In this document: in pieces, positions 1 through 64,000 of the stretch
Numbering within the stretch: the stretch's first letter is position 1
Layout of the letters: the number at the start of each line of letters is the position of its first letter
Assembly: GCF_007855645.1 (NCBI RefSeq)
Contig: NZ_CP042261.1
Coordinates: 352,501 to 416,500 of the forward strand
Direction of reading: 5' to 3'
DNA: 64,000 bases
Origin: Qingshengfaniella alkalisoli
GTDB lineage: Bacteria; Pseudomonadota; Alphaproteobacteria; Rhodobacterales; Rhodobacteraceae
Translations under genes and position numbers: made by a program
Notes under the pieces: generated by a model
The model's database searches: none
Told to the model about the DNA's origin: nothing
What the model saw: only the letters and a program-made list of their open reading frames with translations

Positions 1-1
1 G

Positions 2-834
<833 letters not shown>

Positions 835-835
<1 letters not shown>

Positions 836-1659
836 TGGCCGCTGCCGGGCAAACCCGCCGTTTCAACGGACGCCTCGTGGTGATGGTTTTGTACCTGACC
901 TTCCTGATGCTGCCGATCTATTGGCTCATCAATATGAGCCTGAAGACGAATACCGAGATCCTCAGCACCTTCTCGCTGTGGCCACGCAACCTGACCTTCG
1001 ACAATTACCGGACGATCCTCACCGATCCCAGCTGGTACATGGGCTACGTAAACAGCCTGATCTATGTTGTGATGAACACGGTCATTTCGATCGCCGTGGC
1101 ACTTCCGGCGGCCTATGCCTTCAGCCGGTACAACTTCATCGGGGACAAGCACCTGTTCTTCTGGCTGCTAACGAACCGGATGGCGCCGCCGGCGGTTTTC
1201 GCCTTGCCGGTTTTTCAGTTGTATTCATCGGTGGGACTGTTCGACACGCATATCGCCGTGGCGCTGGCGCATTGCCTGTTCAACGTGCCGCTGGCGGTGT
1301 GGATCCTGGAGGGTTTCATGCGCGGGGTCCCGAAGGAAATCGACGAGACCGCCTATATCGACGGCTATTCCTTCCCGCGCTTCTTCATTCGCATCTTCAT
1401 GCCCCTGATTGCGTCAGGCATAGGCGTTGCCGCGTTCTTCTGCTTCATGTTCTCATGGGTGGAATTGCTCCTGTCCCGCACGTTAACCACCGTGAACGCC
1501 AAACCGATTGCGGCGACGATGACACGGACGGTGTCTGCATCGGGGCTGGACTGGGGTGTTCTGGCGGCAGCGGGGGTTCTGACGATCGTGCCGGGTGCAC
1601 TCGTGATCTATTTCGTACGCAACTACATCGCCAAGGGCTTTGCCCTCGGGCGAGTGTGA
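835..1659 (+). CDS. glpQ: Glycerol-type ABC transporter permease GlpQ
   Basis: Second permease of the same importer, MalG/UgpE-like, 274 residues. About six hydrophobic helices are seen, with the EAA loop around DETAYIDGYSFPRFFIRIFM in the C-terminal half. I chose ATG 835, which shares its A with the glpP stop; a TTG one codon earlier is possible but would need no separate ribosome site either, since translation is coupled. It is followed after 10 bases by the DUF2160 gene, which has its own GAGGAG site. Substrate is inferred from gene order, not from the permease sequence itself, so other polyols remain possible. Confidence 0.85.
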
Positions 1660-1669
1660 GGAGGCTTTC

Positions 1670-1942
1670 ATGGCGTGGATGGCATGGACTTGGCCCACGG
1701 GGGTGTTCTTCGCGGTGATAGCAAGCCTGCTGGTGATCTTCACGATCCTTGCGATCCGTTATCCCGAAACACCGCGCATCGGTGTTCTAAGGATTGAAAC
1801 GACACGGGGGGATCGGCTGTTCATCACGTTGCTGGGGTCTGCCTTCATCAATCTGGCGTGGTTGGGATTGGTCGGAACAACGCAATGGGCCGCGTTGATA
1901 GTCTGCCTGATCTACGCCGCTGCAGTGTTTCGCTGGGTTTGA
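1670..1942 (+). CDS. DUF2160 small membrane protein of the glycerol transporter operon
   Basis: A 90-residue protein with three hydrophobic segments separated by a short charged stretch (RIETTRGDRLF). It matches the DUF2160 family that is regularly encoded between GlpQ and the binding protein in glycerol ABC operons; its biochemical role is unknown to me. ATG 1670 is preferred because GAGGAG lies about 7 bases upstream; a TTG at 1640 would overlap glpQ and adds a non-hydrophobic extension. It may be an accessory transmembrane subunit of the importer, by analogy with small extra subunits of other transporters, but that is inference. Confidence 0.8.
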   Translation: MAWMAWTWPTGVFFAVIASLLVIFTILAIRYPETPRIGVLRIETTRGDRLFITLLGSAFINLAWLGLVGTTQWAALIVCLIYAAAVFRWV

Positions 1943-2013
1943 CCGGCGAGGGACGGGCGTTCGGAACCGGCGCCCGCAAAGCCAAATCATTGGTTCTTTT
2001 GGGAGGAAGACAA

Positions 2014-3723
2014 ATGAAACTGAACTACAAATCGACAACTGCCGTGGGGCTTGCCTTGTCCCTGCTGTCGGCACCCGCCTTCGCGGGGATGGACGAGGCG
2101 CGCGCATTCCTCGATGACGAAATCGGCGATATGTCGGTCCTGTCGCGCGAGGAACAGGAAGCCGAGATGCAATGGTTCGTCGACGCGGCGCAGCCATTCG
2201 CGGGGACCGAAATCAAGGTCGTCTCGGAAACCATCACAACGCATGAATATGAAAGCCAGGTTCTCGCGCCTGCCTTCACAGCGATCACAGGCATTCAGGT
2301 TACCCATGACCTGATCGGCGAGGGCGACGTCGTGGAGAAGCTGCAAACGCAGATGCAGTCGGGCGAAAACGTCTATGACGCCTATGTCAATGACAGCGAC
2401 TTGATCGGCACGCATTGGCGTTATCAGCAGGTGCGCAACCTGACCGACTGGATGGCGAACGAGGGGGCGGATGTCACCAATCCGGGCCTTGATCTGGATG
2501 ACTTCATCGGGACAGAGTTCACCACGGCACCGGACGGGAAGCTCTACCAGCTGCCGGATCAGCAATTCGCGAACCTTTATTGGTTCCGCTACGATTGGTT
2601 CACCGATCCCGACATCATGGCGGAGTTTGAAGAACAATACGGTTACGAGTTGGGTGTCCCCGTCAACTGGACGGCCTATGAAGATATCGCGGAGTTCTTT
2701 ACAGGCAAGAACATCGACGGCCAGGAAATCTATGGCAACATGGATTACGGCAAGAAGGACCCCTCCCTCGGCTGGCGCTACACCGATGCGTGGATGTCGA
2801 TGGCAGGAATGGGCGATGTGGGTGAACCAAACGGTTTGCCGGTTGATGAATGGGGCATTCGTGTAAACGAAAACTCGCAACCCGTCGGTGCGTGCGTGGA
2901 ACGAGGCGGCGCGGCCAACTCGCCCGCGGCTGTCTATGCGGTCAACAAGGCGATTGACTGGCTGCAGAACTATTCGCCGCCCGCGGCTCAGGGGATGACC
3001 TTCTCCGAGGCCGGGCCGGTGCCTGCACAGGGCAACATCGCGCAGCAGATGTTCATGTACACGACCTTCGTCGCCTCGCTGGTGGAACCCGACCTGCCGG
3101 TCATGAACGAGGACGGCACGCCGAAATGGCGCCTCGCACCCAGCCCGCACGGCGCCTACTGGGAAGAAGGCATGAAGGTTGGTTACCAGGATGTGGGGTC
3201 GTGGACGTTGATGAAATCGACGCCCGAGGACCGCGCCAAGGCCGCATGGCTTTACGCGCAGTTCGTGACGTCCAAGACGGTCGATGTGAAGAAGTCCCAT
3301 GTCGGCTTGACGCTGATCCGCGAAAGCTCGATCCAGCATGACAGCTTTACGGAACGCGCGCCGAAACTGGGCGGCCTGGTCGAGTTCTACCGCTCGCCCG
3401 CCCGCACCCAGTGGTCGCCGACCGGAACGAACGTGCCGGATTATCCGAAACTCGCGCAGCTCTGGTGGCAGAATATCGGCGATGCGATGTCGGGTGCGAA
3501 GTCCACGCAGGATGCGCTCGACAGCCTGTGCGCCGATATGGAGCAGGTGCTGGAACGCCTGGAACGCGCGGGTATCCAGGGCGATATCGGGCCGGTCATG
3601 AATGAGCAGCAGGATGCTGAATACTGGCTGGAACAGCCGGGTTCGCCGAAGCCGAAACTTGACAACGAAGACCCCGATCCGATCACCGTCAGCTACGACG
3701 AACTGATCGCGTCGTGGCAGTAA
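2014..3723 (+). CDS. glpV: Glycerol-type ABC transporter substrate-binding protein GlpV
   Basis: Periplasmic solute-binding protein of family 1 (SBP_bac_1-like), 569 residues, larger than typical CUT1 binding proteins (about 430) but the usual size for the GlpV glycerol group. ATG 2014 follows GGAGGAAG by 4-5 bases and begins a clear Sec signal peptide (residues 1-24, cleavage expected after APAFA). The longer frame to the left (from 1858) lacks a ribosome site and a signal. The gene ends the operon and is followed at once by a strong stem-loop (3735-3762). Family placement is firm; glycerol as the ligand is inferred from the operon and length. Confidence 0.85.
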   Translation: MKLNYKSTTAVGLALSLLSAPAFAGMDEARAFLDDEIGDMSVLSREEQEAEMQWFVDAAQPFAGTEIKVVSETITTHEYESQVLAPAFTAITGIQVTHDLIGEGDVVEKLQTQMQSGENVYDAYVNDSDLIGTHWRYQQVRNLTDWMANEGADVTNPGLDLDDFIGTEFTTAPDGKLYQLPDQQFANLYWFRYDWFTDPDIMAEFEEQYGYELGVPVNWTAYEDIAEFFTGKNIDGQEIYGNMDYGKKDPSLGWRYTDAWMSMAGMGDVGEPNGLPVDEWGIRVNENSQPVGACVERGGAANSPAAVYAVNKAIDWLQNYSPPAAQGMTFSEAGPVPAQGNIAQQMFMYTTFVASLVEPDLPVMNEDGTPKWRLAPSPHGAYWEEGMKVGYQDVGSWTLMKSTPEDRAKAAWLYAQFVTSKTVDVKKSHVGLTLIRESSIQHDSFTERAPKLGGLVEFYRSPARTQWSPTGTNVPDYPKLAQLWWQNIGDAMSGAKSTQDALDSLCADMEQVLERLERAGIQGDIGPVMNEQQDAEYWLEQPGSPKPKLDNEDPDPITVSYDELIASWQ

Positions 3724-3734
3724 GCTAAGCGACT

Positions 3735-3762
3735 TGGCCCGACCGTTGAGACGGTCGGGCCA
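3735..3762. terminator. Stem-loop between glpV and the copper chaperone gene
   Basis: Perfect 12-bp inverted repeat (TGGCCCGACCGT / ACGGTCGGGCCA) with a TGAG loop, lying between two convergent stops (3723 and 3769). It has no long T-run on either side, so it may act as a bidirectional, partly Rho-assisted terminator or as a 3'-end stabiliser. Confidence 0.75.
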
Positions 3763-3768
3763 GCGTCA

Positions 3769-4245
3769 TCAATGCGCATGGTGGCTGTGTCCGTCGCTAC
3801 CATCGCGTTCTTCGATCTTGAACTCGACGGTGACTTCGCCCGCGTTCTCGAAGACGAGCGTGCCGGGGAAGCTTTCGACATCTTCGAGTTGGCCGTTTTC
3901 CAGCCCCATGAACATGACGTGATAGCCGCCCGGCGCAAGGTCTACGGTCTCTCCAGCCGGGATCAGGATGCCGTGTTCCTGATGCATCATCTTCATAACG
4001 CCGTCGACTTCTTCGCTTTTGTGAAGCTGGGAGACCGGAAAATCGGCTTCGACCTCAATCAAGCGATCGTCGTTAGCGCCGGAGTTGGTGATCGTCATGA
4101 AGCCGGCGGCGGTTTTGGCCGTGGTCGGCACCTCGAAGGTGTAGGGATGATCGATCCTCAGGCTGTCTTTCTCGTATTCATGGCTGAGAGCAGGTACTGC
4201 GAATGCGGCGAAACCAGTCGCCAGGATAAGAGATTTCTTGAGCAT
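3769..4245 (-). CDS. PCu(A)C-family periplasmic copper chaperone
   Basis: A 158-residue exported copper chaperone of the PCu(A)C family, which delivers Cu(I) to the CuA or CuB centres of cytochrome c oxidase. The family motif H(M)X10MX21HXM is intact: His75, Met87, His109 and Met111, counted from ATG 4245. Residues 1-20 form a signal peptide. The C-terminus ends in a His-rich tail (DGSDGHSHHAH) that could add metal affinity. A longer frame to 4356 is possible but has no signal at its N-terminus, so 4245 is preferred. The small exported gene 67 bases upstream is probably co-transcribed. Confidence 0.9.
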   Translation of the reverse strand: MLKKSLILATGFAAFAVPALSHEYEKDSLRIDHPYTFEVPTTAKTAAGFMTITNSGANDDRLIEVEADFPVSQLHKSEEVDGVMKMMHQEHGILIPAGETVDLAPGGYHVMFMGLENGQLEDVESFPGTLVFENAGEVTVEFKIEERDGSDGHSHHAH

Positions 4246-4312
4246 TTTCTGTCCGTTTGTTGATGATCTTGCATGCCTGTGCCGACGCTGGCAGGGCGAT
4301 TTCAGAAGAACA

Positions 4313-4663
4313 TCAAAGAGGCGGACCCCGCGCCCAGGCAGGCCCTGCCGCTTCACTATCTATCCACTGCGAACGCGTGAACGGGTATCGCCGCTCTAGA
4401 GGCCGCCATTGTACATACTCGGAAACGGGGGCGATGGCTGTGTCAGCGACATGAAGAAACGCGCACTTGTCGAACTTCGCATTGGCTTGGACGGGGGTTC
4501 CGTCCTCGGAAATGAGGATCGTTTCCAGCCCTTCACCCGTACAGATCACGACCATGCGGGCGCCAAACAGGCCTGTCGAAGCCAAGGCAGCACCTACGCG
4601 CGGCAGCAAAATGCTGAGCACCAGCGCGGCGATGGCCAATATCTTGAACAGGCGAGTCGTCAT
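4313..4663 (-). CDS. Small secreted or membrane-anchored protein next to the PCu(A)C gene
   Basis: A 116-residue protein with an N-terminal hydrophobic helix (signal peptide or anchor, residues about 4-27) and a short mature part containing two cysteines (VICTGEG and KFDKCAFLHVAD). I do not recognise it with certainty; it resembles short copper-associated proteins of the DUF2946 kind, but the Cys-rich C-terminal motif of that family is not clearly present. ATG 4663 is chosen because it begins the hydrophobic helix. It lies upstream of, and in the same direction as, the PCu(A)C chaperone, which suggests a shared role in copper delivery. Confidence 0.6.
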   Translation of the reverse strand: MTTRLFKILAIAALVLSILLPRVGAALASTGLFGARMVVICTGEGLETILISEDGTPVQANAKFDKCAFLHVADTAIAPVSEYVQWRPLERRYPFTRSQWIDSEAAGPAWARGPPL

Positions 4664-4756
4664 AGGCGGGCTATAATCGGTCCGGGCTGGCAGCGAAAGC
4701 GGCAGCTTGCCGCAAGATGCCGTGGAACGCATTTCCTCTAGCGCAGTTGTAGTGAT

Positions 4757-5404
4757 ATGCGTTCGGCAGGAGTTCCAATATTGCTCAATAACAGCCAGTC
4801 ATCCGTTCAGCCGGCGCCAGAGGTGGATTTACCTCAGTCGCTCGACCAATTGCTTGATTGTCTCGATCGTGCGGCTGATCAAGAAGACGTGTCGTTCGGC
4901 GATATGATCGAAGCTGTAGGAGAACGGTCCTTCGCGCCCGTTCTTCTGGTCCCGGCGTTGGCTGTAGTTACACCTCTGAGCGGAATTCCCCTATTTTCCA
5001 GCCTTTGTGGGATATCCATCGCGCTGGTGTCGTTGCAAAGCCTTTTGGGACGGCGGCATTTGTGGCTGCCAGACTGGATCACGTCGCGCTCCACCAAAGG
5101 GCAACGCGTCCGCAATGCGATTGACTGGATGCGAAAACCTGCGCGGTGGCTCGACAGCATCTCTCGTGACAGGTTGACCCTTCTGGTCCGTCGACCGTCG
5201 TCTTGGGTCGTGTTCGTGCTGTGCCTCATATGCGGGGCGCTGATGCCATTTCTTGAGCTTGTTCCGTTCAGCTCATCTATCTTGGGTGGCGCGGTCAGCC
5301 TGTTTGCATTTGCCATCTTGGTAGGTGACGGGCTGATTGCCGTGCTGGCCTGCCTGTTTGTCATGGCAGGGTTTTCAGTCCCCTATCTCGTTTTCGCCAC
5401 TTGA
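4757..5404 (+). CDS. ExoD-family membrane protein
   Basis: A 215-residue integral membrane protein of the ExoD family (exopolysaccharide synthesis, PF06055). Typical features are the soluble N-terminus with a SLDQLLDCLDRA helix, the GERSFAPVLLVPAL segment, the basic middle region and a C-terminal pair of long hydrophobic helices. The biochemical function of ExoD proteins is poorly understood; in Sinorhizobium exoD mutants are affected in exopolysaccharide and alkali tolerance. The ATG at 4757 has no obvious ribosome site, whereas a TTG at 4781 has AGGAG 8 bases upstream, so the real start may be 4781. It is convergent with the dehydrogenase gene, with a stem-loop between. Confidence 0.75.
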   Translation: MRSAGVPILLNNSQSSVQPAPEVDLPQSLDQLLDCLDRAADQEDVSFGDMIEAVGERSFAPVLLVPALAVVTPLSGIPLFSSLCGISIALVSLQSLLGRRHLWLPDWITSRSTKGQRVRNAIDWMRKPARWLDSISRDRLTLLVRRPSSWVVFVLCLICGALMPFLELVPFSSSILGGAVSLFAFAILVGDGLIAVLACLFVMAGFSVPYLVFAT

Positions 5405-5407
5405 AGA

Positions 5408-5426
5408 GGCCGGGCTACGCCCGGCC
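5408..5426. terminator. Stem-loop between exoD-like and dehydrogenase genes
   Basis: Perfect 8-bp GC stem (GGCCGGGC / GCCCGGCC) with a 3-nt loop, in the 29-bp gap between two convergent stop codons. No T-run, so termination strength is uncertain. Confidence 0.6.
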
Positions 5427-5433
5427 GGATCAG

Positions 5434-6358
<925 letters not shown>

Positions 6359-6359
<1 letters not shown>

Positions 6360-8101
6360 CAGTGCGAATCCCGTGCGACGGCGTTACCGCGACACCCTTT
6401 GAGGAAGTCGAAATCCGCGCCGGTATCCGCGCCTTCGACATGGTCGTGATACATCTGGGCATAGCCCCCATGTGGACGTTCCACGGGCGGTGTCCAGTCA
6501 GCCAGTCGCGCCCGAAGCTCTTCCTCCGAGATGTCGAGATGTAAGCGCCGGTTCGGTACGTCCAATTCAATCATGTCGCCGGTGCGGACGACCGCCAAGG
6601 GGCCACCGCGCGCGGCTTCAGGTGCCGTGTGCAGAACAACCGTCCCGTACGCGGTGCCTGACATCCGTGCGTCAGAAATACGAACCATGTCGGTGATGCC
6701 CTTTTGCAGAATCTTGGGCGGCAGGCCCATGTTGCCCACCTCGGCCATGCCTGGATACCCGCGCGGCCCGCAATACTTCATAACCATGACACAGTTCTCG
6801 TCGATATCGAGATCCGGGTCGTTAATGCGGGCCTTGTAATCGTCGATGTCTTCGAACACGACGGCGCGGCCCTTGTGCTGGAGCAGATGCTCTGACGCGG
6901 CGGAAGGCTTCAGTACCGCCCCGTCCGGCGCGAGATTGCCGCGCAGAACGGCGATGCCACCCGATTGCGTCAGCGCCTTGTCGACGGGCAGGATGACCTC
7001 CTCGTTCCAGTTGCGGACGTCCTTCACCTCATCCCAGATGCCGCCGCCGGACACGGTGATCGCATCCTTATTCAGATGCCCGGATTCACCCAGATGCTTG
7101 ATAATGACAGGCAGGCCACCGGCATAGAAGAATTCTTCCATCAGGTACTTGCCCGAAGGCATCAGGTTCACGATGGTCGGAATATCGCGTCCCAGTCGAT
7201 CCCAATCATCGAGCGTCAGGTCGATCCCGACTCGCCCCGCAATCGCCAGCAGGTGGACGACCGCGTTGGTGGACCCGCCGATCGCGCCATTGGTCCGAAT
7301 GGCGTTCTCGAAGGCTTCCCTGGTCAGGATGTCGGATGGCTTCAGGTCGTCCTTGACCATGTCCACGATGCGGCGTCCCGACAGATGTGCCATGACGCGG
7401 CGACGGGAATCGACTGCGGGGATCGCCGCATTGCCCGAGAGCGCCATGCCAAGTGCTTCAACCATGCTGGCCATGGTGGATGCAGTGCCCATCGTGTTGC
7501 AGGTGCCGGTCGAGCGGCTCATTGCGGCTTCGGCTTCCACGAAGTCGTCGCTCGACATCTCGCCCGCGCGGACGGCTTCGGAGAATTTCCAAAGATGGGT
7601 GCCGGAGCCAACGCGCTCGCCACGGAACCAACCATTCAGCATTGGTCCGCCGGAGACCATGATCGTCGGCAGGTCACAGGATGCCGCCCCCATAAGCAGT
7701 GACGGCGTGGTCTTGTCGCAGCCCACCAGCAGCACGCAGCCATCGATCGGCTGTCCGCGGATCGTTTCCTCTACCGTAAGGGCGGCGAGGTTGCGGTACA
7801 TCATCGCGGTGGGACGATAGGTGTTTTCGGAGGCGGAGAAGACCGGCACCTCGACCGGGAAGCCACCAGCTTCCCAGATACCCGCTTTGACACGTTCCGC
7901 CAATTCGCGCAGGTGCCCGTTGCATGGTGTCAGATCAGACCATGTGTTCAGGATGCCGATGATCGGGCGACCGTCGAACAGATCATGCGGCCAGCCTTGA
8001 TTTTTTAGCCAGCCACGGTGATAAATCTGGTCCTTGGAAGTACCGTGATACCATTCTTGCGAGCGCAGTTTGCGGGGCCAAGGGGCTGGCTTGAACGTCA
8101 T
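6359..8101 (-). CDS. IlvD/EDD-family aldonate dehydratase, probably L-arabinonate dehydratase
   Basis: A 580-residue [Fe-S] dehydratase that removes water from a sugar acid to give a 2-keto-3-deoxy acid. The cluster ligands are visible as Cys60 (TPCNGH), Cys128 (VGCDKT) and Cys201 (GTCNTMGT), with the following Lys130 matching the carbamylated magnesium-binding lysine; these positions are one residue off those of the characterised Rhizobium L-arabinonate dehydratase, and the length is nearly the same. The pairing with a sugar 1-dehydrogenase supports the oxidative pentose or galactose route. D-xylonate or D-fuconate as substrate cannot be excluded. It is divergent from a FadR-type regulator, which probably controls it. 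Confidence 0.85.
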
Positions 8102-8223
8102 TGTGCAACCTTGTCGTTGATGTCGGGACGCATCGATGGGCCGACCATACTATTCCGGCACTGGCACTGCGTTTGCATATCGTGCACTGATCGGCTCATT
8201 GGCGTGTGTCCTCGTGAAATCTT

Positions 8224-8236
8224 TTTGTCTGACAAA
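8224..8236. promoter_or_regulatory. Candidate operator TTTGTCTGACAAA
   Basis: Perfect 13-bp palindrome (6-bp arms around a central T) in the 260-bp region between the divergent dehydratase and FadR-type regulator genes. Its size and symmetry fit a GntR/FadR-family operator; binding by the adjacent regulator is inference. An 11/13 imperfect copy occurs at 13257-13269, upstream of xylR. Confidence 0.5.
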
Positions 8237-8270
8237 TGAACATCAACCTGTTATGTAGTCCAAAGTCAAT

Positions 8271-8309
8271 CCACGACACATAAAAAGTACGACTTTTTAT
8301 GTGTCGTGG
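8271..8309. promoter_or_regulatory. Perfect 18-bp inverted repeat upstream of the FadR-type regulator
   Basis: Two 18-bp arms (left 8271-8288, starting CCACGACACATAAAAAGT; right 8292-8309) separated by ACG. It lies 53 bases before the regulator's likely start, within its promoter or leader. It could be an operator for a dimeric regulator, a cruciform-forming site, or an RNA hairpin in the leader. There is no T-run after it, which argues against a simple terminator. Confidence 0.6.
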
Positions 8310-8361
8310 TGACACATGCACAGGAGCAGACCGGGTTTTGACGAAAGAAGAAACGACACGC

Positions 8362-9120
8362 ATGACGGTAGGGCGCATTCCCGTTCCTCATTTCGAGACG
8401 CGATCTCCAAGACGCATTCACGGTGAAATTGCTGAATTCCTTGGCTGCCATATCGTCTGCGGAGACTATGCTCCTGGTGATGCATTGCCGGGTGAAGTGT
8501 CCTTTTGTGAAGATGCGGGTGTGTCGCGATCGGCCTATCGGGAGGCTGTCCGCATGGTCGCGGCCAAGGGCCTGATCGTCAGTCGTCCGCGCACCGGAAC
8601 GCGGGTAGCACCGCGCGAAAACTGGAATTTCCTCGACCCGGACATGGTGCGATGGTTCTTCCAGATCGATCCGCCGCCTGACTATTTCATTGAAGGTCTG
8701 TTCGAGTTGCGAGCAATCATGGAGCCTGCCGCGGCTGAGCTGGCGGCGTTGCGGCGCACGGACGCGCATCTGGAAACCTTCGAAGCTGCGCTGAATGGAA
8801 TGAAGCATCACTCCCGCATGTCGCCTGAATGGCGGGAGGCTGATCAAACCTTCCATCGGACCTTGTTGGAGGCGACTGGAAACGACGTGTTGATGAGCCT
8901 TGCTAGCGGTATCTGCGCGGCGGTGAACTGGACCACGGATTACAAATATCGGAATCTGCCGGAGCCGCGTGATCCGGTGGGCGAACACCTCGATGTATAT
9001 GGATGCATTGTGGCGAGGGATGCGGAGGGCGCGCGGGCGATCATGACCAAGCTGGTGCGCTTGGCGTTGGAAGATACCTCGCAGGCATCTGCGTTCAAGT
9101 CTGTGACACGAGACAACTAG
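8362..9120 (+). CDS. FadR/GntR-family transcriptional regulator
   Basis: A 252-residue DNA-binding regulator with an N-terminal winged helix (about residues 12-75; LPGEVSFCEDAGVSRSAYREA is in the recognition region) and a C-terminal FCD ligand domain with conserved histidines (FHRTLLEATGN and GEHLDVYG) that usually bind a metal and a sugar acid or organic acid. ATG 8362 is preferred; a TTG at 8338 with AGGAG 11 bases upstream is an alternative. An ATG at 8299 lies inside the perfect palindrome and is unlikely. Its divergent position beside the dehydratase suggests that it represses the sugar-acid genes. Confidence 0.85.
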   Translation: MTVGRIPVPHFETRSPRRIHGEIAEFLGCHIVCGDYAPGDALPGEVSFCEDAGVSRSAYREAVRMVAAKGLIVSRPRTGTRVAPRENWNFLDPDMVRWFFQIDPPPDYFIEGLFELRAIMEPAAAELAALRRTDAHLETFEAALNGMKHHSRMSPEWREADQTFHRTLLEATGNDVLMSLASGICAAVNWTTDYKYRNLPEPRDPVGEHLDVYGCIVARDAEGARAIMTKLVRLALEDTSQASAFKSVTRDN

Positions 9121-9123
9121 CGG

Positions 9124-9870
9124 ATGCCGGTATTGGACTATTCTGCGGTAGCGGTCGTCGTATTCGCGTTGGCCATGGGCGGTACGCTCAAAGGGGCCAC
9201 GGGAATGGGAGCTCCGCTGATGGCTATCCCGATCATGGCCAGCCAGTTCGACGTCAGGCTGGCGGTCGTCATCATGGTGATCCCAAGTATCGTGACGAAT
9301 GTGGTGCAGCTTTGGCAGTACCGTCGACATCTTCTGCCCGGAGGTTTCTCGCGCCGTTACGCGATTGGGGGTGCGGCAGGTGCCCTTTTGGGAACGGCGT
9401 TGCTGGCCTACTTGCCGGAACGGGCCTTGTCACTTGGACTTGGTACGGCGGTCGTGGCCTACATTGCGCTGCGCCTTTCCCGTCCCGATCTGAAACTGCC
9501 GTTCGAGACAGCGCTGAAATTCAGTGTTCCCGCTGGTGTCAGTGCCGGTGTGCTACAAGGCGCGTCGGGGATATCTGCCCCCGTGTCGGTGACCTATCTG
9601 AATGCGATGCGACTGGATCGTGCGACGTTCGTGGCAAGCGTTTCTGTCATCTTCATGGCCATGGCGTCATTGCAGGTGCCATCACTAATCTGGTTCGGAT
9701 TGCTCGACTGGCATCGCTTCTGGCTCAGTTGTTTCGCAGTTATACCGCTGCTTCTGTTCATGCCGGTCGGGGAAAGGATCGCTCGGCGCATTTCACCAAA
9801 AGTGTTCGACAGGCTGATCCTCGTTGTTCTCGCGCTTCTTGCGGCGCGCCTGATCTGGAGTTCGCTCTAA
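9124..9870 (+). CDS. TSUP (TauE/SafE)-family membrane transporter
   Basis: A 248-residue inner-membrane protein with about eight hydrophobic helices and the two-fold repeat of the TauE/SafE sulfite/organic-anion exporter family (GGTLKGATGMGAPL near the N-terminus, GVLQGASGISAPVSV in the second half). The start lies 4 bases after the regulator's stop, so the two are probably translationally coupled. Substrates of this family include sulfite, sulfoacetate and other organic anions; here export or uptake of a sugar acid or related anion would fit the neighbours, but this is inference. Confidence 0.8.
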   Translation: MPVLDYSAVAVVVFALAMGGTLKGATGMGAPLMAIPIMASQFDVRLAVVIMVIPSIVTNVVQLWQYRRHLLPGGFSRRYAIGGAAGALLGTALLAYLPERALSLGLGTAVVAYIALRLSRPDLKLPFETALKFSVPAGVSAGVLQGASGISAPVSVTYLNAMRLDRATFVASVSVIFMAMASLQVPSLIWFGLLDWHRFWLSCFAVIPLLLFMPVGERIARRISPKVFDRLILVVLALLAARLIWSSL

Positions 9871-9874
9871 CGAA

Positions 9875-9906
9875 GACAGGGCAGCCCGTCACCGAGCCGC
9901 CCTGTC
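9875..9906. terminator. Stem-loop between TSUP gene and xylG
   Basis: An 8-bp perfect stem (GACAGGGC / GCCCTGTC) with a GC-rich 16-nt loop between two convergent stops. Probably a bidirectional terminator; no clear T-run. Confidence 0.6.
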
Positions 9907-9927
9907 AATCTCTGCGATTTGCAAGAC

Positions 9928-10680
9928 TTATTCGGCGTTCTCGTGCGGGTGTTTGCCGAGAATGATCATGCTGAGCAGATCATCATCGGTGACATCCTTA
10001 ACATCCACCGTTCCGACAAGCTTGCCGTTCTTCATGACGCTCGCCCTATCGCACAGTTCCATGACGTCGTGAACGTCGTGGCTGATCAGGAAAATGCCGA
10101 TCCCTTCAGCCTTGAGCTGCTTGATCAGTTCCGACACCATCTGCGTCTCGTGTGGACCCAGCGCCGCGGTCGGTTCGTCCATGATCAGGATGCGGGCGTT
10201 GAAGTAAACTGCACGTGCAATCGCGACAGACTGACGCTGACCGCCGGACAAGGCCGAAACCGGTTCCGCAAATTTCCGGAAGTTCGGGTTGAGGCGCGCC
10301 ATGATCTTGCGTGTCTCGGCTTCCATCGCGTCGTCATCGACGAATCCCAACGGTGTTACCAACTCGCGCCCCAGAAACAGGTTCGAGGCCGCATCGAGGT
10401 TATCGGCCAGCGCAAGCGTCTGGTAAATCGTCTCGATGTTGTAGGCGCGTGCGTCGCGCGGGTTGTTGATCGTGGCCTTTTCGCCATCGATATAGATCTC
10501 ACCGCTATCGGCTTTGTAGGCACCTGACAGGATCTTGATAAGCGTGGATTTGCCAGCTCCGTTGTGGCCCAGAAGACCCACGACTTCACCCGGTTTCAGG
10601 TCGACGCTGACATGATCAACGGCGTGCACCCCGCCGAACGAGATGCAAATGTCGCGCATTTCGACAAGTGGCGTGGTCAT
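9928..10680 (-). CDS. xylG: D-xylose ABC transporter ATP-binding protein XylG
   Basis: A 250-residue ATPase of the CUT2 sugar importer class. Walker [10 protein letters not shown] (residues 38-46), signature LSGGQRQS (144-151), Walker B ILIMDEP (164-170) and the switch histidine (LISHDVHD) are intact. It has one nucleotide-binding domain, unlike the about 500-residue tandem XylG of E. coli; the single-domain form is usual in alphaproteobacterial CUT2 systems and would act as a homodimer. The start overlaps the permease stop by 4 bases (ATGA). The xylose assignment comes from XylF and the xylAB/xylR neighbours. Confidence 0.85.
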
Positions 10681-11975
10681 GTTCTTGCTCCCGTCCGCTT
10701 GCGATAGATGATGTCGACCAACACGGCGAGAACGAGCACGGCGCCCACAACGATGTTCTGGAACGGTGCATCAACACCGACCATAGCCATGCCTGACTGC
10801 AATGACTGCATTATCAGTGCGCCGAGGATTGCCCCGTGGATCGTGCCGATCCCACCCGCCAGCGCCGTGCCGCCAATGACGGCCGCGGCGATGACGCGAA
10901 GCTCATCCAGCGTGCCGATGTCGTTGGAGTGGTTTGCCAGACGTGCCGAGGCGACGACCGCAGAGATCGCGCAGAGCGCACCCATGATCGCGAAGATCTT
11001 GACGGTCAGAAGCCGGGTGTTGATGCCGGACAGTTCCGCAGCATCGGGATTGCCACCCGTGGCGAAGATGTAGCGTCCCAGCCGCGTGCGTTTGGCAACC
11101 AACGTCATGACAATGGCAATCGCGATCAGCAGCAGTACCGAAATCGGAATGCCGTAGCCGGTCGTGAAGCCTTCGGGCATGACCTCACCGCGCGCCTCGA
11201 AGAGGCGCTCCAGACGTCGGGAGGGAATGTCATAGGAATTCAAAATCCATACGAAGCCAAGAATCGCAACCGACATGATCGCGGCGAGCAGCCCTTCAGC
11301 CCAAAGTGGCTTGACGGGGAAGTCGTGCGCCTTCTTGTTCCGGCGTGAACTGAACAGGGCTGCGATGGCCGCAAGTGCTAGCACTACGCCTACGACCCAG
11401 GACCATGTTTCACCCAGTGTACCGTTGATGCCACCGAATTTCATGAAGTTCTGATCAAGTGGGCCAATTGTCTGACCGCTCGTCAGGTACCAAGCTACGT
11501 TTCGCCAGACCAGCAAACCTCCGAGCGTCACGATGAAGGCAGGAACCGTCAGATAGCCGATCAGCCAGCCATTGAACGCGCCGATTGCGACACCGACCAA
11601 CACACCAACAACGATTGTCACCGGGGCCGTGATGGGATTGTTCAGGCCAAGACCGAGCATGTTGGGCAGGATGTCGGTTTGCATGACCGCCATGACCGCC
11701 GAGCAGGTGGCCAGAAGCGAACCGACGCTCAGATCGATGTGCCGCGTGACGATGACGAAGACCATCCCGGTCGCCATGATCGCGACGGATACGGTCTGGA
11801 TCGTCAGGTTGAAAATGTTGCGTGCGCTCAGAAAGCGACCATCGGTGAACAGGTTGAATCCGATGCATAGTATGATGAAAGCACCGATCATCCCCAGAAG
11901 TCGCGTGTCGAGTTCCAACACGTCCACAAGATTTTTCTTCTTTTGGGAATGCGGCGCGGAGCTGGTGTCGGTCAT
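10677..11975 (-). CDS. xylH: D-xylose ABC transporter permease XylH
   Basis: A 432-residue CUT2 permease with a basic N-terminal tail ([14 protein letters not shown]) and about ten to twelve hydrophobic helices; segments such as [22 protein letters not shown] are typical of the BPD_transp_2 family. ATG 11975 is chosen because AAGGAC lies 8-9 bases upstream; a TTG at 12002 has no such site and would run into the stem-loop at 12000-12029. It follows xylF by 70 bases and overlaps xylG. Confidence 0.87.
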
Positions 11976-11999
11976 TCCGAAGTCCTTGCCCAGATAAGG

Positions 12000-12029
12000 C
12001 AACTGCCCCGACCGGTATCGGAGCAGTTG
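12000..12029 (-). other. Stem-loop in the xylF-xylH spacer
   Basis: Inverted repeat CAACTGC / GCAGTTG with an inner CCGA / TCGG pair, in the 70-bp gap after xylF. There is no T-run on the minus strand, so it looks less like a full terminator than a 3' protective hairpin that would leave more xylF than xylHG message. Confidence 0.55.
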
Positions 12030-12045
12030 TTTGTTTCAGTTACAT

Positions 12046-13071
12046 TTAGTTGCAGGGTGCAGGGCCGTTTTCGACGCCTTGGCAAAGTGCATCCTGTTCG
12101 ATCCAACCTGCGTCAACGACGGCGGTCAGGTTGTCGGCGGTGACAGGGACCGGCTCAAGAAACTTTGCGGTCAGTGTCGTCCCGGCGGGCGAGGTCCACT
12201 CGGCCGCGCCGTCCACATCGCCCATCGCGGTACCATTGGCCATCGCGACGGCGATTTCACCAGCGGCCTTGCCCAGTTCGCGTGCGTCTTTCCAGACGGA
12301 CACGGTTTGAGTGCCCTGTGCGATACGGTTCAGCGCGGCATGGTCACCGTCCTGACCAGATACCGGGATACCCTGCATGCCTTGTGCAGTCAGCGCGGCA
12401 ACAGCGCCACCCGCGGTGCCGTCATTAGATGCAACCACCGCATCGACATTGTTGTCGTTAGCGGTCAGGATCTGTTCCATGTTGCGCTGCGCGTTCGCAG
12501 GTAGCCAGCCATCGGTGTAAGCTTCGCCGACGATTGTGATAGCGCCGGAATCAATGGCTTCCTGCAGAACTTCCTGCTGACCGCCACGAAGGAAGTCGGC
12601 GTTTGGGTCCGTGGGCGAGCCCTTGATCATGACGTAGTTGCCTTCCGGCGCCTGTTCCAGAACGGCGCGGGCCTGCATGCGGCCAACCTCGACGTTGTCG
12701 AAGGTCAGGTAGAAGGCACGCGGATCTTCGATCAGGCGATCATAGCCGACGACCGGGATTCCTTCATCCGCGGCGGCCTGAACGGCGGGACGAATAGCAT
12801 CGGAATCCTGTGCCAGGATGATAAGCGCGTCAACGCCTTGGGCGATCATGCTTTCGACATCGGAAAGCTGTTTGCTGGAAGAACTTTGCGCGTCGGTCGA
12901 TACATAGGCGGCACCGGCTTCATCCAGCGCGCCCTTGATGGCTGCTTCGTCGGTTTTCCAGCGCTCTTCTTGAAAGTTCGACCAGCTGACGCCAACTGTC
13001 AGGTCCTGCGCAAATGCGGCAGAGGCCGAAACACTTAGCGCGGCAATCGCTACTGTTGTGGTGAGTTTCAT
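12046..13071 (-). CDS. xylF: D-xylose ABC transporter substrate-binding protein XylF
   Basis: A 341-residue periplasmic binding protein of the ribose/xylose (Peripl_BP_4) type. ATG 13071 has GGGAGG about 9 bases upstream and begins a Sec signal peptide with cleavage expected after AFA at residue 21. Sugar-contact regions such as GVSWSNFQEERWKTDE, DSDAIRP, GYDRLIED, NDGTAGGAVAAL and SGQDGD are arranged as in XylF. It is the first gene of the xylFHG unit and is divergent from xylR, so it is probably induced by xylose through release of XylR. Confidence 0.9.
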   Translation of the reverse strand: MKLTTTVAIAALSVSASAAFAQDLTVGVSWSNFQEERWKTDEAAIKGALDEAGAAYVSTDAQSSSSKQLSDVESMIAQGVDALIILAQDSDAIRPAVQAAADEGIPVVGYDRLIEDPRAFYLTFDNVEVGRMQARAVLEQAPEGNYVMIKGSPTDPNADFLRGGQQEVLQEAIDSGAITIVGEAYTDGWLPANAQRNMEQILTANDNNVDAVVASNDGTAGGAVAALTAQGMQGIPVSGQDGDHAALNRIAQGTQTVSVWKDARELGKAAGEIAVAMANGTAMGDVDGAAEWTSPAGTTLTAKFLEPVPVTADNLTAVVDAGWIEQDALCQGVENGPAPCN

Positions 13072-13172
13072 TCCAGTGATCCTCCCGTTGGAACTAAACA
13101 CGATGCGAGCCTAGCAGATTCTGGCGCGCTGCGGCGTTTTAACAGCTTTAAATTTGGAAAAGCAATTAAATA

Positions 13173-13203
13173 AGGCGCTAACCTTCAGGCAGCGCCTCTT
13201 TTT
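13173..13203 (+). terminator. Terminator-like hairpin in the xylF-xylR divergent region
   Basis: Stem AGGCGCT / AGCGCCT with an 11-nt loop, followed on the plus strand by CTTTTT: a standard intrinsic-terminator form. No plus-strand gene ends upstream of it, so it could be an attenuator in the xylR leader or the 3' end of a short untracked RNA. On the minus strand it would sit in the xylF leader. Confidence 0.5.
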
Positions 13204-13311
13204 CCCGCCGCAGAAGTGGTGCTAGATGGGGTCAACCTATTTCCTGGATAAATTGATTTGTCTGAGGAATTATTGTAGACGCATCGCATTGATGTGGCAG
13301 GGGAGGGCTGC

Positions 13312-14517
13312 ATGATCCGAGATCCCAGAGGCCAAGGCCGACGTTTACTACTGTCGCAAATTCGTAAATCCGGCAAGATCGCCCGCGTTGACCTTGCGCG
13401 GAACACGGGGATCAGTCAGGCGACGGTTACGGCGATTACGGCCGAACTGATCCGTGAAGGGCTGATCGAAGAAACCGAGCGCGTGATGGACGGTCGCGAT
13501 GTGCGCCGTGGGCGTCCGAGGGTGGACTTGAAACTACGCGGCGATTCGCATCGCGTGGCGGGGATCAAGGTCGCGGACAGCTCGCTTTCCGTCGTCGTGC
13601 TGGATTTCGAGGGGCGCCTGCTTGCGGAGCATCTCGTTCAGATTGATCGCCGGGCCTATGGAACAGCTGAAATCGTCTCTCAGGTCCAACGCGCACTTTC
13701 CGAGGCCGCGGGTATTGCAGGGTTACGAGCCAGTGACATTTCTGGCGTAGGCATCGGACTGGCCGGGTTTATGGACGCCGACAACGGGATTGCACATTGG
13801 TCACCCAGCCTGACGGATCGCAACGTTCCGTTGCGGGATATCTTGCAGGAAAGCCTGAACATTCCCGTGTTTCTGGACAACGATGTCAATCTTGTCGCCA
13901 TGGCGGAGCTGTATTTCGGGCAAGGGCGCAACATCGATGACTTCATCGTGGTCACCATCGAAAGCGGCGTGGGCGCCGGGATCGTGATCGGCGGACAGCT
14001 TTATCGTGGTGCACGCGGTTATGGGGGTGAGTTCGGCCATGTTAAGGTGCAGTTGGACGGAGCGCTATGTCGATGCGGCCAGCGCGGATGCCTTGAGGCC
14101 TATGTCGCCGATTATGCGCTTTTGCGCGAGGCATCGGTCAGCACACGGTTTGTCGAGACCGAGCAGAACGCGCAACGTATACACAAGTTGATCGACGCGG
14201 CGCGCAACGGAGATGCCACAGCCCGCACCATCATCGAACGTGCGGGGCGGATGTTCGCACTTGGCTTGGCCAACCTGGTCAATATGTTCGACCCCGAACT
14301 GATCATCATGTCGGGCGAGCGGATGCAATTCGACTTCCTGTATGCTGAAGAAGTCATGGACAGCATCGCCGAACAGACCGTGCATTCGGACATGCGCCCG
14401 CCCGAGGTCGTTATCCACAAATGGGGCGATATGATGTGGGCCAAGGGGGCGGCTGCCTTCGCGATTGACGGTGTGGCGGAGCTTGCGATGGAAGGCATGG
14501 ATGGCAATGCGGCCTGA
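13312..14517 (+). CDS. xylR: ROK-family xylose repressor XylR
   Basis: A 401-residue regulator: N-terminal winged helix (about residues 10-65, LARNTGISQATVTAITAELI) followed by a ROK sugar-kinase-like domain with the DNDVNLVAMAE and ESGVGAGIVIGG motifs and the zinc motif CRCGQRGCLEAY. ATG 13312 follows GGGAGG by about 5 bases; a GTG at 13294 is less likely. Position between xylF and the xylAB cluster fits the XylR repressor of xylose genes. The CRTAC1-like gene starts inside its last codons, so both are co-transcribed. Confidence 0.85.
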   Translation: MIRDPRGQGRRLLLSQIRKSGKIARVDLARNTGISQATVTAITAELIREGLIEETERVMDGRDVRRGRPRVDLKLRGDSHRVAGIKVADSSLSVVVLDFEGRLLAEHLVQIDRRAYGTAEIVSQVQRALSEAAGIAGLRASDISGVGIGLAGFMDADNGIAHWSPSLTDRNVPLRDILQESLNIPVFLDNDVNLVAMAELYFGQGRNIDDFIVVTIESGVGAGIVIGGQLYRGARGYGGEFGHVKVQLDGALCRCGQRGCLEAYVADYALLREASVSTRFVETEQNAQRIHKLIDAARNGDATARTIIERAGRMFALGLANLVNMFDPELIIMSGERMQFDFLYAEEVMDSIAEQTVHSDMRPPEVVIHKWGDMMWAKGAAAFAIDGVAELAMEGMDGNAA

Positions 14518-16060
14518 ATTTCTCGTCTTCGCGGTAGCATCGCTTGCGACCGGTGCCACGGCAGATCCGGTCTTCGAACGAAGATCCCAAGGCATATCCC
14601 ACACCTATGCAGGAGGGTGGGAGCATTTCATTGGTGGCGGCGTCGCTGTGTTCGACTGCAACAATGATCGCATGCCCGATCTTTTTGTTGCTGGGGGCGC
14701 GGAGCCTGCGAGGATGTTCATCAACTCCACCGGCGAGATCGGAGCGGAGTTGGCCTTTACAGCGCATCCGTTACCGGATCAGGAATTGGGGGGTGTCACC
14801 GGCGCGTACCCGTTGGATATTGATGGCGACGGGCTCTTGGACCTCGCTGTTCTGCGCGTCGGCGCGAACAAACTGTTGAAAGGTGGACCGGATTGCAGCT
14901 TCTCGGAGTTCACCAATCTGGGATTCCAAAGCGGTGATCGCTGGACGACGGCGTTCTCGGCGACATGGGAACAAGGGCAGGAGCTACCTACCCTCGCATT
15001 CGGAAACTACGTGGATCGCCGTGATCCCAATGGGCCCTTTGAAGTGTGTGACGATAACATGCTCTATCGTCCAGCGGATGGGCTCTATGCAGATGGGCAA
15101 CCTCTGACTCCCGGCTACTGTACCTTGTCGGTTTTGTTCAGCGATTGGGGGCGTCGCGGTCGTGCCGATCTGCGTGTGTCCAATGATCGCCACTACTACG
15201 TGCGCGAGGGGCAGGAACAGATGTGGGCGATGGAAAGCCAGCCAAGGCTTTACACCAAGGAAGACGGTTGGCGTGAATTCAAGCTATGGGGCATGGGCAT
15301 AGCCAGCCGGGATCTGAGCGGCGACGGATTGCCGGAAATCTACCTGACGTCGATGGGAGATCAGAAACTCCAGTCGTTGGAGGTGAGCGCGGCAGGGCCG
15401 TCCTACAAGGACGCAACCTATGAGCGGGGTACCACGGCGCACCGGCCATATTTGGGCGATGACGGACGGCCTTCGACCGGCTGGCATGTCGCGTTCGGCG
15501 ACGTGACCAATGACGGGCGTGACGATATTTTCGTGGCGAAAGGCAATGTCGAGCAGATGCCTTCGAGCGCGATGAAGGATCCAAACAACCTGTTGATCCA
15601 GCAAGCGGATGGACGTTTCGTCGAGGCCGGCGATAGCGCAGGTGTCGCCACGATGGAACGGAGCAGGGGTGGTGCTCTGGTGGATATGAACATGGATGGC
15701 TTGCTGGATCTTGTCGTGGTCAACCGCCGTGCGCCACTGGAAATTTACCAGAACATATCGCAACCGGAGGGGCACTGGCTCGCCGTCGGACTTGAACAGT
15801 CGGGCCACAATAGGAACGCGGTTGGGGCATGGATCGAACTGGATACTGGCGATGCGGTGATCGCGAGAGAAATCACTGTAGGCGGCGGTCATGCCAGTGG
15901 AACGCTGGTGCCGGAACATTTCGGTTTGGGTGATGTCGATACCGTCCGGCTGCGCGTGATCTGGCCTGATGGCGCGGCAAGTGACTGGGAACAATCCGGG
16001 GTCGATCGTGCGGTGCTGGTTGGACGCGACGGTGACGCGATTGTGGTCAGCGACTATTGA
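14501..16060 (+). CDS. CRTAC1-like exported VCBS/FG-GAP repeat protein
   Basis: A 519-residue exported protein (signal peptide of about 22 residues) made of VCBS/FG-GAP beta-propeller repeats. At least five DxDxDG-like calcium-binding loops are seen: DCNNDRMPDL, DIDGDGLLDL, DLSGDGLPEI, DVTNDGRDDI and DMNMDGLLDL. The C-terminal part (HWLAVGLEQSGHNRNAVGAW) matches the ASPIC/UnbV domain of the CRTAC1 family. The start is uncertain between ATG 14501 and 14507; both overlap the end of xylR and share a GGAAGG site. Its 3' end overlaps the convergent MauG-like gene by 7 bases. Function unknown; its place in a xylose locus is notable. Confidence 0.8.
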   Translation: MAMRPEFLVFAVASLATGATADPVFERRSQGISHTYAGGWEHFIGGGVAVFDCNNDRMPDLFVAGGAEPARMFINSTGEIGAELAFTAHPLPDQELGGVTGAYPLDIDGDGLLDLAVLRVGANKLLKGGPDCSFSEFTNLGFQSGDRWTTAFSATWEQGQELPTLAFGNYVDRRDPNGPFEVCDDNMLYRPADGLYADGQPLTPGYCTLSVLFSDWGRRGRADLRVSNDRHYYVREGQEQMWAMESQPRLYTKEDGWREFKLWGMGIASRDLSGDGLPEIYLTSMGDQKLQSLEVSAAGPSYKDATYERGTTAHRPYLGDDGRPSTGWHVAFGDVTNDGRDDIFVAKGNVEQMPSSAMKDPNNLLIQQADGRFVEAGDSAGVATMERSRGGALVDMNMDGLLDLVVVNRRAPLEIYQNISQPEGHWLAVGLEQSGHNRNAVGAWIELDTGDAVIAREITVGGGHASGTLVPEHFGLGDVDTVRLRVIWPDGAASDWEQSGVDRAVLVGRDGDAIVVSDY

Positions 16061-17364
16061 TCAACGGGCAATCCGCTGGGGACGGATTCTGGCACACCTA
16101 GGCGGCCGTCTTCCGCGACAGGGTCAGTCAGGGTTTCCAGAAACGCGATGATCTGATCCAGCTTATCGTTCGGGAGCTTCACCCGCTTCAACTCGTTTGC
16201 TGCTTCGATTGCGGCCATCTCGTCAGGGTCACTGAGAACACGTTCGTCATTCGCGTTGGGCAGACGGGGCAGAGCGGCCTGCGTGATGTCATACTGCTGT
16301 AAGGCAGAAACAGGGTCCAGGTGATGTCGGACCACGGCTTCGAGCGTCGCATATGCCCCGTCATGGCCGTAGGGTGCGGTCATCGTAATGTTGCGCAGCG
16401 GTGGTGTGCGGAATTTGTAGGCGTCTGACGGATCTCCGGTCACCCGCATCCGCCCGATATCCTTGGCGTGGGTTTCGAACCTCTCTGCCTTTCCCGGGCC
16501 GAATTGCGGCATGGCGATGGCATGAAACCGATGGTCAGTCTGGAACTGCCCCGAATGGCAGCCGCTGCATCCGGCCTCGCCGTAAAAGAGCGCCATTCCT
16601 TCGACCGCTTCGGCGGGCAGCGGATCACCACCGCGCAGGAACTGATCAAATGGGCTGTCATCCGCGCGCCACTCGAACGTAATGAAGGCAGCGAGCGCAT
16701 TGGAGATGTCGGTAAAGCGGATCGGAGCATCCGTGCCTATCACCTGATCAAAGCGTTCGCGGTACTCGGGAACATCGTCGACACGGCTTGCGATGATGTC
16801 CCAGGCGCCGCCTTCATGGGTCAGAAAGCCTTGGCGAACCGCTCTTGCCACGTCGTTTTCGGTGTAATGGCCGGCCATCTCATCGGGTGACAGTACGGGA
16901 AACATCGTCTGGGCTGACAGGACGGAATCGAAACCCATGACCATTTCGTCTTCCAGTGGGGTTCGTAAGCCGGACGGACGCGACGCATCCGCCTCCAGCC
17001 GTCCGTCATGGAACATCACGGTGAATTCTGGTGCGCCTATGTTGAACAGCGCTGTCGCATTTCGGGGCACGCGTTGCTCCGGAAGGTTGTCCGGGTCGGC
17101 GCGCCGTTCCGGACCAAGCCCATGCGCGCCGTCACCCAGCCCAAGCGACAATCCGTCCGACGTGCCGAGCGAAGGGTGATGGCATGACGCGCAAGATACC
17201 TCTTTGCTGCCGCTCAAAATCGGGTCGTAAAACAGGAGTTGGCCGAGCTTGATTTCCGCGTCGGAGAATTCGGGGAATACAGCATCCGCTTCAGGCAGTG
17301 CGAGGTCCGACGCAGAAACCGCCGTCCCTCCGAGCAATGCAATCAGGATCGCGATGCGTCCCAT
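16054..17364 (-). CDS. MauG/cytochrome c peroxidase-like di-haem protein
   Basis: A 436-residue periplasmic di-haem protein with a short signal peptide (cleaved near residue 18) and two haem-attachment sites, CASCH (58-62) and CSGCH (266-270). Conserved segments NATALFNIGAP...MFHDGR and FRTPPLRNITMTAPYGHDGAY are typical of the bacterial CcpA/MauG superfamily. Such enzymes reduce hydrogen peroxide or oxidise residues of a partner protein (MauG, MbnH). It reads in the same direction as xylBA, 79 bases downstream, and is convergent with the CRTAC1-like gene, which is a candidate partner. Sequence alone does not decide between peroxidase and protein-modifying activity. Confidence 0.82.
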   Translation of the reverse strand: MGRIAILIALLGGTAVSASDLALPEADAVFPEFSDAEIKLGQLLFYDPILSGSKEVSCASCHHPSLGTSDGLSLGLGDGAHGLGPERRADPDNLPEQRVPRNATALFNIGAPEFTVMFHDGRLEADASRPSGLRTPLEDEMVMGFDSVLSAQTMFPVLSPDEMAGHYTENDVARAVRQGFLTHEGGAWDIIASRVDDVPEYRERFDQVIGTDAPIRFTDISNALAAFITFEWRADDSPFDQFLRGGDPLPAEAVEGMALFYGEAGCSGCHSGQFQTDHRFHAIAMPQFGPGKAERFETHAKDIGRMRVTGDPSDAYKFRTPPLRNITMTAPYGHDGAYATLEAVVRHHLDPVSALQQYDITQAALPRLPNANDERVLSDPDEMAAIEAANELKRVKLPNDKLDQIIAFLETLTDPVAEDGRLGVPESVPSGLPVDQ

Positions 17365-17384
17365 GTCTCCCCCTTGCTTGCAAT

Positions 17385-17404
17385 CCGGGCGGCGTACCGC
17401 CCGG
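17385..17404 (-). other. GC-rich stem-loop downstream of xylA
   Basis: Perfect 8-bp stem CCGGGCGG / CCGCCCGG with a 4-nt loop in the xylA-mauG spacer; a second short hairpin (ACCCGC/GCGGGT) lies just before it at about 17418-17434. No T-run follows on the minus strand, so they may reduce rather than end read-through. Confidence 0.5.
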
Positions 17405-17443
17405 GCTGGCTTATCTTACCCGCATCGAGCGGGTGCGTCGTAA

Positions 17444-18751
17444 TCAGACGAACCGATTGACGTAATTTTCCAGAACTTCCTGGCGTCCCGATTGCGGCTG
17501 CGGGTTGATGTTCTCGGATACAACCCGGTCGAAGATGGCGTCAAGCGAACTGTCCAGCATTGCTTTCGCTTCGGGTTTCTCCCAGCCAGCGTAGCGATCC
17601 TTCAGCGCGTCTTCCAATCCGCCGTCTTCCAGCATCGCGGCAGCAGCTTTCAGGCCGCGAGCGCAGATGTCCATCCCGCCGATGTGGCTGGCGATCAGGT
17701 CTTCTGCGTCGAGCGACTGGCGGCGCAGCTTGGCGTCGAAGTTGGTGCCGCCTTGCGTGAAGCCGCCCGCCTTTAGGACGTGGTAATAAGCCAGCGCAAC
17801 TTCCGGCACGTTGTTCGGGAATTGGTCGGTGTCCCAGCCTGACTGATAATCGTTGCGGTTCATGTCGATGGACCCCAGCACACCCAGCGCGGCGGCGGTG
17901 GCGAGTTCATGCTCGAAGCTGTGACCGGCCAGAATGGCGTGGCCCTGTTCGAGGTTCAGCTTTACCTCGTTTTCCAGCCCGTATTTCTGCAAGAAGCCGT
18001 AGCAGGTCGCAGCGTCGTAGTCATACTGGTGCTTGGACGGTTCTTGCGGCTTGGGTTCGACAAGGATCTGACCCTCGAAGCCGATCTTGTGCTTGTAGTC
18101 CACCACCATGTTCAGGAAACGGCCCATATGGTCCAGCTCCTGTTTCATGTCGGTGTTCAGAAGCGTCTCGTAGCCTTCGCGACCACCCCACAGCACATAG
18201 TTTGCACCGCCCAGCTTCTGGGTCGCGTCCATGCAGGCCTTCACGGTCGCAGCGGAATAGGCGAACACATCGGGGTCGGGGTTTGTGGAGGCACCGGACA
18301 TCCAGCGGCGGTTGGAGAACATGTTCGCCGTGCCCCAAAGCAGCTTCACCTTGCTGCTTTCCATCTTCTGGGCAAAGTAGTCGATGATTGCTTCGAAGTT
18401 CTTCAGGCTCTCGGCGAAGTTGTCACCTTCGGGTCGGATATCCGCGTCATGCCAGCAGTAGAACGGATTGCCGAGGATCTCGAACATCTCGAACGCCACA
18501 TCGGCTTTCAGCTTGGCAAGATCCATATTGTCCTGCGGATACCATGGGCGGTCGAATGTGCGGCCGCCAAATGGGTCGCCACCTTCCCACGCGAAGCTGT
18601 GCCAGTAGGCGACCGCGAAGCGCAGATGGTCCTCCAGCCGCTTGCCCGCTACGACTTCGTCCGGGTTATAGTGATGGAAGGCCATCGGGTTCGTGCTGTC
18701 GGGGCCTTCGTATGTGATGGCGTCGATGCCGTCGAAAAATCCTGTGCTCAT
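17444..18751 (-). CDS. xylA: Xylose isomerase XylA
   Basis: A 435-residue class II xylose isomerase that converts D-xylose to D-xylulose. The active-site region FYCWHDADI holds the catalytic histidine and aspartate; [31 protein letters not shown] and [17 protein letters not shown] carry the metal-binding acids and histidines. Length matches the class II enzymes. The ATG overlaps the xylulokinase stop by 4 bases, so xylB and xylA are co-translated in that order. Confidence 0.97.
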
Positions 18752-20199
18752 TGGATCGCCTTTATTGCAGGGTAGGTTGCGCGGAACTTCTGATAGGCCT
18801 CGTCATAGGCCGCTGTCAGATCCCCGCGCGGCTCGATGGTGCCCGCCACCTTGGGCGCGGTCATCACGGTTTCAGGGGCGGCACCGGTGGCCGCGCAAAT
18901 GGCCAGCCGGACCGCGCCGAGGGCAGCGCCGAATTCGCCTTTCTCGGGCAGATCGACCGGCAGGTTCAGCAACGTGGCCAGCATCTCCACCCAATAGCGG
19001 GATTGGGACCCACCGCCGATTGCCAGTAGGCGGTTTAATTCGGTGCCGGTGGATTTCAGCGCCTCAAGGCTATCGCGCAGCGCAAATCCTACGCCCTCCA
19101 TGACCGCTTGGGTCAGCTCTTTCTGGCCGGTTCCGATGTCCAGCCCGATCAGTGCCCCCCGGATGGCGCTGTCATTATGCGGGGTCCGTTCGCCCGAAAG
19201 ATAGGGCAGGAACCGCACGCTTCCGGGGCCGGAGATCGTGTTGCCCACCATTGCGGACAGATCGGCGGCGCTGTGGTCAAGATTGCGGGACAACCAGTTC
19301 AAACTATCGGTCGCGGCAAGAATAACGCCCATCTGGTACCAAGTGCCGGGAATAGCATGGCAGAAGGTGTGAACTGCAGAGCCCGGCTTGGGCGCGAAAC
19401 TGTCCTTGGCGGCCAGCAGAACGCCTGAGGTGCCAAGTGACACAAACCCATCGCCTTCACGCAGCGTTCCCACACCGCAAGCCGCCACAGCGTTGTCGCC
19501 GCCGCCGCCCGCGATCACCACATCTTCCGACACGCCCCATTCGCGGGCCAGGTCCGGACGAATCCTTCCCGCGACGTCGGATCCCTCGACGAGATCCGGC
19601 ATCTGGTCGCGGCGCATGCCTGATGCCGACAGCAATTCTTCCGACCAGTCGCGCGCGCCGACATCCAGCCAGGATGTGCCTGCGCTGTCGGACATGTCGG
19701 AGATATATTTCCCTGTTAGCCAGTGGCCGAGGTAATCTTTGGGTAGCAGGACTTTCGCGACTCTGGCGAATGTATCCGGTTCGTGTTTTCGGACCCATGC
19801 GAGCTTCGGAGCGGTGAAGCCCGGAAAGACGATATTGCCGGACAGGTCGCGCACGCCGGGGGTTTGGTCCAACTGAGCAGCCTCGACATGGCTGCGCGTA
19901 TCGTTCCACAGGATGCAGGGCCGAAGCACCTGTCCATTTTCATCCAGCAATGTGGCCCCGTGCATGTGGCCCGAAATTGCGATGCCCTTCAGCGCGGCGA
20001 ACTCCGTCGGGTGGTTTGCCTTCAGCTCTGCCGCCGCAGCGCCCAGGGCACGCACCCAGTCGTTCGGATCCTGTTCGCTCCACCCCGAATGGGGATGGTT
20101 GACAGGGTAGGCTTGCTCGGCTGATGCAAGGATATCGCCGTCGACCGTGGCCAGCAGTGCGCGCAGGCCCGAGGTGCCCAAATCCAATCCTAGAAACAT
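18748..20199 (-). CDS. xylB: Xylulokinase XylB
   Basis: A 483-residue FGGY-family kinase that phosphorylates D-xylulose to xylulose 5-phosphate. N-terminal phosphate motif [13 protein letters not shown], substrate motif [11 protein letters not shown], the phosphate-2 region [11 protein letters not shown] and the adenosine region [16 protein letters not shown] are all present. ATG 20199 is preceded by GGAGGAG. A terminator for pgm ends at 20254, so the xylBA unit probably has its own promoter in the roughly 50 bases in between. Confidence 0.95.
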
Positions 20200-20253
20200 G
20201 TCTCCTCCGCTTCGTCGTTGTCCTACATCCGACGTTTTAATTTTCTTGTCAAA

Positions 20254-20286
20254 GTAAAAACGGCGGCGTCCTGGGCAACCGCCGCC
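20254..20286 (-). terminator. Intrinsic terminator of pgm
   Basis: On the minus strand a GGCGGCG / CGCCGCC stem (20280-20286 and 20262-20268) is followed by GTTTTT, 10 bases after the pgm stop. This is a standard Rho-independent terminator. Confidence 0.8.
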
Positions 20287-20296
20287 AATTCTGAGC

Positions 20297-21928
20297 TCAG
20301 GTTGTCACATCCGGCCCGTTTCTGCCGGTGCGTTGCTTAATTCCGGCAATGTCGTCTGCTGCAGCTACGATGTTCGACAGCGCACGGCCCGGCTCCCACG
20401 CCAGTTGATCTTCACGGTGGGTGTAGCTCTCCAGATAGACTCGCAGTGTCGCGCCGACTGTGCCGGTACCGGACAGGCGGAAAACGATTCGGGCACCGTC
20501 GTCGAACATAACACGAATGCCTTGGCCCTCGGCTTCTGACCCATCAACCGGATCAAGGTAGGAAAACTCGTCTGCCTTGGCGACGGTGTGGCCATAGAAG
20601 CTGTGACCTGCAAGATTTGGCAACTGCCTACGCAACCCGTCCATCAGATCGATCGCGTCATCCTTGTCAACGCCTTCGTAGTCGTGACGGGAATAGTAGT
20701 TACGACCATAGGTCTTCCAGTGGTCCGCAAGAATGTCGGCGACGGATTTGCGGGTCTTGGCTAGAATCGTCAGCCACATCAGCACTGCCCAGACGCCGTC
20801 CTTTTCGCGCACGTGGTCGGAGCCGGTGCCAGCGCTTTCCTCGCCGCAAAGTGTTGCGCGTCCTGCATCCAGGAGGTTACCGAAGAACTTCCAACCGGTA
20901 GGTGTCTCGTAACAATCGATCCCGAGCGCCTCGGCCACCCTGTCCAGGGCGCTCGAGGTTGGCATGGAACGTGCAACCCCGCTCAGCCCTTCAGCATAGG
21001 CGGGCGCCAGATGCGCGTTGGCGGCGATCACCGCAAGGCTGTCCGAGGGCGTCACGTATATTCCACGCCCGAGAATCATATTGCGATCACCGTCGCCATC
21101 CGAGGCCGCTGCGAAATCCGGCGCATCGCTGGACATGACCAGATCGACCAGCGGTTTGGCCCAGATCGGATTCGGGTCCGGGTGGCCTTTGCCGAAATCC
21201 GGCAGTGGTGTTGCGTTTATCACGCTGCCCGTCTGCGCCCCCAGCCTGTCTTCGAAAATCGCCTTTGCATACGGGCCGGTGACCGCGTGCATTGCATCGA
21301 AACGCATGGTGAAACCTGTCTTGAACAGGTCATGCAGCGATTTGAAGTCGAATATCTCCTCCATCATGGCGACATAGTCGGCTACAGGATCAACGATCTC
21401 GATCTGCATGCCTGCCAGTTCTGTCATGCCGGTCGACGACAGGTCGATGTCCTGAGTCTCGATGATGTGGTAGGATTCGATTTCCTTCGTGGCGGCGAAG
21501 ATTGCGTCGGTGATCTTCTCGGGCGCAGGCCCGCCATTGGCCGCGTTGAACTTCACGCCGAAATCGTCATCAATTCCGCCAGGGTTATGGCTGGCCGACA
21601 GGATAATTCCGCCATCGGCCTTACGCTGACGGATCAGGTTGGAGGCCGCTGGGGTTGACAGGATCGCGTTCTGGCCAACGATCACCTTGGCTGCACCGGA
21701 TGCCGCTGCCATGCGAAGGATGACTTGTGCTGCACGGTCATTGAAGTAGCGCCCATCCCCCCCCAGAACGAGTGTTTTGCCCTCGACGCCCCCGATCGCG
21801 GTCCAGATGGATGCGACGAAGTTTTCCAGATAGTGCGGTGCCATATAGGTACGGGTTTTGGCGCGCAGACCTGATGTACCTGGTTTCTGACCGTCGATGG
21901 GCGTTGTCTTGATGGTGATCCGTTCCAA
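20297..21928 (-). CDS. pgm: Alpha-D-glucose phosphomutase
   Basis: Phosphoglucomutase interconverting glucose 1- and 6-phosphate, linking glycolysis to glycogen and surface polysaccharide. Key sites: PGTSGLRAKTR near the N-terminus, active-site serine in SASHNPGG, magnesium loop DGDGDRN, and the sugar-binding GEESAGTGSDH. I place the start at TTG 21928: AAGGAG lies 6 bases upstream and this gives 543 residues, the usual length. Upstream in-frame ATGs (as far as 22048) would add up to 40 unusual residues, including an RPMRPM repeat, with no ribosome site. Confidence 0.93.
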   Translation of the reverse strand: MERITIKTTPIDGQKPGTSGLRAKTRTYMAPHYLENFVASIWTAIGGVEGKTLVLGGDGRYFNDRAAQVILRMAAASGAAKVIVGQNAILSTPAASNLIRQRKADGGIILSASHNPGGIDDDFGVKFNAANGGPAPEKITDAIFAATKEIESYHIIETQDIDLSSTGMTELAGMQIEIVDPVADYVAMMEEIFDFKSLHDLFKTGFTMRFDAMHAVTGPYAKAIFEDRLGAQTGSVINATPLPDFGKGHPDPNPIWAKPLVDLVMSSDAPDFAAASDGDGDRNMILGRGIYVTPSDSLAVIAANAHLAPAYAEGLSGVARSMPTSSALDRVAEALGIDCYETPTGWKFFGNLLDAGRATLCGEESAGTGSDHVREKDGVWAVLMWLTILAKTRKSVADILADHWKTYGRNYYSRHDYEGVDKDDAIDLMDGLRRQLPNLAGHSFYGHTVAKADEFSYLDPVDGSEAEGQGIRVMFDDGARIVFRLSGTGTVGATLRVYLESYTHREDQLAWEPGRALSNIVAAADDIAGIKQRTGRNGPDVTT

Positions 21929-22149
21929 ACCTGTCTCCTTGATGGGCTGCCTCATCTGACGCCAACGCATAAGGCTCGCGTCGGTTCGGCACATTGGTCG
22001 CATTGGTCGCATTGGATTACATCTGTGCGACGCGGGCAAGATGAACACCTGAGGTCGGCAAGTTTGGGCCCGCCCCTTGCAGCCCCCTTCATGCGCTACT
22101 AAGACTCTGGCTGATACGGGTTAGGACCAATTTGAGCAGGCAGGTCAAG

Positions 22150-22782
22150 ATGCAAGATCCCAACGAATTCTACATGAACACCCTCGTACCCATGGTTGTC
22201 GAACAGACATCGCGTGGCGAGCGGGCCTACGACATTTTCTCGCGCCTGCTGAAAGAGCGTATCATCTTCGTGAATGGTCCGATCCATGACGGGATGTCGA
22301 CGCTGGTCGTGGCGCAGCTTCTGCATCTGGAGGCCGAGAACCCGACGAAAGAGATATCGATGTATATCAACTCGCCGGGCGGCGTGGTGACCTCTGGCCT
22401 GTCGATCTACGACACGATGCAGTACATCAAGCCTGCTGTGTCGACGCTGGTGGTCGGTCAGGCGGCTTCGGCGGCATCCTTACTGCTGATCGCGGGTGAA
22501 AAGGGTATGCGGTTCTCGCTGCCGAACAGTTCGATCATGGTGCACCAGCCATCAGGCGGCTACCAGGGGCAGGCGACCGATATCATGATCCATGCCGAGC
22601 AGACGTTGAAACTGAAGCGGCGGCTGAACGAGATCTATTCCAAGCATTCCGGTCAACCTGTCGAGGTGGTTGAAGAAGCACTGGAACGCGACCGCTACAT
22701 GTCGCCTGAAGAGGCGAAGGAGTGGGGCCACATCGACGAGATCGTGGCCAAGCGCGGTGCGAGCGACGGAGACAAGGGCTAG
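22150..22782 (+). CDS. clpP: ATP-dependent Clp protease proteolytic subunit
   Basis: A 210-residue serine protease subunit that forms the ClpP tetradecamer and works with ClpX or ClpA. The catalytic triad is Ser107 (GQAASAAS), His132 (MVHQPSGG) and Asp181 (ERDRYMS). ATG 22150 gives the standard alphaproteobacterial N-terminus; a TTG at 22132 would add six residues. It is followed by clpX after 139 bases, a gap long enough for a second promoter. Confidence 0.96.
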
Positions 22783-22921
22783 AACGCGACGTTCGACCTG
22801 TGTGTGGCTGGCGATTTTGGCGTTGTAGATAGATTTTCGCTGCCCTAAGCTGAAGAGACGAACGGGTAGCGTGCAACCCTGTATGGGATAAATTCGAGGC
22901 GCGCGGCCTTGGAGGTGAATG

Positions 22922-24187
22922 ATGGCGAATAACTCTGGCGGTGATGGCAAAAATACACTCTACTGCAGCTTCTGTGGTAAGAGTCAGCATGAGGTCCGCA
23001 AGCTTATTGCAGGACCGACCGTGTTCATCTGTGATGAATGCGTCGAATTGTGTATGGACATCATCCGGGAGGAAACGAAATCGGCCGGACTGAAATCATC
23101 CGAAGGTGTTCCGACACCCAAGGAGATTTGCGAAGTTCTGGACGACTATGTGATCGGTCAGGCCCACGCCAAGCGGGTTCTGTCGGTTGCGGTGCACAAC
23201 CACTACAAGCGTTTGAACCACGCGTCGAAATCGGCAGATATCGAACTGTCGAAGTCGAACATCATGCTGATCGGACCTACGGGCTGCGGCAAGACACTGT
23301 TGGCGCAGACGCTGGCGCGTATTCTTGATGTGCCGTTCACGATGGCTGATGCGACGACGCTGACCGAGGCGGGTTACGTCGGCGAGGATGTCGAGAATAT
23401 CATCCTGAAGCTGTTGCAGGCCTCTGAATACAACGTCGAACGCGCGCAGCGCGGCATCGTCTATATCGACGAGGTCGACAAGATCACGCGCAAGTCCGAC
23501 AACCCCTCGATCACCCGCGACGTATCGGGCGAGGGCGTGCAGCAGGCGCTGTTGAAGATCATGGAAGGCACGGTGGCCTCGGTTCCTCCGCAGGGCGGGC
23601 GCAAGCATCCGCAGCAGGAATTCCTGCAGGTGGACACGACGAACATCCTGTTCATCTGTGGTGGCGCGTTTGCAGGACTCGACAAGATCATTGCACAACG
23701 TGGCAAAGGGTCGGCGATCGGCTTTGGCGCGGATGTGAAGGACGAACAGGAAAAAACTGTTGGCGAGACATTCAAGGAATTGGAGCCGGAAGATCTACTG
23801 AAGTTCGGTTTGATCCCTGAATTCGTAGGTCGTTTGCCGGTGATCGCGACGCTGGAAGATCTCGACGAAGATGCGCTGGTCACGATCTTGACGGAGCCGA
23901 AGAACGCGCTCGTCAAGCAGTATCAGCGTCTGTTCGAACTGGAGAGCACGGATCTGACTTTCACGGAAGATGCGCTTCGTGCCATCGCGCGCCGCGCAAT
24001 CGCGCGTAAAACCGGCGCGCGCGGGCTGCGGTCGATCATGGAAGATATTCTTCTGGATACGATGTTCGACTTGCCGGGGATGGACAGCGTTGAAGAGGTG
24101 GTTGTTAATGAAGAGGCGGTCACATCGGATGCCACGCCTCTGTTGATCTACTCCGACCGTAAGGAAGAGCCGGTCAGCGCCAGCTAA
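22922..24187 (+). CDS. clpX: ATP-dependent Clp protease ATP-binding subunit
   Basis: A 421-residue AAA+ unfoldase that feeds substrates to ClpP. The zinc-binding domain has Cys15, Cys18, Cys37 and Cys40; Walker A is GPTGCGKT (118-125), Walker [11 protein letters not shown], and the pore loop GYVG is present. There are two adjacent ATGs (22919, 22922); GGAGG is 6 bases from the second, so 22922 is preferred. A strong stem-loop follows the stop. Confidence 0.97.
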
Positions 24188-24206
24188 TACTGCTCGCGAA
24201 TTTGAT

Positions 24207-24235
24207 AACAAGGGGCGCGTTATGCGCCCCTTGTT
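24207..24235 (+). terminator. Terminator of clpX
   Basis: Perfect 12-bp stem AACAAGGGGCGC / GCGCCCCTTGTT with a 5-nt loop, about 20 bases after the clpX stop. The trailing CGTTT is a weak T-tract; the stem itself supplies TTGTT. Confidence 0.8.
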
Positions 24236-24353
24236 CGTTTCGGGCATATGCTCCTACGTGGTCACGGTCATTCGATCTGTACGCGATGTCACGAGACTGG
24301 ACCTCGGGCGGTGAATCGGCCATATGAAAGCAAGACATGTCGGGAGATGACGA

Positions 24354-24728
24354 ATGAACGTGCTTGGTCGCGCAGTTGCCTGGTGGTACAGCCAGACCGT
24401 CGGGACGCAGATTTTCACTTGGCGCAAGGGTGTCAGGGTTGGCGAGGACGATCAGGGGAACATCTATTACCGCAACGGCGATGACACGAAGCGCTGGGTG
24501 ATCTACAATGGCGAGATCGAGGCCAGTCGCATTGCTCCTGATTGGCACGGCTGGTTGCACCACACGTGGGATGAGCCGCCGACAGACAAGCCACTGGTTC
24601 ACAGGAAGTGGGAAAAGCCGCATCAGGAAAACCTGACGGGTACCGCGCTGGCCTACGCGCCAGCAGGTTCGATCCGGCGCGAGCAGCCGGTTGATCGCAG
24701 TGATTACGAGGCATGGAGCCCCGAATAA
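24354..24728 (+). CDS. NDUFA12-family complex I accessory subunit
   Basis: A 124-residue protein of the NDUFA12/B17.2 family, an accessory part of the NADH:ubiquinone oxidoreductase found in alphaproteobacteria and mitochondria. Characteristic segments are [30 protein letters not shown], split here by residues W..G..V..G, and [23 protein letters not shown]. The C-terminal [13 protein letters not shown] stretch is also typical. It lies away from a nuo operon, as is usual for this gene, and is 21 bases upstream of the mlaD-like gene. Confidence 0.92.
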
Positions 24729-24749
24729 GAGGGTAGGCCAGAGGCAGGC

Positions 24750-25196
24750 ATGGCACAGAACAAGGCAGAAATATTGGTCGGAGCCGTCGTGCTCTGCGTC
24801 GCGGTCGGGTTTCTTGCCTACGCGAATTCTAGCGTGGGGGCCGTGCGGTCGACCTCGTCCGAGTACAATCTGACGGCCAGTTTCCGGTCGGTCGAAGGCA
24901 TTGCGGTCGGTACGGATATTCGGCTGGCCGGGGTCAAGGTGGGAACGGTGACGGGCTTGGACCTGAACCCGGAAACCTTCAAGGCGGATGCCGAACTGTC
25001 CCTGAACAAGGATGTTGTACTGCCCGATGACAGCGCGATTATTATCTCGTCCGAAGGGCTACTTGGTGGCAACTACGTCGAGGTGCTGCCCGGTGGCTCT
25101 CCCTTCAATTATGAACCGGGGGCCGAGGTCGTAGATACGCAAGGGGCGGTCAGCCTGATCTCGCTTCTGATGAAGTTCGTTTCGGGGTCCGAATAA
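24750..25196 (+). CDS. mlaD: MlaD-like MCE-domain lipid-transport protein
   Basis: A 148-residue protein with an N-terminal membrane anchor (about residues 7-25) and a single MCE domain (SVEGIAVGTDIRLAGVKVGTVTGLDL, then SSEGLLGGNYVEVLPGG). MlaD hexamers work with MlaFEB in retrograde phospholipid transport that keeps outer-membrane asymmetry. No mlaE or mlaF is present in the window, so the ABC partner is elsewhere, which is common in alphaproteobacteria. It is probably co-transcribed with the DUF2155 gene starting 2 bases after its stop. Confidence 0.85.
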   Translation: MAQNKAEILVGAVVLCVAVGFLAYANSSVGAVRSTSSEYNLTASFRSVEGIAVGTDIRLAGVKVGTVTGLDLNPETFKADAELSLNKDVVLPDDSAIIISSEGLLGGNYVEVLPGGSPFNYEPGAEVVDTQGAVSLISLLMKFVSGSE

Positions 25197-25198
25197 CG

Positions 25199-25555
25199 AT
25201 GCGGGCGCTGACTGGCTTCGTTGCCATGCTGCTAGCATCCACAGCATCCGCGCAGGAGGTCACCTCCGCAGGAGGTGCAACCTTGCGCGGGCTTGATCGC
25301 CTTTCCGGTGAACTGACCGACCTTGATGTGGCGATCGGCGAAACGGTGGAGATGGGGCGCTTGACTGTGAGGCTGGAAGACTGCCGCTATCCTACAGAAA
25401 ACCCGTCCGGTGATGCCTTCGCGTATTTGGTGATCGAAGACACCAAAGCCGGTGCGCAACTGTTCGATGGCTGGATGGTAGCGTCCTCGCCCGCGCTGAA
25501 CGCCCTCGACCATATGCGCTATGACGTGTGGGTCATCCGCTGCAAAACCGCCTGA
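25199..25555 (+). CDS. DUF2155 exported protein
   Basis: A 118-residue exported protein (signal peptide of about 18 residues, ending ASTASA) with the DUF2155 pattern: RGLDRLSGELTDLDVAIGETVEMGRLTV, broken here at the G, then LEDCRYP and the C-terminal DHMRYDVWVIRCK. Function unknown; in alphaproteobacteria it often neighbours mlaD-like and aat genes, as here. Its last 37 bases overlap the 3' end of the convergent aat gene. Confidence 0.85.
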   Translation: MRALTGFVAMLLASTASAQEVTSAGGATLRGLDRLSGELTDLDVAIGETVEMGRLTVRLEDCRYPTENPSGDAFAYLVIEDTKAGAQLFDGWMVASSPALNALDHMRYDVWVIRCKTA

Positions 25556-26157
25556 CAGCCCGGAACTTTTCCACCTCGGTTGAAGTCGGCGTCAGCGTTC
25601 AGGGCTGACGACAACCGCCGCTTGTAGTCTTGTCTTGGAATTTCAATCGCACCGAGCGAAAGAAGATGTTCGGTCACGAATTGCGTGTCGAACAGTCTAT
25701 AGCCGCCGAGCTTCAGACGGTCGATCAAATAGGTCAGTGCGATTTTCGAGGCGTCAGTGCGCCGTGAAAACATACTTTCGCCGAAGAATGCGCCGCCCAG
25801 CGACACACCGTACACACCGCCGACAAGATCGTTCTGGTCCCACACTTCGGCGGAGTGTGCGAAACCCAGAGAGAACAAATCACTATACAGCCGGTGGATC
25901 GTGTCATTGATCCAGGTCTCGGAGCGATCCGCACAGCCTGACACGGTTTGTTCGAAGGCTGTGTCGAAGCTGACCTGAAAGGGTGTTTTGCGTATCCTGC
26001 GCGCGAGCGAGCGGGAAACGCGGAACTCGCCCAACGGGATCACACCGCGCAGGTCCGGGTCGACCCAATATATTTCTGGATCGTCGCGGGATTGCGCCAT
26101 GGGGAAAACCCCCATGGCATAGGCTTGTAGCAGTAGGTCCGGCGTCAGCGTCTCCAC
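25519..26157 (-). CDS. aat: Leucyl/phenylalanyl-tRNA-protein transferase
   Basis: A 212-residue N-end-rule enzyme that adds Leu or Phe to proteins with N-terminal Arg or Lys, marking them for ClpS-ClpAP. Family segments LLLQAYAMGVFPMAQSRDDPEIYWVDPDLRGVIPL (quoted in part: AYAMGVFPMAQ, WVDPDLRGV), FGESMFSR and LFDTQFVTEHL are present. The start is a GTG (26157), 14 bases after the accC stop; no better start exists before the accC stop. Tail overlaps DUF2155. Confidence 0.92.
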   Translation of the reverse strand: METLTPDLLLQAYAMGVFPMAQSRDDPEIYWVDPDLRGVIPLGEFRVSRSLARRIRKTPFQVSFDTAFEQTVSGCADRSETWINDTIHRLYSDLFSLGFAHSAEVWDQNDLVGGVYGVSLGGAFFGESMFSRRTDASKIALTYLIDRLKLGGYRLFDTQFVTEHLLSLGAIEIPRQDYKRRLSSALNADADFNRGGKVPGCQAVLQRMTHTS

Positions 26158-26171
26158 GTCAGCCAGATCGC

Positions 26172-27521
26172 CTACTGTTCGTACTCACTGGCCAGCCAGT
26201 GTTCCAGCCAGTGAATGTCATAATCGCCCGACAAAATGTCGGGTTCCTGAAGCAGACGCTCGAACAATGGTACGGTTGTGTCTATGCCGTCGACGATCAA
26301 CTCACCCAGTGCGCGACGCAGGCGAGCCAGCGCTTCTGGTCGATCACGGCCGTGAACGATCAGCTTGGCGATAAGGCTGTCATAATAGGGCGGGATCGAG
26401 TAGCCCTGATACAGGGCAGAATCCATACGAACGCCCAGACCGCCGGGTGCGTGATACGCAGTAATCTTGCCGGGGCAGGGCGAGAAGTTCGGAAGTTTTT
26501 CGGCGTTGATCCGTACTTCGATGGCGTGGCCGTTCACCTTCAGATCGTCTTGAGTGAAGGACATTGGTTCACCAGCGGCGACACGGATCTGTTCGCGCAC
26601 CAGATCGACGCCGAAGATCCCTTCGGTCACGGGGTGTTCGACTTGAAGGCGGGTGTTCATTTCAATGAAATAGAACTGCCCGTCTTCATACAGGAACTCG
26701 ATCGTACCCGCGCCTATATAGTTGATCGCCGCGACGGCTTCGGCACAGCGTTGGCCAATTTCCGCGCGGATTTCGGGCGTAATGGCCGGGCCGGGAGCTT
26801 CTTCGAAGACCTTCTGGTGGCGGCGCTGCAAGGAACAGTCGCGCTCGCCCAGATGAACGGCGTTGCCTTTGCCGTCGCCGAACACCTGAATCTCGATATG
26901 GCGAGGTTTGCCGAGATACTTCTCGATGTAGACCTCGTCATTTCCGAAAGCCGATTTCGCTTCTGATCGGGCGGTGCGGAAGGCGTTTTCGATGTCGGCT
27001 TCGCTGCGCGCCAGTTTCATCCCGCGCCCCCCGCCACCTGCAGTCGCCTTGATGATGACCGGATAGCCGATCTCACCAGCGATCCGCCGCGCGGCGTCCA
27101 TATCTGGAACGCCACCGTCAGAGCCGGGCACCACGGGCACGCCGAGATTCTTCATCGTTTCCTTGGCGGTGATCTTGTCGCCCATGACGCGGATGTGTTC
27201 CGCTGTCGGTCCGATGAAGGTCAGATCATGGTCTTGCACGATCTGAACGAAACTCGCGTTCTCGGACAGGAAGCCATAGCCTGGATGGATGGCCTCGGCA
27301 CCAGAAATTTCGCAGGCCGAAATGATGGACGGCATATGCAGATAGCTGGAAGTGCCGGGAGGCGGGCCGATGCAGACGCTTTCATCTGCCATACGCACAT
27401 GCATTGCGTCGGCGTCTGCCGTCGAATGGACCGCGACGCTGGCGATGCCCATCTCGCGACAGGCCCTTATGACGCGCAGGGCGATTTCACCGCGGTTTGC
27501 AATCAGGATTTTCTCGAACAT
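26172..27521 (-). CDS. accC: Acetyl-CoA carboxylase, biotin carboxylase subunit
   Basis: A 449-residue ATP-grasp enzyme that carboxylates the biotin on AccB, the first step of fatty-acid synthesis. N-terminal [19 protein letters not shown], glycine-rich loop [14 protein letters not shown], and catalytic region [14 protein letters not shown] are intact. It lies 9 bases downstream of accB in the same operon, with aat following closely. Confidence 0.97.
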
Positions 27522-27530
27522 GGCCAGGCC

Positions 27531-28028
27531 CTATTCGATGATCATCAAGGGTGTGCCGAACTCCACCGGAGCTCCGTCCTCGACCAAGATTCGTTTGACC
27601 GTGCCGGATTTCGGGGAAGGGATCTGGTTCATGGTCTTCATGGCCTCGACGATCAGAAGTGTCTGGCCTTCGCTGACCTGCGTGCCGACCTCGACGAAGG
27701 ACTGTGCGCCGGGTTCGGGTTGCAGATATACGGTGCCCACCATCGGCGATGGAACGGCGCCGGGATGCGATGCGGGATCTTCCTGTGCCGCGGCTGCTTC
27801 TGGTGCGGCAGGTGCGGGCGCGGAAGGCGCCGCTGCGGCTGGCACGCTCACCGCGGTTGGTGCGCTTGCGGCAGGTGCGGCGTATTGGTGGCGGCTGACC
27901 CGGACATTGAGCGTGTTGTCTTCACCGTATTCACGTTTGACCTGAAGCTCGGTCAGATCGTTTTCCCGCAGCAGTTCCGCCAGCGCTTGGATGAATGCCA
28001 CGTCTTCTCCGTGGGGGGTGTCGGTCAT
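27531..28028 (-). CDS. accB: Acetyl-CoA carboxylase biotin carboxyl carrier protein
   Basis: A 165-residue carrier protein. N-terminal helix ([20 protein letters not shown]), a flexible Ala/Pro-rich linker of about 35 residues, and a C-terminal biotinyl domain with the target lysine in EAMKTMNQI. First gene of accB-accC-aat; the 385-bp region upstream would hold its promoter. Confidence 0.96.
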
Positions 28029-28272
28029 GGGTTCTTCGCTCGCCCTCTGTTATGTCTGATGCAATTGGCCATGCATGTAGGCCTTTCCTACACCGTTTGG
28101 AAATAGCTGAAAAGCAATGGCTGTGCAGAATATGCGCCACAGCCTACAGAAAATTTGCGCATTTCTTTCATTTTTCGGGTTTCTGACGCCAGAGCCGAGC
28201 TCGACAGCCCACGTAAATACACAGAAACACGCAACACTTGCGTCTAAGGCAGCTTGTCGATTCTGAAGAAAA

Positions 28273-28286
28273 TTTTTGATCAAAAA
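28273..28286. promoter_or_regulatory. 14-bp palindrome TTTTTGATCAAAAA
   Basis: Perfect palindrome 24 bases upstream of a -35-like TTGACT. Its place suggests a regulator site for the transaminase promoter; the regulator is unknown and it does not match the FNR consensus spacing. Confidence 0.4.
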
Positions 28287-28310
28287 GTGCCGATTGATGC
28301 GCTCTGCTTC

Positions 28311-28338
28311 TTGACTGCCCTTGCGCCTCTGCTAGCGT
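28311..28338 (+). promoter_or_regulatory. Putative sigma70-type promoter of the transaminase
   Basis: TTGACT, a 16-nt spacer, then TAGCGT, about 75 bases before the transaminase ATG. The -35 match is good (5/6), the -10 weak, as is common in this group. Confidence 0.4.
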
Positions 28339-28413
28339 TTGCTCAAATGACGCCCATTCGCGCGCATTCACGGACAGCAACATGCCGATCGCGGCAGTTT
28401 TGAAGGACTTATC

Positions 28414-29742
28414 ATGGCATACTCCGGTTCTACCGCACCAAATGACCTCTCCGCGTTCTGGATGCCATTCACGGCCAATCGTCAGTTCAAGTCGAAGCCG
28501 CGCATGCTGGTGGCAGCAGAGGGCATGCACTACACTACGGCGGATGGACGGCAGGTATTGGACGGCACAGCTGGGCTTTGGTGCTGCAATGCGGGGCATA
28601 AGCGGTCAAAAATTTCCGAGGCCGTTAAGGCACAGGTGGATGAGTTGGATTATGCGCCGGCCTTTCAAATGGGTCACCCGAAGGCGTTCGAACTGGCATC
28701 CAAGGTGCGCGACATGGCCCCCAAGGGCATGGAGCATGTCTTTTTCACCAACTCCGGATCCGAGAGTGTTGAAACGGCGCTGAAGCTTGCCATCGCCTAC
28801 CACAAGGCGCGCGGGGATGCAGGACGGACCCGGCTGATCGGGCGAGAGCGCGGCTATCACGGCGTGAACTTCGGGGGAATTTCCGTCGGTGGCATCGTGA
28901 ATAATCGCAAGCATTTCGGAACCCTTCTGACGGGCGTCGATCACTTGCCGCACACACATTTGCCAGAGCAAAACGCCTTCACCAGGGGCGAGCCGGAACA
29001 CGGCGCTTACCTGGCCGATGAACTGGAAGACATCGTCGCGCTGCACGGTGCCGAAACCATCGCTGCCGTGATCGTTGAGCCGGTCGCCGGATCGACCGGC
29101 GTGCTGATCCCGCCAAAAGGGTATCTCCAGAAGTTGCGCGAGATCACCAAGAAGCACGGGATATTGCTGATTTTTGATGAGGTCATCACGGGCTTTGGCC
29201 GTCTCGGCGCACCATTCGCCGCGGATTATTTTGGTGTGACCCCTGACCTGATCACGACGGCCAAGGGGTTGACCAATGGCGTGATTCCAATGGGCGCGGT
29301 GCTGACGTCTTCCGAGGTCCACGATGCATTCATGAACGGTCCCGAGAACATGATCGAGCTGTTCCACGGTTACACCTATTCCGGTAGCCCCATCGCGGCA
29401 GCCTGTGGCATTGCAACGCTCGACACCTATCGCGAAGAAGGGTTGTTCGAACGTGCGGCGGAGCTATCGTCGTATTGGCAGGAAGGACTTCATGCGCTGA
29501 AGGATCTTCCCCATGTGATCGATATCCGCAACTTGGGCCTCATTGGTGCGGTGGAACTGGAATCGATCCCGGGTAAGCCTACCGCTCGTGCCTTCCAGGC
29601 CTTCCTCGACGCCTATGAAAAAGGTGTGCTGATCCGCACGACCGGTGACATCATCGCAATGAGTCCGCCGCTGATCATCGAGAAGTCGCATATCGACCAG
29701 CTGTTCGGGACGCTGGCCGATGTGCTGAAGTCGCTCGACTAG
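28414..29742 (+). CDS. Class III omega-amino acid:pyruvate aminotransferase
   Basis: A 442-residue PLP enzyme of the beta-alanine/omega-amino acid:pyruvate transaminase group. The substrate entry motif SAFWMPFTANRQFK and N-terminal DGTAGLWCCNAGH are typical; the PLP phosphate region is TNSGSESVETALK, the ring-stacking aspartate lies in LLIFDEVITGFGRLG, and the Schiff-base lysine is Lys284 (TTAKGLTNG). Likely substrates are beta-alanine, taurine-like amines or other omega-amino acids with pyruvate as acceptor. A small ACT-domain gene follows and may be co-transcribed. Confidence 0.88.
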   Translation: MAYSGSTAPNDLSAFWMPFTANRQFKSKPRMLVAAEGMHYTTADGRQVLDGTAGLWCCNAGHKRSKISEAVKAQVDELDYAPAFQMGHPKAFELASKVRDMAPKGMEHVFFTNSGSESVETALKLAIAYHKARGDAGRTRLIGRERGYHGVNFGGISVGGIVNNRKHFGTLLTGVDHLPHTHLPEQNAFTRGEPEHGAYLADELEDIVALHGAETIAAVIVEPVAGSTGVLIPPKGYLQKLREITKKHGILLIFDEVITGFGRLGAPFAADYFGVTPDLITTAKGLTNGVIPMGAVLTSSEVHDAFMNGPENMIELFHGYTYSGSPIAAACGIATLDTYREEGLFERAAELSSYWQEGLHALKDLPHVIDIRNLGLIGAVELESIPGKPTARAFQAFLDAYEKGVLIRTTGDIIAMSPPLIIEKSHIDQLFGTLADVLKSLD

Positions 29743-29750
29743 GAAGTCCG

Positions 29751-30137
29751 TTGGGAGGCAGGGTAAAACACCGGGACGCAATGATCTCTGGCATGTCTCC
29801 TCGCTTGGTCGAGGGGACATTCTGCTTTGTCACGGCGGCGGACGACGCCGGTCTTTCGCGACTTTTGCCTGACGCTAAGGCGATGTTCAGGGAAGGTGAA
29901 GGACTATCCTTGATCATGCCAGCGCGTATGGGGGATGATCCGGTATTTTCGCAAATCACGCTGGATGTTCATTCGGCGCTGGACGGGATCGGGTTGACCG
30001 CTGCCGTTTCAACCCTTCTGGCTGGGGCTGGCATTCCGTGCAATGTGGTGGTGGCGCACCATCACGACCATGCTTTCGTTCCCATTGATCAGGCCGCCAG
30101 CGCCTTGACAGTATTAGAGGAACTGGCGTCCGGTTAA
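29751..30137 (+). CDS. ACT-domain-containing small protein
   Basis: A protein of up to 128 residues with two ACT-like halves (FCFVTAADDAGLSRLLPDAKAMFREGEGLSLI, of which the FREGEGLSLI turn is typical, and LTAAVSTLLAGAGIPCNVV...HHHDHAFVP). It resembles the stand-alone ACT_7/DUF2241-type amino-acid-binding proteins. TTG 29751 follows AGGAAG and keeps the conserved HRDAMISGMSP lead-in; ATG 29781 is the alternative. It starts 8 bases after the transaminase stop and ends next to a convergent lipoprotein gene with no gap. Confidence 0.72.
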   Translation: MGGRVKHRDAMISGMSPRLVEGTFCFVTAADDAGLSRLLPDAKAMFREGEGLSLIMPARMGDDPVFSQITLDVHSALDGIGLTAAVSTLLAGAGIPCNVVVAHHHDHAFVPIDQAASALTVLEELASG

Positions 30138-30419
30138 TCAGGTTTCGGGGCAGTCACGTACATAGACGGTTTCGCCGTCGCCACTGTGATATGCGCATTC
30201 ATTCGTGTCACGGTTCCGTGCATACAATGCGCCGGCCGCACCGGCGGCGGCTGCCGCGGCGATCGTCCATGCCGGATCGCTAGCGATTGCGTTTGCGGCG
30301 ATTGCGGCAATGGCAGCGGATGCAAGGCCTGTGCCGATCATGTCTTGCTGTCTCTGATCTTCACAGGCCGATACTGCGAGACTGGCGGCCAAGGCGGTGG
30401 AGATGACGACGGATCGCAT
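30138..30419 (-). CDS. Small glycine-zipper-like lipoprotein
   Basis: A 93-residue lipoprotein: signal peptide ending in the lipobox LAVSAC (Cys19), then an Ala/Gly-rich hydrophobic stretch (GTGLASAAIAAIAANAI and TIAAAAAAGAAGAL) resembling a glycine-zipper, and a short C-terminal domain with a Cys pair (NECAYH, RDCPET). Function unknown. The stop abuts the ACT-domain gene stop directly. Confidence 0.75.
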   Translation of the reverse strand: MRSVVISTALAASLAVSACEDQRQQDMIGTGLASAAIAAIAANAIASDPAWTIAAAAAAGAAGALYARNRDTNECAYHSGDGETVYVRDCPET

Positions 30420-30497
30420 GGCATTTCCTCAGGTTGTTTGTCCTAAGGTAACCCTACCGCGTTTGACGGGGAACTGTAGAGTTCTTCTGGCTGAGTT

Positions 30498-30525
30498 AAA
30501 AAGCCCGCCGGTTAGGGCGGGCTTT
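30498..30525 (-). terminator. Intrinsic terminator of acsA
   Basis: Stem AAAGCCCGCC / GGCGGGCTTT with a 6-nt loop, 26 bases after the acsA stop; on the minus strand it ends in TTTTT. A textbook Rho-independent terminator. Confidence 0.88.
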
Positions 30526-30550
30526 GCGAAGTGCGACGGGTGACTGACGC

Positions 30551-32503
30551 TTAGCTTTTGCGATTGGCAATCAGATCATCGACGACCGAAGGATCAGCGA
30601 GCGTCGAGGTATCACCAAGAGATCCATAGTCATTCTCGGCAATCTTGCGCAGGATACGCCGCATGATCTTGCCTGAGCGTGTCTTGGGCAGACCTGGCGC
30701 CCATTGGATATGATCTGGTTTGGCGATGGGACCGATTTCCGTGCGGACCCATTTTTCAAGATCCTTGCGCAATTCGTCAGATGGTTCCTGATCGTTCATC
30801 AGCGTGACATAGGCATAGATGCCCTGACCCTTGATCTCATGCGGATATCCGACGACGGCCGCCTCGGCGACAGCGATATGCGCGACCAACGCGCTTTCGA
30901 TTTCTGCCGTGCCCATGCGGTGCCCAGACACGTTCAACACGTCATCCACGCGTCCCGTGATCCAGTAATAGCCATCTGCATCGCGACGACATCCATCGCC
31001 GGAGAAATAGTAACCTTTGTAGTCCGAGAAATATGTCTTCTCGAACCGTTCATGGTCACCATAGACGGTGCGCATCTGACCCGGCCAGCTATCCTTGATC
31101 GCCAGAACGCCTTCTGCTTCGACGGTTTCGATCTCGTCGCCGCTTTGCGGGTCAAGTACCACAGGCTGGACGCCGAAGAAGGGCAGGGTCGCGGAGCCAG
31201 GCTTGGTGGGCGTCGCGCCGGGCAGCGGTGTGATCATGTGCCCGCCCGTTTCTGTCTGCCACCAAGTGTCGACGATGGGCAGTTTCCCTTTGCCGATATT
31301 TTCGTTGTACCAGTTCCATGCTTCAGGGTTGATCGGTTCACCTACTGTGCCCAGCACCTTCAACGACGACAAATCGCATTTCTCGACGAATTCCGTGCCT
31401 TGCCCCATCAATGCACGGATGGCGGTCGGCGCGGTGTAGAACTGGTTGACCTTGTGCTTCTCGATCACCTGCCAGAAGCGTGAAGCGTCGGGATAGGTCG
31501 GCACGCCTTCAAACATCAGCGAGGTCGCCCCGTTCGCAAGCGGGCCGTAAACGATGTAGCTGTGCCCGGTGACCCAACCTACATCCGCGCCGCACCAGAA
31601 CACGTCGCCGTCATGGTAGTCGAATGTGAACTTCTGGGTCATGGACGCGTAAAGCAGGTAGCCGCCGCAGGTATGCACGACGCCCTTCGGTTGACCAGTG
31701 GATCCCGATGTGTAGAGGACGAACAGAGGGTCTTCCGCACCCATCGGGCGCACAGGGCAATCCGGCGCTACGGTTTCCATCATTGCTTTCACGTCGACAT
31801 CGCGGTTCTCGATCCATGTCGTCTGACCGCCGGTGTGCTTCACCACCAAGCAGCGCACCTTGTCGGAACAGTGCAGAAGCGCGGCGTCGGTGTTGGATTT
31901 CAGGGGCGTCTTGCGGCCGCCGCGCGGGGCTTCATCGGCCGTGATCACCAGCTTTGCATCGCAGTTGTTGATACGGTTTGCCAGCGCATCGGGCGAGAAG
32001 CCGGCGAAGACGACGGAATGAACTGCGCCGATGCGTGCGCAGGCAAGCATTGCATAAGCCGCTTCGGGGATCATCGGCAGGTAGATCACCACGCGATCAC
32101 CGCGCATCACACCCTGGCTGAGCAGTACATTGGCGAAACGGCAGACCTTCTCGTGAAGCTCGCGATAGGTGATATGCAGAGCTTCGGCGTCCGGCTCATC
32201 CGGTTCCCAGATGATCGCGGTCTGGTCAGCACGGTCCTTCAAGTGGCGGTCGATACAGTTCGCGGCGACGTTCAGGACGCCGTCCTCGAACCATTTGATG
32301 TCGACCTGGCCCAAGGTGAAGTCTGTTGATTTGACCTTGGTATAGGGCGTAATCCAATCGAGCCGCTTGCCCTCTTCACCCCAGAAGGTTTCGGGATCTG
32401 ACACGGACGCCTCATACATCGCCTTGTAGCGGTCGGCATCGACATGCGCATTCTTCACGAAGTCGTCGGAAGGGGGATAGGGTTTTGGATTTTCGTCGAG
32501 CAT
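30551..32503 (-). CDS. acsA: Acetyl-CoA synthetase
   Basis: A 650-residue AMP-forming acetate:CoA ligase. The P-loop-like motif [13 protein letters not shown], the WWQTETGG adenine region and the acetylation-sensitive lysine in [12 protein letters not shown] near the C-terminus are present. ATG 32503 has GGAGGAG upstream. It is the last gene of an apparent sbp-livHMGF-acsA unit (57-bp gap after livF, no terminator seen), which links acetate activation to a transporter and to the divergent ScfR-type regulator. Confidence 0.95.
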
Positions 32504-32560
32504 CGAGGCTCCTCCCTTACGAGGATGCGCGCGCTCCTCTCGGCACGCATCCGGATAGAA

Positions 32561-33316
32561 TCAGATGGCCAGATAGTTGTGGCGCAGTTCCTCATTGTCG
32601 AGGACCTCTTTTGCCGTGCCGTCAAAGACGACCTGACCCGTATCCAAGATCACAGCCCTGTCCGCGAGGTTCAATGCCGCAACTGCATTTTGCTCTACAA
32701 TAATCGTGGTGATGCCCTGTGTTTTGATCAGGTTCAGCGTCTTTTCGATTTCCTGAACGATGACGGGAGCGAGGCCTTCGTAAGGTTCGTCCAACAAGAG
32801 CAACTTGATGTCACGGGCCAGTGCGCGGGCAATGGCGAGCATCTGTTGTTCCCCGCCCGACAACGTCACACCTTCCTGTTTGCGCCGTTCACCAAGACGG
32901 GGAAACAATTCGTAGAGACGTTCCAGCGACCAGCCGACCGGCGGTGTGATCTGGGCGAGCTTCAGGTTTTCCTCGACTGTCAGGCCCGGAATGATCCGCC
33001 TGTCCTCGGGCACCAACCCGCAGCCGGACACAGAGGCCTGAGCAGAATTCATCCGGTGAAGCGGCTGATGATCCAACCACACTTCGCCGTGTTTCAGTTC
33101 GGGGTTGCCAAGGCGCGCGATGGTGCGAAGCGTGGAGGTCTTGCCTGCGCCATTGCGACCGAGCAGTGCTAGAATCTCGCCTTCATGCACGTTAAAACTG
33201 ACGCCCTGCACGATGTAGCTTTCGCCATAATAGGCGTGCAGATCCCATGCTGAAAAATAGGCCGGTGCTGTTTCGGCATGATTGGCGTGTCGGGAAAAAT
33301 CGGGTCTGGTGTTCAT
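32561..33316 (-). CDS. Branched-chain amino acid-type ABC transporter ATPase LivF-like
   Basis: A 251-residue LivF-type ATPase with Walker A GRNGAGKT, signature LSGGEQQM and Walker B LLLLDEPYEGL. ATG 33316 has AAGGAC 8 bases upstream; a GTG at 33334 overlapping the livG stop is also possible and would add six residues. It would pair with the LivG-like ATPase to drive the HM permease pair. Substrate is not evident from the sequence. Confidence 0.88.
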   Translation of the reverse strand: MNTRPDFSRHANHAETAPAYFSAWDLHAYYGESYIVQGVSFNVHEGEILALLGRNGAGKTSTLRTIARLGNPELKHGEVWLDHQPLHRMNSAQASVSGCGLVPEDRRIIPGLTVEENLKLAQITPPVGWSLERLYELFPRLGERRKQEGVTLSGGEQQMLAIARALARDIKLLLLDEPYEGLAPVIVQEIEKTLNLIKTQGITTIIVEQNAVAALNLADRAVILDTGQVVFDGTAKEVLDNEELRHNYLAI

Positions 33317-33330
33317 GTCATTGTCCTTCG

Positions 33331-34092
33331 TCACGCAGCATGGGCCTGACCGAGATAGGCTTCCTGCACCTTTGGATGGCCTTTGATCTTTTCGGGGATG
33401 TCCTCGACCAACGGGGTGCCCTGTGCGAGCACCGTGATCCGGTCCGCGAGTGAGAACACCACATGCATGTCGTGCTCGATGATCACCATGGTGATGTCGC
33501 GTATTTCGCGGATCTCTCGAAGCAGACCGATCGTGTTGTTCGTGTCAGCCCGCGCCATCCCCGCCGTCGGTTCGTCCAGCAGCAAGAGCTTGGGGTTCTG
33601 GACAAGGCACATCGCCATTTCCAGCCGCCGCTTGTCACCGCGCGACAATGATCCGGCATGATCGTCGCGTTTGTCGATCATGTTGACGTCAGTCAGAATG
33701 GTCTCGGCACGCAGCAGCATGTCCCGTTCATTGCCGACCTGCTCGAAGGCATGCATTCGGAACGCGCCGTCTCGCTTGGCAAAACAAGGGATCAGGACGT
33801 TTTCCAGTACCGTCAGGTCGCCGAAAATCTCAGGTGTCTGGAACACCCGGCTGATCCCCATCTGGTTGATCTGATGCGGCTTGCGACCGAGCACGGACTG
33901 GTTGTCGAACATCACCGACCCCGTGTCGGGGATCAGCTTGCCCACCAGGCAGTTGAGCAGCGTCGATTTGCCTGCGCCGTTAGGCCCGATGATCGCATGG
34001 ACCGAATTTTCCTTCACCGAAAGGTTTACATCGGACAATGCTTTCAGCCCACCGAAGTTCTTGTTGACGCCTTTGACTTCGAGAATACCCAT
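33331..34092 (-). CDS. Branched-chain amino acid-type ABC transporter ATPase LivG-like
   Basis: A 253-residue LivG-type ATPase with Walker A GPNGAGKST, signature LSRGDKRRLEM (a slightly altered LSGG, with R in place of the second G, as found in some urea/amide subfamilies) and Walker B LLLLDEPTAGM. It starts 12 bases after the livM-like stop. Confidence 0.87.
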   Translation of the reverse strand: MGILEVKGVNKNFGGLKALSDVNLSVKENSVHAIIGPNGAGKSTLLNCLVGKLIPDTGSVMFDNQSVLGRKPHQINQMGISRVFQTPEIFGDLTVLENVLIPCFAKRDGAFRMHAFEQVGNERDMLLRAETILTDVNMIDKRDDHAGSLSRGDKRRLEMAMCLVQNPKLLLLDEPTAGMARADTNNTIGLLREIREIRDITMVIIEHDMHVVFSLADRITVLAQGTPLVEDIPEKIKGHPKVQEAYLGQAHAA

Positions 34093-34104
34093 CGAAGCTT
34101 CTCC

Positions 34105-35313
34105 TTATTCCGCAGGGGACGTCTGACGCGCAGAGGCGTGATCGTCATTCTTGGTGCGCTTGCGTTTGAACAGCCGCCCGATGCGCTGCCCGCCTTCGAT
34201 CAAACCGCCCGGCAGGAAGATCACGACCAGCATGAACAGCAGGCCCAGTGTCAGGTGCCAGCCCTTGCCGACGAAGGGGTGTACGATGAAGACCAGCGCA
34301 TCTTCCATCCCGTCAGGCAGTACGGCGAACCATGTATGCAGGACGTTGTCGTTGATCTTGGAGAAGATGTTCTCGAAATACTTGATGAAGCCCGCACCCA
34401 GCACTGGCCCAAGAAGCGTACCCGCGCCACCAAGGATGGTCATCAGAACGACTTCGCCCGATGCTGTCCATTGCATCCGCTCCGCCCCAGCCAGCGGGTC
34501 CATCGATGCCAGCAACCCACCGGCCAGACCGGCATACATGCCTGAGATCACGAAGGCGGCCAACGTATAGGGGCGGGTGTTCAGGCCGGTATAGTTCATC
34601 CGGTTCTGGTTCGATTTTACCGCACGGAGCATCATTCCAAAGGGTGAGCGGAAAAGCCGCACGGACAGGTAGAACGCCAGCAGCATCAGGATCGCGCACA
34701 GGTAGTAACCCGTGTTGAACTGGAACGCCCAAGGGCCGATATCCATGACGTGGGTCGCCCGCATTTCCAGGCCGAACAGGTTCGTCACGGGGATGGATCC
34801 ATCGGCCGTCGCCGTCTGCCCGATGATGCGCGGGTCGCTCAGCGTGACTTGCAAACCCGTTTCGCCATTGGTGATCGGCGTCAGAACGGAATAGGCGAGG
34901 TTGAAGCTCATCTGCGCGAAGGCCAGCGTCAGAATCGAGAAATAGATGCCTGACCGTCGCAGGCTGATATAGCCGATCAGCAGGCTGAACAGCCCAGCGA
35001 TGATCACCGACAATATGATTGCGGGGATGACATTCATGCTGAGCAGCTTGAACATCCACACGGCCGAGTAGCTGCCCACGCCCAGAAACGCGGCATGACC
35101 GAAGGACAGATAGCCGGTCAGCCCGAACAGGATGTTGAAGCCGATGGCGAAGATCCCGAAGATCACGAAGCGCTGCATCAGGTCGGGATAGCCTGCGTTG
35201 AACTGCGCCAGCGACGAGTTCTCCGGAAACGGGTTCAGGATGAAAGGGGCGCATAGCGCAAGGGTGGCGACGATGATCAGGGTGATCGTGTCACGGCGAT
35301 TGAGACCGAGCAT
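34105..35313 (-). CDS. Branched-chain amino acid-type ABC transporter permease LivM-like
   Basis: A 402-residue inner-membrane permease with about ten hydrophobic helices; [17 protein letters not shown] and [15 protein letters not shown] are the family marks. The C-terminus is charged ([13 protein letters not shown]). Starts 3 bases after the livH-like stop. Confidence 0.87.
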
Positions 35314-35316
35314 GGG

Positions 35317-36348
35317 TTATTCCTCCATCACGCCGCGGCGGCCCATGAGGCCACGGGGACGGGTCAGCAAAATGATGATGGCCACCAGATAGATGATGAT
35401 CTGGTCGATGCCGGGAAGAATCGACTTGATCTGGTTCATCGAGGCAAAGGATTCGAGAATGCCGAGCAGGAAGCCGGCCAGGACCGCGCCGGGCAGGCTG
35501 CCCATGCCGCCGACGACGACAACGACGAAGCTGAGCACGAGGAAATCCATACCCATGTGATAATTTGGTGAATTGATCGGCGTGTACATCACGCCTGCCA
35601 GACCCGCGACGGCTGCCGCCAGTCCGAACATCAGGGTAAACCGCTTATCGATGTCGATGCCCAGAAGCCCGACGGTTTCGCGATCCGCCATACCAGCGCG
35701 CACCACCATGCCGAATGTAGTAAACTGCAAGAAGGCAAACACCGCGCCGATGATGACCATGGCAAACGCGAAGTAGATCATGCGCCAGTAGGGATAGATG
35801 ATGACATTCGGGTCGAATCCGAGCAGAACGCCAAAGTCGAACGATCCGCGGAAAGCTTCGGGGGCGGGTGTGGGGATTGGATTTGCACCGAAGAAATACT
35901 TCACGATCTCCTGCAGCACGATCGCCAGGCCAAAGGTCACAAGGATCTGGTCAGCGTGTGGACGCTTGTAGAAATGCTTAATCAACCCACGTTCCATCGC
36001 AAATCCGATGAACAGCATGATCGGAATGGCGAAAAGAACTGCCAGCGGAACGGACCAGTCTATGATGGTTTGCCCGGCGGCTTCGCCGAACCACTTCTCG
36101 ACATAGGGGATCTTTATCTCCAAAGGATTGCCGAGGAAGTCTTTCTTTTCTGGGTCAATGACGGTGTAGCTGAGCGACAGGAGCCGCTGAAGTGTTACAG
36201 CGCAGAACGCACCGATCATGAACAGCGCGCCGTGCGCGAAGTTGACGACGCCCAGAGTGCCGAAAATCAGCGTCAGGCCGAGGGCGATCAGCGCATAGGC
36301 CGATCCTTTATCAAGACCGTTGAGCAACTGAAGCAGAATTGCGTCCAT
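35317..36348 (-). CDS. Branched-chain amino acid-type ABC transporter permease LivH-like
   Basis: A 343-residue permease of the LivH type (NGLDKGSAYALIALGLTLIFG near the N-terminus, GVVNFAHGALFMIGAF, AMADRETVGLLGI-like loop reading AGMADRETVGLLGI). It has a larger loop between the second and third helices than E. coli LivH. It follows the binding-protein gene after 107 bases, in which a stem-loop lies. Confidence 0.87.
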   Translation of the reverse strand: MDAILLQLLNGLDKGSAYALIALGLTLIFGTLGVVNFAHGALFMIGAFCAVTLQRLLSLSYTVIDPEKKDFLGNPLEIKIPYVEKWFGEAAGQTIIDWSVPLAVLFAIPIMLFIGFAMERGLIKHFYKRPHADQILVTFGLAIVLQEIVKYFFGANPIPTPAPEAFRGSFDFGVLLGFDPNVIIYPYWRMIYFAFAMVIIGAVFAFLQFTTFGMVVRAGMADRETVGLLGIDIDKRFTLMFGLAAAVAGLAGVMYTPINSPNYHMGMDFLVLSFVVVVVGGMGSLPGAVLAGFLLGILESFASMNQIKSILPGIDQIIIYLVAIIILLTRPRGLMGRRGVMEE

Positions 36349-36422
36349 TGAATTCGCCTGTTGGATAAATTTCGCTGAACGACGCCGCGCGTTTACGGCG
36401 CCGTCCGGCGATCATTGTTGTG

Positions 36423-36453
36423 AAGGTGCCGGACCTTGCGGTCGGCACCCTTT
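36423..36453 (-). other. Stem-loop in the binding-protein/livH spacer
   Basis: Near-perfect inverted repeat (AAGGTGCCGGACC, TTGC loop, GGTCGGCACCCTT, one-base bulge). There is no following T-run on the minus strand. It is placed like the xylF-xylH hairpin, just after the binding-protein gene, and may protect that part of the message. Confidence 0.55.
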
Positions 36454-36455
36454 GG

Positions 36456-37802
36456 TTATGCGCCGGGGTTACACGACCCGAGAGCACCGCCAGCGAACAT
36501 CGGGTGATCCGGTTCGTATTCGACTTGAGCGCGGGGTGTGACTTCCACGATCTCCACGAGGTCGAACTCGTTTTCCGGGTTCTCCTTGCCGCGTACGACA
36601 ACCACGTCCTTGAAGCACTGGTGATCTTCGGCGCGATACAGGGTTGGGCCGTTGCCCAGCCCGTCGAACTCGAATCCTTCCAACGCCTCACCCACTGCAC
36701 AGGGATCGAACGACTGCGCACGGTTCACCGCATCCGCGTAAAGCAGTGTCTGGGCGTAGCAGGTGTGCGCCGCCTGGCTCGGCGGGAAGCCGTATTTTTC
36801 GCCGAAGGATTTAACGAAAGCCTTCGTGCCCTCATCAGGTAGCTTCCAGTCCCAGTTCTGCGATCCGGGGATACCCGCGATGTTATTGCCCGCACCGCGT
36901 GCCATGAGTTCGGAGTAGAGCGGCACGACAATTTCGAAGTTCTTGTTGTTTACCGATTTGTCGCGAAGTCCGAATTCCACGGCGTTCGTCAGCGAGTTGA
37001 CCATGTTGCCGCCGTAGTGGTTCAGAACCAGCACATCCGCGCCGGAGTTCAGTACCGGCGCGATATAGGACGAGAAATCCGTCGCGGCCAAGGGTGTCAG
37101 GACGTTGTTGATCGTTTGCCAGCCAATTGCCTCGGTCGCCGCCTGGATCGACTCCTGCTGCGTCCAGCCCCAAGTATAGTCGGCGGTCAGGTGATAGGCC
37201 GCGCGGTCATCGCCGTAGAGGTTCTTCAGCACGGGGGCGAGCGCCGCTGCTGACATGTACGCGTTGAAGAAGTGGCGGAAGCCGTTGGCCTTCTTGTCCT
37301 TGCCCGTGGTGTCATTGGAATGGGTCAGACCGGCCATGAAGATCACACCGGCTTCCTGACATAGCCCCTGAACTGCAACGGCGACCCCCGAAGACGAGCC
37401 GCCGGAGATCATGATGGCGCCGTCTTTTTCGATCATCGATTTGGCAGAGGCGCGGGCCGCGTCCGATTTGGTTTGCGTGTCGCCGGTGACGTACTCGACC
37501 TTCTTGCCCATGATGCCCGTACCGTCGAGCGTCTTGGACGAGAAGGTGCTCATCATACCGCCATCACCGCCACCGTTCAGGTGTTCGACTGCCAACTCGA
37601 ATGCACGCAACTCGTCAGCACCCTCATCTGCATAGGGACCGGTTTGTGGCACATTGAAGCCCAGTGTCACGGTGTCGCCGGTCGGCTCGTTGGTGAAAGC
37701 CCGCGCAGATTGGGCGGTGAAGATCGTGGGCACGGCAAGGCCGGCACCCGCAATGGTTCCCGTTTTCAGCACGCCACGGCGTGTGAGATCGGTCTTGGAC
37801 AT
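36456..37802 (-). CDS. Tat-exported Liv-type ABC transporter binding protein
   Basis: A 448-residue periplasmic ligand-binding protein (Peripl_BP_6 type). ATG 37802 follows GGGAGG and starts a Tat signal peptide: TDLTRRGVLKTG, a hydrophobic core, then an ARA-type cleavage. Start points further left lack a ribosome site. The mature protein has GFNVPQTGPYADEGADELRA and SGGSSSGVAVAVQGLCQEAGV, and several cysteines. The ligand is unknown; the linked acsA gene suggests a compound that yields acetate or a short-chain acid, but amino acids or amides are equally possible. It is divergent from the ScfR-type regulator. Confidence 0.83.
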   Translation of the reverse strand: MSKTDLTRRGVLKTGTIAGAGLAVPTIFTAQSARAFTNEPTGDTVTLGFNVPQTGPYADEGADELRAFELAVEHLNGGGDGGMMSTFSSKTLDGTGIMGKKVEYVTGDTQTKSDAARASAKSMIEKDGAIMISGGSSSGVAVAVQGLCQEAGVIFMAGLTHSNDTTGKDKKANGFRHFFNAYMSAAALAPVLKNLYGDDRAAYHLTADYTWGWTQQESIQAATEAIGWQTINNVLTPLAATDFSSYIAPVLNSGADVLVLNHYGGNMVNSLTNAVEFGLRDKSVNNKNFEIVVPLYSELMARGAGNNIAGIPGSQNWDWKLPDEGTKAFVKSFGEKYGFPPSQAAHTCYAQTLLYADAVNRAQSFDPCAVGEALEGFEFDGLGNGPTLYRAEDHQCFKDVVVVRGKENPENEFDLVEIVEVTPRAQVEYEPDHPMFAGGALGSCNPGA

Positions 37803-38018
37803 GAAATCCTCCCATGTTGATTTTCGAACCGCCTCCCCGCGGCCCGGCACCTTTACAGCGCGTCTTCATTATTCAGGGCAGATGGAAAACCGAGCAATAA
37901 GTCTTTGGAAAACAGAAAATATAGTGTAAACAAATTACGGGAGATAGTTCATGTCTTGTAAAGTTATTATCTTGCGGTTGCGGCAAGGTCGTGATGCGCG
38001 CGGGTTCGTGCCGGAACG

Positions 38019-39353
38019 ATGACCGCTACGCTGATAGGTACGCGTATTCGTGAGCGCAGGCTGGCACTGGGGTTGCGGCAGATCGAGCTCGCACGGGTTG
38101 CCGAGATATCGGCTCCCTATCTGAACTTGATCGAACACAACCGGCGCAAGATTGGCGGCAAACTGCTCGTCCGATTAGCCAAGGCGCTGGACACTGATGT
38201 TTCCTTGTTGAGCGAGGGTGCCGAGGCTCGGCTTGTGGATGAGCTCAATTCTGCGGCCACCGCAGACCGGATGGCGCAAGCCGAAACCGCGCGGATTGAT
38301 GAATTCATCGGTCGCTTTCCGGGCTGGGCGCACACCTTGGCGGAGCGTCAGCGACACATCACCGCGCTTGAACACCGCGTTGCCGCGTTGAGCGACCGCC
38401 TGGGGCACGACCCCGTGCTTTCTGACGCGCTGCATGAGGTTCTGTCAAAGGTGTCCGCGATCCGGTCGACGGCAACGATTTTGGCTGAAACTGATGATCT
38501 TGACCGCAACTGGCAGGACCGCTTCCACCGGAACCTCGATACGGATAGCGCGGAACTTGCACGGACATCTGCGAAACTGGCACTTTATCTGGATGCGCGT
38601 GAGAACCCTCAACGGAACCGGTTGACACCGCAGGATGAGTTGGACGCTTATCTGGATGCGACCGGTCATTTTCTGGCGGGGCTGGAACAAGGGGGGACAC
38701 TGGACGAAACGCCCGAATACGCCGATGCCGCACAGATGGAACGGGGCGTCCGCGACCTCTTGATTAGCCACCTGGAGCAGTACGCGCGGGATGTTGAACG
38801 GTTGCCGGAAACGTCGTTTGTAGCGCTACTTGAGGGCTCTCAGTTGGATCCGGTGGTCCTCGCGCGCCGGGCCGGTGTGGATCTGGGCACGATGCTACGG
38901 CGAGCGGCGGTCTTGTTGCCGCGTTCGGGAGGCAAGGAAACGGGCCTGATCGGATGTGACGCCTCTGGCGCCTTCATCTTGCGCAAATCCCATGACTCCT
39001 TTGTCCCGCCGCGATTTGGTGCGGGATGTGCTTTGTGGCCACTTTATGATGCCCTGGCTCAACCTTCTGTGCCCGTGCAAACCCTGCTGCGTCTCAATGA
39101 TGGGGAAGAGACCTTCATGGCCCATGCCGTGGCTACAGTTGACTACCCGCGTGGGCTTGCTGCAGGACGGAACGTGCGGTCCTACATGCTGGTGCTGCGC
39201 GACGAAGACAGGAAGGCTCCGCGCAGGTTGGTAGGTACAACCTGCCGGATGTGTCGCGTCAACGACTGCCTTGCGCGGCGTGAACCATCCATCTTGACGG
39301 TTAGTTTTGACAGGGAACGGGCAAATGAGAATACTCCTGCCAATAATGATTAA
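38019..39353 (+). CDS. ScfR-type short-chain acyl-CoA-responsive regulator
   Basis: A 444-residue regulator of the RamB/PccR/MccR (ScfR) family. Residues 1-70 form an XRE helix-turn-helix (GLRQIELARVAEISAPYLNL); a long helical middle follows, then the C-terminal DUF2083 domain with FGAGCALWPLYDAL and the cysteine motif CRMCRVNDCLARRE. Family members sense short-chain acyl-CoAs and control acetate, propionate or methylcitrate genes. It is divergent from the Liv-type transporter-acsA operon and 23 bases upstream of the response regulator, so it probably controls acsA and is co-transcribed with the signalling genes. Confidence 0.85.
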   Translation: MTATLIGTRIRERRLALGLRQIELARVAEISAPYLNLIEHNRRKIGGKLLVRLAKALDTDVSLLSEGAEARLVDELNSAATADRMAQAETARIDEFIGRFPGWAHTLAERQRHITALEHRVAALSDRLGHDPVLSDALHEVLSKVSAIRSTATILAETDDLDRNWQDRFHRNLDTDSAELARTSAKLALYLDARENPQRNRLTPQDELDAYLDATGHFLAGLEQGGTLDETPEYADAAQMERGVRDLLISHLEQYARDVERLPETSFVALLEGSQLDPVVLARRAGVDLGTMLRRAAVLLPRSGGKETGLIGCDASGAFILRKSHDSFVPPRFGAGCALWPLYDALAQPSVPVQTLLRLNDGEETFMAHAVATVDYPRGLAAGRNVRSYMLVLRDEDRKAPRRLVGTTCRMCRVNDCLARREPSILTVSFDRERANENTPANND

Positions 39354-39376
39354 AAGGGTTGGGGAGGAGAATATGA

Positions 39377-39745
39377 ATGGGGCATCGGGTCCTGCTCATT
39401 GAGGATGAGCCGAACATTGCCGAAGCGATACGCTTCATATTGCAACGCGACGGATGGTCCGTTGCCTGTCACGCGAACGGCGCCACTGCGAGTGAAGCAA
39501 TCGAGCGACACCATCCGGATGTGGTTGTGCTGGACATCATGCTTCCACAGAAAAGCGGCTTCGATATCTTGTCGGACATCCGGCATGGTGCGGAGACCGC
39601 GGATCTGCCGGTGCTCATGCTGACGGCCAAGGGGCAGTCCAAGGATAAGGAACGCGCGGAAAAGCTTGGGGCGAGCGCTTTCATGACCAAGCCGTTTTCC
39701 AATGCCGAAGTGATCGAACAACTCCGCGCACTGGTAAACAGATGA
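39377..39745 (+). CDS. Receiver-only response regulator
   Basis: A 122-residue stand-alone CheY-like receiver. The acidic pair Glu9-Asp10, phospho-acceptor Asp53 (VVLDIMLP), Thr83 (MLTAKG) and Lys105 (MTKPF) are intact; there is no DNA-binding or enzymatic domain. Its start follows GGGAGGAG by 7 bases and its stop overlaps the next gene by 4 bases. It is the probable partner of the symporter-kinase two genes on. In related CrbS/MxtR systems the partner regulator has a LuxR-type output domain, so a receiver-only form here implies protein-protein output or a relay. Confidence 0.88.
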   Translation: MGHRVLLIEDEPNIAEAIRFILQRDGWSVACHANGATASEAIERHHPDVVVLDIMLPQKSGFDILSDIRHGAETADLPVLMLTAKGQSKDKERAEKLGASAFMTKPFSNAEVIEQLRALVNR

Positions 39746-40032
39746 ACGACGAACGGCCCCCGATCTTCCTTGAACGGCAGGGCTATCGCCGTCGACGGCT
39801 GGTCGATGCGTGGCGCATGTTGCCGATTTTCGGGTTGTTGCTTTTTCTGATGCCGCTGTTGTGGGGGCTCGGGAATGAAGCCGAGCAGCCCGGTCTGGCC
39901 GTGCAGACGATCTATCTGTTTGTCGTCTGGTTCCTGTTGGTCGCGTTCGGGGCGGTGATTGCCATTGCCTTGGAACGCCATGACGACCGAGCCGGCGGAC
40001 CGCGCCGCAGTTTTGATCAGGATGGCGGCTGA
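39742..40032 (+). CDS. Two-TM small membrane protein between response regulator and kinase
   Basis: A 96-residue protein with a basic N-terminus (QGYRRRRLVDAWR) and two hydrophobic helices (about residues 26-44 and 55-76). It is translationally coupled at both ends: 4-base overlap with the receiver gene and 1-base overlap with the kinase gene. Placement before a symporter-type protein recalls YjcH (DUF485) before the acetate permease ActP, but I cannot show homology. It may be a subunit of the symporter-kinase. Confidence 0.75.
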   Translation: MNDERPPIFLERQGYRRRRLVDAWRMLPIFGLLLFLMPLLWGLGNEAEQPGLAVQTIYLFVVWFLLVAFGAVIAIALERHDDRAGGPRRSFDQDGG

Positions 40033-42713
40033 TGGTTCCGTTCAACCTGCTGGTCGGGGTGGCGTTGGCCTATGTTGCAATCCTGTTCGTTGTGGCGTTC
40101 TGGGCCGATCGGCGAGCACTGCGCGGGCGGGGCGGGTGGTTGCGTTCACCTTGGGTCTACACGCTGTCGCTGTCGATCTACTGTACTGCGTGGACCTTCT
40201 ATGGCGCAGTCGGGTATGCGGTTCGGTCTGGGCTCGAGTTCCTGACCATCTATATCGGCCCCACACTTGTCATGATCGGATGGCTATGGGTGCTGCGTAA
40301 GATGATCCGGATCGGGCGCACACAAAGGATTACCTCGGTCGCCGATATGATTTCCTCGCGATATGGCAAGTCCACTTTCCTGGGTGGGGTGGTCACGCTG
40401 TTCGCCGTGGTTGCCAGCACGCCGTATATCGCGCTTCAGTTGCAGTCAGTCACGTTGTCCTTCAGCGTCTTCGCAGCGGATGGGCTTAGGACGGGCGTAA
40501 GTGGTGCCCATTCCGGCACAACGATCTGGGTCGCGGTCGGGCTCGCGGTCTTCACGGTGTTGTTTGGCACACGCAATCTGGATGCAAATGAAAGGCACCA
40601 CGGGATCGTCACGGCCATCGCGCTGGAAGCGTTGGTCAAGCTCGCGGCTCTGTTGACCGTTGGCGTGTTCGTTGTTTGGTTCGTCGCGGATGGCCCTTCA
40701 GATATGCTGGCGCGGATCGATGCATCGCCCATTGCGGACGTGCAGACAGACGGCACGCGCTGGATGGCGTTAATCTTTCTGGCGGGCGCCGCATTTCTTT
40801 GCCTTCCCCGCATGTTCCAGGTGCTCGTGGTCGAGAACGAAGACGAATCCCATTTGTTCACCGCCTCGTGGGCTTTTCCGCTGTATCTCGCGATGATGAG
40901 CATCTTTGTGGTGCCGATTGCGGTCATCGGGCTTGCCATACTGCCCGAAGGGTCCAACCCTGATCTGTTCGTGCTGACCATTCCGCTGGCGCTCGATCAT
41001 GGGACCATCGCAATGCTGGCCTTCCTGGGGGGGTTGTCCTCGGCCACGTCAATGGTGATCGTGGCGGCACTGGCGCTGGCAACGATGGTATCGAACCACA
41101 TAATCATTCCCGTCTGGCTTAGGACGCGAAAGGTCGGGGCGACGATGTCCGGCGACGTGCGCGAGGTGGTTCTGATGTCGCGCCGCCTCAGTATCGCGGG
41201 GGTATTGGCGCTTGGATACTGGTATTATCGCTATTCGGGTGGTGGAGAGGCACTGGCCGCCATGGGGTTGGTGAGCTTTGCAGGTGTCGTCCAGCTTCTG
41301 CCGGCTTTGTTCGGCGGAATTTTCTGGCGTGGCGCGAGCCGTGTAGGTGCGGTTCTGGGCGTTTCAGTCGGCTTTTTCGTCTGGCTCTACACGCTGTTCC
41401 TTCCAAGCCTCGGCACCGTCTATTCTACTTCGCTGATGCAGGCTGGGCCTTGGGGAATAGCGTGGCTGCGCCCGCAATCTCTTTTCGGGCTGTCCGGGTT
41501 AGACCCGGTCATCCACGCCTGCATGTGGAGTCTCGCCTTCAATTTCGCCTTCTTCTGTATCGGATCGCTTCTGAGCTTTCCCCGCCCGATCGAGCGGCTT
41601 CAGGGGGCGCAGTTCGTACGTGTCTTCGACTATTCGTCCAACCCGCGCGGCTGGACTCGCAGCGAGGTCGAAGCCGAAGACCTGTTGATCATGGCGCAAC
41701 GCATCCTTGGTGCGTCCGAGGCCCAGACGCTGTTCCAGTCCGAAGCGCGCGCCCAAGGCAAGCAAGGCTATCTACCCGATGCCACGCCCGATTTCATTGA
41801 ACGGCTGGAGCGTGAACTCAGTGGCTCGGTCGGGTCGGCAACGGCGCACGCGATGATCGGACAGATCGTGAGCGGGGCTGCAGTGTCGGTTCAAGACCTG
41901 ATGGCGGTGGCCGATGAGACCGCGCAGATGATGGAATACTCCTTGCAGCTGGAGGCGCAATCGAAGGAATTGGCACGCACGGCACGACAGTTGCGTGAGG
42001 CGAATGACAAGTTGACTGAACTCTCGGTGCAAAAGGATTCCTTCCTTAGCCAGATCAGTCATGAATTGCGCACACCGATGACGTCGATTCGAGCATTTGC
42101 AGAAATATTGATTGATGCAGACAATCTGTCAGCGGATGAACGGACTCGGTATTCGACGGTCATTCTGGACGAGGCCATGCGCTTGACCCGGCTTCTCGAT
42201 GCATTGCTGGATTTAAGTGTTCTGGAACGTGGTGGCGTGCAGCTTGATCTGCGGGAGGCACTGCTGTCCGATGTGATCGACAAGGCCGTTATCGCGTCGC
42301 ATAGCAGTGCGAGAGAGTCCGACTTGGTTATACTCCGCAGCGCTGCTGCCGAAGCGGTGTCACTTGTGACAGATGTGGACCGTTTGAGCCAAGTTTTCAT
42401 CAACATCATCGCCAATGCGCGCAAATATTGCGAGGCCGATGATCCTAAGCTGCAAATCCGTGTTCAGCAGCGCAGCGACGAAATCATTGCGGATTTTGTT
42501 GATAATGGCCGCGGAATACCAGCGCGTAGCGAGCCGCTGATCTTCGAGAAGTTCTCCCGACTGAGCGATCAGTCCTCTGCCGGTGGCGCGGGGCTTGGGC
42601 TCGCGATTTGCCGAGAAATCATGAACAAGATGGGCGGCTCCATCTCCTATCTGCCAGGTCAGGGCGGAGCAGCATTTCGGGTGATCATTCCAAAAACTGC
42701 GCTGCAAGCCTAG
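40032..42713 (+). CDS. Sodium:solute symporter-type sensor histidine kinase
   Basis: An 893-residue hybrid. Residues 1 to about 510 form a multi-helix SLC5/SSS symporter-like domain (NLLVGVALAYVAILFVVAFWADRR at the start, AFLGGLSSATSMVIVAALAL in the core). About 520-650 is a helical linker like that of CbrA/CrbS (AQRILGASEAQTLF), then a coiled coil. The kinase core has the H-box SQISHELRTPMTSI (His677), N-box NIIANARKYC, G1 DNGRGIP and G2 GGAGLGLAI. No PAS or receiver domain is evident. It resembles CbrA, MxtR and CrbS, which control carbon or acetate use, and lies beside acsA and an ScfR regulator. Confidence 0.88.
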   Translation: MVPFNLLVGVALAYVAILFVVAFWADRRALRGRGGWLRSPWVYTLSLSIYCTAWTFYGAVGYAVRSGLEFLTIYIGPTLVMIGWLWVLRKMIRIGRTQRITSVADMISSRYGKSTFLGGVVTLFAVVASTPYIALQLQSVTLSFSVFAADGLRTGVSGAHSGTTIWVAVGLAVFTVLFGTRNLDANERHHGIVTAIALEALVKLAALLTVGVFVVWFVADGPSDMLARIDASPIADVQTDGTRWMALIFLAGAAFLCLPRMFQVLVVENEDESHLFTASWAFPLYLAMMSIFVVPIAVIGLAILPEGSNPDLFVLTIPLALDHGTIAMLAFLGGLSSATSMVIVAALALATMVSNHIIIPVWLRTRKVGATMSGDVREVVLMSRRLSIAGVLALGYWYYRYSGGGEALAAMGLVSFAGVVQLLPALFGGIFWRGASRVGAVLGVSVGFFVWLYTLFLPSLGTVYSTSLMQAGPWGIAWLRPQSLFGLSGLDPVIHACMWSLAFNFAFFCIGSLLSFPRPIERLQGAQFVRVFDYSSNPRGWTRSEVEAEDLLIMAQRILGASEAQTLFQSEARAQGKQGYLPDATPDFIERLERELSGSVGSATAHAMIGQIVSGAAVSVQDLMAVADETAQMMEYSLQLEAQSKELARTARQLREANDKLTELSVQKDSFLSQISHELRTPMTSIRAFAEILIDADNLSADERTRYSTVILDEAMRLTRLLDALLDLSVLERGGVQLDLREALLSDVIDKAVIASHSSARESDLVILRSAAAEAVSLVTDVDRLSQVFINIIANARKYCEADDPKLQIRVQQRSDEIIADFVDNGRGIPARSEPLIFEKFSRLSDQSSAGGAGLGLAICREIMNKMGGSISYLPGQGGAAFRVIIPKTALQA

Positions 42714-42780
42714 CCGCTTCAGGTGTTGGTAACCATCGCTATGCAGTGTGGTCGCGACTCGCAGAACATGGTCGCGGAAC

Positions 42781-43737
42781 ATGGAACACTTGCACAGAAG
42801 CTTGATGCGTCGGAAGGCAAGACACGGGAAAGCGGAGCCGGAGTCTGGCACCGTCTCGATTTCCCAAGCGTTGCGACAAAGCGTGCTGAAAGTGGCGCAC
42901 TACCTGCTGCCTGTAAGCGCAGAAGTGGCCAATCAGTCAGAGTATAGCTTATCTTTGGAACAACTAGCTGACCAAATCACGGACTTCAGTCTTGTGTTTG
43001 GCTTGAGGGATGGATCGGAGACAAAGGGGCTTATCGTCGCGGACCGGCAGGTTCTCGCCGGGCTTATCGGGGCAATGACCACAGGCAGGATCGAACGCGA
43101 TGAATTGCCCGACCGTATGCCGACGGCTACGGAGGCGCATTTGACAGAACGATTCTTTGCGTCTGTCGTCGGGGGAACCACCACAATCCTGTCCGAACAC
43201 CCCGGTATTTATTCCGCGCCCGTACTAACCTCGGGAACATACGTTGGTGATCTGAAACAAATCCCGCATCTATTGACCGATGTCCCGTATCGCTTGGCAC
43301 AGGTTGACGTCGAGTTGGGTCATATCCGGCAAGGCATGATTGGCTTGGCGATCCCCGAAAGGGCCAGGCCTGTCAACCGAGGTGGGGTTGCAAAGCCCGC
43401 CGAAATGTCGGGAACCGCTGTCATCGAAGCCGCATTAATGGGAAGCGACGTTCCGATCGAGGCGGTTCTGCACCGTTACCATCTGCCAATTGCTCGCGTT
43501 GCCGAACTGAAGCCCGGAGACAGCCTGCCTTTGCCGAGCAGAGCCCTGGCTCATCTTACGCTGGTTGGAAGCGGTGGCGAAGTGATCGCGACGGCTCGTT
43601 TAGGCCAAACGTGCGGTTGTCGTTCCGTAAAGCTGCGGGCCGAGGCGGTGGGCGACGAAGATTCTCGCTACACCGACCTCGAGATTGACGAAGCGAGCGC
43701 ACCCTCGGCGGTACTGACAGCGGTTCAGTCGGACTGA
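42781..43737 (+). CDS. FliM/FliN-like (SpoA) protein
   Basis: About 318 residues, with a basic N-terminus (LMRRKARHGK), a middle domain with FliM-like segments (LEQLADQITDFSLVFGLRDGSETKGLIVADRQVLAGLIGAMTTG, recognisable by the ADRQVLAGLI helix), and a C-terminal SpoA-type domain (EAALMGSDVPIEAVLHRYHLPIARVAELKPGDSLPLP, recognisable by VAELKPGDSLPLP). This matches the rhodobacteral FliM/FliN-family proteins found outside flagellar operons. Start is uncertain: ATG 42781 or 42805, neither with a strong ribosome site. It follows the kinase by 67 bases and overlaps the convergent phosphatase gene by 13. A motor-switch or type III role is possible. Confidence 0.75.
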   Translation: MEHLHRSLMRRKARHGKAEPESGTVSISQALRQSVLKVAHYLLPVSAEVANQSEYSLSLEQLADQITDFSLVFGLRDGSETKGLIVADRQVLAGLIGAMTTGRIERDELPDRMPTATEAHLTERFFASVVGGTTTILSEHPGIYSAPVLTSGTYVGDLKQIPHLLTDVPYRLAQVDVELGHIRQGMIGLAIPERARPVNRGGVAKPAEMSGTAVIEAALMGSDVPIEAVLHRYHLPIARVAELKPGDSLPLPSRALAHLTLVGSGGEVIATARLGQTCGCRSVKLRAEAVGDEDSRYTDLEIDEASAPSAVLTAVQSD

Positions 43738-44156
43738 GACGCGAAAGCTTCAAACTGTGCGCGCAGCCCTGAATGGTCGTAACCCGCACGTGTGGTTGCG
43801 GCCAGAATTTCATCTAACGCCATGTCCGGTGCCTTCACCAACGACCAAACGATAGATGAACGATTTCCGGACGCGCAATAAGCAAGAACCGGCCCGTCTG
43901 CCGCAGCCATCGCGTCACGCTGGGTGGCCACGTTGTCGAGCGTCATGGCACCGGGAGAGACCGGGTTCTCAACAAAACGCAGCCCTGCCGCCTCAATCGC
44001 GGTTCGCATCGCGATGGCGTGCAACTCAACAGGAACTTCCGCATCAGGGCGGTTACAAATGACCGTGGTAAATCCCGCTTCCTTGACCAGCGGAATGTCA
44101 TGCGGTTCGATCTGTGGCGAAACCGCATAGTTGTCGGAAAGGGCGCGTATATCCAT
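43725..44156 (-). CDS. TIGR01244-family (DUF442) phosphatase-like protein
   Basis: A 143-residue member of the DSP-like family often found as the N-terminal part of Blh (beta-lactamase-like hydrolase) proteins. The CX5R phosphatase signature is CASGNRSS, preceded by VLAY; the N-terminal DNYAVSPQIEPHDIPLVKEAG and TVICNRPDAE are family marks. Activity on phosphate or as a sulfur transferase has been proposed for the family; the sequence does not decide. Tail overlaps the FliM-like gene. Confidence 0.82.
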   Translation of the reverse strand: MDIRALSDNYAVSPQIEPHDIPLVKEAGFTTVICNRPDAEVPVELHAIAMRTAIEAAGLRFVENPVSPGAMTLDNVATQRDAMAAADGPVLAYCASGNRSSIVWSLVKAPDMALDEILAATTRAGYDHSGLRAQFEAFASQSD

Positions 44157-44306
44157 GGAACTGGTTTAACCTGTCTGCGTTTATTGGTCCATAACACATT
44201 CGGCGCCAAAGCGCCGCAAGAGCCAAAGTAAGCCGGTTGTCATCTGCGTTTTACTGATTCTGTGGCATACTTTCGAAAAGGTGTTGCTACTGGGGAGGAG
44301 CACGTG

Positions 44307-44519
44307 ATGTCCGAGAGGATCCTACATCAGATTCATGAAATCGAAGATTCGGCGCGGGATGCCAGCGCGAGCGAACTTGCGATGCTTGTTGACCGACTGC
44401 GCCGTATTGCGCTCGACGTACCAGCAGGTGATGCGAGTACGTCCCGTCATTTGCGGCTGGAATTGCGGCGCGTCGAGGGTGACCTGATCGAACAGCAGTT
44501 TGATAACGTGCCCGTCTGA
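44307..44519 (+). CDS. Small helical protein of unknown function
   Basis: A 70-residue, mostly helical protein (SERILHQIHEIEDSARDASA, then a charged C-terminal helix). ATG 44307 follows GGGGAGGAG by 6 bases, which is strong evidence of a true gene despite the size. No family recognised. It ends 4 bases before the convergent stop of a small membrane protein. Confidence 0.6.
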   Translation: MSERILHQIHEIEDSARDASASELAMLVDRLRRIALDVPAGDASTSRHLRLELRRVEGDLIEQQFDNVPV

Positions 44520-44523
44520 GGTC

Positions 44524-44739
44524 TCAGCCGAACGCGATACCAAGAACAACGCAGATCAGACCGATAGCTGAAATCAGCAGGGCGAACAGATTGCGGGGGA
44601 CGACCTGCTGGAGTGCCACGCGCAGTTCCTCGTCGGAGGTACTGGTTTTGCGTGCTTTCGCGACCGTAGAGATACACCCGATGATACCCGCCATGCCGAT
44701 GAGCGACATTGCCGCGCCGATCCAGATGAGAAATTGCAT
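44524..44739 (-). CDS. Small two-TM membrane protein
   Basis: A 71-residue protein with two hydrophobic helices (about residues 4-24 and 50-70) joined by a charged cytoplasmic-type loop (AKARKTSTSDEEL). GGAGGG precedes ATG 44739. No family recognised. Confidence 0.68.
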   Translation of the reverse strand: MQFLIWIGAAMSLIGMAGIIGCISTVAKARKTSTSDEELRVALQQVVPRNLFALLISAIGLICVVLGIAFG

Positions 44740-44872
44740 TCCGGGCCCTCCTGTCGCTTGCCTCTACCGGCTTGTATTGGTGGACGCAACATCTGCGCCG
44801 CTTGCGACACGGGTTTTCCAAGGGTAGGAGAATGTCTGCAAAATACCCCGTTGAGCAGTGTCAGGAGGCAAA

Positions 44873-45130
44873 ATGTCCGTCGTCGAAACCGATCCCCAAA
44901 GCGTCACCGGCGCCGAGCTGCGTTCTTTCGTGGAACGTATCGAGCGTCTCGAAGTCGAGAAGAAGGAAGTCGCTGAGCAGATCAAGGAAGTTTATGCCGA
45001 GTTGAAAGGCCGAGGCTTCGATACCACGGCAATCCGCGCGATTGTACGCCGCCGCAAACAGGATCCTGATACGATAGCGGAACAGGAAGCCGTTCTGGAA
45101 CTATATATGGCGGCGCTCGACATGCGCTAA
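44873..45130 (+). CDS. gapR: GapR-family nucleoid-associated protein (DUF2312)
   Basis: An 85-residue coiled-coil protein of the DUF2312/UPF0335 family, to which Caulobacter GapR belongs. GapR forms a tetramer around overtwisted DNA and affects replication. Family marks: LRSFVERIERLEVEKKEVAE, KGRGFDTTAIRAIVRRRKQD and the C-terminal LELYMAALDMR. ATG 44873 follows AGGAGG by 5 bases. Confidence 0.9.
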   Translation: MSVVETDPQSVTGAELRSFVERIERLEVEKKEVAEQIKEVYAELKGRGFDTTAIRAIVRRRKQDPDTIAEQEAVLELYMAALDMR

Positions 45131-45192
45131 TGCAGGGCAGTGTCGGAACCCTCCGCCGTCATCACGCGTTGATAGACCAAAGGAGAGTTCCG

Positions 45193-45447
45193 ATGGACCG
45201 CCTGAGTCTTTATATCACGATGATGACGTCGACGGTGTTGACGCTGACCTTTGTCCTTGTCGTGCTATTGCTCGGATGGACCGGTTACGTCACCGTGTTT
45301 GGTGCAATCGTTCTGGGTCTTGTGCTCGCCTACCCGATCAGCTTCTTGATTAGCCGTCGTATCAAGCGCCACGATCCACATTGGGATGAAAGAAAGATCG
45401 AAAAGGCCGACAATCCGGTGTTCGATCCCGGTACGCCCGAGGTTTAA
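45193..45447 (+). CDS. Small two-TM membrane protein downstream of gapR
   Basis: An 84-residue protein with two closely spaced hydrophobic helices (about residues 5-27 and 29-50) and a charged, soluble C-terminus (RRIKRHDPHWDERKIEKAD). AGGAGA precedes ATG 45193. It is 62 bases after gapR and may be co-transcribed. Function unknown. Overlaps the convergent hydrolase by 4 bases. Confidence 0.7.
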   Translation: MDRLSLYITMMTSTVLTLTFVLVVLLLGWTGYVTVFGAIVLGLVLAYPISFLISRRIKRHDPHWDERKIEKADNPVFDPGTPEV

Positions 45448-46205
45448 CTGCTGAGAAAAACCCGCGCAGTCGCTTCAAACTCGCGCGGTTTCTCGGCGTG
45501 AAGCCAATGCCCCGCGCCAGGAATTTTAACGAACTTTGCCTGTGGAAACAGCTTCGTGATTTTGCTGCGATGCTCGCGCTGGACGTAATCGGATGCGCCG
45601 CCTGACAGGAACAGCGTTGGGCCGTCAAAGACCCCGTCAATGTCCGGAAAGCCGATGATCCTGGGCATGTCCCGAGCAAGCACATCAAGGTTCAGCCGCC
45701 ATGATTTCGACTTCGGATCGAGGTTCTGCAGGATGAAAGCGCGTACAGCGCGTTCGGGAATGATGTTCTGCAACTGGCTGTCTGCGTCGCCCCGTGTCTT
45801 GATCCGATCCAGATCGACGGATCGCATCGCGTCAATTATCGGCATTTGGGTGTGGCTATAGGTAACGGGGGCTATGTCCGCGACGATCAACTTGCGCAGC
45901 AATTCCGGATGCGCCGTAGCAAGAACCATGGACGCCTTTCCGCCCATGGAATGTCCCAGCACATCCATCTTCGTGCCATGTGCGTTGATGACCTCCGCCA
46001 AATCGTCGGCAAGGTCGAAATAGCTGTGGCCATCTTTCCAGTCGCTGTCACCATGGTTGCGCATGTCAACCGCGATCACCTGCCGCTGATCGGACAACCG
46101 CTTGGCGATCACCCCCCAGTTGCGAGCAGAGCCAAACAAGCCGTGGACGACCAGAAGGGGCACGACATCCTGCCGGGCTTCTCCGTGAATGATGCAGTTG
46201 AGCAC
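45444..46205 (-). CDS. Alpha/beta-fold hydrolase, YbfF-like
   Basis: A 253-residue esterase of the YbfF type. Oxyanion motif VVHGLFGSARNWG, nucleophile elbow LGHSMGGKA (Ser), a C-terminal His in GAGHWLHAEKP. The start is a GTG (46205) with GAGAGG upstream. The natural substrate is unknown; family members hydrolyse acyl-CoA or short-chain esters. Divergent from the small TM protein gene. Confidence 0.87.
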   Translation of the reverse strand: MLNCIIHGEARQDVVPLLVVHGLFGSARNWGVIAKRLSDQRQVIAVDMRNHGDSDWKDGHSYFDLADDLAEVINAHGTKMDVLGHSMGGKASMVLATAHPELLRKLIVADIAPVTYSHTQMPIIDAMRSVDLDRIKTRGDADSQLQNIIPERAVRAFILQNLDPKSKSWRLNLDVLARDMPRIIGFPDIDGVFDGPTLFLSGGASDYVQREHRSKITKLFPQAKFVKIPGAGHWLHAEKPREFEATARVFLSS

Positions 46206-46314
46206 GATGACCTCTCAGATTTGCCGCGATTTCGCCTGTGTGGTCCAAGGTTGTCAACCGAGCTGTCTTGCCTTTCTGCGTCCTTTCACAGATGTTCTGC
46301 GCGTCGGAGGAACC

Positions 46315-46695
46315 ATGGCGCAGATTGACATCCAGAAAGCCAACCAGCAGCTCAGCGAGCTTCTGCACAGAAAGCTCGGTTCTTCCGGTAATGGGTTGGA
46401 GAAGCGTTTGCACAGGGCGGGCCGTGACCTGCCGCGACGTGTCCGAAAAGCGGGGCGCTATCTGGTCAAGATCGAACAGATGTCAGGTCACCCCAAGTTG
46501 GCGATGCAGGTCGATGAGGGGCGTGTGAAGCACTCGATCCAGATTTGTCGGGATTTTCTCGATGGAATCGACCCGGACGATCGGCGCAAAGGTCGCGTTA
46601 TCGGCATTGTCGCCGAGATCGCGTTCAATTTTATCGTGCTGGCGGGGCTGATTGTAGCCGTTCTGACGGTCACGGGGCGGATCGGGCCGAACTGA
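46315..46695 (+). CDS. Small C-terminally anchored membrane protein
   Basis: A 126-residue protein: basic, helical N-terminal 95 residues (KLGSSGNGLEKRLHRAGRD, RVRKAGRYLVKI) and one C-terminal hydrophobic helix (IAFNFIVLAGLIVAVLTVTG). ATG 46315 is preceded by GGAGGAACC. Looks tail-anchored. No family recognised with confidence. Confidence 0.65.
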   Translation: MAQIDIQKANQQLSELLHRKLGSSGNGLEKRLHRAGRDLPRRVRKAGRYLVKIEQMSGHPKLAMQVDEGRVKHSIQICRDFLDGIDPDDRRKGRVIGIVAEIAFNFIVLAGLIVAVLTVTGRIGPN

Positions 46696-46708
46696 GTCCG
46701 GCCCGATC
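46680..46708. terminator. Convergent stem-loop between small TM gene and glyA
   Basis: Perfect 9-bp stem GATCGGGCC / GGCCCGATC whose left arm is inside the last codons of the plus-strand gene (stop at 46695) and whose right arm ends just before the glyA stop (46714). No T-run. Confidence 0.6.
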
Positions 46709-46713
46709 ATGTC

Positions 46714-48009
46714 TTACAGTCCCGGATACAGCGGGAACTGATCGCAGAGCTTGAGAACCTTCGCCTTCACGGCCGCTTCGACATCGGCGTTGCCTTCTTC
46801 GCCGTTCTTGGCCAGCCCGTCGACGACTTCGACGATCCAGTCCGCGATCTGGCGGAATTCAACCTCTGAAAAGCCGCGGGTTGTGCCAGCGGAGGTACCC
46901 AGACGAACACCGGAGGTCACCATCGGTTTTTCGGGGTCGAACGGAATGCCGTTCTTGTTGCAGGTGATGTTGGCGCGTCCCAGTGCGGTTTCGGTTGCGT
47001 TGCCCTTCACGCCCTTGGGACGCAGGTCCACCAGCAGGACGTGCGTGTCGGTGCCGCCGGTGACGATGTCCAAACCGCCCTTCATCAACTGGTCGGCCAT
47101 GGCTTGCGCATTTTTCACGACCTGCGCGGCGTAGTCCTTGAATTCAGGGCGCAGCGCCTCGCCAAAGGCGACGGCCTTCGCTGCAATGACATGCATCAGC
47201 GGGCCACCCTGAATGCCGGGGAAAATCGCTGAATTCACCTTCTTCGCGATGTCGGCGTCGTTGGTCAGGATCATGCCGCCGCGCGGGCCGCGAAGCGTCT
47301 TGTGCGTGGTCGTGGTTGCGACATGGGCATGCGGGAAGGGCGAGGGGTGCTGGCCGCCTGCGACGAGGCCCGCGAAATGTGCCATGTCCACCATTAGGTA
47401 TGCGCCCACGCTGTCCGCGATCTCACGCATCTTGGCAAAATCCACCTGGCGCGGAATGGCAGAGCCTCCGGCGACAATCAACTTGGGTTGGTGTTCGGTC
47501 GCGAGTTCCTGGATCTGGTCGTAGTCGATCTGCTGATCCTGACGGCGCACACCGTACTGAACCGCGTTGAACCATTTGCCCGATTGGTTGGGCTTCGCGC
47601 CGTGGGTCAAATGACCACCCGCATCAAGGCTCATCCCGAGAATCGTATCACCCGGTTGCAGAAGTGCGGTGTAGACACCCTGGTTCGCCTGGCTGCCAGA
47701 ATTGGGTTGCACATTGGCGAAGTCACACCCGAAGAGCTGCTTGGCGCGATCAATCGCCAGGTTTTCGGCGATGTCCACATACTCGCAGCCACCATAGTAA
47801 CGGCGACCGGGATAGCCTTCGGCATATTTATTTGTCAGAACAGTGCCTTGCGCCTGCATGACGGCGCGGCTGACGATGTTCTCCGACGCGATCAGTTCAA
47901 TCTCGTTGCGCTGGCGACCAAGTTCCTTGGTCACGGCGGCGAAGATTTCTGGATCGCGGTCACCGAGGCTTTGGGTGAAGAAACCGGAATCTGCTTGGGG
48001 TGCGTTCAT
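46714..48009 (-). CDS. glyA: Serine hydroxymethyltransferase
   Basis: A 431-residue PLP enzyme interconverting serine and glycine with tetrahydrofolate. The Schiff-base lysine lies in [22 protein letters not shown] and [18 protein letters not shown] are present. ATG 48009 with GGGAGATC upstream gives the usual N-terminus; a start at 48042 adds 11 residues. The 151-bp region upstream separates it from the divergent nadK. Confidence 0.96.
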
Positions 48010-48160
48010 GGGGATCTCCCTTCTCTGGGGGTGAGAGCGCAATCTCTCGTCGCGGTCTCTCTACCCAATCGCACCCATTTGCGAAAGCCCCGTTGGTGAC
48101 GGGTTCCGCTTGTGTTTTACGTTTCGGCGCGCGATGTCCAAGGGGAAGCGGAGGACAGCA

Positions 48161-48928
48161 ATGATTGCAGCACGGAAGCTCGCATTCGTATCCAGTGGCG
48201 AATTGGTCGCGGAACAGGCGCGTATGGAATTGATTGAACGTTACGGTGAGGTTGATCCAGCGAAGGCCGATGTGATCGTGGCGCTCGGCGGCGACGGGTT
48301 CATGTTGTCCACCCTTCACGAGACGCAAGAATTGAACATCCCCGTCTATGGCATGAACCGCGGTACAGTCGGTTTTCTGATGAATGCCTATTCGCCCGAC
48401 GACCTGCTGAAACGCCTTGCCAATTCCGAAGAGGCGCTCGTCAACCCGCTGTTCATGCGCGCAGAGCGCGCCGACGGGTCAACGCATGACGCACTTGCGA
48501 TCAACGAGGTGTCGTTGCTGCGCGCCGGACCACAGGCGGCGAAGCTGAAGATTTTTGTCGACGGACGCGAACGCATGGACGAGTTGGTCTGTGACGGTGC
48601 CCTGCTTTGCACGCCAGCGGGGTCGACAGCCTACAACTACTCCGCCCATGGGCCAATCCTGCCAATCGGTGCGGATGTGTTGGCACTGACCGCAATGTCG
48701 GCTTTCCGTCCTAGGCGCTGGCGCGGAGCGCTTCTCCCTAAGACGGCGCATGTCCGCTTCGAAGTCTTGAACCACAAGAAGCGTCCGGTCATGGCCGATG
48801 CGGACGGGCGATCTGTGCGCGACGTGATTGCTGTCAACATTCACTGCGAAACGGCAGTCACGCACCGCCTGCTGTTCGATCCGGGTCACGGGCTGGAGGA
48901 ACGGTTACTGCGTGAACAGTTCGTTTAG
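48161..48928 (+). CDS. nadK: NAD kinase
   Basis: A 255-residue ATP-NAD kinase making NADP. Key motifs: VALGGDGFMLSTLHE (GGDG), GMNRGTVGFLMN, the substrate loop INEVSLLR, and TPAGSTAYNYSAHGPILP. ATG 48161 with GGAGG upstream gives the usual compact alphaproteobacterial form. Tail overlaps prpE by 4 bases. Confidence 0.93.
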   Translation: MIAARKLAFVSSGELVAEQARMELIERYGEVDPAKADVIVALGGDGFMLSTLHETQELNIPVYGMNRGTVGFLMNAYSPDDLLKRLANSEEALVNPLFMRAERADGSTHDALAINEVSLLRAGPQAAKLKIFVDGRERMDELVCDGALLCTPAGSTAYNYSAHGPILPIGADVLALTAMSAFRPRRWRGALLPKTAHVRFEVLNHKKRPVMADADGRSVRDVIAVNIHCETAVTHRLLFDPGHGLEERLLREQFV

Positions 48929-50820
48929 GGCCGTTTCAGGACGCCTGCGTTTTGGAACGCCTGCCTGATCTCGTCAATGATGGCGGGGTCGTCGATGGTG
49001 GGCGGTATGGCTGGATCTTCTCCGTCGGCCAGTTTGGCCATCGCTGACCGCAGGATTTTTCCTGACCGGGTTTTCGGCAGGCGCTTCACGGCAATCGCTG
49101 TCTTGAAAGACGCCACTGGGCCGATTTCCTTTCTGACCAGGTCGATGACCTCGGTGGCGACATCGGACGGCTCGCGAATGCATGACGTGCTGAGGCATAG
49201 AAGGCCGATGGGGCGCTGGCCTTTCACCTTGTCGCTGACGCCGATTACCGCGCATTCCACGACGTCGGGATGAGTGGCCAAGACCTCCTCCATTGCGCCC
49301 GTGGACAGTCGATGTCCCGCAATGTTCACCACGTCGTCGGTGCGCGACATGATGTAGACGTAGCCATCCTCATCCACGAAGCCTGAATCGCCGGTCTCGT
49401 AATAGCCGGGAAAGCGGGACAGATAGGCTTGTTGGTAGCGATCCGGTGCGCGCCACAAGCCGGGCAGGGTGCCAGGTGGAAGGGGCAGGCGGATCGCAAG
49501 GGCGCCGAGTTGGCCAGATGTCACGGGTTCACCGTCTTCGCCGAGCACTTCGATTGAATGTCCGGGCATGGGCACTGTGGGTGAGCCGGGCTTGATCGGC
49601 AGTTGCTCGATCCCAATCGGGTTGGCGCAGATTGCTGAACCCGTTTCCGTCTGCCACCAGTGATCGATAACCGGGACGTTCAACTTCCGTGTGGCCCAGT
49701 CAATCGTCGTCGGGTCTGCGCGCTCACCCGCCAGATAAAGTGCCTTGAGAGATGACAGATCGTGTTTCTCGATCAAAGCGCCCTCAGGGTCTTCACGCCG
49801 GATTGCCCGAAAGGCGGTCGGTGCGGTGAAAAGCGCCTTAACCTTGTGTTCTTCGATGACGCGCCAGAACGCTCCGGCATCGGGCGTTCCCACGGGCTTG
49901 CCTTCATAAACCACGGTGGTGCTGCCATTCACCAGCGGACCGTAGCAGATATAGCTGTGACCGACGACCCAGCCAACGTCGGAGGCCGTCCAGAAAACCT
50001 CACCCGGCTGGATGTCATAGATGCTGCGCATGGTCCACGCCAGCGCGACGAGGTGCCCACCATTGTGCCGGACAACCCCCTTCGGCTTACCCGTCGTGCC
50101 GGAGGTGTAGAGGATATAGAGCGGGTCGTTTCCAGCAACGGCCACGCAATCGACCGCTTCGGCATCCTGAACGAAGCTTTGCCAGTCGATGTCTCTCGGA
50201 CTAGTCATGTCCGGTATGAATTGCGGGCGCTCCACAATGACGCAGAATTCGGGGTCATGTGCGGCGATTTCGATCGCCTCGTCGAGCAGCGGCTTGTATC
50301 GGACAATCCCGCTTGGTTCGATCCCGCAAGATGCGGCCAGGATCGCCTTGGGTTGGGCGTCTTCGATCCGCGCCGCCAGTTCCCGAGCCGCGAAGCCGCC
50401 GAAGACAACCGAGTGGATCGCCCCGATCCGCGCACAGGCCAGCATCGCGATCAGGGCTTCGGGCACCATCGGCATGTAAATCACGACCGTATCGCCCTTA
50501 GTGACACCGCGCGCTTGCAGCGCACCGGCAAGCCGGGCGACGCGGTCAAGCAACTGCGCATAGGTCAGTCTAGACTTCGTGCCCGTAACGGGGCTGTCAT
50601 GGATCACAGCGGTCCGGTCCCCATGACCGGCGGCCACATGCCGGTCTAACGCGTTCCAGCAGGTATTCACCTGCGCGTCAGAAAACCACTCGTAGAACGG
50701 GGTGTCCCCATCGAACAGCGCGCGCGTGGGCGACCTGATCCAGTCAACCGCTTCGGCCTGTTTCAGCCAGAATGCTTCCGGATCGGCCAGCCAATCCGCA
50801 TACACGTCCTTGTAGCCCAT
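48925..50820 (-). CDS. prpE: Propionyl-CoA synthetase
   Basis: A 631-residue AMP-forming acyl-CoA ligase with the N-terminus of PrpE (YADWLADPEAFWLKQAEAVDW), core YTSGTTGKPKGVVRHNGG, WWQTETGSAI and C-terminal TRSGKILRS. It is close to the acsA product but is clearly the propionate branch (KPGSPTVPMPG, APDRYQQAYLSRFPGYYETGD). ATG 50820 follows GGAGG. It adds to the short-chain acid theme of the window. Confidence 0.9.
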   Translation of the reverse strand: MGYKDVYADWLADPEAFWLKQAEAVDWIRSPTRALFDGDTPFYEWFSDAQVNTCWNALDRHVAAGHGDRTAVIHDSPVTGTKSRLTYAQLLDRVARLAGALQARGVTKGDTVVIYMPMVPEALIAMLACARIGAIHSVVFGGFAARELAARIEDAQPKAILAASCGIEPSGIVRYKPLLDEAIEIAAHDPEFCVIVERPQFIPDMTSPRDIDWQSFVQDAEAVDCVAVAGNDPLYILYTSGTTGKPKGVVRHNGGHLVALAWTMRSIYDIQPGEVFWTASDVGWVVGHSYICYGPLVNGSTTVVYEGKPVGTPDAGAFWRVIEEHKVKALFTAPTAFRAIRREDPEGALIEKHDLSSLKALYLAGERADPTTIDWATRKLNVPVIDHWWQTETGSAICANPIGIEQLPIKPGSPTVPMPGHSIEVLGEDGEPVTSGQLGALAIRLPLPPGTLPGLWRAPDRYQQAYLSRFPGYYETGDSGFVDEDGYVYIMSRTDDVVNIAGHRLSTGAMEEVLATHPDVVECAVIGVSDKVKGQRPIGLLCLSTSCIREPSDVATEVIDLVRKEIGPVASFKTAIAVKRLPKTRSGKILRSAMAKLADGEDPAIPPTIDDPAIIDEIRQAFQNAGVLKRP

Positions 50821-51145
50821 ACATTGTCCTCCCTGCGGGAAAGACTATGCGGGTCGCGACCTGCGGGGCAAGCGTGCTCAATCTTCCTTGGGCAAGTCAC
50901 AATGCTGGTCGCTGACGGGTCTTTCACACGTCTGGTAGCACTGACGCGTGACGTCGTGCGACGAGTTGAAGCTTGCAGATTGATCGCGGTCCACGGAAAA
51001 CCCGGCAGAACGACGGCGAGAAACGCGGCGACGGGTGCGGCACAGGTTCGACGGCAGCTTTCTCAATGGCAGTGTTGTTGCCAAAGCGGTGACGCCTCCG
51101 CGGCCCAGCGAACCTGTGCCGCAGAGACAATAACTACCCAACGGT
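50821..51145. other. Intergenic region between maeB and prpE
   Basis: A 325-bp stretch between two minus-strand genes. It contains a 15-bp inverted repeat with nested hairpins (51036-51123) and the prpE promoter region. Open frames exist on both strands but have no ribosome site, no family likeness and an Arg/Thr-rich make-up typical of non-coding GC-rich DNA. Confidence 0.55.
51036..51123 (-). repeat. Long inverted repeat with nested hairpins downstream of maeB
   Basis: Perfect 15-bp arms TGCGGCACAGGTTCG (51036-51050) and its complement (51109-51123), 58 bases apart. Inside are GCTTT/AAAGC and GGCA/TGCC pairs, so the whole could fold as a branched or extended stem-loop in RNA. It begins 22 bases after the maeB stop on the minus strand. 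No T-run follows. Confidence 0.55.
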
Positions 51146-53425
51146 TCAGCCGTAATGCGTCACGGGGGTGCCCGCTATTGCAGAAACGTTCAGCAGTCCG
51201 CGCGTCGTGATCGAAGGCGTGACGATATGCGCGCGGTTCCCCATGCCCATCAGTATCGGGCCGACCTCCAGGCCGTTGGCCTTAGCCTTAAGGATGTTGC
51301 GCAGACCCGATGCTGCGTCCGTATTGGCCATGACCAGCACGTTAGCGGCGCCGTCAAAACGGCTGCTTTGGAATATCCTTTGGCGCACGTCCGGATCGAG
51401 CGCAGAATCCACATGCATCTCGCCGTCATATGCAAAGTCGCGCGTGGCGGAATCGAGGATTTCCATCGCTTCACGCATCCGAAGCCCGGTTTCACAATCC
51501 AGATCGCCGAACTGGCTATGCGAACACAACGCGATCTTGGGTTCCAACCCGAACCGGCGGACGTGCCGCGCGCAACCGATGACCGTTTCCGCGATCTGCT
51601 GCGGGGTGGGTGTCTGGTTGACCTGCGTGTCTGCTATGAACAGCGGGCCGCCTTCGAGCACCATAAGGGACAGCGCGCCCACGGGCTGCTTCTCCTTGGT
51701 TCCGAGGATCTGGTTGATGTATTTAAGATGCCACAGGTACTGGCCGAACGTCCCGCAGATCAGGCTGTCAGCCTCTTCGCGATGCACCATGATCGCACCG
51801 ATTGCGGTGGTGTTGGTCCGTGTGATGGCGCGGGCAAGATCGGGAGTGATCCCGCGGCGTTCCATCAACTGCAGGTAGGTCGTCCAGTAATCACGATAGC
51901 GGGCGTCATTTTCAGGGTTAACGACCTCGAAATCGCGACCGGGAAGAATGGCCAACCCTGCACGTTCACAGCGGGTTTCGATGACCTCGGGACGGCCGAT
52001 TAGGATTGGAACCTCTGACGTTTCTTCAATAACCGCTTGAGCGGCACGGAGCACACGCTCATCCTCACCTTCTGCAAATGCGATCCGTCGGGCTGACTGG
52101 CGCGCGGCCTCGAACACCGGCCGCATCAGCATAGCGGATTTGAAGACGGACCCGTCGAGGTTCTGTTTGTAGGCTGCGATGTCGTCCAGCGGACGAGTCG
52201 CCACCCCGGTCTTCATAGCGGCCTCGGCCACGGATGTGGCAACCACGCCCATAAGGCGCGGATCAAACGGTTTCGGGATAAGGTAGTCGCGACCAAATGT
52301 CAGTTGTTCGCCCTGATAGGCCGCAGCGGCTTCGGCGCTGGTGGTCTGGCGGGCGAGTTTTGCGATGCCGTCGATGCATGCCAGCTGCATTTCGTCGTTG
52401 ATCTCGGTAGCACCGACGTCCAGAGCGCCACGGAAGATGAACGGGAAGCACAGAACGTTGTTCACCTGATTCGGGAAGTCGGAGCGCCCCGTGGCGATGA
52501 TCGCGTCCGGTTTTACCTCGCGCACCAGATCTGGCATGATTTCTGGCGTCGGGTTGGCGAGCGCGAAGACGATCGGACGTTCGGCCATTTTCGCGGCCAT
52601 CTCGGGCTTCAGGACGCCTGGCCCCGACAGCCCCAGAAACAGATCTGCATCTTCGATCACATCGTCCAGAGTGCGCTTGTCCGACGCTTGCGCGAATGTC
52701 GCTTTTTGCGGGGTCATGTCCGAGCTGCGGCCCTCATAGACAAGCCCCTCGATGTCACACAGCCAAACGTTTTCGCGCTTCACGCCAAGCTTCAGCAACA
52801 CGTTCAGACAGGCGATACCGGCAGCGCCGCCGCCGGTGGAGACGACCTTGATGTCCTCGAACGACTTACCTGCGACCTGCAATGCGTTGGTCGCCGCGGC
52901 GCCGACGACAATTGCCGTGCCGTGCTGGTCGTCATGGAAGACAGGGATGTTCATCCGCTTGCGGCAGATTTCTTCGACGATGAAGCAGTCCGGAGCCTTG
53001 ATGTCTTCAAGGTTGATCGCGCCGAAGGTTGGCTCCATCGCGCAGACAATGTCGGCCATGCGCTCGGGATCGGAGGCGTCGAGTTCGATATCAAAACAGT
53101 CGATATTGGCAAATTTCTTGAACAGGACGGCCTTGCCTTCCATCACGGGCTTGGATGCCAGTGCACCGATATTGCCCAGTCCAAGCACGGCCGAACCATT
53201 CGATACGACCGCCACCAGATTGCCGCGCGATGTAAATCGGCTGGCGTTGACAGGGTCGTTCTGGATTTCGATACAGGCCTCGGCCACGCCCGGTGAATAG
53301 GCGCGCGACAGGTCACGACCATTGGCAAGCGGCTTGGTCGCGCGGATCTCCAACTTACCGGGTTTCGGAAATTCGTGATAATTCAGCGCTGCCTGCTTCA
53401 GGGCGTCGTGCCGATCGTCGGACAT
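51146..53425 (-). CDS. maeB: NADP-dependent malic enzyme with phosphotransacetylase-like domain
   Basis: A 759-residue multidomain malic enzyme (MaeB type), decarboxylating malate to pyruvate. N-terminal malic domain (AYSPGVAEACIEI, FHDDQHGTAIVVGAAATNAL), NAD(P) fold (VVSTGGGAAGIACLN) and a C-terminal PTA_PTB domain (about residues 430-759; RIAFAEGEDERVLRAA) thought to be regulatory. ATG 53425 with GGAGAG upstream is preferred; a start at 53527 would add 34 unusual residues. Confidence 0.93.
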   Translation of the reverse strand: MSDDRHDALKQAALNYHEFPKPGKLEIRATKPLANGRDLSRAYSPGVAEACIEIQNDPVNASRFTSRGNLVAVVSNGSAVLGLGNIGALASKPVMEGKAVLFKKFANIDCFDIELDASDPERMADIVCAMEPTFGAINLEDIKAPDCFIVEEICRKRMNIPVFHDDQHGTAIVVGAAATNALQVAGKSFEDIKVVSTGGGAAGIACLNVLLKLGVKRENVWLCDIEGLVYEGRSSDMTPQKATFAQASDKRTLDDVIEDADLFLGLSGPGVLKPEMAAKMAERPIVFALANPTPEIMPDLVREVKPDAIIATGRSDFPNQVNNVLCFPFIFRGALDVGATEINDEMQLACIDGIAKLARQTTSAEAAAAYQGEQLTFGRDYLIPKPFDPRLMGVVATSVAEAAMKTGVATRPLDDIAAYKQNLDGSVFKSAMLMRPVFEAARQSARRIAFAEGEDERVLRAAQAVIEETSEVPILIGRPEVIETRCERAGLAILPGRDFEVVNPENDARYRDYWTTYLQLMERRGITPDLARAITRTNTTAIGAIMVHREEADSLICGTFGQYLWHLKYINQILGTKEKQPVGALSLMVLEGGPLFIADTQVNQTPTPQQIAETVIGCARHVRRFGLEPKIALCSHSQFGDLDCETGLRMREAMEILDSATRDFAYDGEMHVDSALDPDVRQRIFQSSRFDGAANVLVMANTDAASGLRNILKAKANGLEVGPILMGMGNRAHIVTPSITTRGLLNVSAIAGTPVTHYG

Positions 53426-53578
53426 TCTTGTCTCTCCACCTGTCTCCTGCGCTGTAACTACACTGCGTAAGTCGGGGACAACAGCCCCGGATTGTTCGCA
53501 TTTCGACGAACCACCTGCTTGCATCATCGGACAGACAGCACCAGAATCGTCCGAAACGATAAGAGTCGGAGCACTGGA

Positions 53579-53971
53579 ATGAATCTGCGCGATGCCGCCC
53601 TCAAGGTCAGACTGAACGCCTATGCGCCCTACTCAGGGTTCAAAGTGGGCGCGGTTGTAAAGTCCGGTAGTGGTGCCGTCTTCAGCGGCGTGAATGTCGA
53701 AAACGCGGCTTACCCGGAAGGCACCTGTGCCGAGGCCGGTGCGATTGCCGCAATGATTGCGGCAGGTGAAACGAAAGTGACCGAAGTGTATGTCGTGGCG
53801 GATGCGCCGCGCCCGGTTCCGCCGTGTGGCGGATGCCGCCAGAAGCTGTCCGAGTTCGCGGTGGGCGATGTGCCAGTGACACTGGCGACGACTGAGGGCA
53901 CGGAATACCACACGACTGTCGCGGATCTTCTGCCGGGGGCATTCGTCACCGCAGACATGGAGCGGGCCTGA
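53579..53971 (+). CDS. cdd: Cytidine deaminase
   Basis: A 130-residue homotetrameric-type zinc enzyme. The zinc and catalytic residues are Cys50 and Glu52 (TCAEAGAI) and Cys83 and Cys86 (PCGGCRQ). First gene of cdd-deoA-deoB-add-upp; deoA starts 4 bases after its stop. Starts further left (to 53492) lack a ribosome site and start inside the divergent promoter region. Confidence 0.93.
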   Translation: MNLRDAALKVRLNAYAPYSGFKVGAVVKSGSGAVFSGVNVENAAYPEGTCAEAGAIAAMIAAGETKVTEVYVVADAPRPVPPCGGCRQKLSEFAVGDVPVTLATTEGTEYHTTVADLLPGAFVTADMERA

Positions 53972-53975
53972 CGCC

Positions 53976-55280
53976 ATGGATCCCAAACGCATATTGGGCA
54001 AGCTGCGGCGCGGCGAGACGCTCGATGATGCGGATATGTCGGCCTTTGCGAACGGGCTTGCTTCTGGCGAGGTATCGGATGCTCAGGGCGCGGCCTTTGC
54101 GATGGCTGTGTGCAAGGCAGGGTTGAGCGCCGGCGTAACGGCGTCACTGACCCGCGCCATGCGCGATAGCGGCCATGTGTTGCGTTGGGATCTGCCTGGG
54201 CCGGTGCTGGACAAGCATTCGACAGGGGGGCTGGGCGATGCTACATCGCTGGTGATTGCGCCCATGCTTGCCGCGCTGGGGGCCTATGCGCCGTTCCTAT
54301 CTGGCCGAGGGCTTGGACATACGGGCGGTACGCTGGACAAGCTGGAAGCTATTGCGGGCGTTTCAACCGACATGTCGGAAGAGACGCTGCGCCGGATGGT
54401 CACGCAGATCGGCTGTGCCATTGTCGGGGCCAGTGCAGAAATCGCGCCAGCTGATCAAAGGCTTTACGCGCTGCGCGATCACACCTCGACCGTCGATAGT
54501 CAGGAACTGATCACTGCATCAATCCTGTCCAAGAAACTGGCCACGGGTGCGGATGCGATGGTGTTGGATGTCAAGGGTGGTACCGGTGCGTTTATGAAAT
54601 CACGTGAAGATGCTTCGGCGTTGGCCCGTTCCTTGGTGGAGGTCGCCAATGCGGCGGGCACGCCCACCCGCGCACTGATCACCGACATGAATCAACCCTT
54701 GGCACCTGCTGTCGGCAATGCGGTCGAGATCGCCGAGGTGCTGAATGTCCTGACCGATCCGCAACCGCAATCACGTCTTTGCCAACTCAGCTTGGTGCTG
54801 TGCGGCGAATTGATGGTGTTGGGCGGTATGTCCGACACCGCGGAAGCGGGGGCAAGACGTGCGCTTGACACCTTGCACAGTGGGCATGCAGCCGAGAAGT
54901 TTGCCGAGATGGTGCATGGGCTTGGCGGCCCAACTGATGTCGTCGAACGGTCCAGCGCGTATCTGCCTGCTGCCGGGGTGGTCCGTCCGGTTTATCCTGA
55001 TAGCGCCGGCGTGGTGGCAGCTATCGACGGGACCGCTTTAGGTCAGATCGTGCTGGAACTGGGCGGGGGGCGTCGCAAGCCCGCTGATGCGATCAATCCG
55101 GCCGTGGGGCTGACCGACGTGGCGAGTTTGGGGCAGGGGGTGGGCACCGATGTGCCGCTTGCAATGGTCCATGCTGCGGATGAGGCAGGGTTCGAACGCA
55201 CGGTGCAAGCCCTTAAATCCGCCTTTCACGTTGCGGAGAAGGGCAGTGCCCCATCGCTCATTCATGACAGGGTACCTTGA
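53976..55280 (+). CDS. deoA: Thymidine phosphorylase
   Basis: A 434-residue phosphorylase splitting thymidine to thymine and deoxyribose 1-phosphate. Signature KHSTGGLGDATSL, SGRGLGHTGGTLDKLEAI (phosphate loop) and KKLATGADAMVLDVKGGTGAF in part. The stop shares a base with the deoB ATG (TGATG). Confidence 0.95.
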   Translation: MDPKRILGKLRRGETLDDADMSAFANGLASGEVSDAQGAAFAMAVCKAGLSAGVTASLTRAMRDSGHVLRWDLPGPVLDKHSTGGLGDATSLVIAPMLAALGAYAPFLSGRGLGHTGGTLDKLEAIAGVSTDMSEETLRRMVTQIGCAIVGASAEIAPADQRLYALRDHTSTVDSQELITASILSKKLATGADAMVLDVKGGTGAFMKSREDASALARSLVEVANAAGTPTRALITDMNQPLAPAVGNAVEIAEVLNVLTDPQPQSRLCQLSLVLCGELMVLGGMSDTAEAGARRALDTLHSGHAAEKFAEMVHGLGGPTDVVERSSAYLPAAGVVRPVYPDSAGVVAAIDGTALGQIVLELGGGRRKPADAINPAVGLTDVASLGQGVGTDVPLAMVHAADEAGFERTVQALKSAFHVAEKGSAPSLIHDRVP

Positions 55281-56500
55281 TGGCTAGAGCATTTCTCATC
55301 GTTCTTGACTCCGTCGGTTGCGGGGGCGCCCCCGATGCCGCGGAGTTCGGTGATGAAGGCGCGAACACACTTGGCCACATCGCCCAATCCTGTGCGGCTG
55401 GTGAGGCGGAAACGGGTCGCCATGGCCCCTTGTCCTTGACCACGATGGCCCGCATGGGGCTGGGCGAGTCGATGCGTCTCGCCGTTGATCCCGCACCTGG
55501 CGGGCTGGACACATGGCCGGAACCGACCCAAAAAGGCGCGTTCTGGGCGGTGGCGCGGGAACATTCGCAGGGAAAGGACACACCGTCGGGACATTGGGAA
55601 CTGGCAGGCGTGCCTGTTCCATGGGACTGGCATTACTTTCCGAAAGCCGAGCCCGCCTTCCCGGCTGACTTGGTCGAAGAGGTTTGCAAGACAGCCGACG
55701 TCGATGGGGTTTTGGGCAATTGCCACGCATCGGGAACCGAGATTGTTTCGCGGCTGGGCGCCGAGCATCTTCGCACCGGTTGGCCGATCTGCTACACATC
55801 GACCGACAGCGTCTTTCAGATCGCTGCGCATGAAGATGCCTTCGGGTTGGATCGTCTCTTGCGCCTCTGCGAAGACCTCGCTCCTACATTGCACAAGATG
55901 AAGGTTGGGCGTGTCATCGCGCGGCCCTTCGTTGGCAATGAGACTGAAGGATTTACCCGCACAACCAACCGCCGCGATTACGCCATTGCGCCACCGAAGC
56001 CGACGCTGTGTGACTGGGCGCAGGCGGATGGGCGAAAGGTTCATGCAATCGGCAAGATCAAGGATATCTTCTCGGGACAAGGTATCACCGATGTGCGCAA
56101 GGGCGATGATGCGACACTGATGGAGCATCTGCTTGATGTCCTCGATACCTCTGAAGACGGCAGTCTTATTTTCGCGAATTTCGTGGAATTCGACAGCCTT
56201 TATGGTCACCGACGCGACGTGTCGGGATATGCAGCGGCGCTGGAGTGGTTCGACGCGCATGTGCCCCAGTTGGTCAGCAAGATGCGATCTGACGATTTGC
56301 TGTTAATAACAGCCGACCACGGCAATGATCCGACCTGGCGCGGGACGGACCACACACGCGAACAGGTACCGGTCATTGGCTGCATTGCGGGGCGGGATAT
56401 GCTGGGGTATCGCGGGCAGCGAAATTTCGTGGATGTTGCTGCATCTGTTGCAGCGCATCTCGGACTTAGCAACACCGGCCCCGGAGACAGCTTTCTGTGA
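55280..56500 (+). CDS. deoB: Phosphopentomutase
   Basis: A 406-residue alkaline-phosphatase-superfamily enzyme turning (deoxy)ribose 1-phosphate into the 5-phosphate. Metal-binding motifs VLDSVGCGGAPDA, the TPSGHWELAG region and the C-terminal TADHGNDPTWRGTDHTRE are complete. ATG 55280 overlaps the deoA stop; GTG-started add overlaps its own stop by 4 bases. Confidence 0.95.
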   Translation: MARAFLIVLDSVGCGGAPDAAEFGDEGANTLGHIAQSCAAGEAETGRHGPLSLTTMARMGLGESMRLAVDPAPGGLDTWPEPTQKGAFWAVAREHSQGKDTPSGHWELAGVPVPWDWHYFPKAEPAFPADLVEEVCKTADVDGVLGNCHASGTEIVSRLGAEHLRTGWPICYTSTDSVFQIAAHEDAFGLDRLLRLCEDLAPTLHKMKVGRVIARPFVGNETEGFTRTTNRRDYAIAPPKPTLCDWAQADGRKVHAIGKIKDIFSGQGITDVRKGDDATLMEHLLDVLDTSEDGSLIFANFVEFDSLYGHRRDVSGYAAALEWFDAHVPQLVSKMRSDDLLLITADHGNDPTWRGTDHTREQVPVIGCIAGRDMLGYRGQRNFVDVAASVAAHLGLSNTGPGDSFL

Positions 56501-57483
56501 CTGATCTGAACCGCATCGAACTGCATCTGCACCTGGAGGGCGCAGCCCCGCCATCCTTCATTGGCGGGCTGGCCAAAGAAAAGAAGGTTGATATTGCGCG
56601 GGCTTTTGACGTGCAGGGCGGATATGCTTTTGGTGACTTCGCCCAGTTCCTGAAGGTGTATGAGGTGGCAACATCGGTACTGTCCACCCCGGAAGACTAT
56701 TACCGCCTGACGCTCGCGGTTCTGGAGGAACAGGCGGAGCAAGGCATCCTCTACACAGAAACATTCCTTGCTCCGGATTTCTGCGGAAAGGGCGATGTGT
56801 CAGCTTGGCGGGAGTATCTGGCAGCGATGCAGGAAGCCGCGGACCAAGCAGAGGCGCAATTCGGAACCATCTTGCGTGGGATCGTGACGGCTGTGCGCCA
56901 TTTCGGGCCCGATCAGGCGAAAGACACGGCTCTTTGCGCTGCTGAAACCGCTGGGGACTGGATCGTGGGCTTTGGGTTGGCCGGTGACGAACGTATGGGG
57001 CAAAAGCGTGATTTTGCATGGAGCTTCGATCTGGCACGCGAAGCCGGTTTGCGGCTGACCGCTCATGCGGGAGAATGGGGCGGTCCGGCATCCGTTCGAG
57101 ATGCGCTGGACCATCTGCGTGTGGAACGCATCGGACACGGGGTACAGGCGATTGACGACCCTGCGCTGGTTGAACGGCTGGTTGAAGACGGCATTACGCT
57201 AGAGGTCTGCCCGGGATCCAACGTGGCCCTTGGCGTATATGGCGCATGGAATGGCCATCCGATCCAGAAGCTACGCGATGCCGGCGTTAAGGTGACCGTA
57301 TCAACCGACGATCCACCATTTTTCCATACGAGCATGACGGATGAGTACGACCATCTGGCAGAGACATTCGGGTGGCAGGATGACGATTTCCGCGCCATAA
57401 ACATGACTGCGGCGCAATCTGCGTTTTGCGATGCTGTGACGCGAGAGAGACTGATCAAGAAGCTGGAGCCGACAGATGACTGA
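56497..57483 (+). CDS. add: Adenosine deaminase
   Basis: A 328-residue zinc deaminase converting adenosine to inosine. Zinc histidines in ELHLHLEGA (His10, His12), [19 protein letters not shown], and the catalytic [10 protein letters not shown]. Starts with GTG inside the deoB stop; its end overlaps upp by 8 bases. An adenine deaminase activity is possible for short family members, but adenosine fits the operon. Confidence 0.88.
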
Positions 57484-58126
57484 AACTGCGACTGACATTC
57501 CGCATCTGACGGTGGTGACGCACCCCTTGGTGCAGCACAAGCTGACGATCATGCGCGAGAAGGACACTTCGACCAAGAGCTTCCGCCAACTGCTGCGCGA
57601 GATCAGTCAGCTTTTGGCCTATGAGGCGACGCGCAATCTGCCGATGACCGCCAAACGCATTGAAACACCGCTTGTCGAAATGGACGCGCCGGTGCTGGAT
57701 GGCAAGAAGCTTGCTTTGATTTCCATCCTGCGCGCGGGAAACGGGTTGCTTGATGGCGTTTTGGAATTGGTTCCAGCGGCGCGCGTGGGGTTTGTCGGGC
57801 TGTACCGTGACGAAGTAACGCTTCAGCCGGTTCAGTACTATTTCAAAGTGCCCACGGAGCTTGAAGACCGTTTGGTCATTGCCGTTGATCCGATGCTGGC
57901 AACGGGCAATTCTTCCGTTGCCGCGATTGACTTGCTGAAGGAAGCTGGTGCGAAGAACATTCGGTTCATGTCGCTTCTGGCGTCGCCTGAAGGCGTCGGG
58001 CGGATGAAGGAAGCGCATCCTGACGTGCCGATCATCACCGCCGCGCTGGATGAAGGGCTGACCGACAAGGGTTACATAATTCCTGGGCTTGGTGATGCCG
58101 GTGACCGGATGTTCGGCACAAAGTGA
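57476..58126 (+). CDS. upp: Uracil phosphoribosyltransferase
   Basis: A 216-residue enzyme making UMP from uracil and PRPP. PRPP-binding region [25 protein letters not shown], and the C-terminal uracil loop [19 protein letters not shown] are intact. Last gene of the nucleoside-salvage operon; the SPOR gene begins 13 bases on. Confidence 0.96.
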
Positions 58127-58139
58127 ATAGCAACCGCTG

Positions 58140-58581
58140 ATGACGCTGAAAGTGTTCCTGAACGCAGCTATTCTTGCGACCGGCATGGCGCAGGCTTCGT
58201 TCGCATCGTGCGACCCGGTAGAAATCCAGATCGGTGAACAGTCGGTGTTGGCGCAGCGCACGGATGACGCCTGCGTGACCAGCGACATGACCGCCGCGAT
58301 TGCACGAACGCCTTCGGGCACGGTGCGTGCGCCCGTTTTTTCAGAACCAGGGGTGTATATTCAGGTGGCTGCTTTTGGATTGCCGCGTAATGCCGACAAG
58401 ACTATTGCCAAGCTAGCCGTCAAAGGATTCGGCGTGTGGCGTCAGGAATTCCGCACGCGGCAAGCAACAGTTGGATATTATCTACATTGGTCCGTTTGCG
58501 AACGAGGAAGACGCACGCGAAGCTCTTCGTAGAACGCGGGTGATGGGCTTCCCCGACGCCTTCCTGCGGTATCAGAACTAG
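58140..58581 (+). pseudogene. Exported SPOR-domain protein, interrupted by a frameshift
   Basis: Signal peptide (about residues 1-22), a Cys-containing N-terminal part, then a SPOR peptidoglycan-binding domain starting at VYIQVAAFGLPRNADKTIAK. The frame changes near 58455-58470: from there the original frame yields YYLHWSVCERGRRTRSSS and stops at 58532, while the next frame continues the SPOR fold (QQLDIIYIGPFANEEDAREA, ending FLRYQN) to TAG 58581. Removing one base (within ACGCGGCAAG) restores a 146-residue protein. Either a sequencing error or a fresh mutation. Confidence 0.8.
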
Positions 58582-58584
58582 GCG

Positions 58585-59601
58585 CTACTCCTCGCAAACT
58601 CCTTGTAACCGCAACCAGTCGGAATCGCTCATCAGCGGCTCCGGCGTGCCAGCCGGAAAGGGATCTGCCTCGATAAGCGCCAAGGTGGTCTCGCCGCTGT
58701 CGTCGAGTGCGTATGCGTATGGGCGGCTCGAAATGCCAACGCTTTCCAGCAGGCCAATCGTTGTGTCTGTGGTCAGGGTAGAGGTGTCGCGGATCAGGAA
58801 GTCATCGGCATAGTCGGCGACTTTCTTGTCAGGTAACGCACCTGTTGTCAGAAGCGATAGTGCAGCACCCATCCCCATCTGTGTCATCAGCTTTACCATC
58901 GGATCGCTTTGGCGGGCTTCTTCTGCTTCTACCAGTAATGCACTGGCGAGAGCATCTGCTTCGGTGTGCTTCGTAATCAGATCGGCTCTTGCCAACAGCG
59001 TTTGTCCCGGCAGATGTGTCGCCAGTGCCGGTCCGCTAGGGACGATGACGACTTTCCATTGCTCACCTGAAAACAACCGATTCAGCAGGTTGGCAAGTGT
59101 CGCGCGACCTTCTCGTCCCGCGCAAGCCTGTCCCGTCACCTTTTCAAGTTCGGACAACATCTTCTGCCCGATGGCCGCGCGTGTGGGGTCAGGCAGCGCT
59201 TGCGCTGTGTGGCGGGTCACGGCATCGGGAAGCCACACAACTCCGACCGCGATGCAGGCCAAGGCAATTGCGGCGAATGCGATCTTGCGCAACGTGCCGC
59301 TCGGCCTGCCGCTGCGCTTAACGGCGTGCCGCACGGTTTCAATTGCGTCGATCATCGTCGGGTCGTCGATTTCAAGGATTTCTTCGCTGCCCGGTGCGGG
59401 CGTGAAGATTGCGGGATCCGATTTGCTGTTGGATCTCTCGACTGCGGGGAGCGACCAGTGCGCAAGCACCGTTTCCGCCGAATCGCGAATGATCAGCGTT
59501 GCATCGCCCAGTGAGACGAAGACGTTCTTGCGTTGTGCCTGTGCCGATTCACGCCACACGCCGGGCGCTTCAAGCCGCTCGTATTGGGTTAACGCCGTCA
59601 T
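58585..59601 (-). CDS. Membrane-anchored protein with a degenerate M48-like domain
   Basis: A 338-residue protein: soluble N-terminus of about 105 residues, one transmembrane helix (IAFAAIALACIAVGVVWLP), and a C-terminal region of about 200 residues. The stretch WKVVIVPSGPALATHLPGQTLLARADLI aligns in style with the Asn-Ala-Phe-x-x-Pro-Gly-Gly lead-in of M48 metallopeptidases, but where HExxH should follow the sequence reads LASALLVEAEEA, with no zinc histidines. So it is probably catalytically dead, if related. No firm family assignment. Quoted stretch is split: WKVVIVPSGPAL then ATHLPGQTLLARADLI. Confidence 0.6.
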   Translation of the reverse strand: MTALTQYERLEAPGVWRESAQAQRKNVFVSLGDATLIIRDSAETVLAHWSLPAVERSNSKSDPAIFTPAPGSEEILEIDDPTMIDAIETVRHAVKRSGRPSGTLRKIAFAAIALACIAVGVVWLPDAVTRHTAQALPDPTRAAIGQKMLSELEKVTGQACAGREGRATLANLLNRLFSGEQWKVVIVPSGPALATHLPGQTLLARADLITKHTEADALASALLVEAEEARQSDPMVKLMTQMGMGAALSLLTTGALPDKKVADYADDFLIRDTSTLTTDTTIGLLESVGISSRPYAYALDDSGETTLALIEADPFPAGTPEPLMSDSDWLRLQGVCEE

Positions 59602-59682
59602 TGACGGGCCTGCCTCTTATTCTTGGTTCTTGCGTCGAACGTAGTGCAGGCGTGAGCCCCTGACAATGCGACCCTTGACCTT

Positions 59683-60645
59683 ATGGCAGTGGTTGGTGCC
59701 AATGCGCTGATGAGTAAGGCATTCACAAATGCGCGAGTCAACCAGCCGCTGTCCGCCGCGGGTCTGATCCTGACGGCCATGGCTCTAATGGGGCTGATCG
59801 ACAACTACGTGGTGATCATCGCGGAAACTACGGGGCTTTGGCAGTTCCAGGTGATCCGGTCAGCTATGGCATTGTGCATGCTGATGGCAGTGGCGCGCTG
59901 GCGCGGGTGGCGTTTGAGGCCACGTAAATGGACGCCGGTGATTGCACGCACCGCTATTCAGTCAACCGCATTGATCATCTACTTTGCCGCGCTGGCGATT
60001 ATGCCGATATCACAGGCCGTCGCAGGTTTGTTCACTGCGCCACTTTTTGTCGTGCTGCTCTCTGTTGTGGTCTATCGGCATCCACTGGACCTTATCCGAG
60101 CGGTCGCGGTGATTTGCGGCTTCGTCGGCGTCATCCTGGTGCTCCGCCCGGAAACTGGCGGTTCCGACTGGTTCAGCATCTTGCCGATACTTGCGGGGCT
60201 GTTCTATGCGCTCACGGCAGTGGCCACCAGGGAGTGGTGCTCAGACGAAAATGCGCTGACGCTGCTCTTCGGCTTCTTTACCGGGATGGGATTGTACGGA
60301 GTGATCGGATTGGGGGTATTGTCGACCTTCCCCGTGATCGCGCCCGAAGGCGCGGCAGGTTTCTCGTTTCGAATGTGGGGGGTGATGTCAGGTGAGGCGT
60401 GGCTGTGGACCTTCGCTCAAGCGGTCGGATCGCTCATTGCCGTGGGGTGCATCACACGGGCATACCAATTGGGCGAAGCGTCCTATGTTACCGTCTTTGA
60501 ATACGCGCTGCTGGTTTTCGCGGTGTTTTGGGGCTGGGCACTGTTCGGGGACCGGATTGATACGTTAGGGGCGCTCGGGATCGTGGTTATCATTCTGTCG
60601 GGCACCGTGATCACCTTGCGCGGATCGCCCGATCAAAAGGAATAG
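59683..60645 (+). CDS. DMT-superfamily (EamA) transporter
   Basis: A 320-residue inner-membrane protein with ten hydrophobic helices in two EamA repeats (AMALMGLIDNYVVI...; second repeat from TAVATREWC onwards). The substrate is unknown; members export amino acids, nucleotides or drugs. ATG 59683 or 59710 could be the start; neither has a clear ribosome site. Confidence 0.82.
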   Translation: MAVVGANALMSKAFTNARVNQPLSAAGLILTAMALMGLIDNYVVIIAETTGLWQFQVIRSAMALCMLMAVARWRGWRLRPRKWTPVIARTAIQSTALIIYFAALAIMPISQAVAGLFTAPLFVVLLSVVVYRHPLDLIRAVAVICGFVGVILVLRPETGGSDWFSILPILAGLFYALTAVATREWCSDENALTLLFGFFTGMGLYGVIGLGVLSTFPVIAPEGAAGFSFRMWGVMSGEAWLWTFAQAVGSLIAVGCITRAYQLGEASYVTVFEYALLVFAVFWGWALFGDRIDTLGALGIVVIILSGTVITLRGSPDQKE

Positions 60646-60665
60646 GGGCCGCGCGAAACGGCCCC
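60645..60665. terminator. Stem-loop between EamA gene and fadJ
   Basis: Perfect 7-bp stem GGGGCCG / CGGCCCC with a 7-nt loop directly after the EamA stop and before the convergent fadJ stop at 60673. Probably bidirectional; no T-run. Confidence 0.65.
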
Positions 60666-60672
60666 GTGCAAA

Positions 60673-62877
60673 TCAGGCAGCGTCGGCACGCTGACCATCA
60701 AGGCGATCGTAAAAGCCTTCGCCATTCTCTGCCAGCTCACGCAGCAGGGCAGGGGCTTCGAACCGCTTTCCGTAGGCTTCGGTTAGCGTGTCGCAGCGTT
60801 CCACCGCCCAAGCCGCACCGACCATGTCGAGCCAGCTGAGCACACCACCCGACCACGGCGCGAAGCCCCAGCCAAGGATGCTTGCCACGTCGCCTTCGCG
60901 GATGTCCATCAGCACGCCGTCTTCCAGCGCACGCACGGCTTCGAGCGCCTGCGCGAACAGAAGGCGTTGCTGGACTTCCTGCAGATCAGGTTGTTCGTCC
61001 GCGACTGGAAACTGATCGATCAGGCCGTCCCACAGACCCTGACGCTTGCCTTTTTCGTCATACGCGTAGAAGCCGGCATTCGCCTTGCGGCCCAAACGAC
61101 CCTGTTCCTCCATCCAGAAGATGACTTCGTCCACCTCACCATCGGGGTAGGCATCCCCCATCGCCGCGCGGGTGGCGCGGGCGATCTTTGCGCCCAGATC
61201 GATCGAGGTCTCATCCGTCAACTGCAGAGGGCCAAGCGGCATGCCAACCATCTTGGCGGCGTTCTCGATCAGGGCAGGCGTCACGCCCTCGCGCACCATC
61301 CGCAACCCTTCATTTATGTAGGGGATGATGCAGCGGTTGGCATAGAAGAAGCGCGCATCGTTAACAACGATCGGCGTCTTGCGGATCTGGCGAACGAAGT
61401 CGAGCGCCTTGGCCACGGCCACATCACCCGTTTGCTTGCCCTTGATGATCTCGACGAGAAGCATCTTGTCGACTGGGCTGAAGAAATGGATACCGATGAA
61501 TTGCTCGGGGCGCTTGCTGGCTTTCGCCAGATCGGTAATCGGCAACGTCGAGGTATTGGTCGCAAAGATCGCGTCGTCGCCCAGAATCGCCTCGGCCTTC
61601 GCCGTGACCTCGGCCTTGACCTTCGGGTCTTCGAAAACGGCCTCGACGATCAGATCGCAGCCCTTGAGCGCGTCGTAATCGGTCGTCGGCAGGATGCGGG
61701 ACAGTACTTCGTCTTTCTTCTCGGGTGTGACCTTCTTGCGGCTGATACCCTTGTCCAGGATGCTCTCGGCATGGGCCTTGCCCTTGTCTGCGGCGTCCTG
61801 CTTGGCGTCGATCAGCGCGACCTCGATCCCCGCATTGGCGGCGACATAAGCGATGCCCGCGCCCATCATGCCCGCGCCCAGGATGCCCAGTTTCCGGACT
61901 TTCTGATCAGGCACATCGGGACGGTTCGCGCCTTTTTCCAGCGCTTCCTTGTTGATGAACAGCGACCGGATCATATTCGACGACGACGGGTTCATCAGCA
62001 CATTGGTGAACCAGCGGGCCTCGATCTTCAGCGCCGTGTCGAATGGCACCAGCGCACCTTCATAAACCGCTGACAGAAGCGCCTTGGCTGCCGGGTAGAC
62101 GCCTTTCGTGTTGCCGTTGACCATGGCCGAAGCACCCACGAAGGTCATGAACCCGGTCGGGTGATAGGGCGCGCCGCCGGGAAACTTGTAACCCTTCTGG
62201 TCCCATGGCTTCACGATATCCGCATCTTTGGCGGACAGGACCCATGCCTTCGCGCTGGCAAGCAGTTCGTCGGCAGGGACGACTTCATCCACGATCCCGC
62301 TCGACTTTGCCTTCTTCGGGTCGAGCAGCTTGCCCTCCAGAAGAATAGGCGCGGCAGCCATTGCGCCCAGCTTGCGGCTGATGCGCGTCGTGCCGCCCGC
62401 GCCGGGGAAGATCCCGACCTTGATCTCTGGTAAACCGATCTTGGCCTTGGGGTTGTCGGCGGCAAAGATGCGGTGGCACGACAGCGGAATTTCCAGACCG
62501 ATACCAAGCGCCGTGCCGGGCAGGGCGGCCGCGATCGGTTTACCGCCCTTGTTGGTCTTGGGGTCCATGCCGGCGCGTTCGATTTTGCGAAGGATCGCGT
62601 GGATCTGCATGATTCCGTCGAACAGTCCACGCGCGGGGTCGTCGCCCGCGTCTTCCTTCATGCGTGCGATGATGTTCAGGTCCATACCGCCGGCGAAGCT
62701 GTCCTTCGCGGATGTGATGACCACACCCTTCACCGCCTCATCGGCCAGCGCCTTATCGACCATCCCGTCAAGCTCGACAAACCCTTCGCGGGACATCACG
62801 TTCATGGACTTGTTCTTGACGTCCCAGGCGATGACTGCAACGCCATCGGCGTCCAACTCATAGGTAAAGTCGGTCAT
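60673..62877 (-). CDS. fadJ: Fatty-acid oxidation complex alpha subunit (enoyl-CoA hydratase/3-hydroxyacyl-CoA dehydrogenase)
   Basis: A 734-residue bifunctional enzyme. Residues 1 to about 190 are the crotonase fold (oxyanion region FAGGMDLNII; GTALGIGLEIPLSCHR); from about 330 the dehydrogenase begins with GILGAGMMGAGIAYVAANAG, has the catalytic FIGIHFFSPVDKMLLVEII in part, and NRCIIPYINEG. It follows a cupin gene and fadA in one operon. fadB and fadJ forms are not easily separated here. Confidence 0.92.
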   Translation of the reverse strand: MTDFTYELDADGVAVIAWDVKNKSMNVMSREGFVELDGMVDKALADEAVKGVVITSAKDSFAGGMDLNIIARMKEDAGDDPARGLFDGIMQIHAILRKIERAGMDPKTNKGGKPIAAALPGTALGIGLEIPLSCHRIFAADNPKAKIGLPEIKVGIFPGAGGTTRISRKLGAMAAAPILLEGKLLDPKKAKSSGIVDEVVPADELLASAKAWVLSAKDADIVKPWDQKGYKFPGGAPYHPTGFMTFVGASAMVNGNTKGVYPAAKALLSAVYEGALVPFDTALKIEARWFTNVLMNPSSSNMIRSLFINKEALEKGANRPDVPDQKVRKLGILGAGMMGAGIAYVAANAGIEVALIDAKQDAADKGKAHAESILDKGISRKKVTPEKKDEVLSRILPTTDYDALKGCDLIVEAVFEDPKVKAEVTAKAEAILGDDAIFATNTSTLPITDLAKASKRPEQFIGIHFFSPVDKMLLVEIIKGKQTGDVAVAKALDFVRQIRKTPIVVNDARFFYANRCIIPYINEGLRMVREGVTPALIENAAKMVGMPLGPLQLTDETSIDLGAKIARATRAAMGDAYPDGEVDEVIFWMEEQGRLGRKANAGFYAYDEKGKRQGLWDGLIDQFPVADEQPDLQEVQQRLLFAQALEAVRALEDGVLMDIREGDVASILGWGFAPWSGGVLSWLDMVGAAWAVERCDTLTEAYGKRFEAPALLRELAENGEGFYDRLDGQRADAA

Positions 62878-62908
62878 TGAGAACCTCCGAAGTTTTCTGG
62901 GCCGAGGA

Positions 62909-63385
62909 TCATTCGTCGTCTCTCGGCGGATAGGGGGTGCCGTCGAGGCGGGTGAACTGGCCCTTGCCCTCGCGGCGCACGGACAGCAGATCGCAGCCCG
63001 GATAATGACAGGTCTCGTCGGGCAGGCGGCTGCCCACGATCAGGTAGCGCACGGGCGTATCACCATCGTTGCGGATGGTGTGGCCGACGCCTTCGTCAGC
63101 GGGCCACCCGCAGGCGTCGCCCGGGTGAAGCACATGGTGTTCATCCGCTTCGGTGACGGTCAGAACGCCCTCCAGCACGTAAAGAAATTCATCCTCATTT
63201 TCGTGCCAGTGCTTGAGCGAGCCGCGCATGCCGGGGTCGAGCCGTTCGACGTAGACGCCGAACTGGGTCAGCCCTGCCGTGGCGCCCAAAGGCACACCAT
63301 GCACCCCGTCGCTGCCCGCGCCGTAAGGTTCGGGGTAGCGGGACGGGAATGCCTTTTCCGCGATGCTGCCCTTGCGCAGGATCAT
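62909..63385 (-). CDS. Cupin-domain protein
   Basis: A 158-residue single-domain cupin. Motif 1 is KHWHENEDEFLYVLEG and motif 2 HPGDACGWPADEGVGHTIRN; the metal set would be the two His and one Glu of motif 1 plus His in motif 2. A later CHYPGCDLL segment has two Cys. Function unknown. It lies between fadA (3-base gap) and fadJ (31-base gap) in the same direction, so it is probably co-transcribed with beta-oxidation genes. Confidence 0.85.
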   Translation of the reverse strand: MILRKGSIAEKAFPSRYPEPYGAGSDGVHGVPLGATAGLTQFGVYVERLDPGMRGSLKHWHENEDEFLYVLEGVLTVTEADEHHVLHPGDACGWPADEGVGHTIRNDGDTPVRYLIVGSRLPDETCHYPGCDLLSVRREGKGQFTRLDGTPYPPRDDE

Positions 63386-63388
63386 GGT

Positions 63389-64000
63389 TCAGACCCGCTC
63401 GATGATCGTGGCGGCACCCATGCCGGAAGCAATGCACAGCGTGGCCAGACCGACTTCCTTGTCAGAGCGTTCCAGCTCATCCAGCAGCGTGCCGATGATG
63501 ATCGCGCCGGTCGCGCCCAGCGGGTGGCCCATCGCGATGGAGCCGCCGTTGACGTTGACCTTGGCGGGATCCGCATCGAAGGCCTGTTGGAACCGCAGGA
63601 CAACGGATGCAAAGGCTTCGTTTACCTCGAACAGGTCGATGTCGGAAATCGCCATGCCGCTTTCGCGCAGGATCTTCTGGGTGGCGGGCACGGGACCGGT
63701 CAGCATTATGGTCGGGTCGGTGCCGATCTTTGCCGTTGCACGGATGCGCGCGCGTGGCGTCAGTCCGTATTCCTCGCCGAACTCCTTGTTGCCGATCAGC
63801 ACAGCGGCGGACCCGTCCACGATGCCCGAGCTGTTGCCCGCGTGGTGGATGTGGTTGATCCGTTCCAGATGCGGGTATTTCATCAGCGCGATGCTATCAA
63901 ACCCGGGCATGGTTTCACCCATGTCCTTGAACGACGCCTTCAGCGCACCCAGAGCCTGCATGTCGGTGCCGGGGCGCATGTATTCGTCGTGGTCAAGGAT
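63389..64000 (-). CDS. fadA: Acetyl-CoA C-acyltransferase FadA-like thiolase (C-terminal part)
   Basis: The last 203 codons of a thiolase; the reading frame runs off the right edge. The catalytic histidine in [15 protein letters not shown] and the second cysteine in [10 protein letters not shown] are present, along with [14 protein letters not shown]. The nucleophilic N-terminal cysteine would lie outside the window. Pairing with fadJ supports a beta-oxidation role. Confidence 0.9.

Follow-up and report, generated by a model that had tools for sequence, protein, structure and literature searches.

Why do a CRTAC1-like propeller protein and a MauG-like di-haem c-type protein lie face to face among the xylose genes of Qingshengfaniella alkalisoli, and do the two belong together? 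CRTAC1 proteins range from bacteria to mammals, and we know of no biochemical function for them. MauG and MbnH oxidise residues on partner proteins encoded nearby, and a first-pass annotation of this locus had proposed the propeller as the partner or substrate of the di-haem enzyme. The pair was analysed in the window (the whole 64 kb stretch of DNA studied here) and across 198 genera of its family, the Rhodobacteraceae, each represented by one genome.

The xylose locus and its predicted regulation

The CRTAC1-like gene (positions 14501-16060, plus strand) encodes a 7-bladed FG-GAP propeller with an ASPIC/UnbV domain (matches to FG-GAP_3 and UnbV_ASPIC), and the MauG-like gene (16054-17364, minus strand) encodes a CCP_MauG protein. 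The two genes are convergent and share the seven bases 16054-16060, as first annotated. The ATG of the CRTAC1-like gene at 14501 lies within a ROK-family regulator gene (13312-14517, plus strand; XylR by context), whose stop at 14517 leaves 17 bases in common, in agreement with the overlap reported earlier. On the minus strand, xylB for xylulokinase (18748-20199) and xylA for xylose isomerase (17444-18751) stand upstream of the MauG-like gene, which does follow xylBA. The xylose ABC importer is also encoded on the minus strand, by xylF for the periplasmic binding protein (12046-13101), xylH for the permease (10677-12002) and xylG for the ATPase (9928-10680). The products of xylA, xylB and xylF pass the NCBIfam equivalog cut-offs, and xylH and xylG were named by context. 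Sec-like signal peptides were recognised by eye at both N-termini of the pair, which is consistent with the earlier view that both proteins are exported.

Two predicted XylR (ROK) operators were found, the only ones of at least 12 bits in the window. One (13148-13170, 19.2 bits) lies between xylF and the ROK-CRTAC genes, and the other (20236-20258, 23.9 bits) lies 37 bases upstream of xylB, at the head of xylB-xylA-MauG. Each gene of the pair is found in an operon headed by such a site, and the suggestion that both may be xylose-controlled gains support from these predictions, in this window. Across genomes, just 2 of 86 MauG-like genes (7 of the 86 being paralogues) have a XylR site of their own in the 300 bases upstream. 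A general XylR site directly upstream of that gene was rejected on this count, and XylR control is therefore clear only where the MauG-like gene ends the xylBA operon.

Recurrence of the pair and exchange of the partner

The CRTAC1-like protein was found in 102 of the 198 genomes. A MauG-like match was present in 120 genomes, the best match of 94 of these entered the co-occurrence count, and 80 were classed as xyl-type by a 480-bit line that was chosen post hoc, the nearest scores being 487 above and 469 below. Five genomes below the line were mapped (L172-L176), and their gene neighbourhoods differ. Among the 80 xyl-type genomes, 78 also carry the CRTAC1-like gene, and the assemblies of the two that lack it (G123 and G146) are fragmented or incomplete. 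The two genes lie no more than 3 kb apart in 69 of the 102 CRTAC-bearing genomes, a recurrence on which chance neighbourhood was rejected, and are convergent in 68 of these 69; CRTAC is also retained in seven xyl-type MauG genomes that have the two genes more than 20 kb apart or on separate contigs. Where ROK and CRTAC stand in tandem, the end of the first gene runs into the start of the second in 65 of 74 cases.

The search for co-occurrence with xylA that had been suggested for this locus found the pair to be widespread, and confinement to this genome, which would have spoken against a partnership, clearly fails. Xylose isomerase is encoded in 97 of the 102 CRTAC genomes versus 27 of the 96 genomes without CRTAC. 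These data support a conserved CRTAC-MauG gene partnership tied to xylA, far beyond this genome. CRTAC is absent from 27 of the 124 xylA genomes, so the isomerase route does not require the module. Among the 57 genomes that have the full set of five genes, the CRTAC-MauG distance correlation (r 0.63) was no better than that of CRTAC with ROK (0.68), and a special co-evolution of CRTAC and MauG beyond this level was rejected.

New in this work is the exchange of CRTAC's partner between genomes. Among the 24 CRTAC genomes without a xyl-type MauG, 14 have a vanadium-haloperoxidase homologue directly upstream of CRTAC, and 2 have a DHOR-type di-haem protein in that place. No genome holds both a xyl-type MauG and the haloperoxidase (hypergeometric 3e-11). 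The best PDB match of the haloperoxidase homologue is 4cit (E 9.9e-64), and Lys, Arg, Ser-Gly-His, Arg and His, which we take to be the vanadate and acid-base residues, are kept in all 14 homologues. Strong haloperoxidase matches are accompanied by xylA in 16 of 16 genomes and by CRTAC in 14 of 16; one more genome (G154) shows a piece of CRTAC where a contig ends. Within the 5.9-19.9 kb covered around each, 11 of the 14 haloperoxidase-CRTAC pairs lie away from the xyl cluster, and no XylR site was seen in these pieces. Three DHOR (PF06537) proteins score 26.6, 35.8 and 30.2 bits against a gathering score of 22, by their C-terminal part only. DHOR-CRTAC tandems were also seen outside the family. 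Of 577 relatives in wider genome contigs the best 80 were kept, a sample that leans to MauG-type loci. In some CRTAC genomes (G042, G168, G404 and G561), no partner of any of the three types passes the cut-offs applied. The propeller looks like a fixed core with an exchangeable peroxide-type partner.

Features of the two proteins

The MauG-like protein has two CXXCH haem sites, C58-C61-H62 and C266-C269-H270, and its AF2 model (pLDDT 89.5) adopts the CCP_MauG fold of MauG and bCCP, with MauG chains as the top fold matches. Its best NCBIfam match, TIGR03981 (His-Xaa-Ser-associated MauG-like), reaches 274.7 bits of a 340-bit cut-off. Scores also fall below the cut-offs for MauG (TIGR03791, 118.4 versus 443.85 bits), MbnH (TIGR04039, 129.8 versus 362.85) and hydrazine_gamma (NF052341, 24.9 versus 625), and TIGR03791 exceeds its cut-off in none of the 198 family genomes. 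The register for single residues was taken from L291, the sole match at E <1e-90 (313 bits) when MauG proper was sought as a control. H348 aligns with Tyr282 of L291, placed at MauG chain position 294 by phmmer range ends, and the MauG Tyr294 position, axial to the low-spin haem, is occupied by His in 78 of 79 sequences and by Met in one. The inter-haem Trp position (aligned with Trp110 of L291) is His in 71 of 79 and Trp in none. The canonical bCCP Met ligand of the high-potential haem is likewise replaced by His (78 of 79). Q152 and E162, aligned with Q120 and E130 of L291, are present in 79 of 79, as in the distal Gln/Glu pair of bCCP; these are presumably the positions of the catalytic residues of the bCCP peroxidatic haem.

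Classical MauG membership was rejected on the TIGR03791 score and on the His at both the Tyr294 and inter-haem Trp positions. The near-infrared signature of bis-Fe(IV) is lost in the Y294H variant of MauG and in the Y463H variant of BthA, and BthA Y463H still reduces H2O2 (PMC6405878). Judged from these residues, MauG-style Trp oxidation by the MauG-like protein is possible and not favoured. Of the proposal that the propeller is partner or substrate of the di-haem enzyme, the conserved gene partnership stands; a Trp/Tyr modifier of the MauG/MbnH type lacks support in the form proposed, given His at both positions and a partner replaceable by a vanadium-haloperoxidase homologue or a DHOR-type protein.

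The AF2 model of the CRTAC1-like protein (pLDDT 94.9) matches mouse CRTAC1 (9etn) over the whole fold, with a Z of 37.9 over 443 residues, and the FG-GAP propeller and UnbV_ASPIC domain place it among the CRTAC1 / ASPIC-UnbV proteins. Identity to the mouse protein is however 17-19%, and in mouse the positions of M265 and M285 are taken by Arg and Tyr. Five of the 102 family proteins were left out before alignment A1; short proteins (3 of 102) and a 121-residue fragment (L287) were left out of the conservation analysis. Each of W148, Y170, N228, D229, R230, Y232, M265, M285, W328, K347, N349, M353 and R409 is shared by at least 105 of 107 CRTAC proteins, and together they would form a site on one propeller face, a geometry deduced from blade topology. 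Where the locus includes a partner, 95 of 96 proteins have W40, against 3 of 9 where it does not. The idea that W40 strictly marks a modified residue is weakened by Phe in one of the two DHOR-partnered family proteins, by Phe in G267, which has DHOR elsewhere, and by Trp in G168, which has no partner. A further match of the propeller is to aldos-2-ulose dehydratase (4a7k; Z 28.3, 10% identity), level with that to the receptor-type propeller LGI1 (Z about 29); such a shared fold is no proof of function.

Possible roles of the pair

We tentatively propose, with somewhat less than even confidence, that the pair belongs to the xylose regulon as an oxidative module of the periplasm under XylR control, made of a propeller core and a dedicated peroxide-handling partner. 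The propeller would be the working core, binding or transforming a sugar, or a compound derived from one, close to the XylFGH importer through its conserved face. Most likely it would be an oxidative enzyme, the di-haem protein serving either to activate its redox centre or to consume H2O2 formed beside it, and a vanadium haloperoxidase or DHOR-type protein could supply the same service. Co-occurrence, gene order, partner exclusivity, conservation, export signals and, in the window, predicted common regulation were computed; we infer that the propeller is an enzyme, the nature of its substrate, and peroxide as the shared currency. Against this module, we know of no catalytic activity or metal for these proteins; CRTAC's absence from 27 of the 124 xylA genomes, the CRTAC genomes with no partner of the three types, the lack of special co-evolution and the haloperoxidase-CRTAC pairs away from the xyl cluster also count against it. 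A precedent is the secreted fungal copper-radical oxidase with its tandem peroxidase (Perox-AlcOx), for which EPR supports activation and whose tandem peroxidases never accompany other copper-radical oxidases; this is an oxidase-peroxidase gene pair, as proposed here, but of different proteins, acting on plant-cuticle alcohols (PMC9770985).

A partner that instead matures the propeller is a serious contender, on the doubtful side: it would oxidise CRTAC residues and so create a cofactor or a metal site, in the manner of MauG acting on methylamine dehydrogenase and, as has been proposed, of CorB/SACCP acting on CorA/MopE. Such dependence agrees with the company that both xyl-type MauG (78 of 80) and strong haloperoxidases (14 of 16, and the G154 fragment) keep with CRTAC and with the retention of W40 beside a partner, and blades 5 and 6 would carry W263-G-M265, M285, W328-H329 and M353, candidates for a metal site of Met, His and Trp. 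His at the two MauG positions and the exceptions at W40 speak against it, and haloperoxidases are not, to our knowledge, installers of protein cofactors. The pair resembles MauG and pre-methylamine dehydrogenase in the CCP_MauG domain, two c-type haem motifs, top fold matches and a nearby partner gene, but differs in the two His positions, the low TIGR03791 score and a propeller as partner; no mau gene is among those assigned at 9928-22048. Di-haem CCP/MauG relatives are co-encoded with the secreted copper proteins CorA/MopE (PMC3912023) and, with SCO1, adjoin the exported copper enzyme methanethiol oxidase (MTO, SBP56), also in R. pomeroyi (PMC5739008). In contrast to the present pair, CorA-CorB and MopE-SACCP involve another partner protein and are copper-repressed rather than sugar-controlled; SBP56 is a different protein family, and no SCO1 gene was assigned at 9928-22048.

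The invariant Gln152 and Glu162, the lack of excess CRTAC-MauG co-evolution and the XylR-headed operons of the window would also suit two separate passengers of the xylose regulon, a sugar- or wall-binding CRTAC and an ordinary periplasmic peroxidase acting on respiratory H2O2 during xylose growth. This is unlikely, for a general peroxidase is not expected to depend on CRTAC (78 of 80), to stay with it when unlinked (seven genomes) or to yield its place to another peroxide-type enzyme. Very improbable is an electron-transfer complex like hydrazine synthase, with a bis-His di-haem subunit docked on the propeller and a small-molecule substrate other than H2O2. The gamma subunit of that enzyme is CCP-like, has a bis-His haem and carries His in place of the Trp (PMC12758564), and the MauG-like protein has the same two His features. 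Clusters of its homologues (clades I-III) hold a 'CRTAC1 family protein' next to a CCP-like di-haem protein, clade III also with ABC binding proteins (PMC12758564), the only source in the texts covered by a literature search for a CRTAC-peroxidase pair that joins that name and bacteria. Those clusters have alpha and fused beta-gamma subunits, however, and the passages describing them mention no sugar genes; the NF052341 score is far below its cut-off, and the swap to a haem-free vanadium enzyme does not fit electron transfer.

Returning to the oxidative module, a propeller with a type-varying peroxide enzyme among the xylose genes of many marine bacteria suggests that an oxidation step outside the inner membrane has been overlooked. 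Should xylose or a related compound be what the pair acts on, current views of pentose uptake in these bacteria leave out a redox reaction in the periplasm. Should the propeller instead be modified by its partner, this would be a new system for making a protein-derived cofactor, one in which enzymes of unrelated families can stand in for each other. A bolder version, which we regard as doubtful, is that the bacterial CRTAC1-like propeller founds a novel class of periplasmic sugar oxidoreductases that depend on a peroxidase, the redox centre being woken or protected by a dedicated yet exchangeable di-haem CCP, vanadium haloperoxidase or DHOR. Xylose users would then have an unrecognised oxidative step before uptake, and the CRTAC1 family a first function. 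In Ruegeria pomeroyi DSS-3, mutants show that xylFGH (SPO0861-0863) serves glucose as well as xylose (PMC10130141), and the gene order of another R. pomeroyi strain (L244) leads us to expect the CRTAC and MauG-like genes next to it. Gene order, predicted regulation and partner swapping thus link a CRTAC1-type protein with one particular sugar pathway, in marine bacteria that can be cultured, and for R. pomeroyi there is an arrayed mutant library (PMC10130141).

The propeller and di-haem gene pair

In the window, the CRTAC1-like gene (CRTAC; FG-GAP propeller and UnbV_ASPIC domain) lies at 14501-16060 on the forward strand, and the ROK regulator gene on the same strand, XylR by context, ends at 14517. 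The MauG-like di-haem c-type gene lies at 16054-17364 on the reverse strand and overlaps CRTAC by 7 bases. Gene calls bear out the coordinates and the overlap given by the first-pass annotation, and its observation of the pair inside a xylose locus is confirmed. The MauG-like gene is preceded on its strand by xylA and xylB, xylFHG diverge from the ROK gene, and the domain assignments are consistent with these identities. Adjoining the cluster, an IlvD/Edd-like dehydratase (6359-8101), a GntR-type regulator (8299-9120) and a TauE-like permease (9124-9870), all named by eye, look like a second sugar-acid locus.

Each protein was used as a query against 198 genomes of Rhodobacteraceae, one per genus. 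CRTAC was found in 102, xylA in 124 and a MauG-like match (E up to 1e-30) in 120; 80 of the latter score at least 480 bits, a line drawn after the scores were known, and are termed xyl-type. CRTAC occurs with xylA in 97 genomes and without it in 5, and the 27 xylA genomes that lack CRTAC indicate a module that is common but dispensable for the isomerase route. The xyl-type gene accompanies CRTAC in 78 genomes and stands without it in two, G123 (83% complete, its contig stopping just past the ROK gene) and G146 (73% complete). The two genes lie within 3 kb in 69 genomes (68 convergent, one tandem), and in 63 of the 102 CRTAC genomes xylA is no more than 15 kb from CRTAC. Seven of the 78 retain both genes of the pair even though these are more than 20 kb apart or on different contigs.

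Two main gene orders were seen among 120 mapped loci. One has xylA, xylB, xylG, xylH and xylF on one strand, ROK and CRTAC on the other, and the MauG-like gene facing CRTAC; the second, which includes the window, has xylB-xylA with the MauG-like gene last. An aldose 1-epimerase-like gene (by eye) is present in 16 loci, L069, L081, L099, L101, L107 and L111 among them, and in 15 of them no more than 300 bases separate it from the MauG-like gene. The MauG-like gene is in the locus piece of 76 of 80 named loci (the best 80 of 577 relatives), which include Ruegeria pomeroyi, Phaeobacter, Shimia, Thalassococcus and Yoonia. In L069 (genome G013) CRTAC appears as two tandem matches, perhaps through a frameshift or assembly error. 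In L067 (G008) and L072 (G017), from genomes without an xylA match, a short-chain dehydrogenase (by eye) and a ROK gene come after a CRTAC-like gene, with no partner gene nearby, a set that suggests an oxidative (Weimberg-type) xylose route.

Predicted XylR operators

A predicted XylR palindrome, TTTAATTTGAnnnTCAAATTAAA, was derived from xylF-ROK intergenic stretches. In 80 of 81 such stretches a site scores above the 99th percentile of a background of 782 stretches upstream of other genes, a figure that is partly circular as the matrix was trained on the best 65 of the same 81. A scan of 135 whole loci, which is not circular, placed a site scoring 12 bits or more shortly before xylB in 22 of them, 14-46 bases away in 21 and 69 in one. 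The only two such sites in the window lie at 13148, between xylF and ROK-CRTAC, and at 20236, 37 bases before xylB, so that the operons of CRTAC and of the MauG-like gene each have a predicted XylR site at their head. This operator evidence is new here. Against general co-control, a site in the 300 bases before the gene itself was found for just 2 of 86 MauG-like genes (7 of the 86 being paralogues), and no site was found in 11 pieces that carry CRTAC with a haloperoxidase homologue away from xyl genes. The annotation's interpretation, that CRTAC may be the substrate or partner of the di-haem enzyme and that both may be xylose-controlled, is partly supported overall, control of both genes being predicted for the window and not as a general arrangement.

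Partner exchange beside CRTAC

The xyl-type MauG gene is missing from 24 CRTAC genomes. In 14 of these a vanadium-haloperoxidase homologue is encoded directly upstream of CRTAC, in tandem, with the catalytic residues retained in all 14. A PAP2 domain was found in all three proteins looked at, one of which has a Tat-like signal (TAT_signal 21.4 bits, just below cut-off), and an example gave 4cit as best PDB match (E 9.9e-64, residues 50-436). In two others (G083, G119) a two-CXXCH protein is encoded directly upstream (58% identity between the two), that of G119 matching the PF06537 di-haem type (DHOR). The remaining eight are contig-edge cases (G019, G027, G165) or lack a CRTAC partner within the sequence that was read (G008, G017, G042, G057, G168).

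Searched against the same 198 genomes, the haloperoxidase gave 16 strong matches and a weak one (G002). Fourteen strong matches are in CRTAC genomes and two at contig ends; one of these, G154 (L287), reads xylF-xylH-xylG-xylB-xylA-haloperoxidase and then a cut CRTAC. All 16 genomes have xylA and none has the xyl-type MauG gene, and 11 of the 14 haloperoxidase-CRTAC pairs are found apart from the xyl cluster, as judged on pieces of 5.9-19.9 kb. This swap of partner type is new here.

A class-wide CRTAC search of 337 genomes gave 14 matches: the window's genome, four of its family and nine outside. Outside the family, DHOR is directly upstream of CRTAC in G198, G530 and G506, and coordinates place it there in G544 and G539 as well; G443 and G267 also have DHOR, but not linked to CRTAC. 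G389 has a 715-bit MauG-like gene on a contig other than that of CRTAC. In G443, G485 and G392 CRTAC lies beside LIV-type importers (by eye) with no partner in the stretch read, the sole partner-like match in the latter two being a weaker di-haem CCP relative elsewhere; none of the three partner types was found in G404 and G561 under the thresholds applied. The CRTAC-like genes of L277, L280 and L281, loci from further families of the class, have LIV-type ABC importers (by eye) as neighbours in place of xylFGH.

Structural basis and possible roles

The AlphaFold model of the MauG-like protein (pLDDT 89.5) matches MauG chains best, followed closely by bCCPs and the copper-linked MauG-like 6e1c; the nearest NCBIfam model, the His-Xaa-Ser-associated MauG-like family, scored below cut-off. 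All 79 aligned proteins share the haem motifs, Q152 and E162; position 348 is His in 78 and Met in one, and position 119 is His in 71 and never Trp. L291, the only family TIGR03791 match with E below 1e-90 (313 bits, below cut-off), has Trp110 and Tyr282 at the H119 and H348 positions of the multiple alignment, and its Tyr282 corresponds to MauG chain position 294 as placed by phmmer range ends. From His348 and this register, the low-spin haem is predicted to be bis-His. PMC6405878 reports that the near-infrared signature of bis-Fe(IV) is lost in the variants MauG Y294H and BthA Y463H, the latter retaining H2O2 reduction. Hydrazine synthase gamma, according to PMC12758564, has a bis-His haem with His at the Trp position, and CRTAC1-family genes adjoin its homologues. 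MauG-like paralogues with the same His/His pattern (L172-L176; 50-53% identity) occur in five genomes without CRTAC, beside apparent trmFO- and gluQ/gltX-like genes (by eye). A second paralogue (L177, L178; 46-47%) lies beside TRAP-type transporter genes (by eye), that of L178 having Met at the axial position.

The CRTAC model (pLDDT 94.9, from 97 sequences) superposes on mouse CRTAC1 (9etn) over nearly its full length (Z 37.9, rmsd 2.7, 443 residues). Four Cys are invariant among 107 aligned proteins of all partner classes, and W148, Y170, R225, N228, D229, R230, Y232, M265, M285, W328, K347, N349, M353, R389, R409, H464 and H473 are conserved in at least 105. By blade topology, most of those in the propeller would lie on one face, where strands begin or in the loops that join strands. 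Judged from its residues, with many Trp, Asn, Asp, Arg and Lys, this site would suit a sugar, and three Met with a less strictly kept His (H329) on neighbouring blades could hold a metal; mouse CRTAC1 instead has Arg and Tyr at M265 and M285. The closest propellers include the sugar-acting enzyme aldos-2-ulose dehydratase (Z 28.3), but also receptor-type ones.

The three partner enzymes that take one another's place beside the one propeller represent two or more unrelated folds, and their families either use peroxide or take their name from it; this is read as peroxide chemistry for or on CRTAC. The partner would activate CRTAC, or clean up for it, by such chemistry; this is the best explanation, held tentatively. 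Maturation of CRTAC by the partner is somewhat less probable. Its best residue hint is W40, found in 95 of 96 CRTAC proteins with a partner in the locus versus 3 of 9 without, but Phe replaces it in one DHOR-partnered protein and in G267, which has DHOR elsewhere, as has G443, one of the nine; G168 retains the Trp though it has no partner. The CRTAC-MauG distance correlation (0.63) is not above that of CRTAC with ROK (0.68) and so gives no demonstration of interaction. That CRTAC and the MauG-like protein are independent passengers is considered unlikely, and a CRTAC/di-haem electron-transfer complex is more doubtful still. The literature search, with most subscription journals outside its scope, found no description of this pair linked to xylose.
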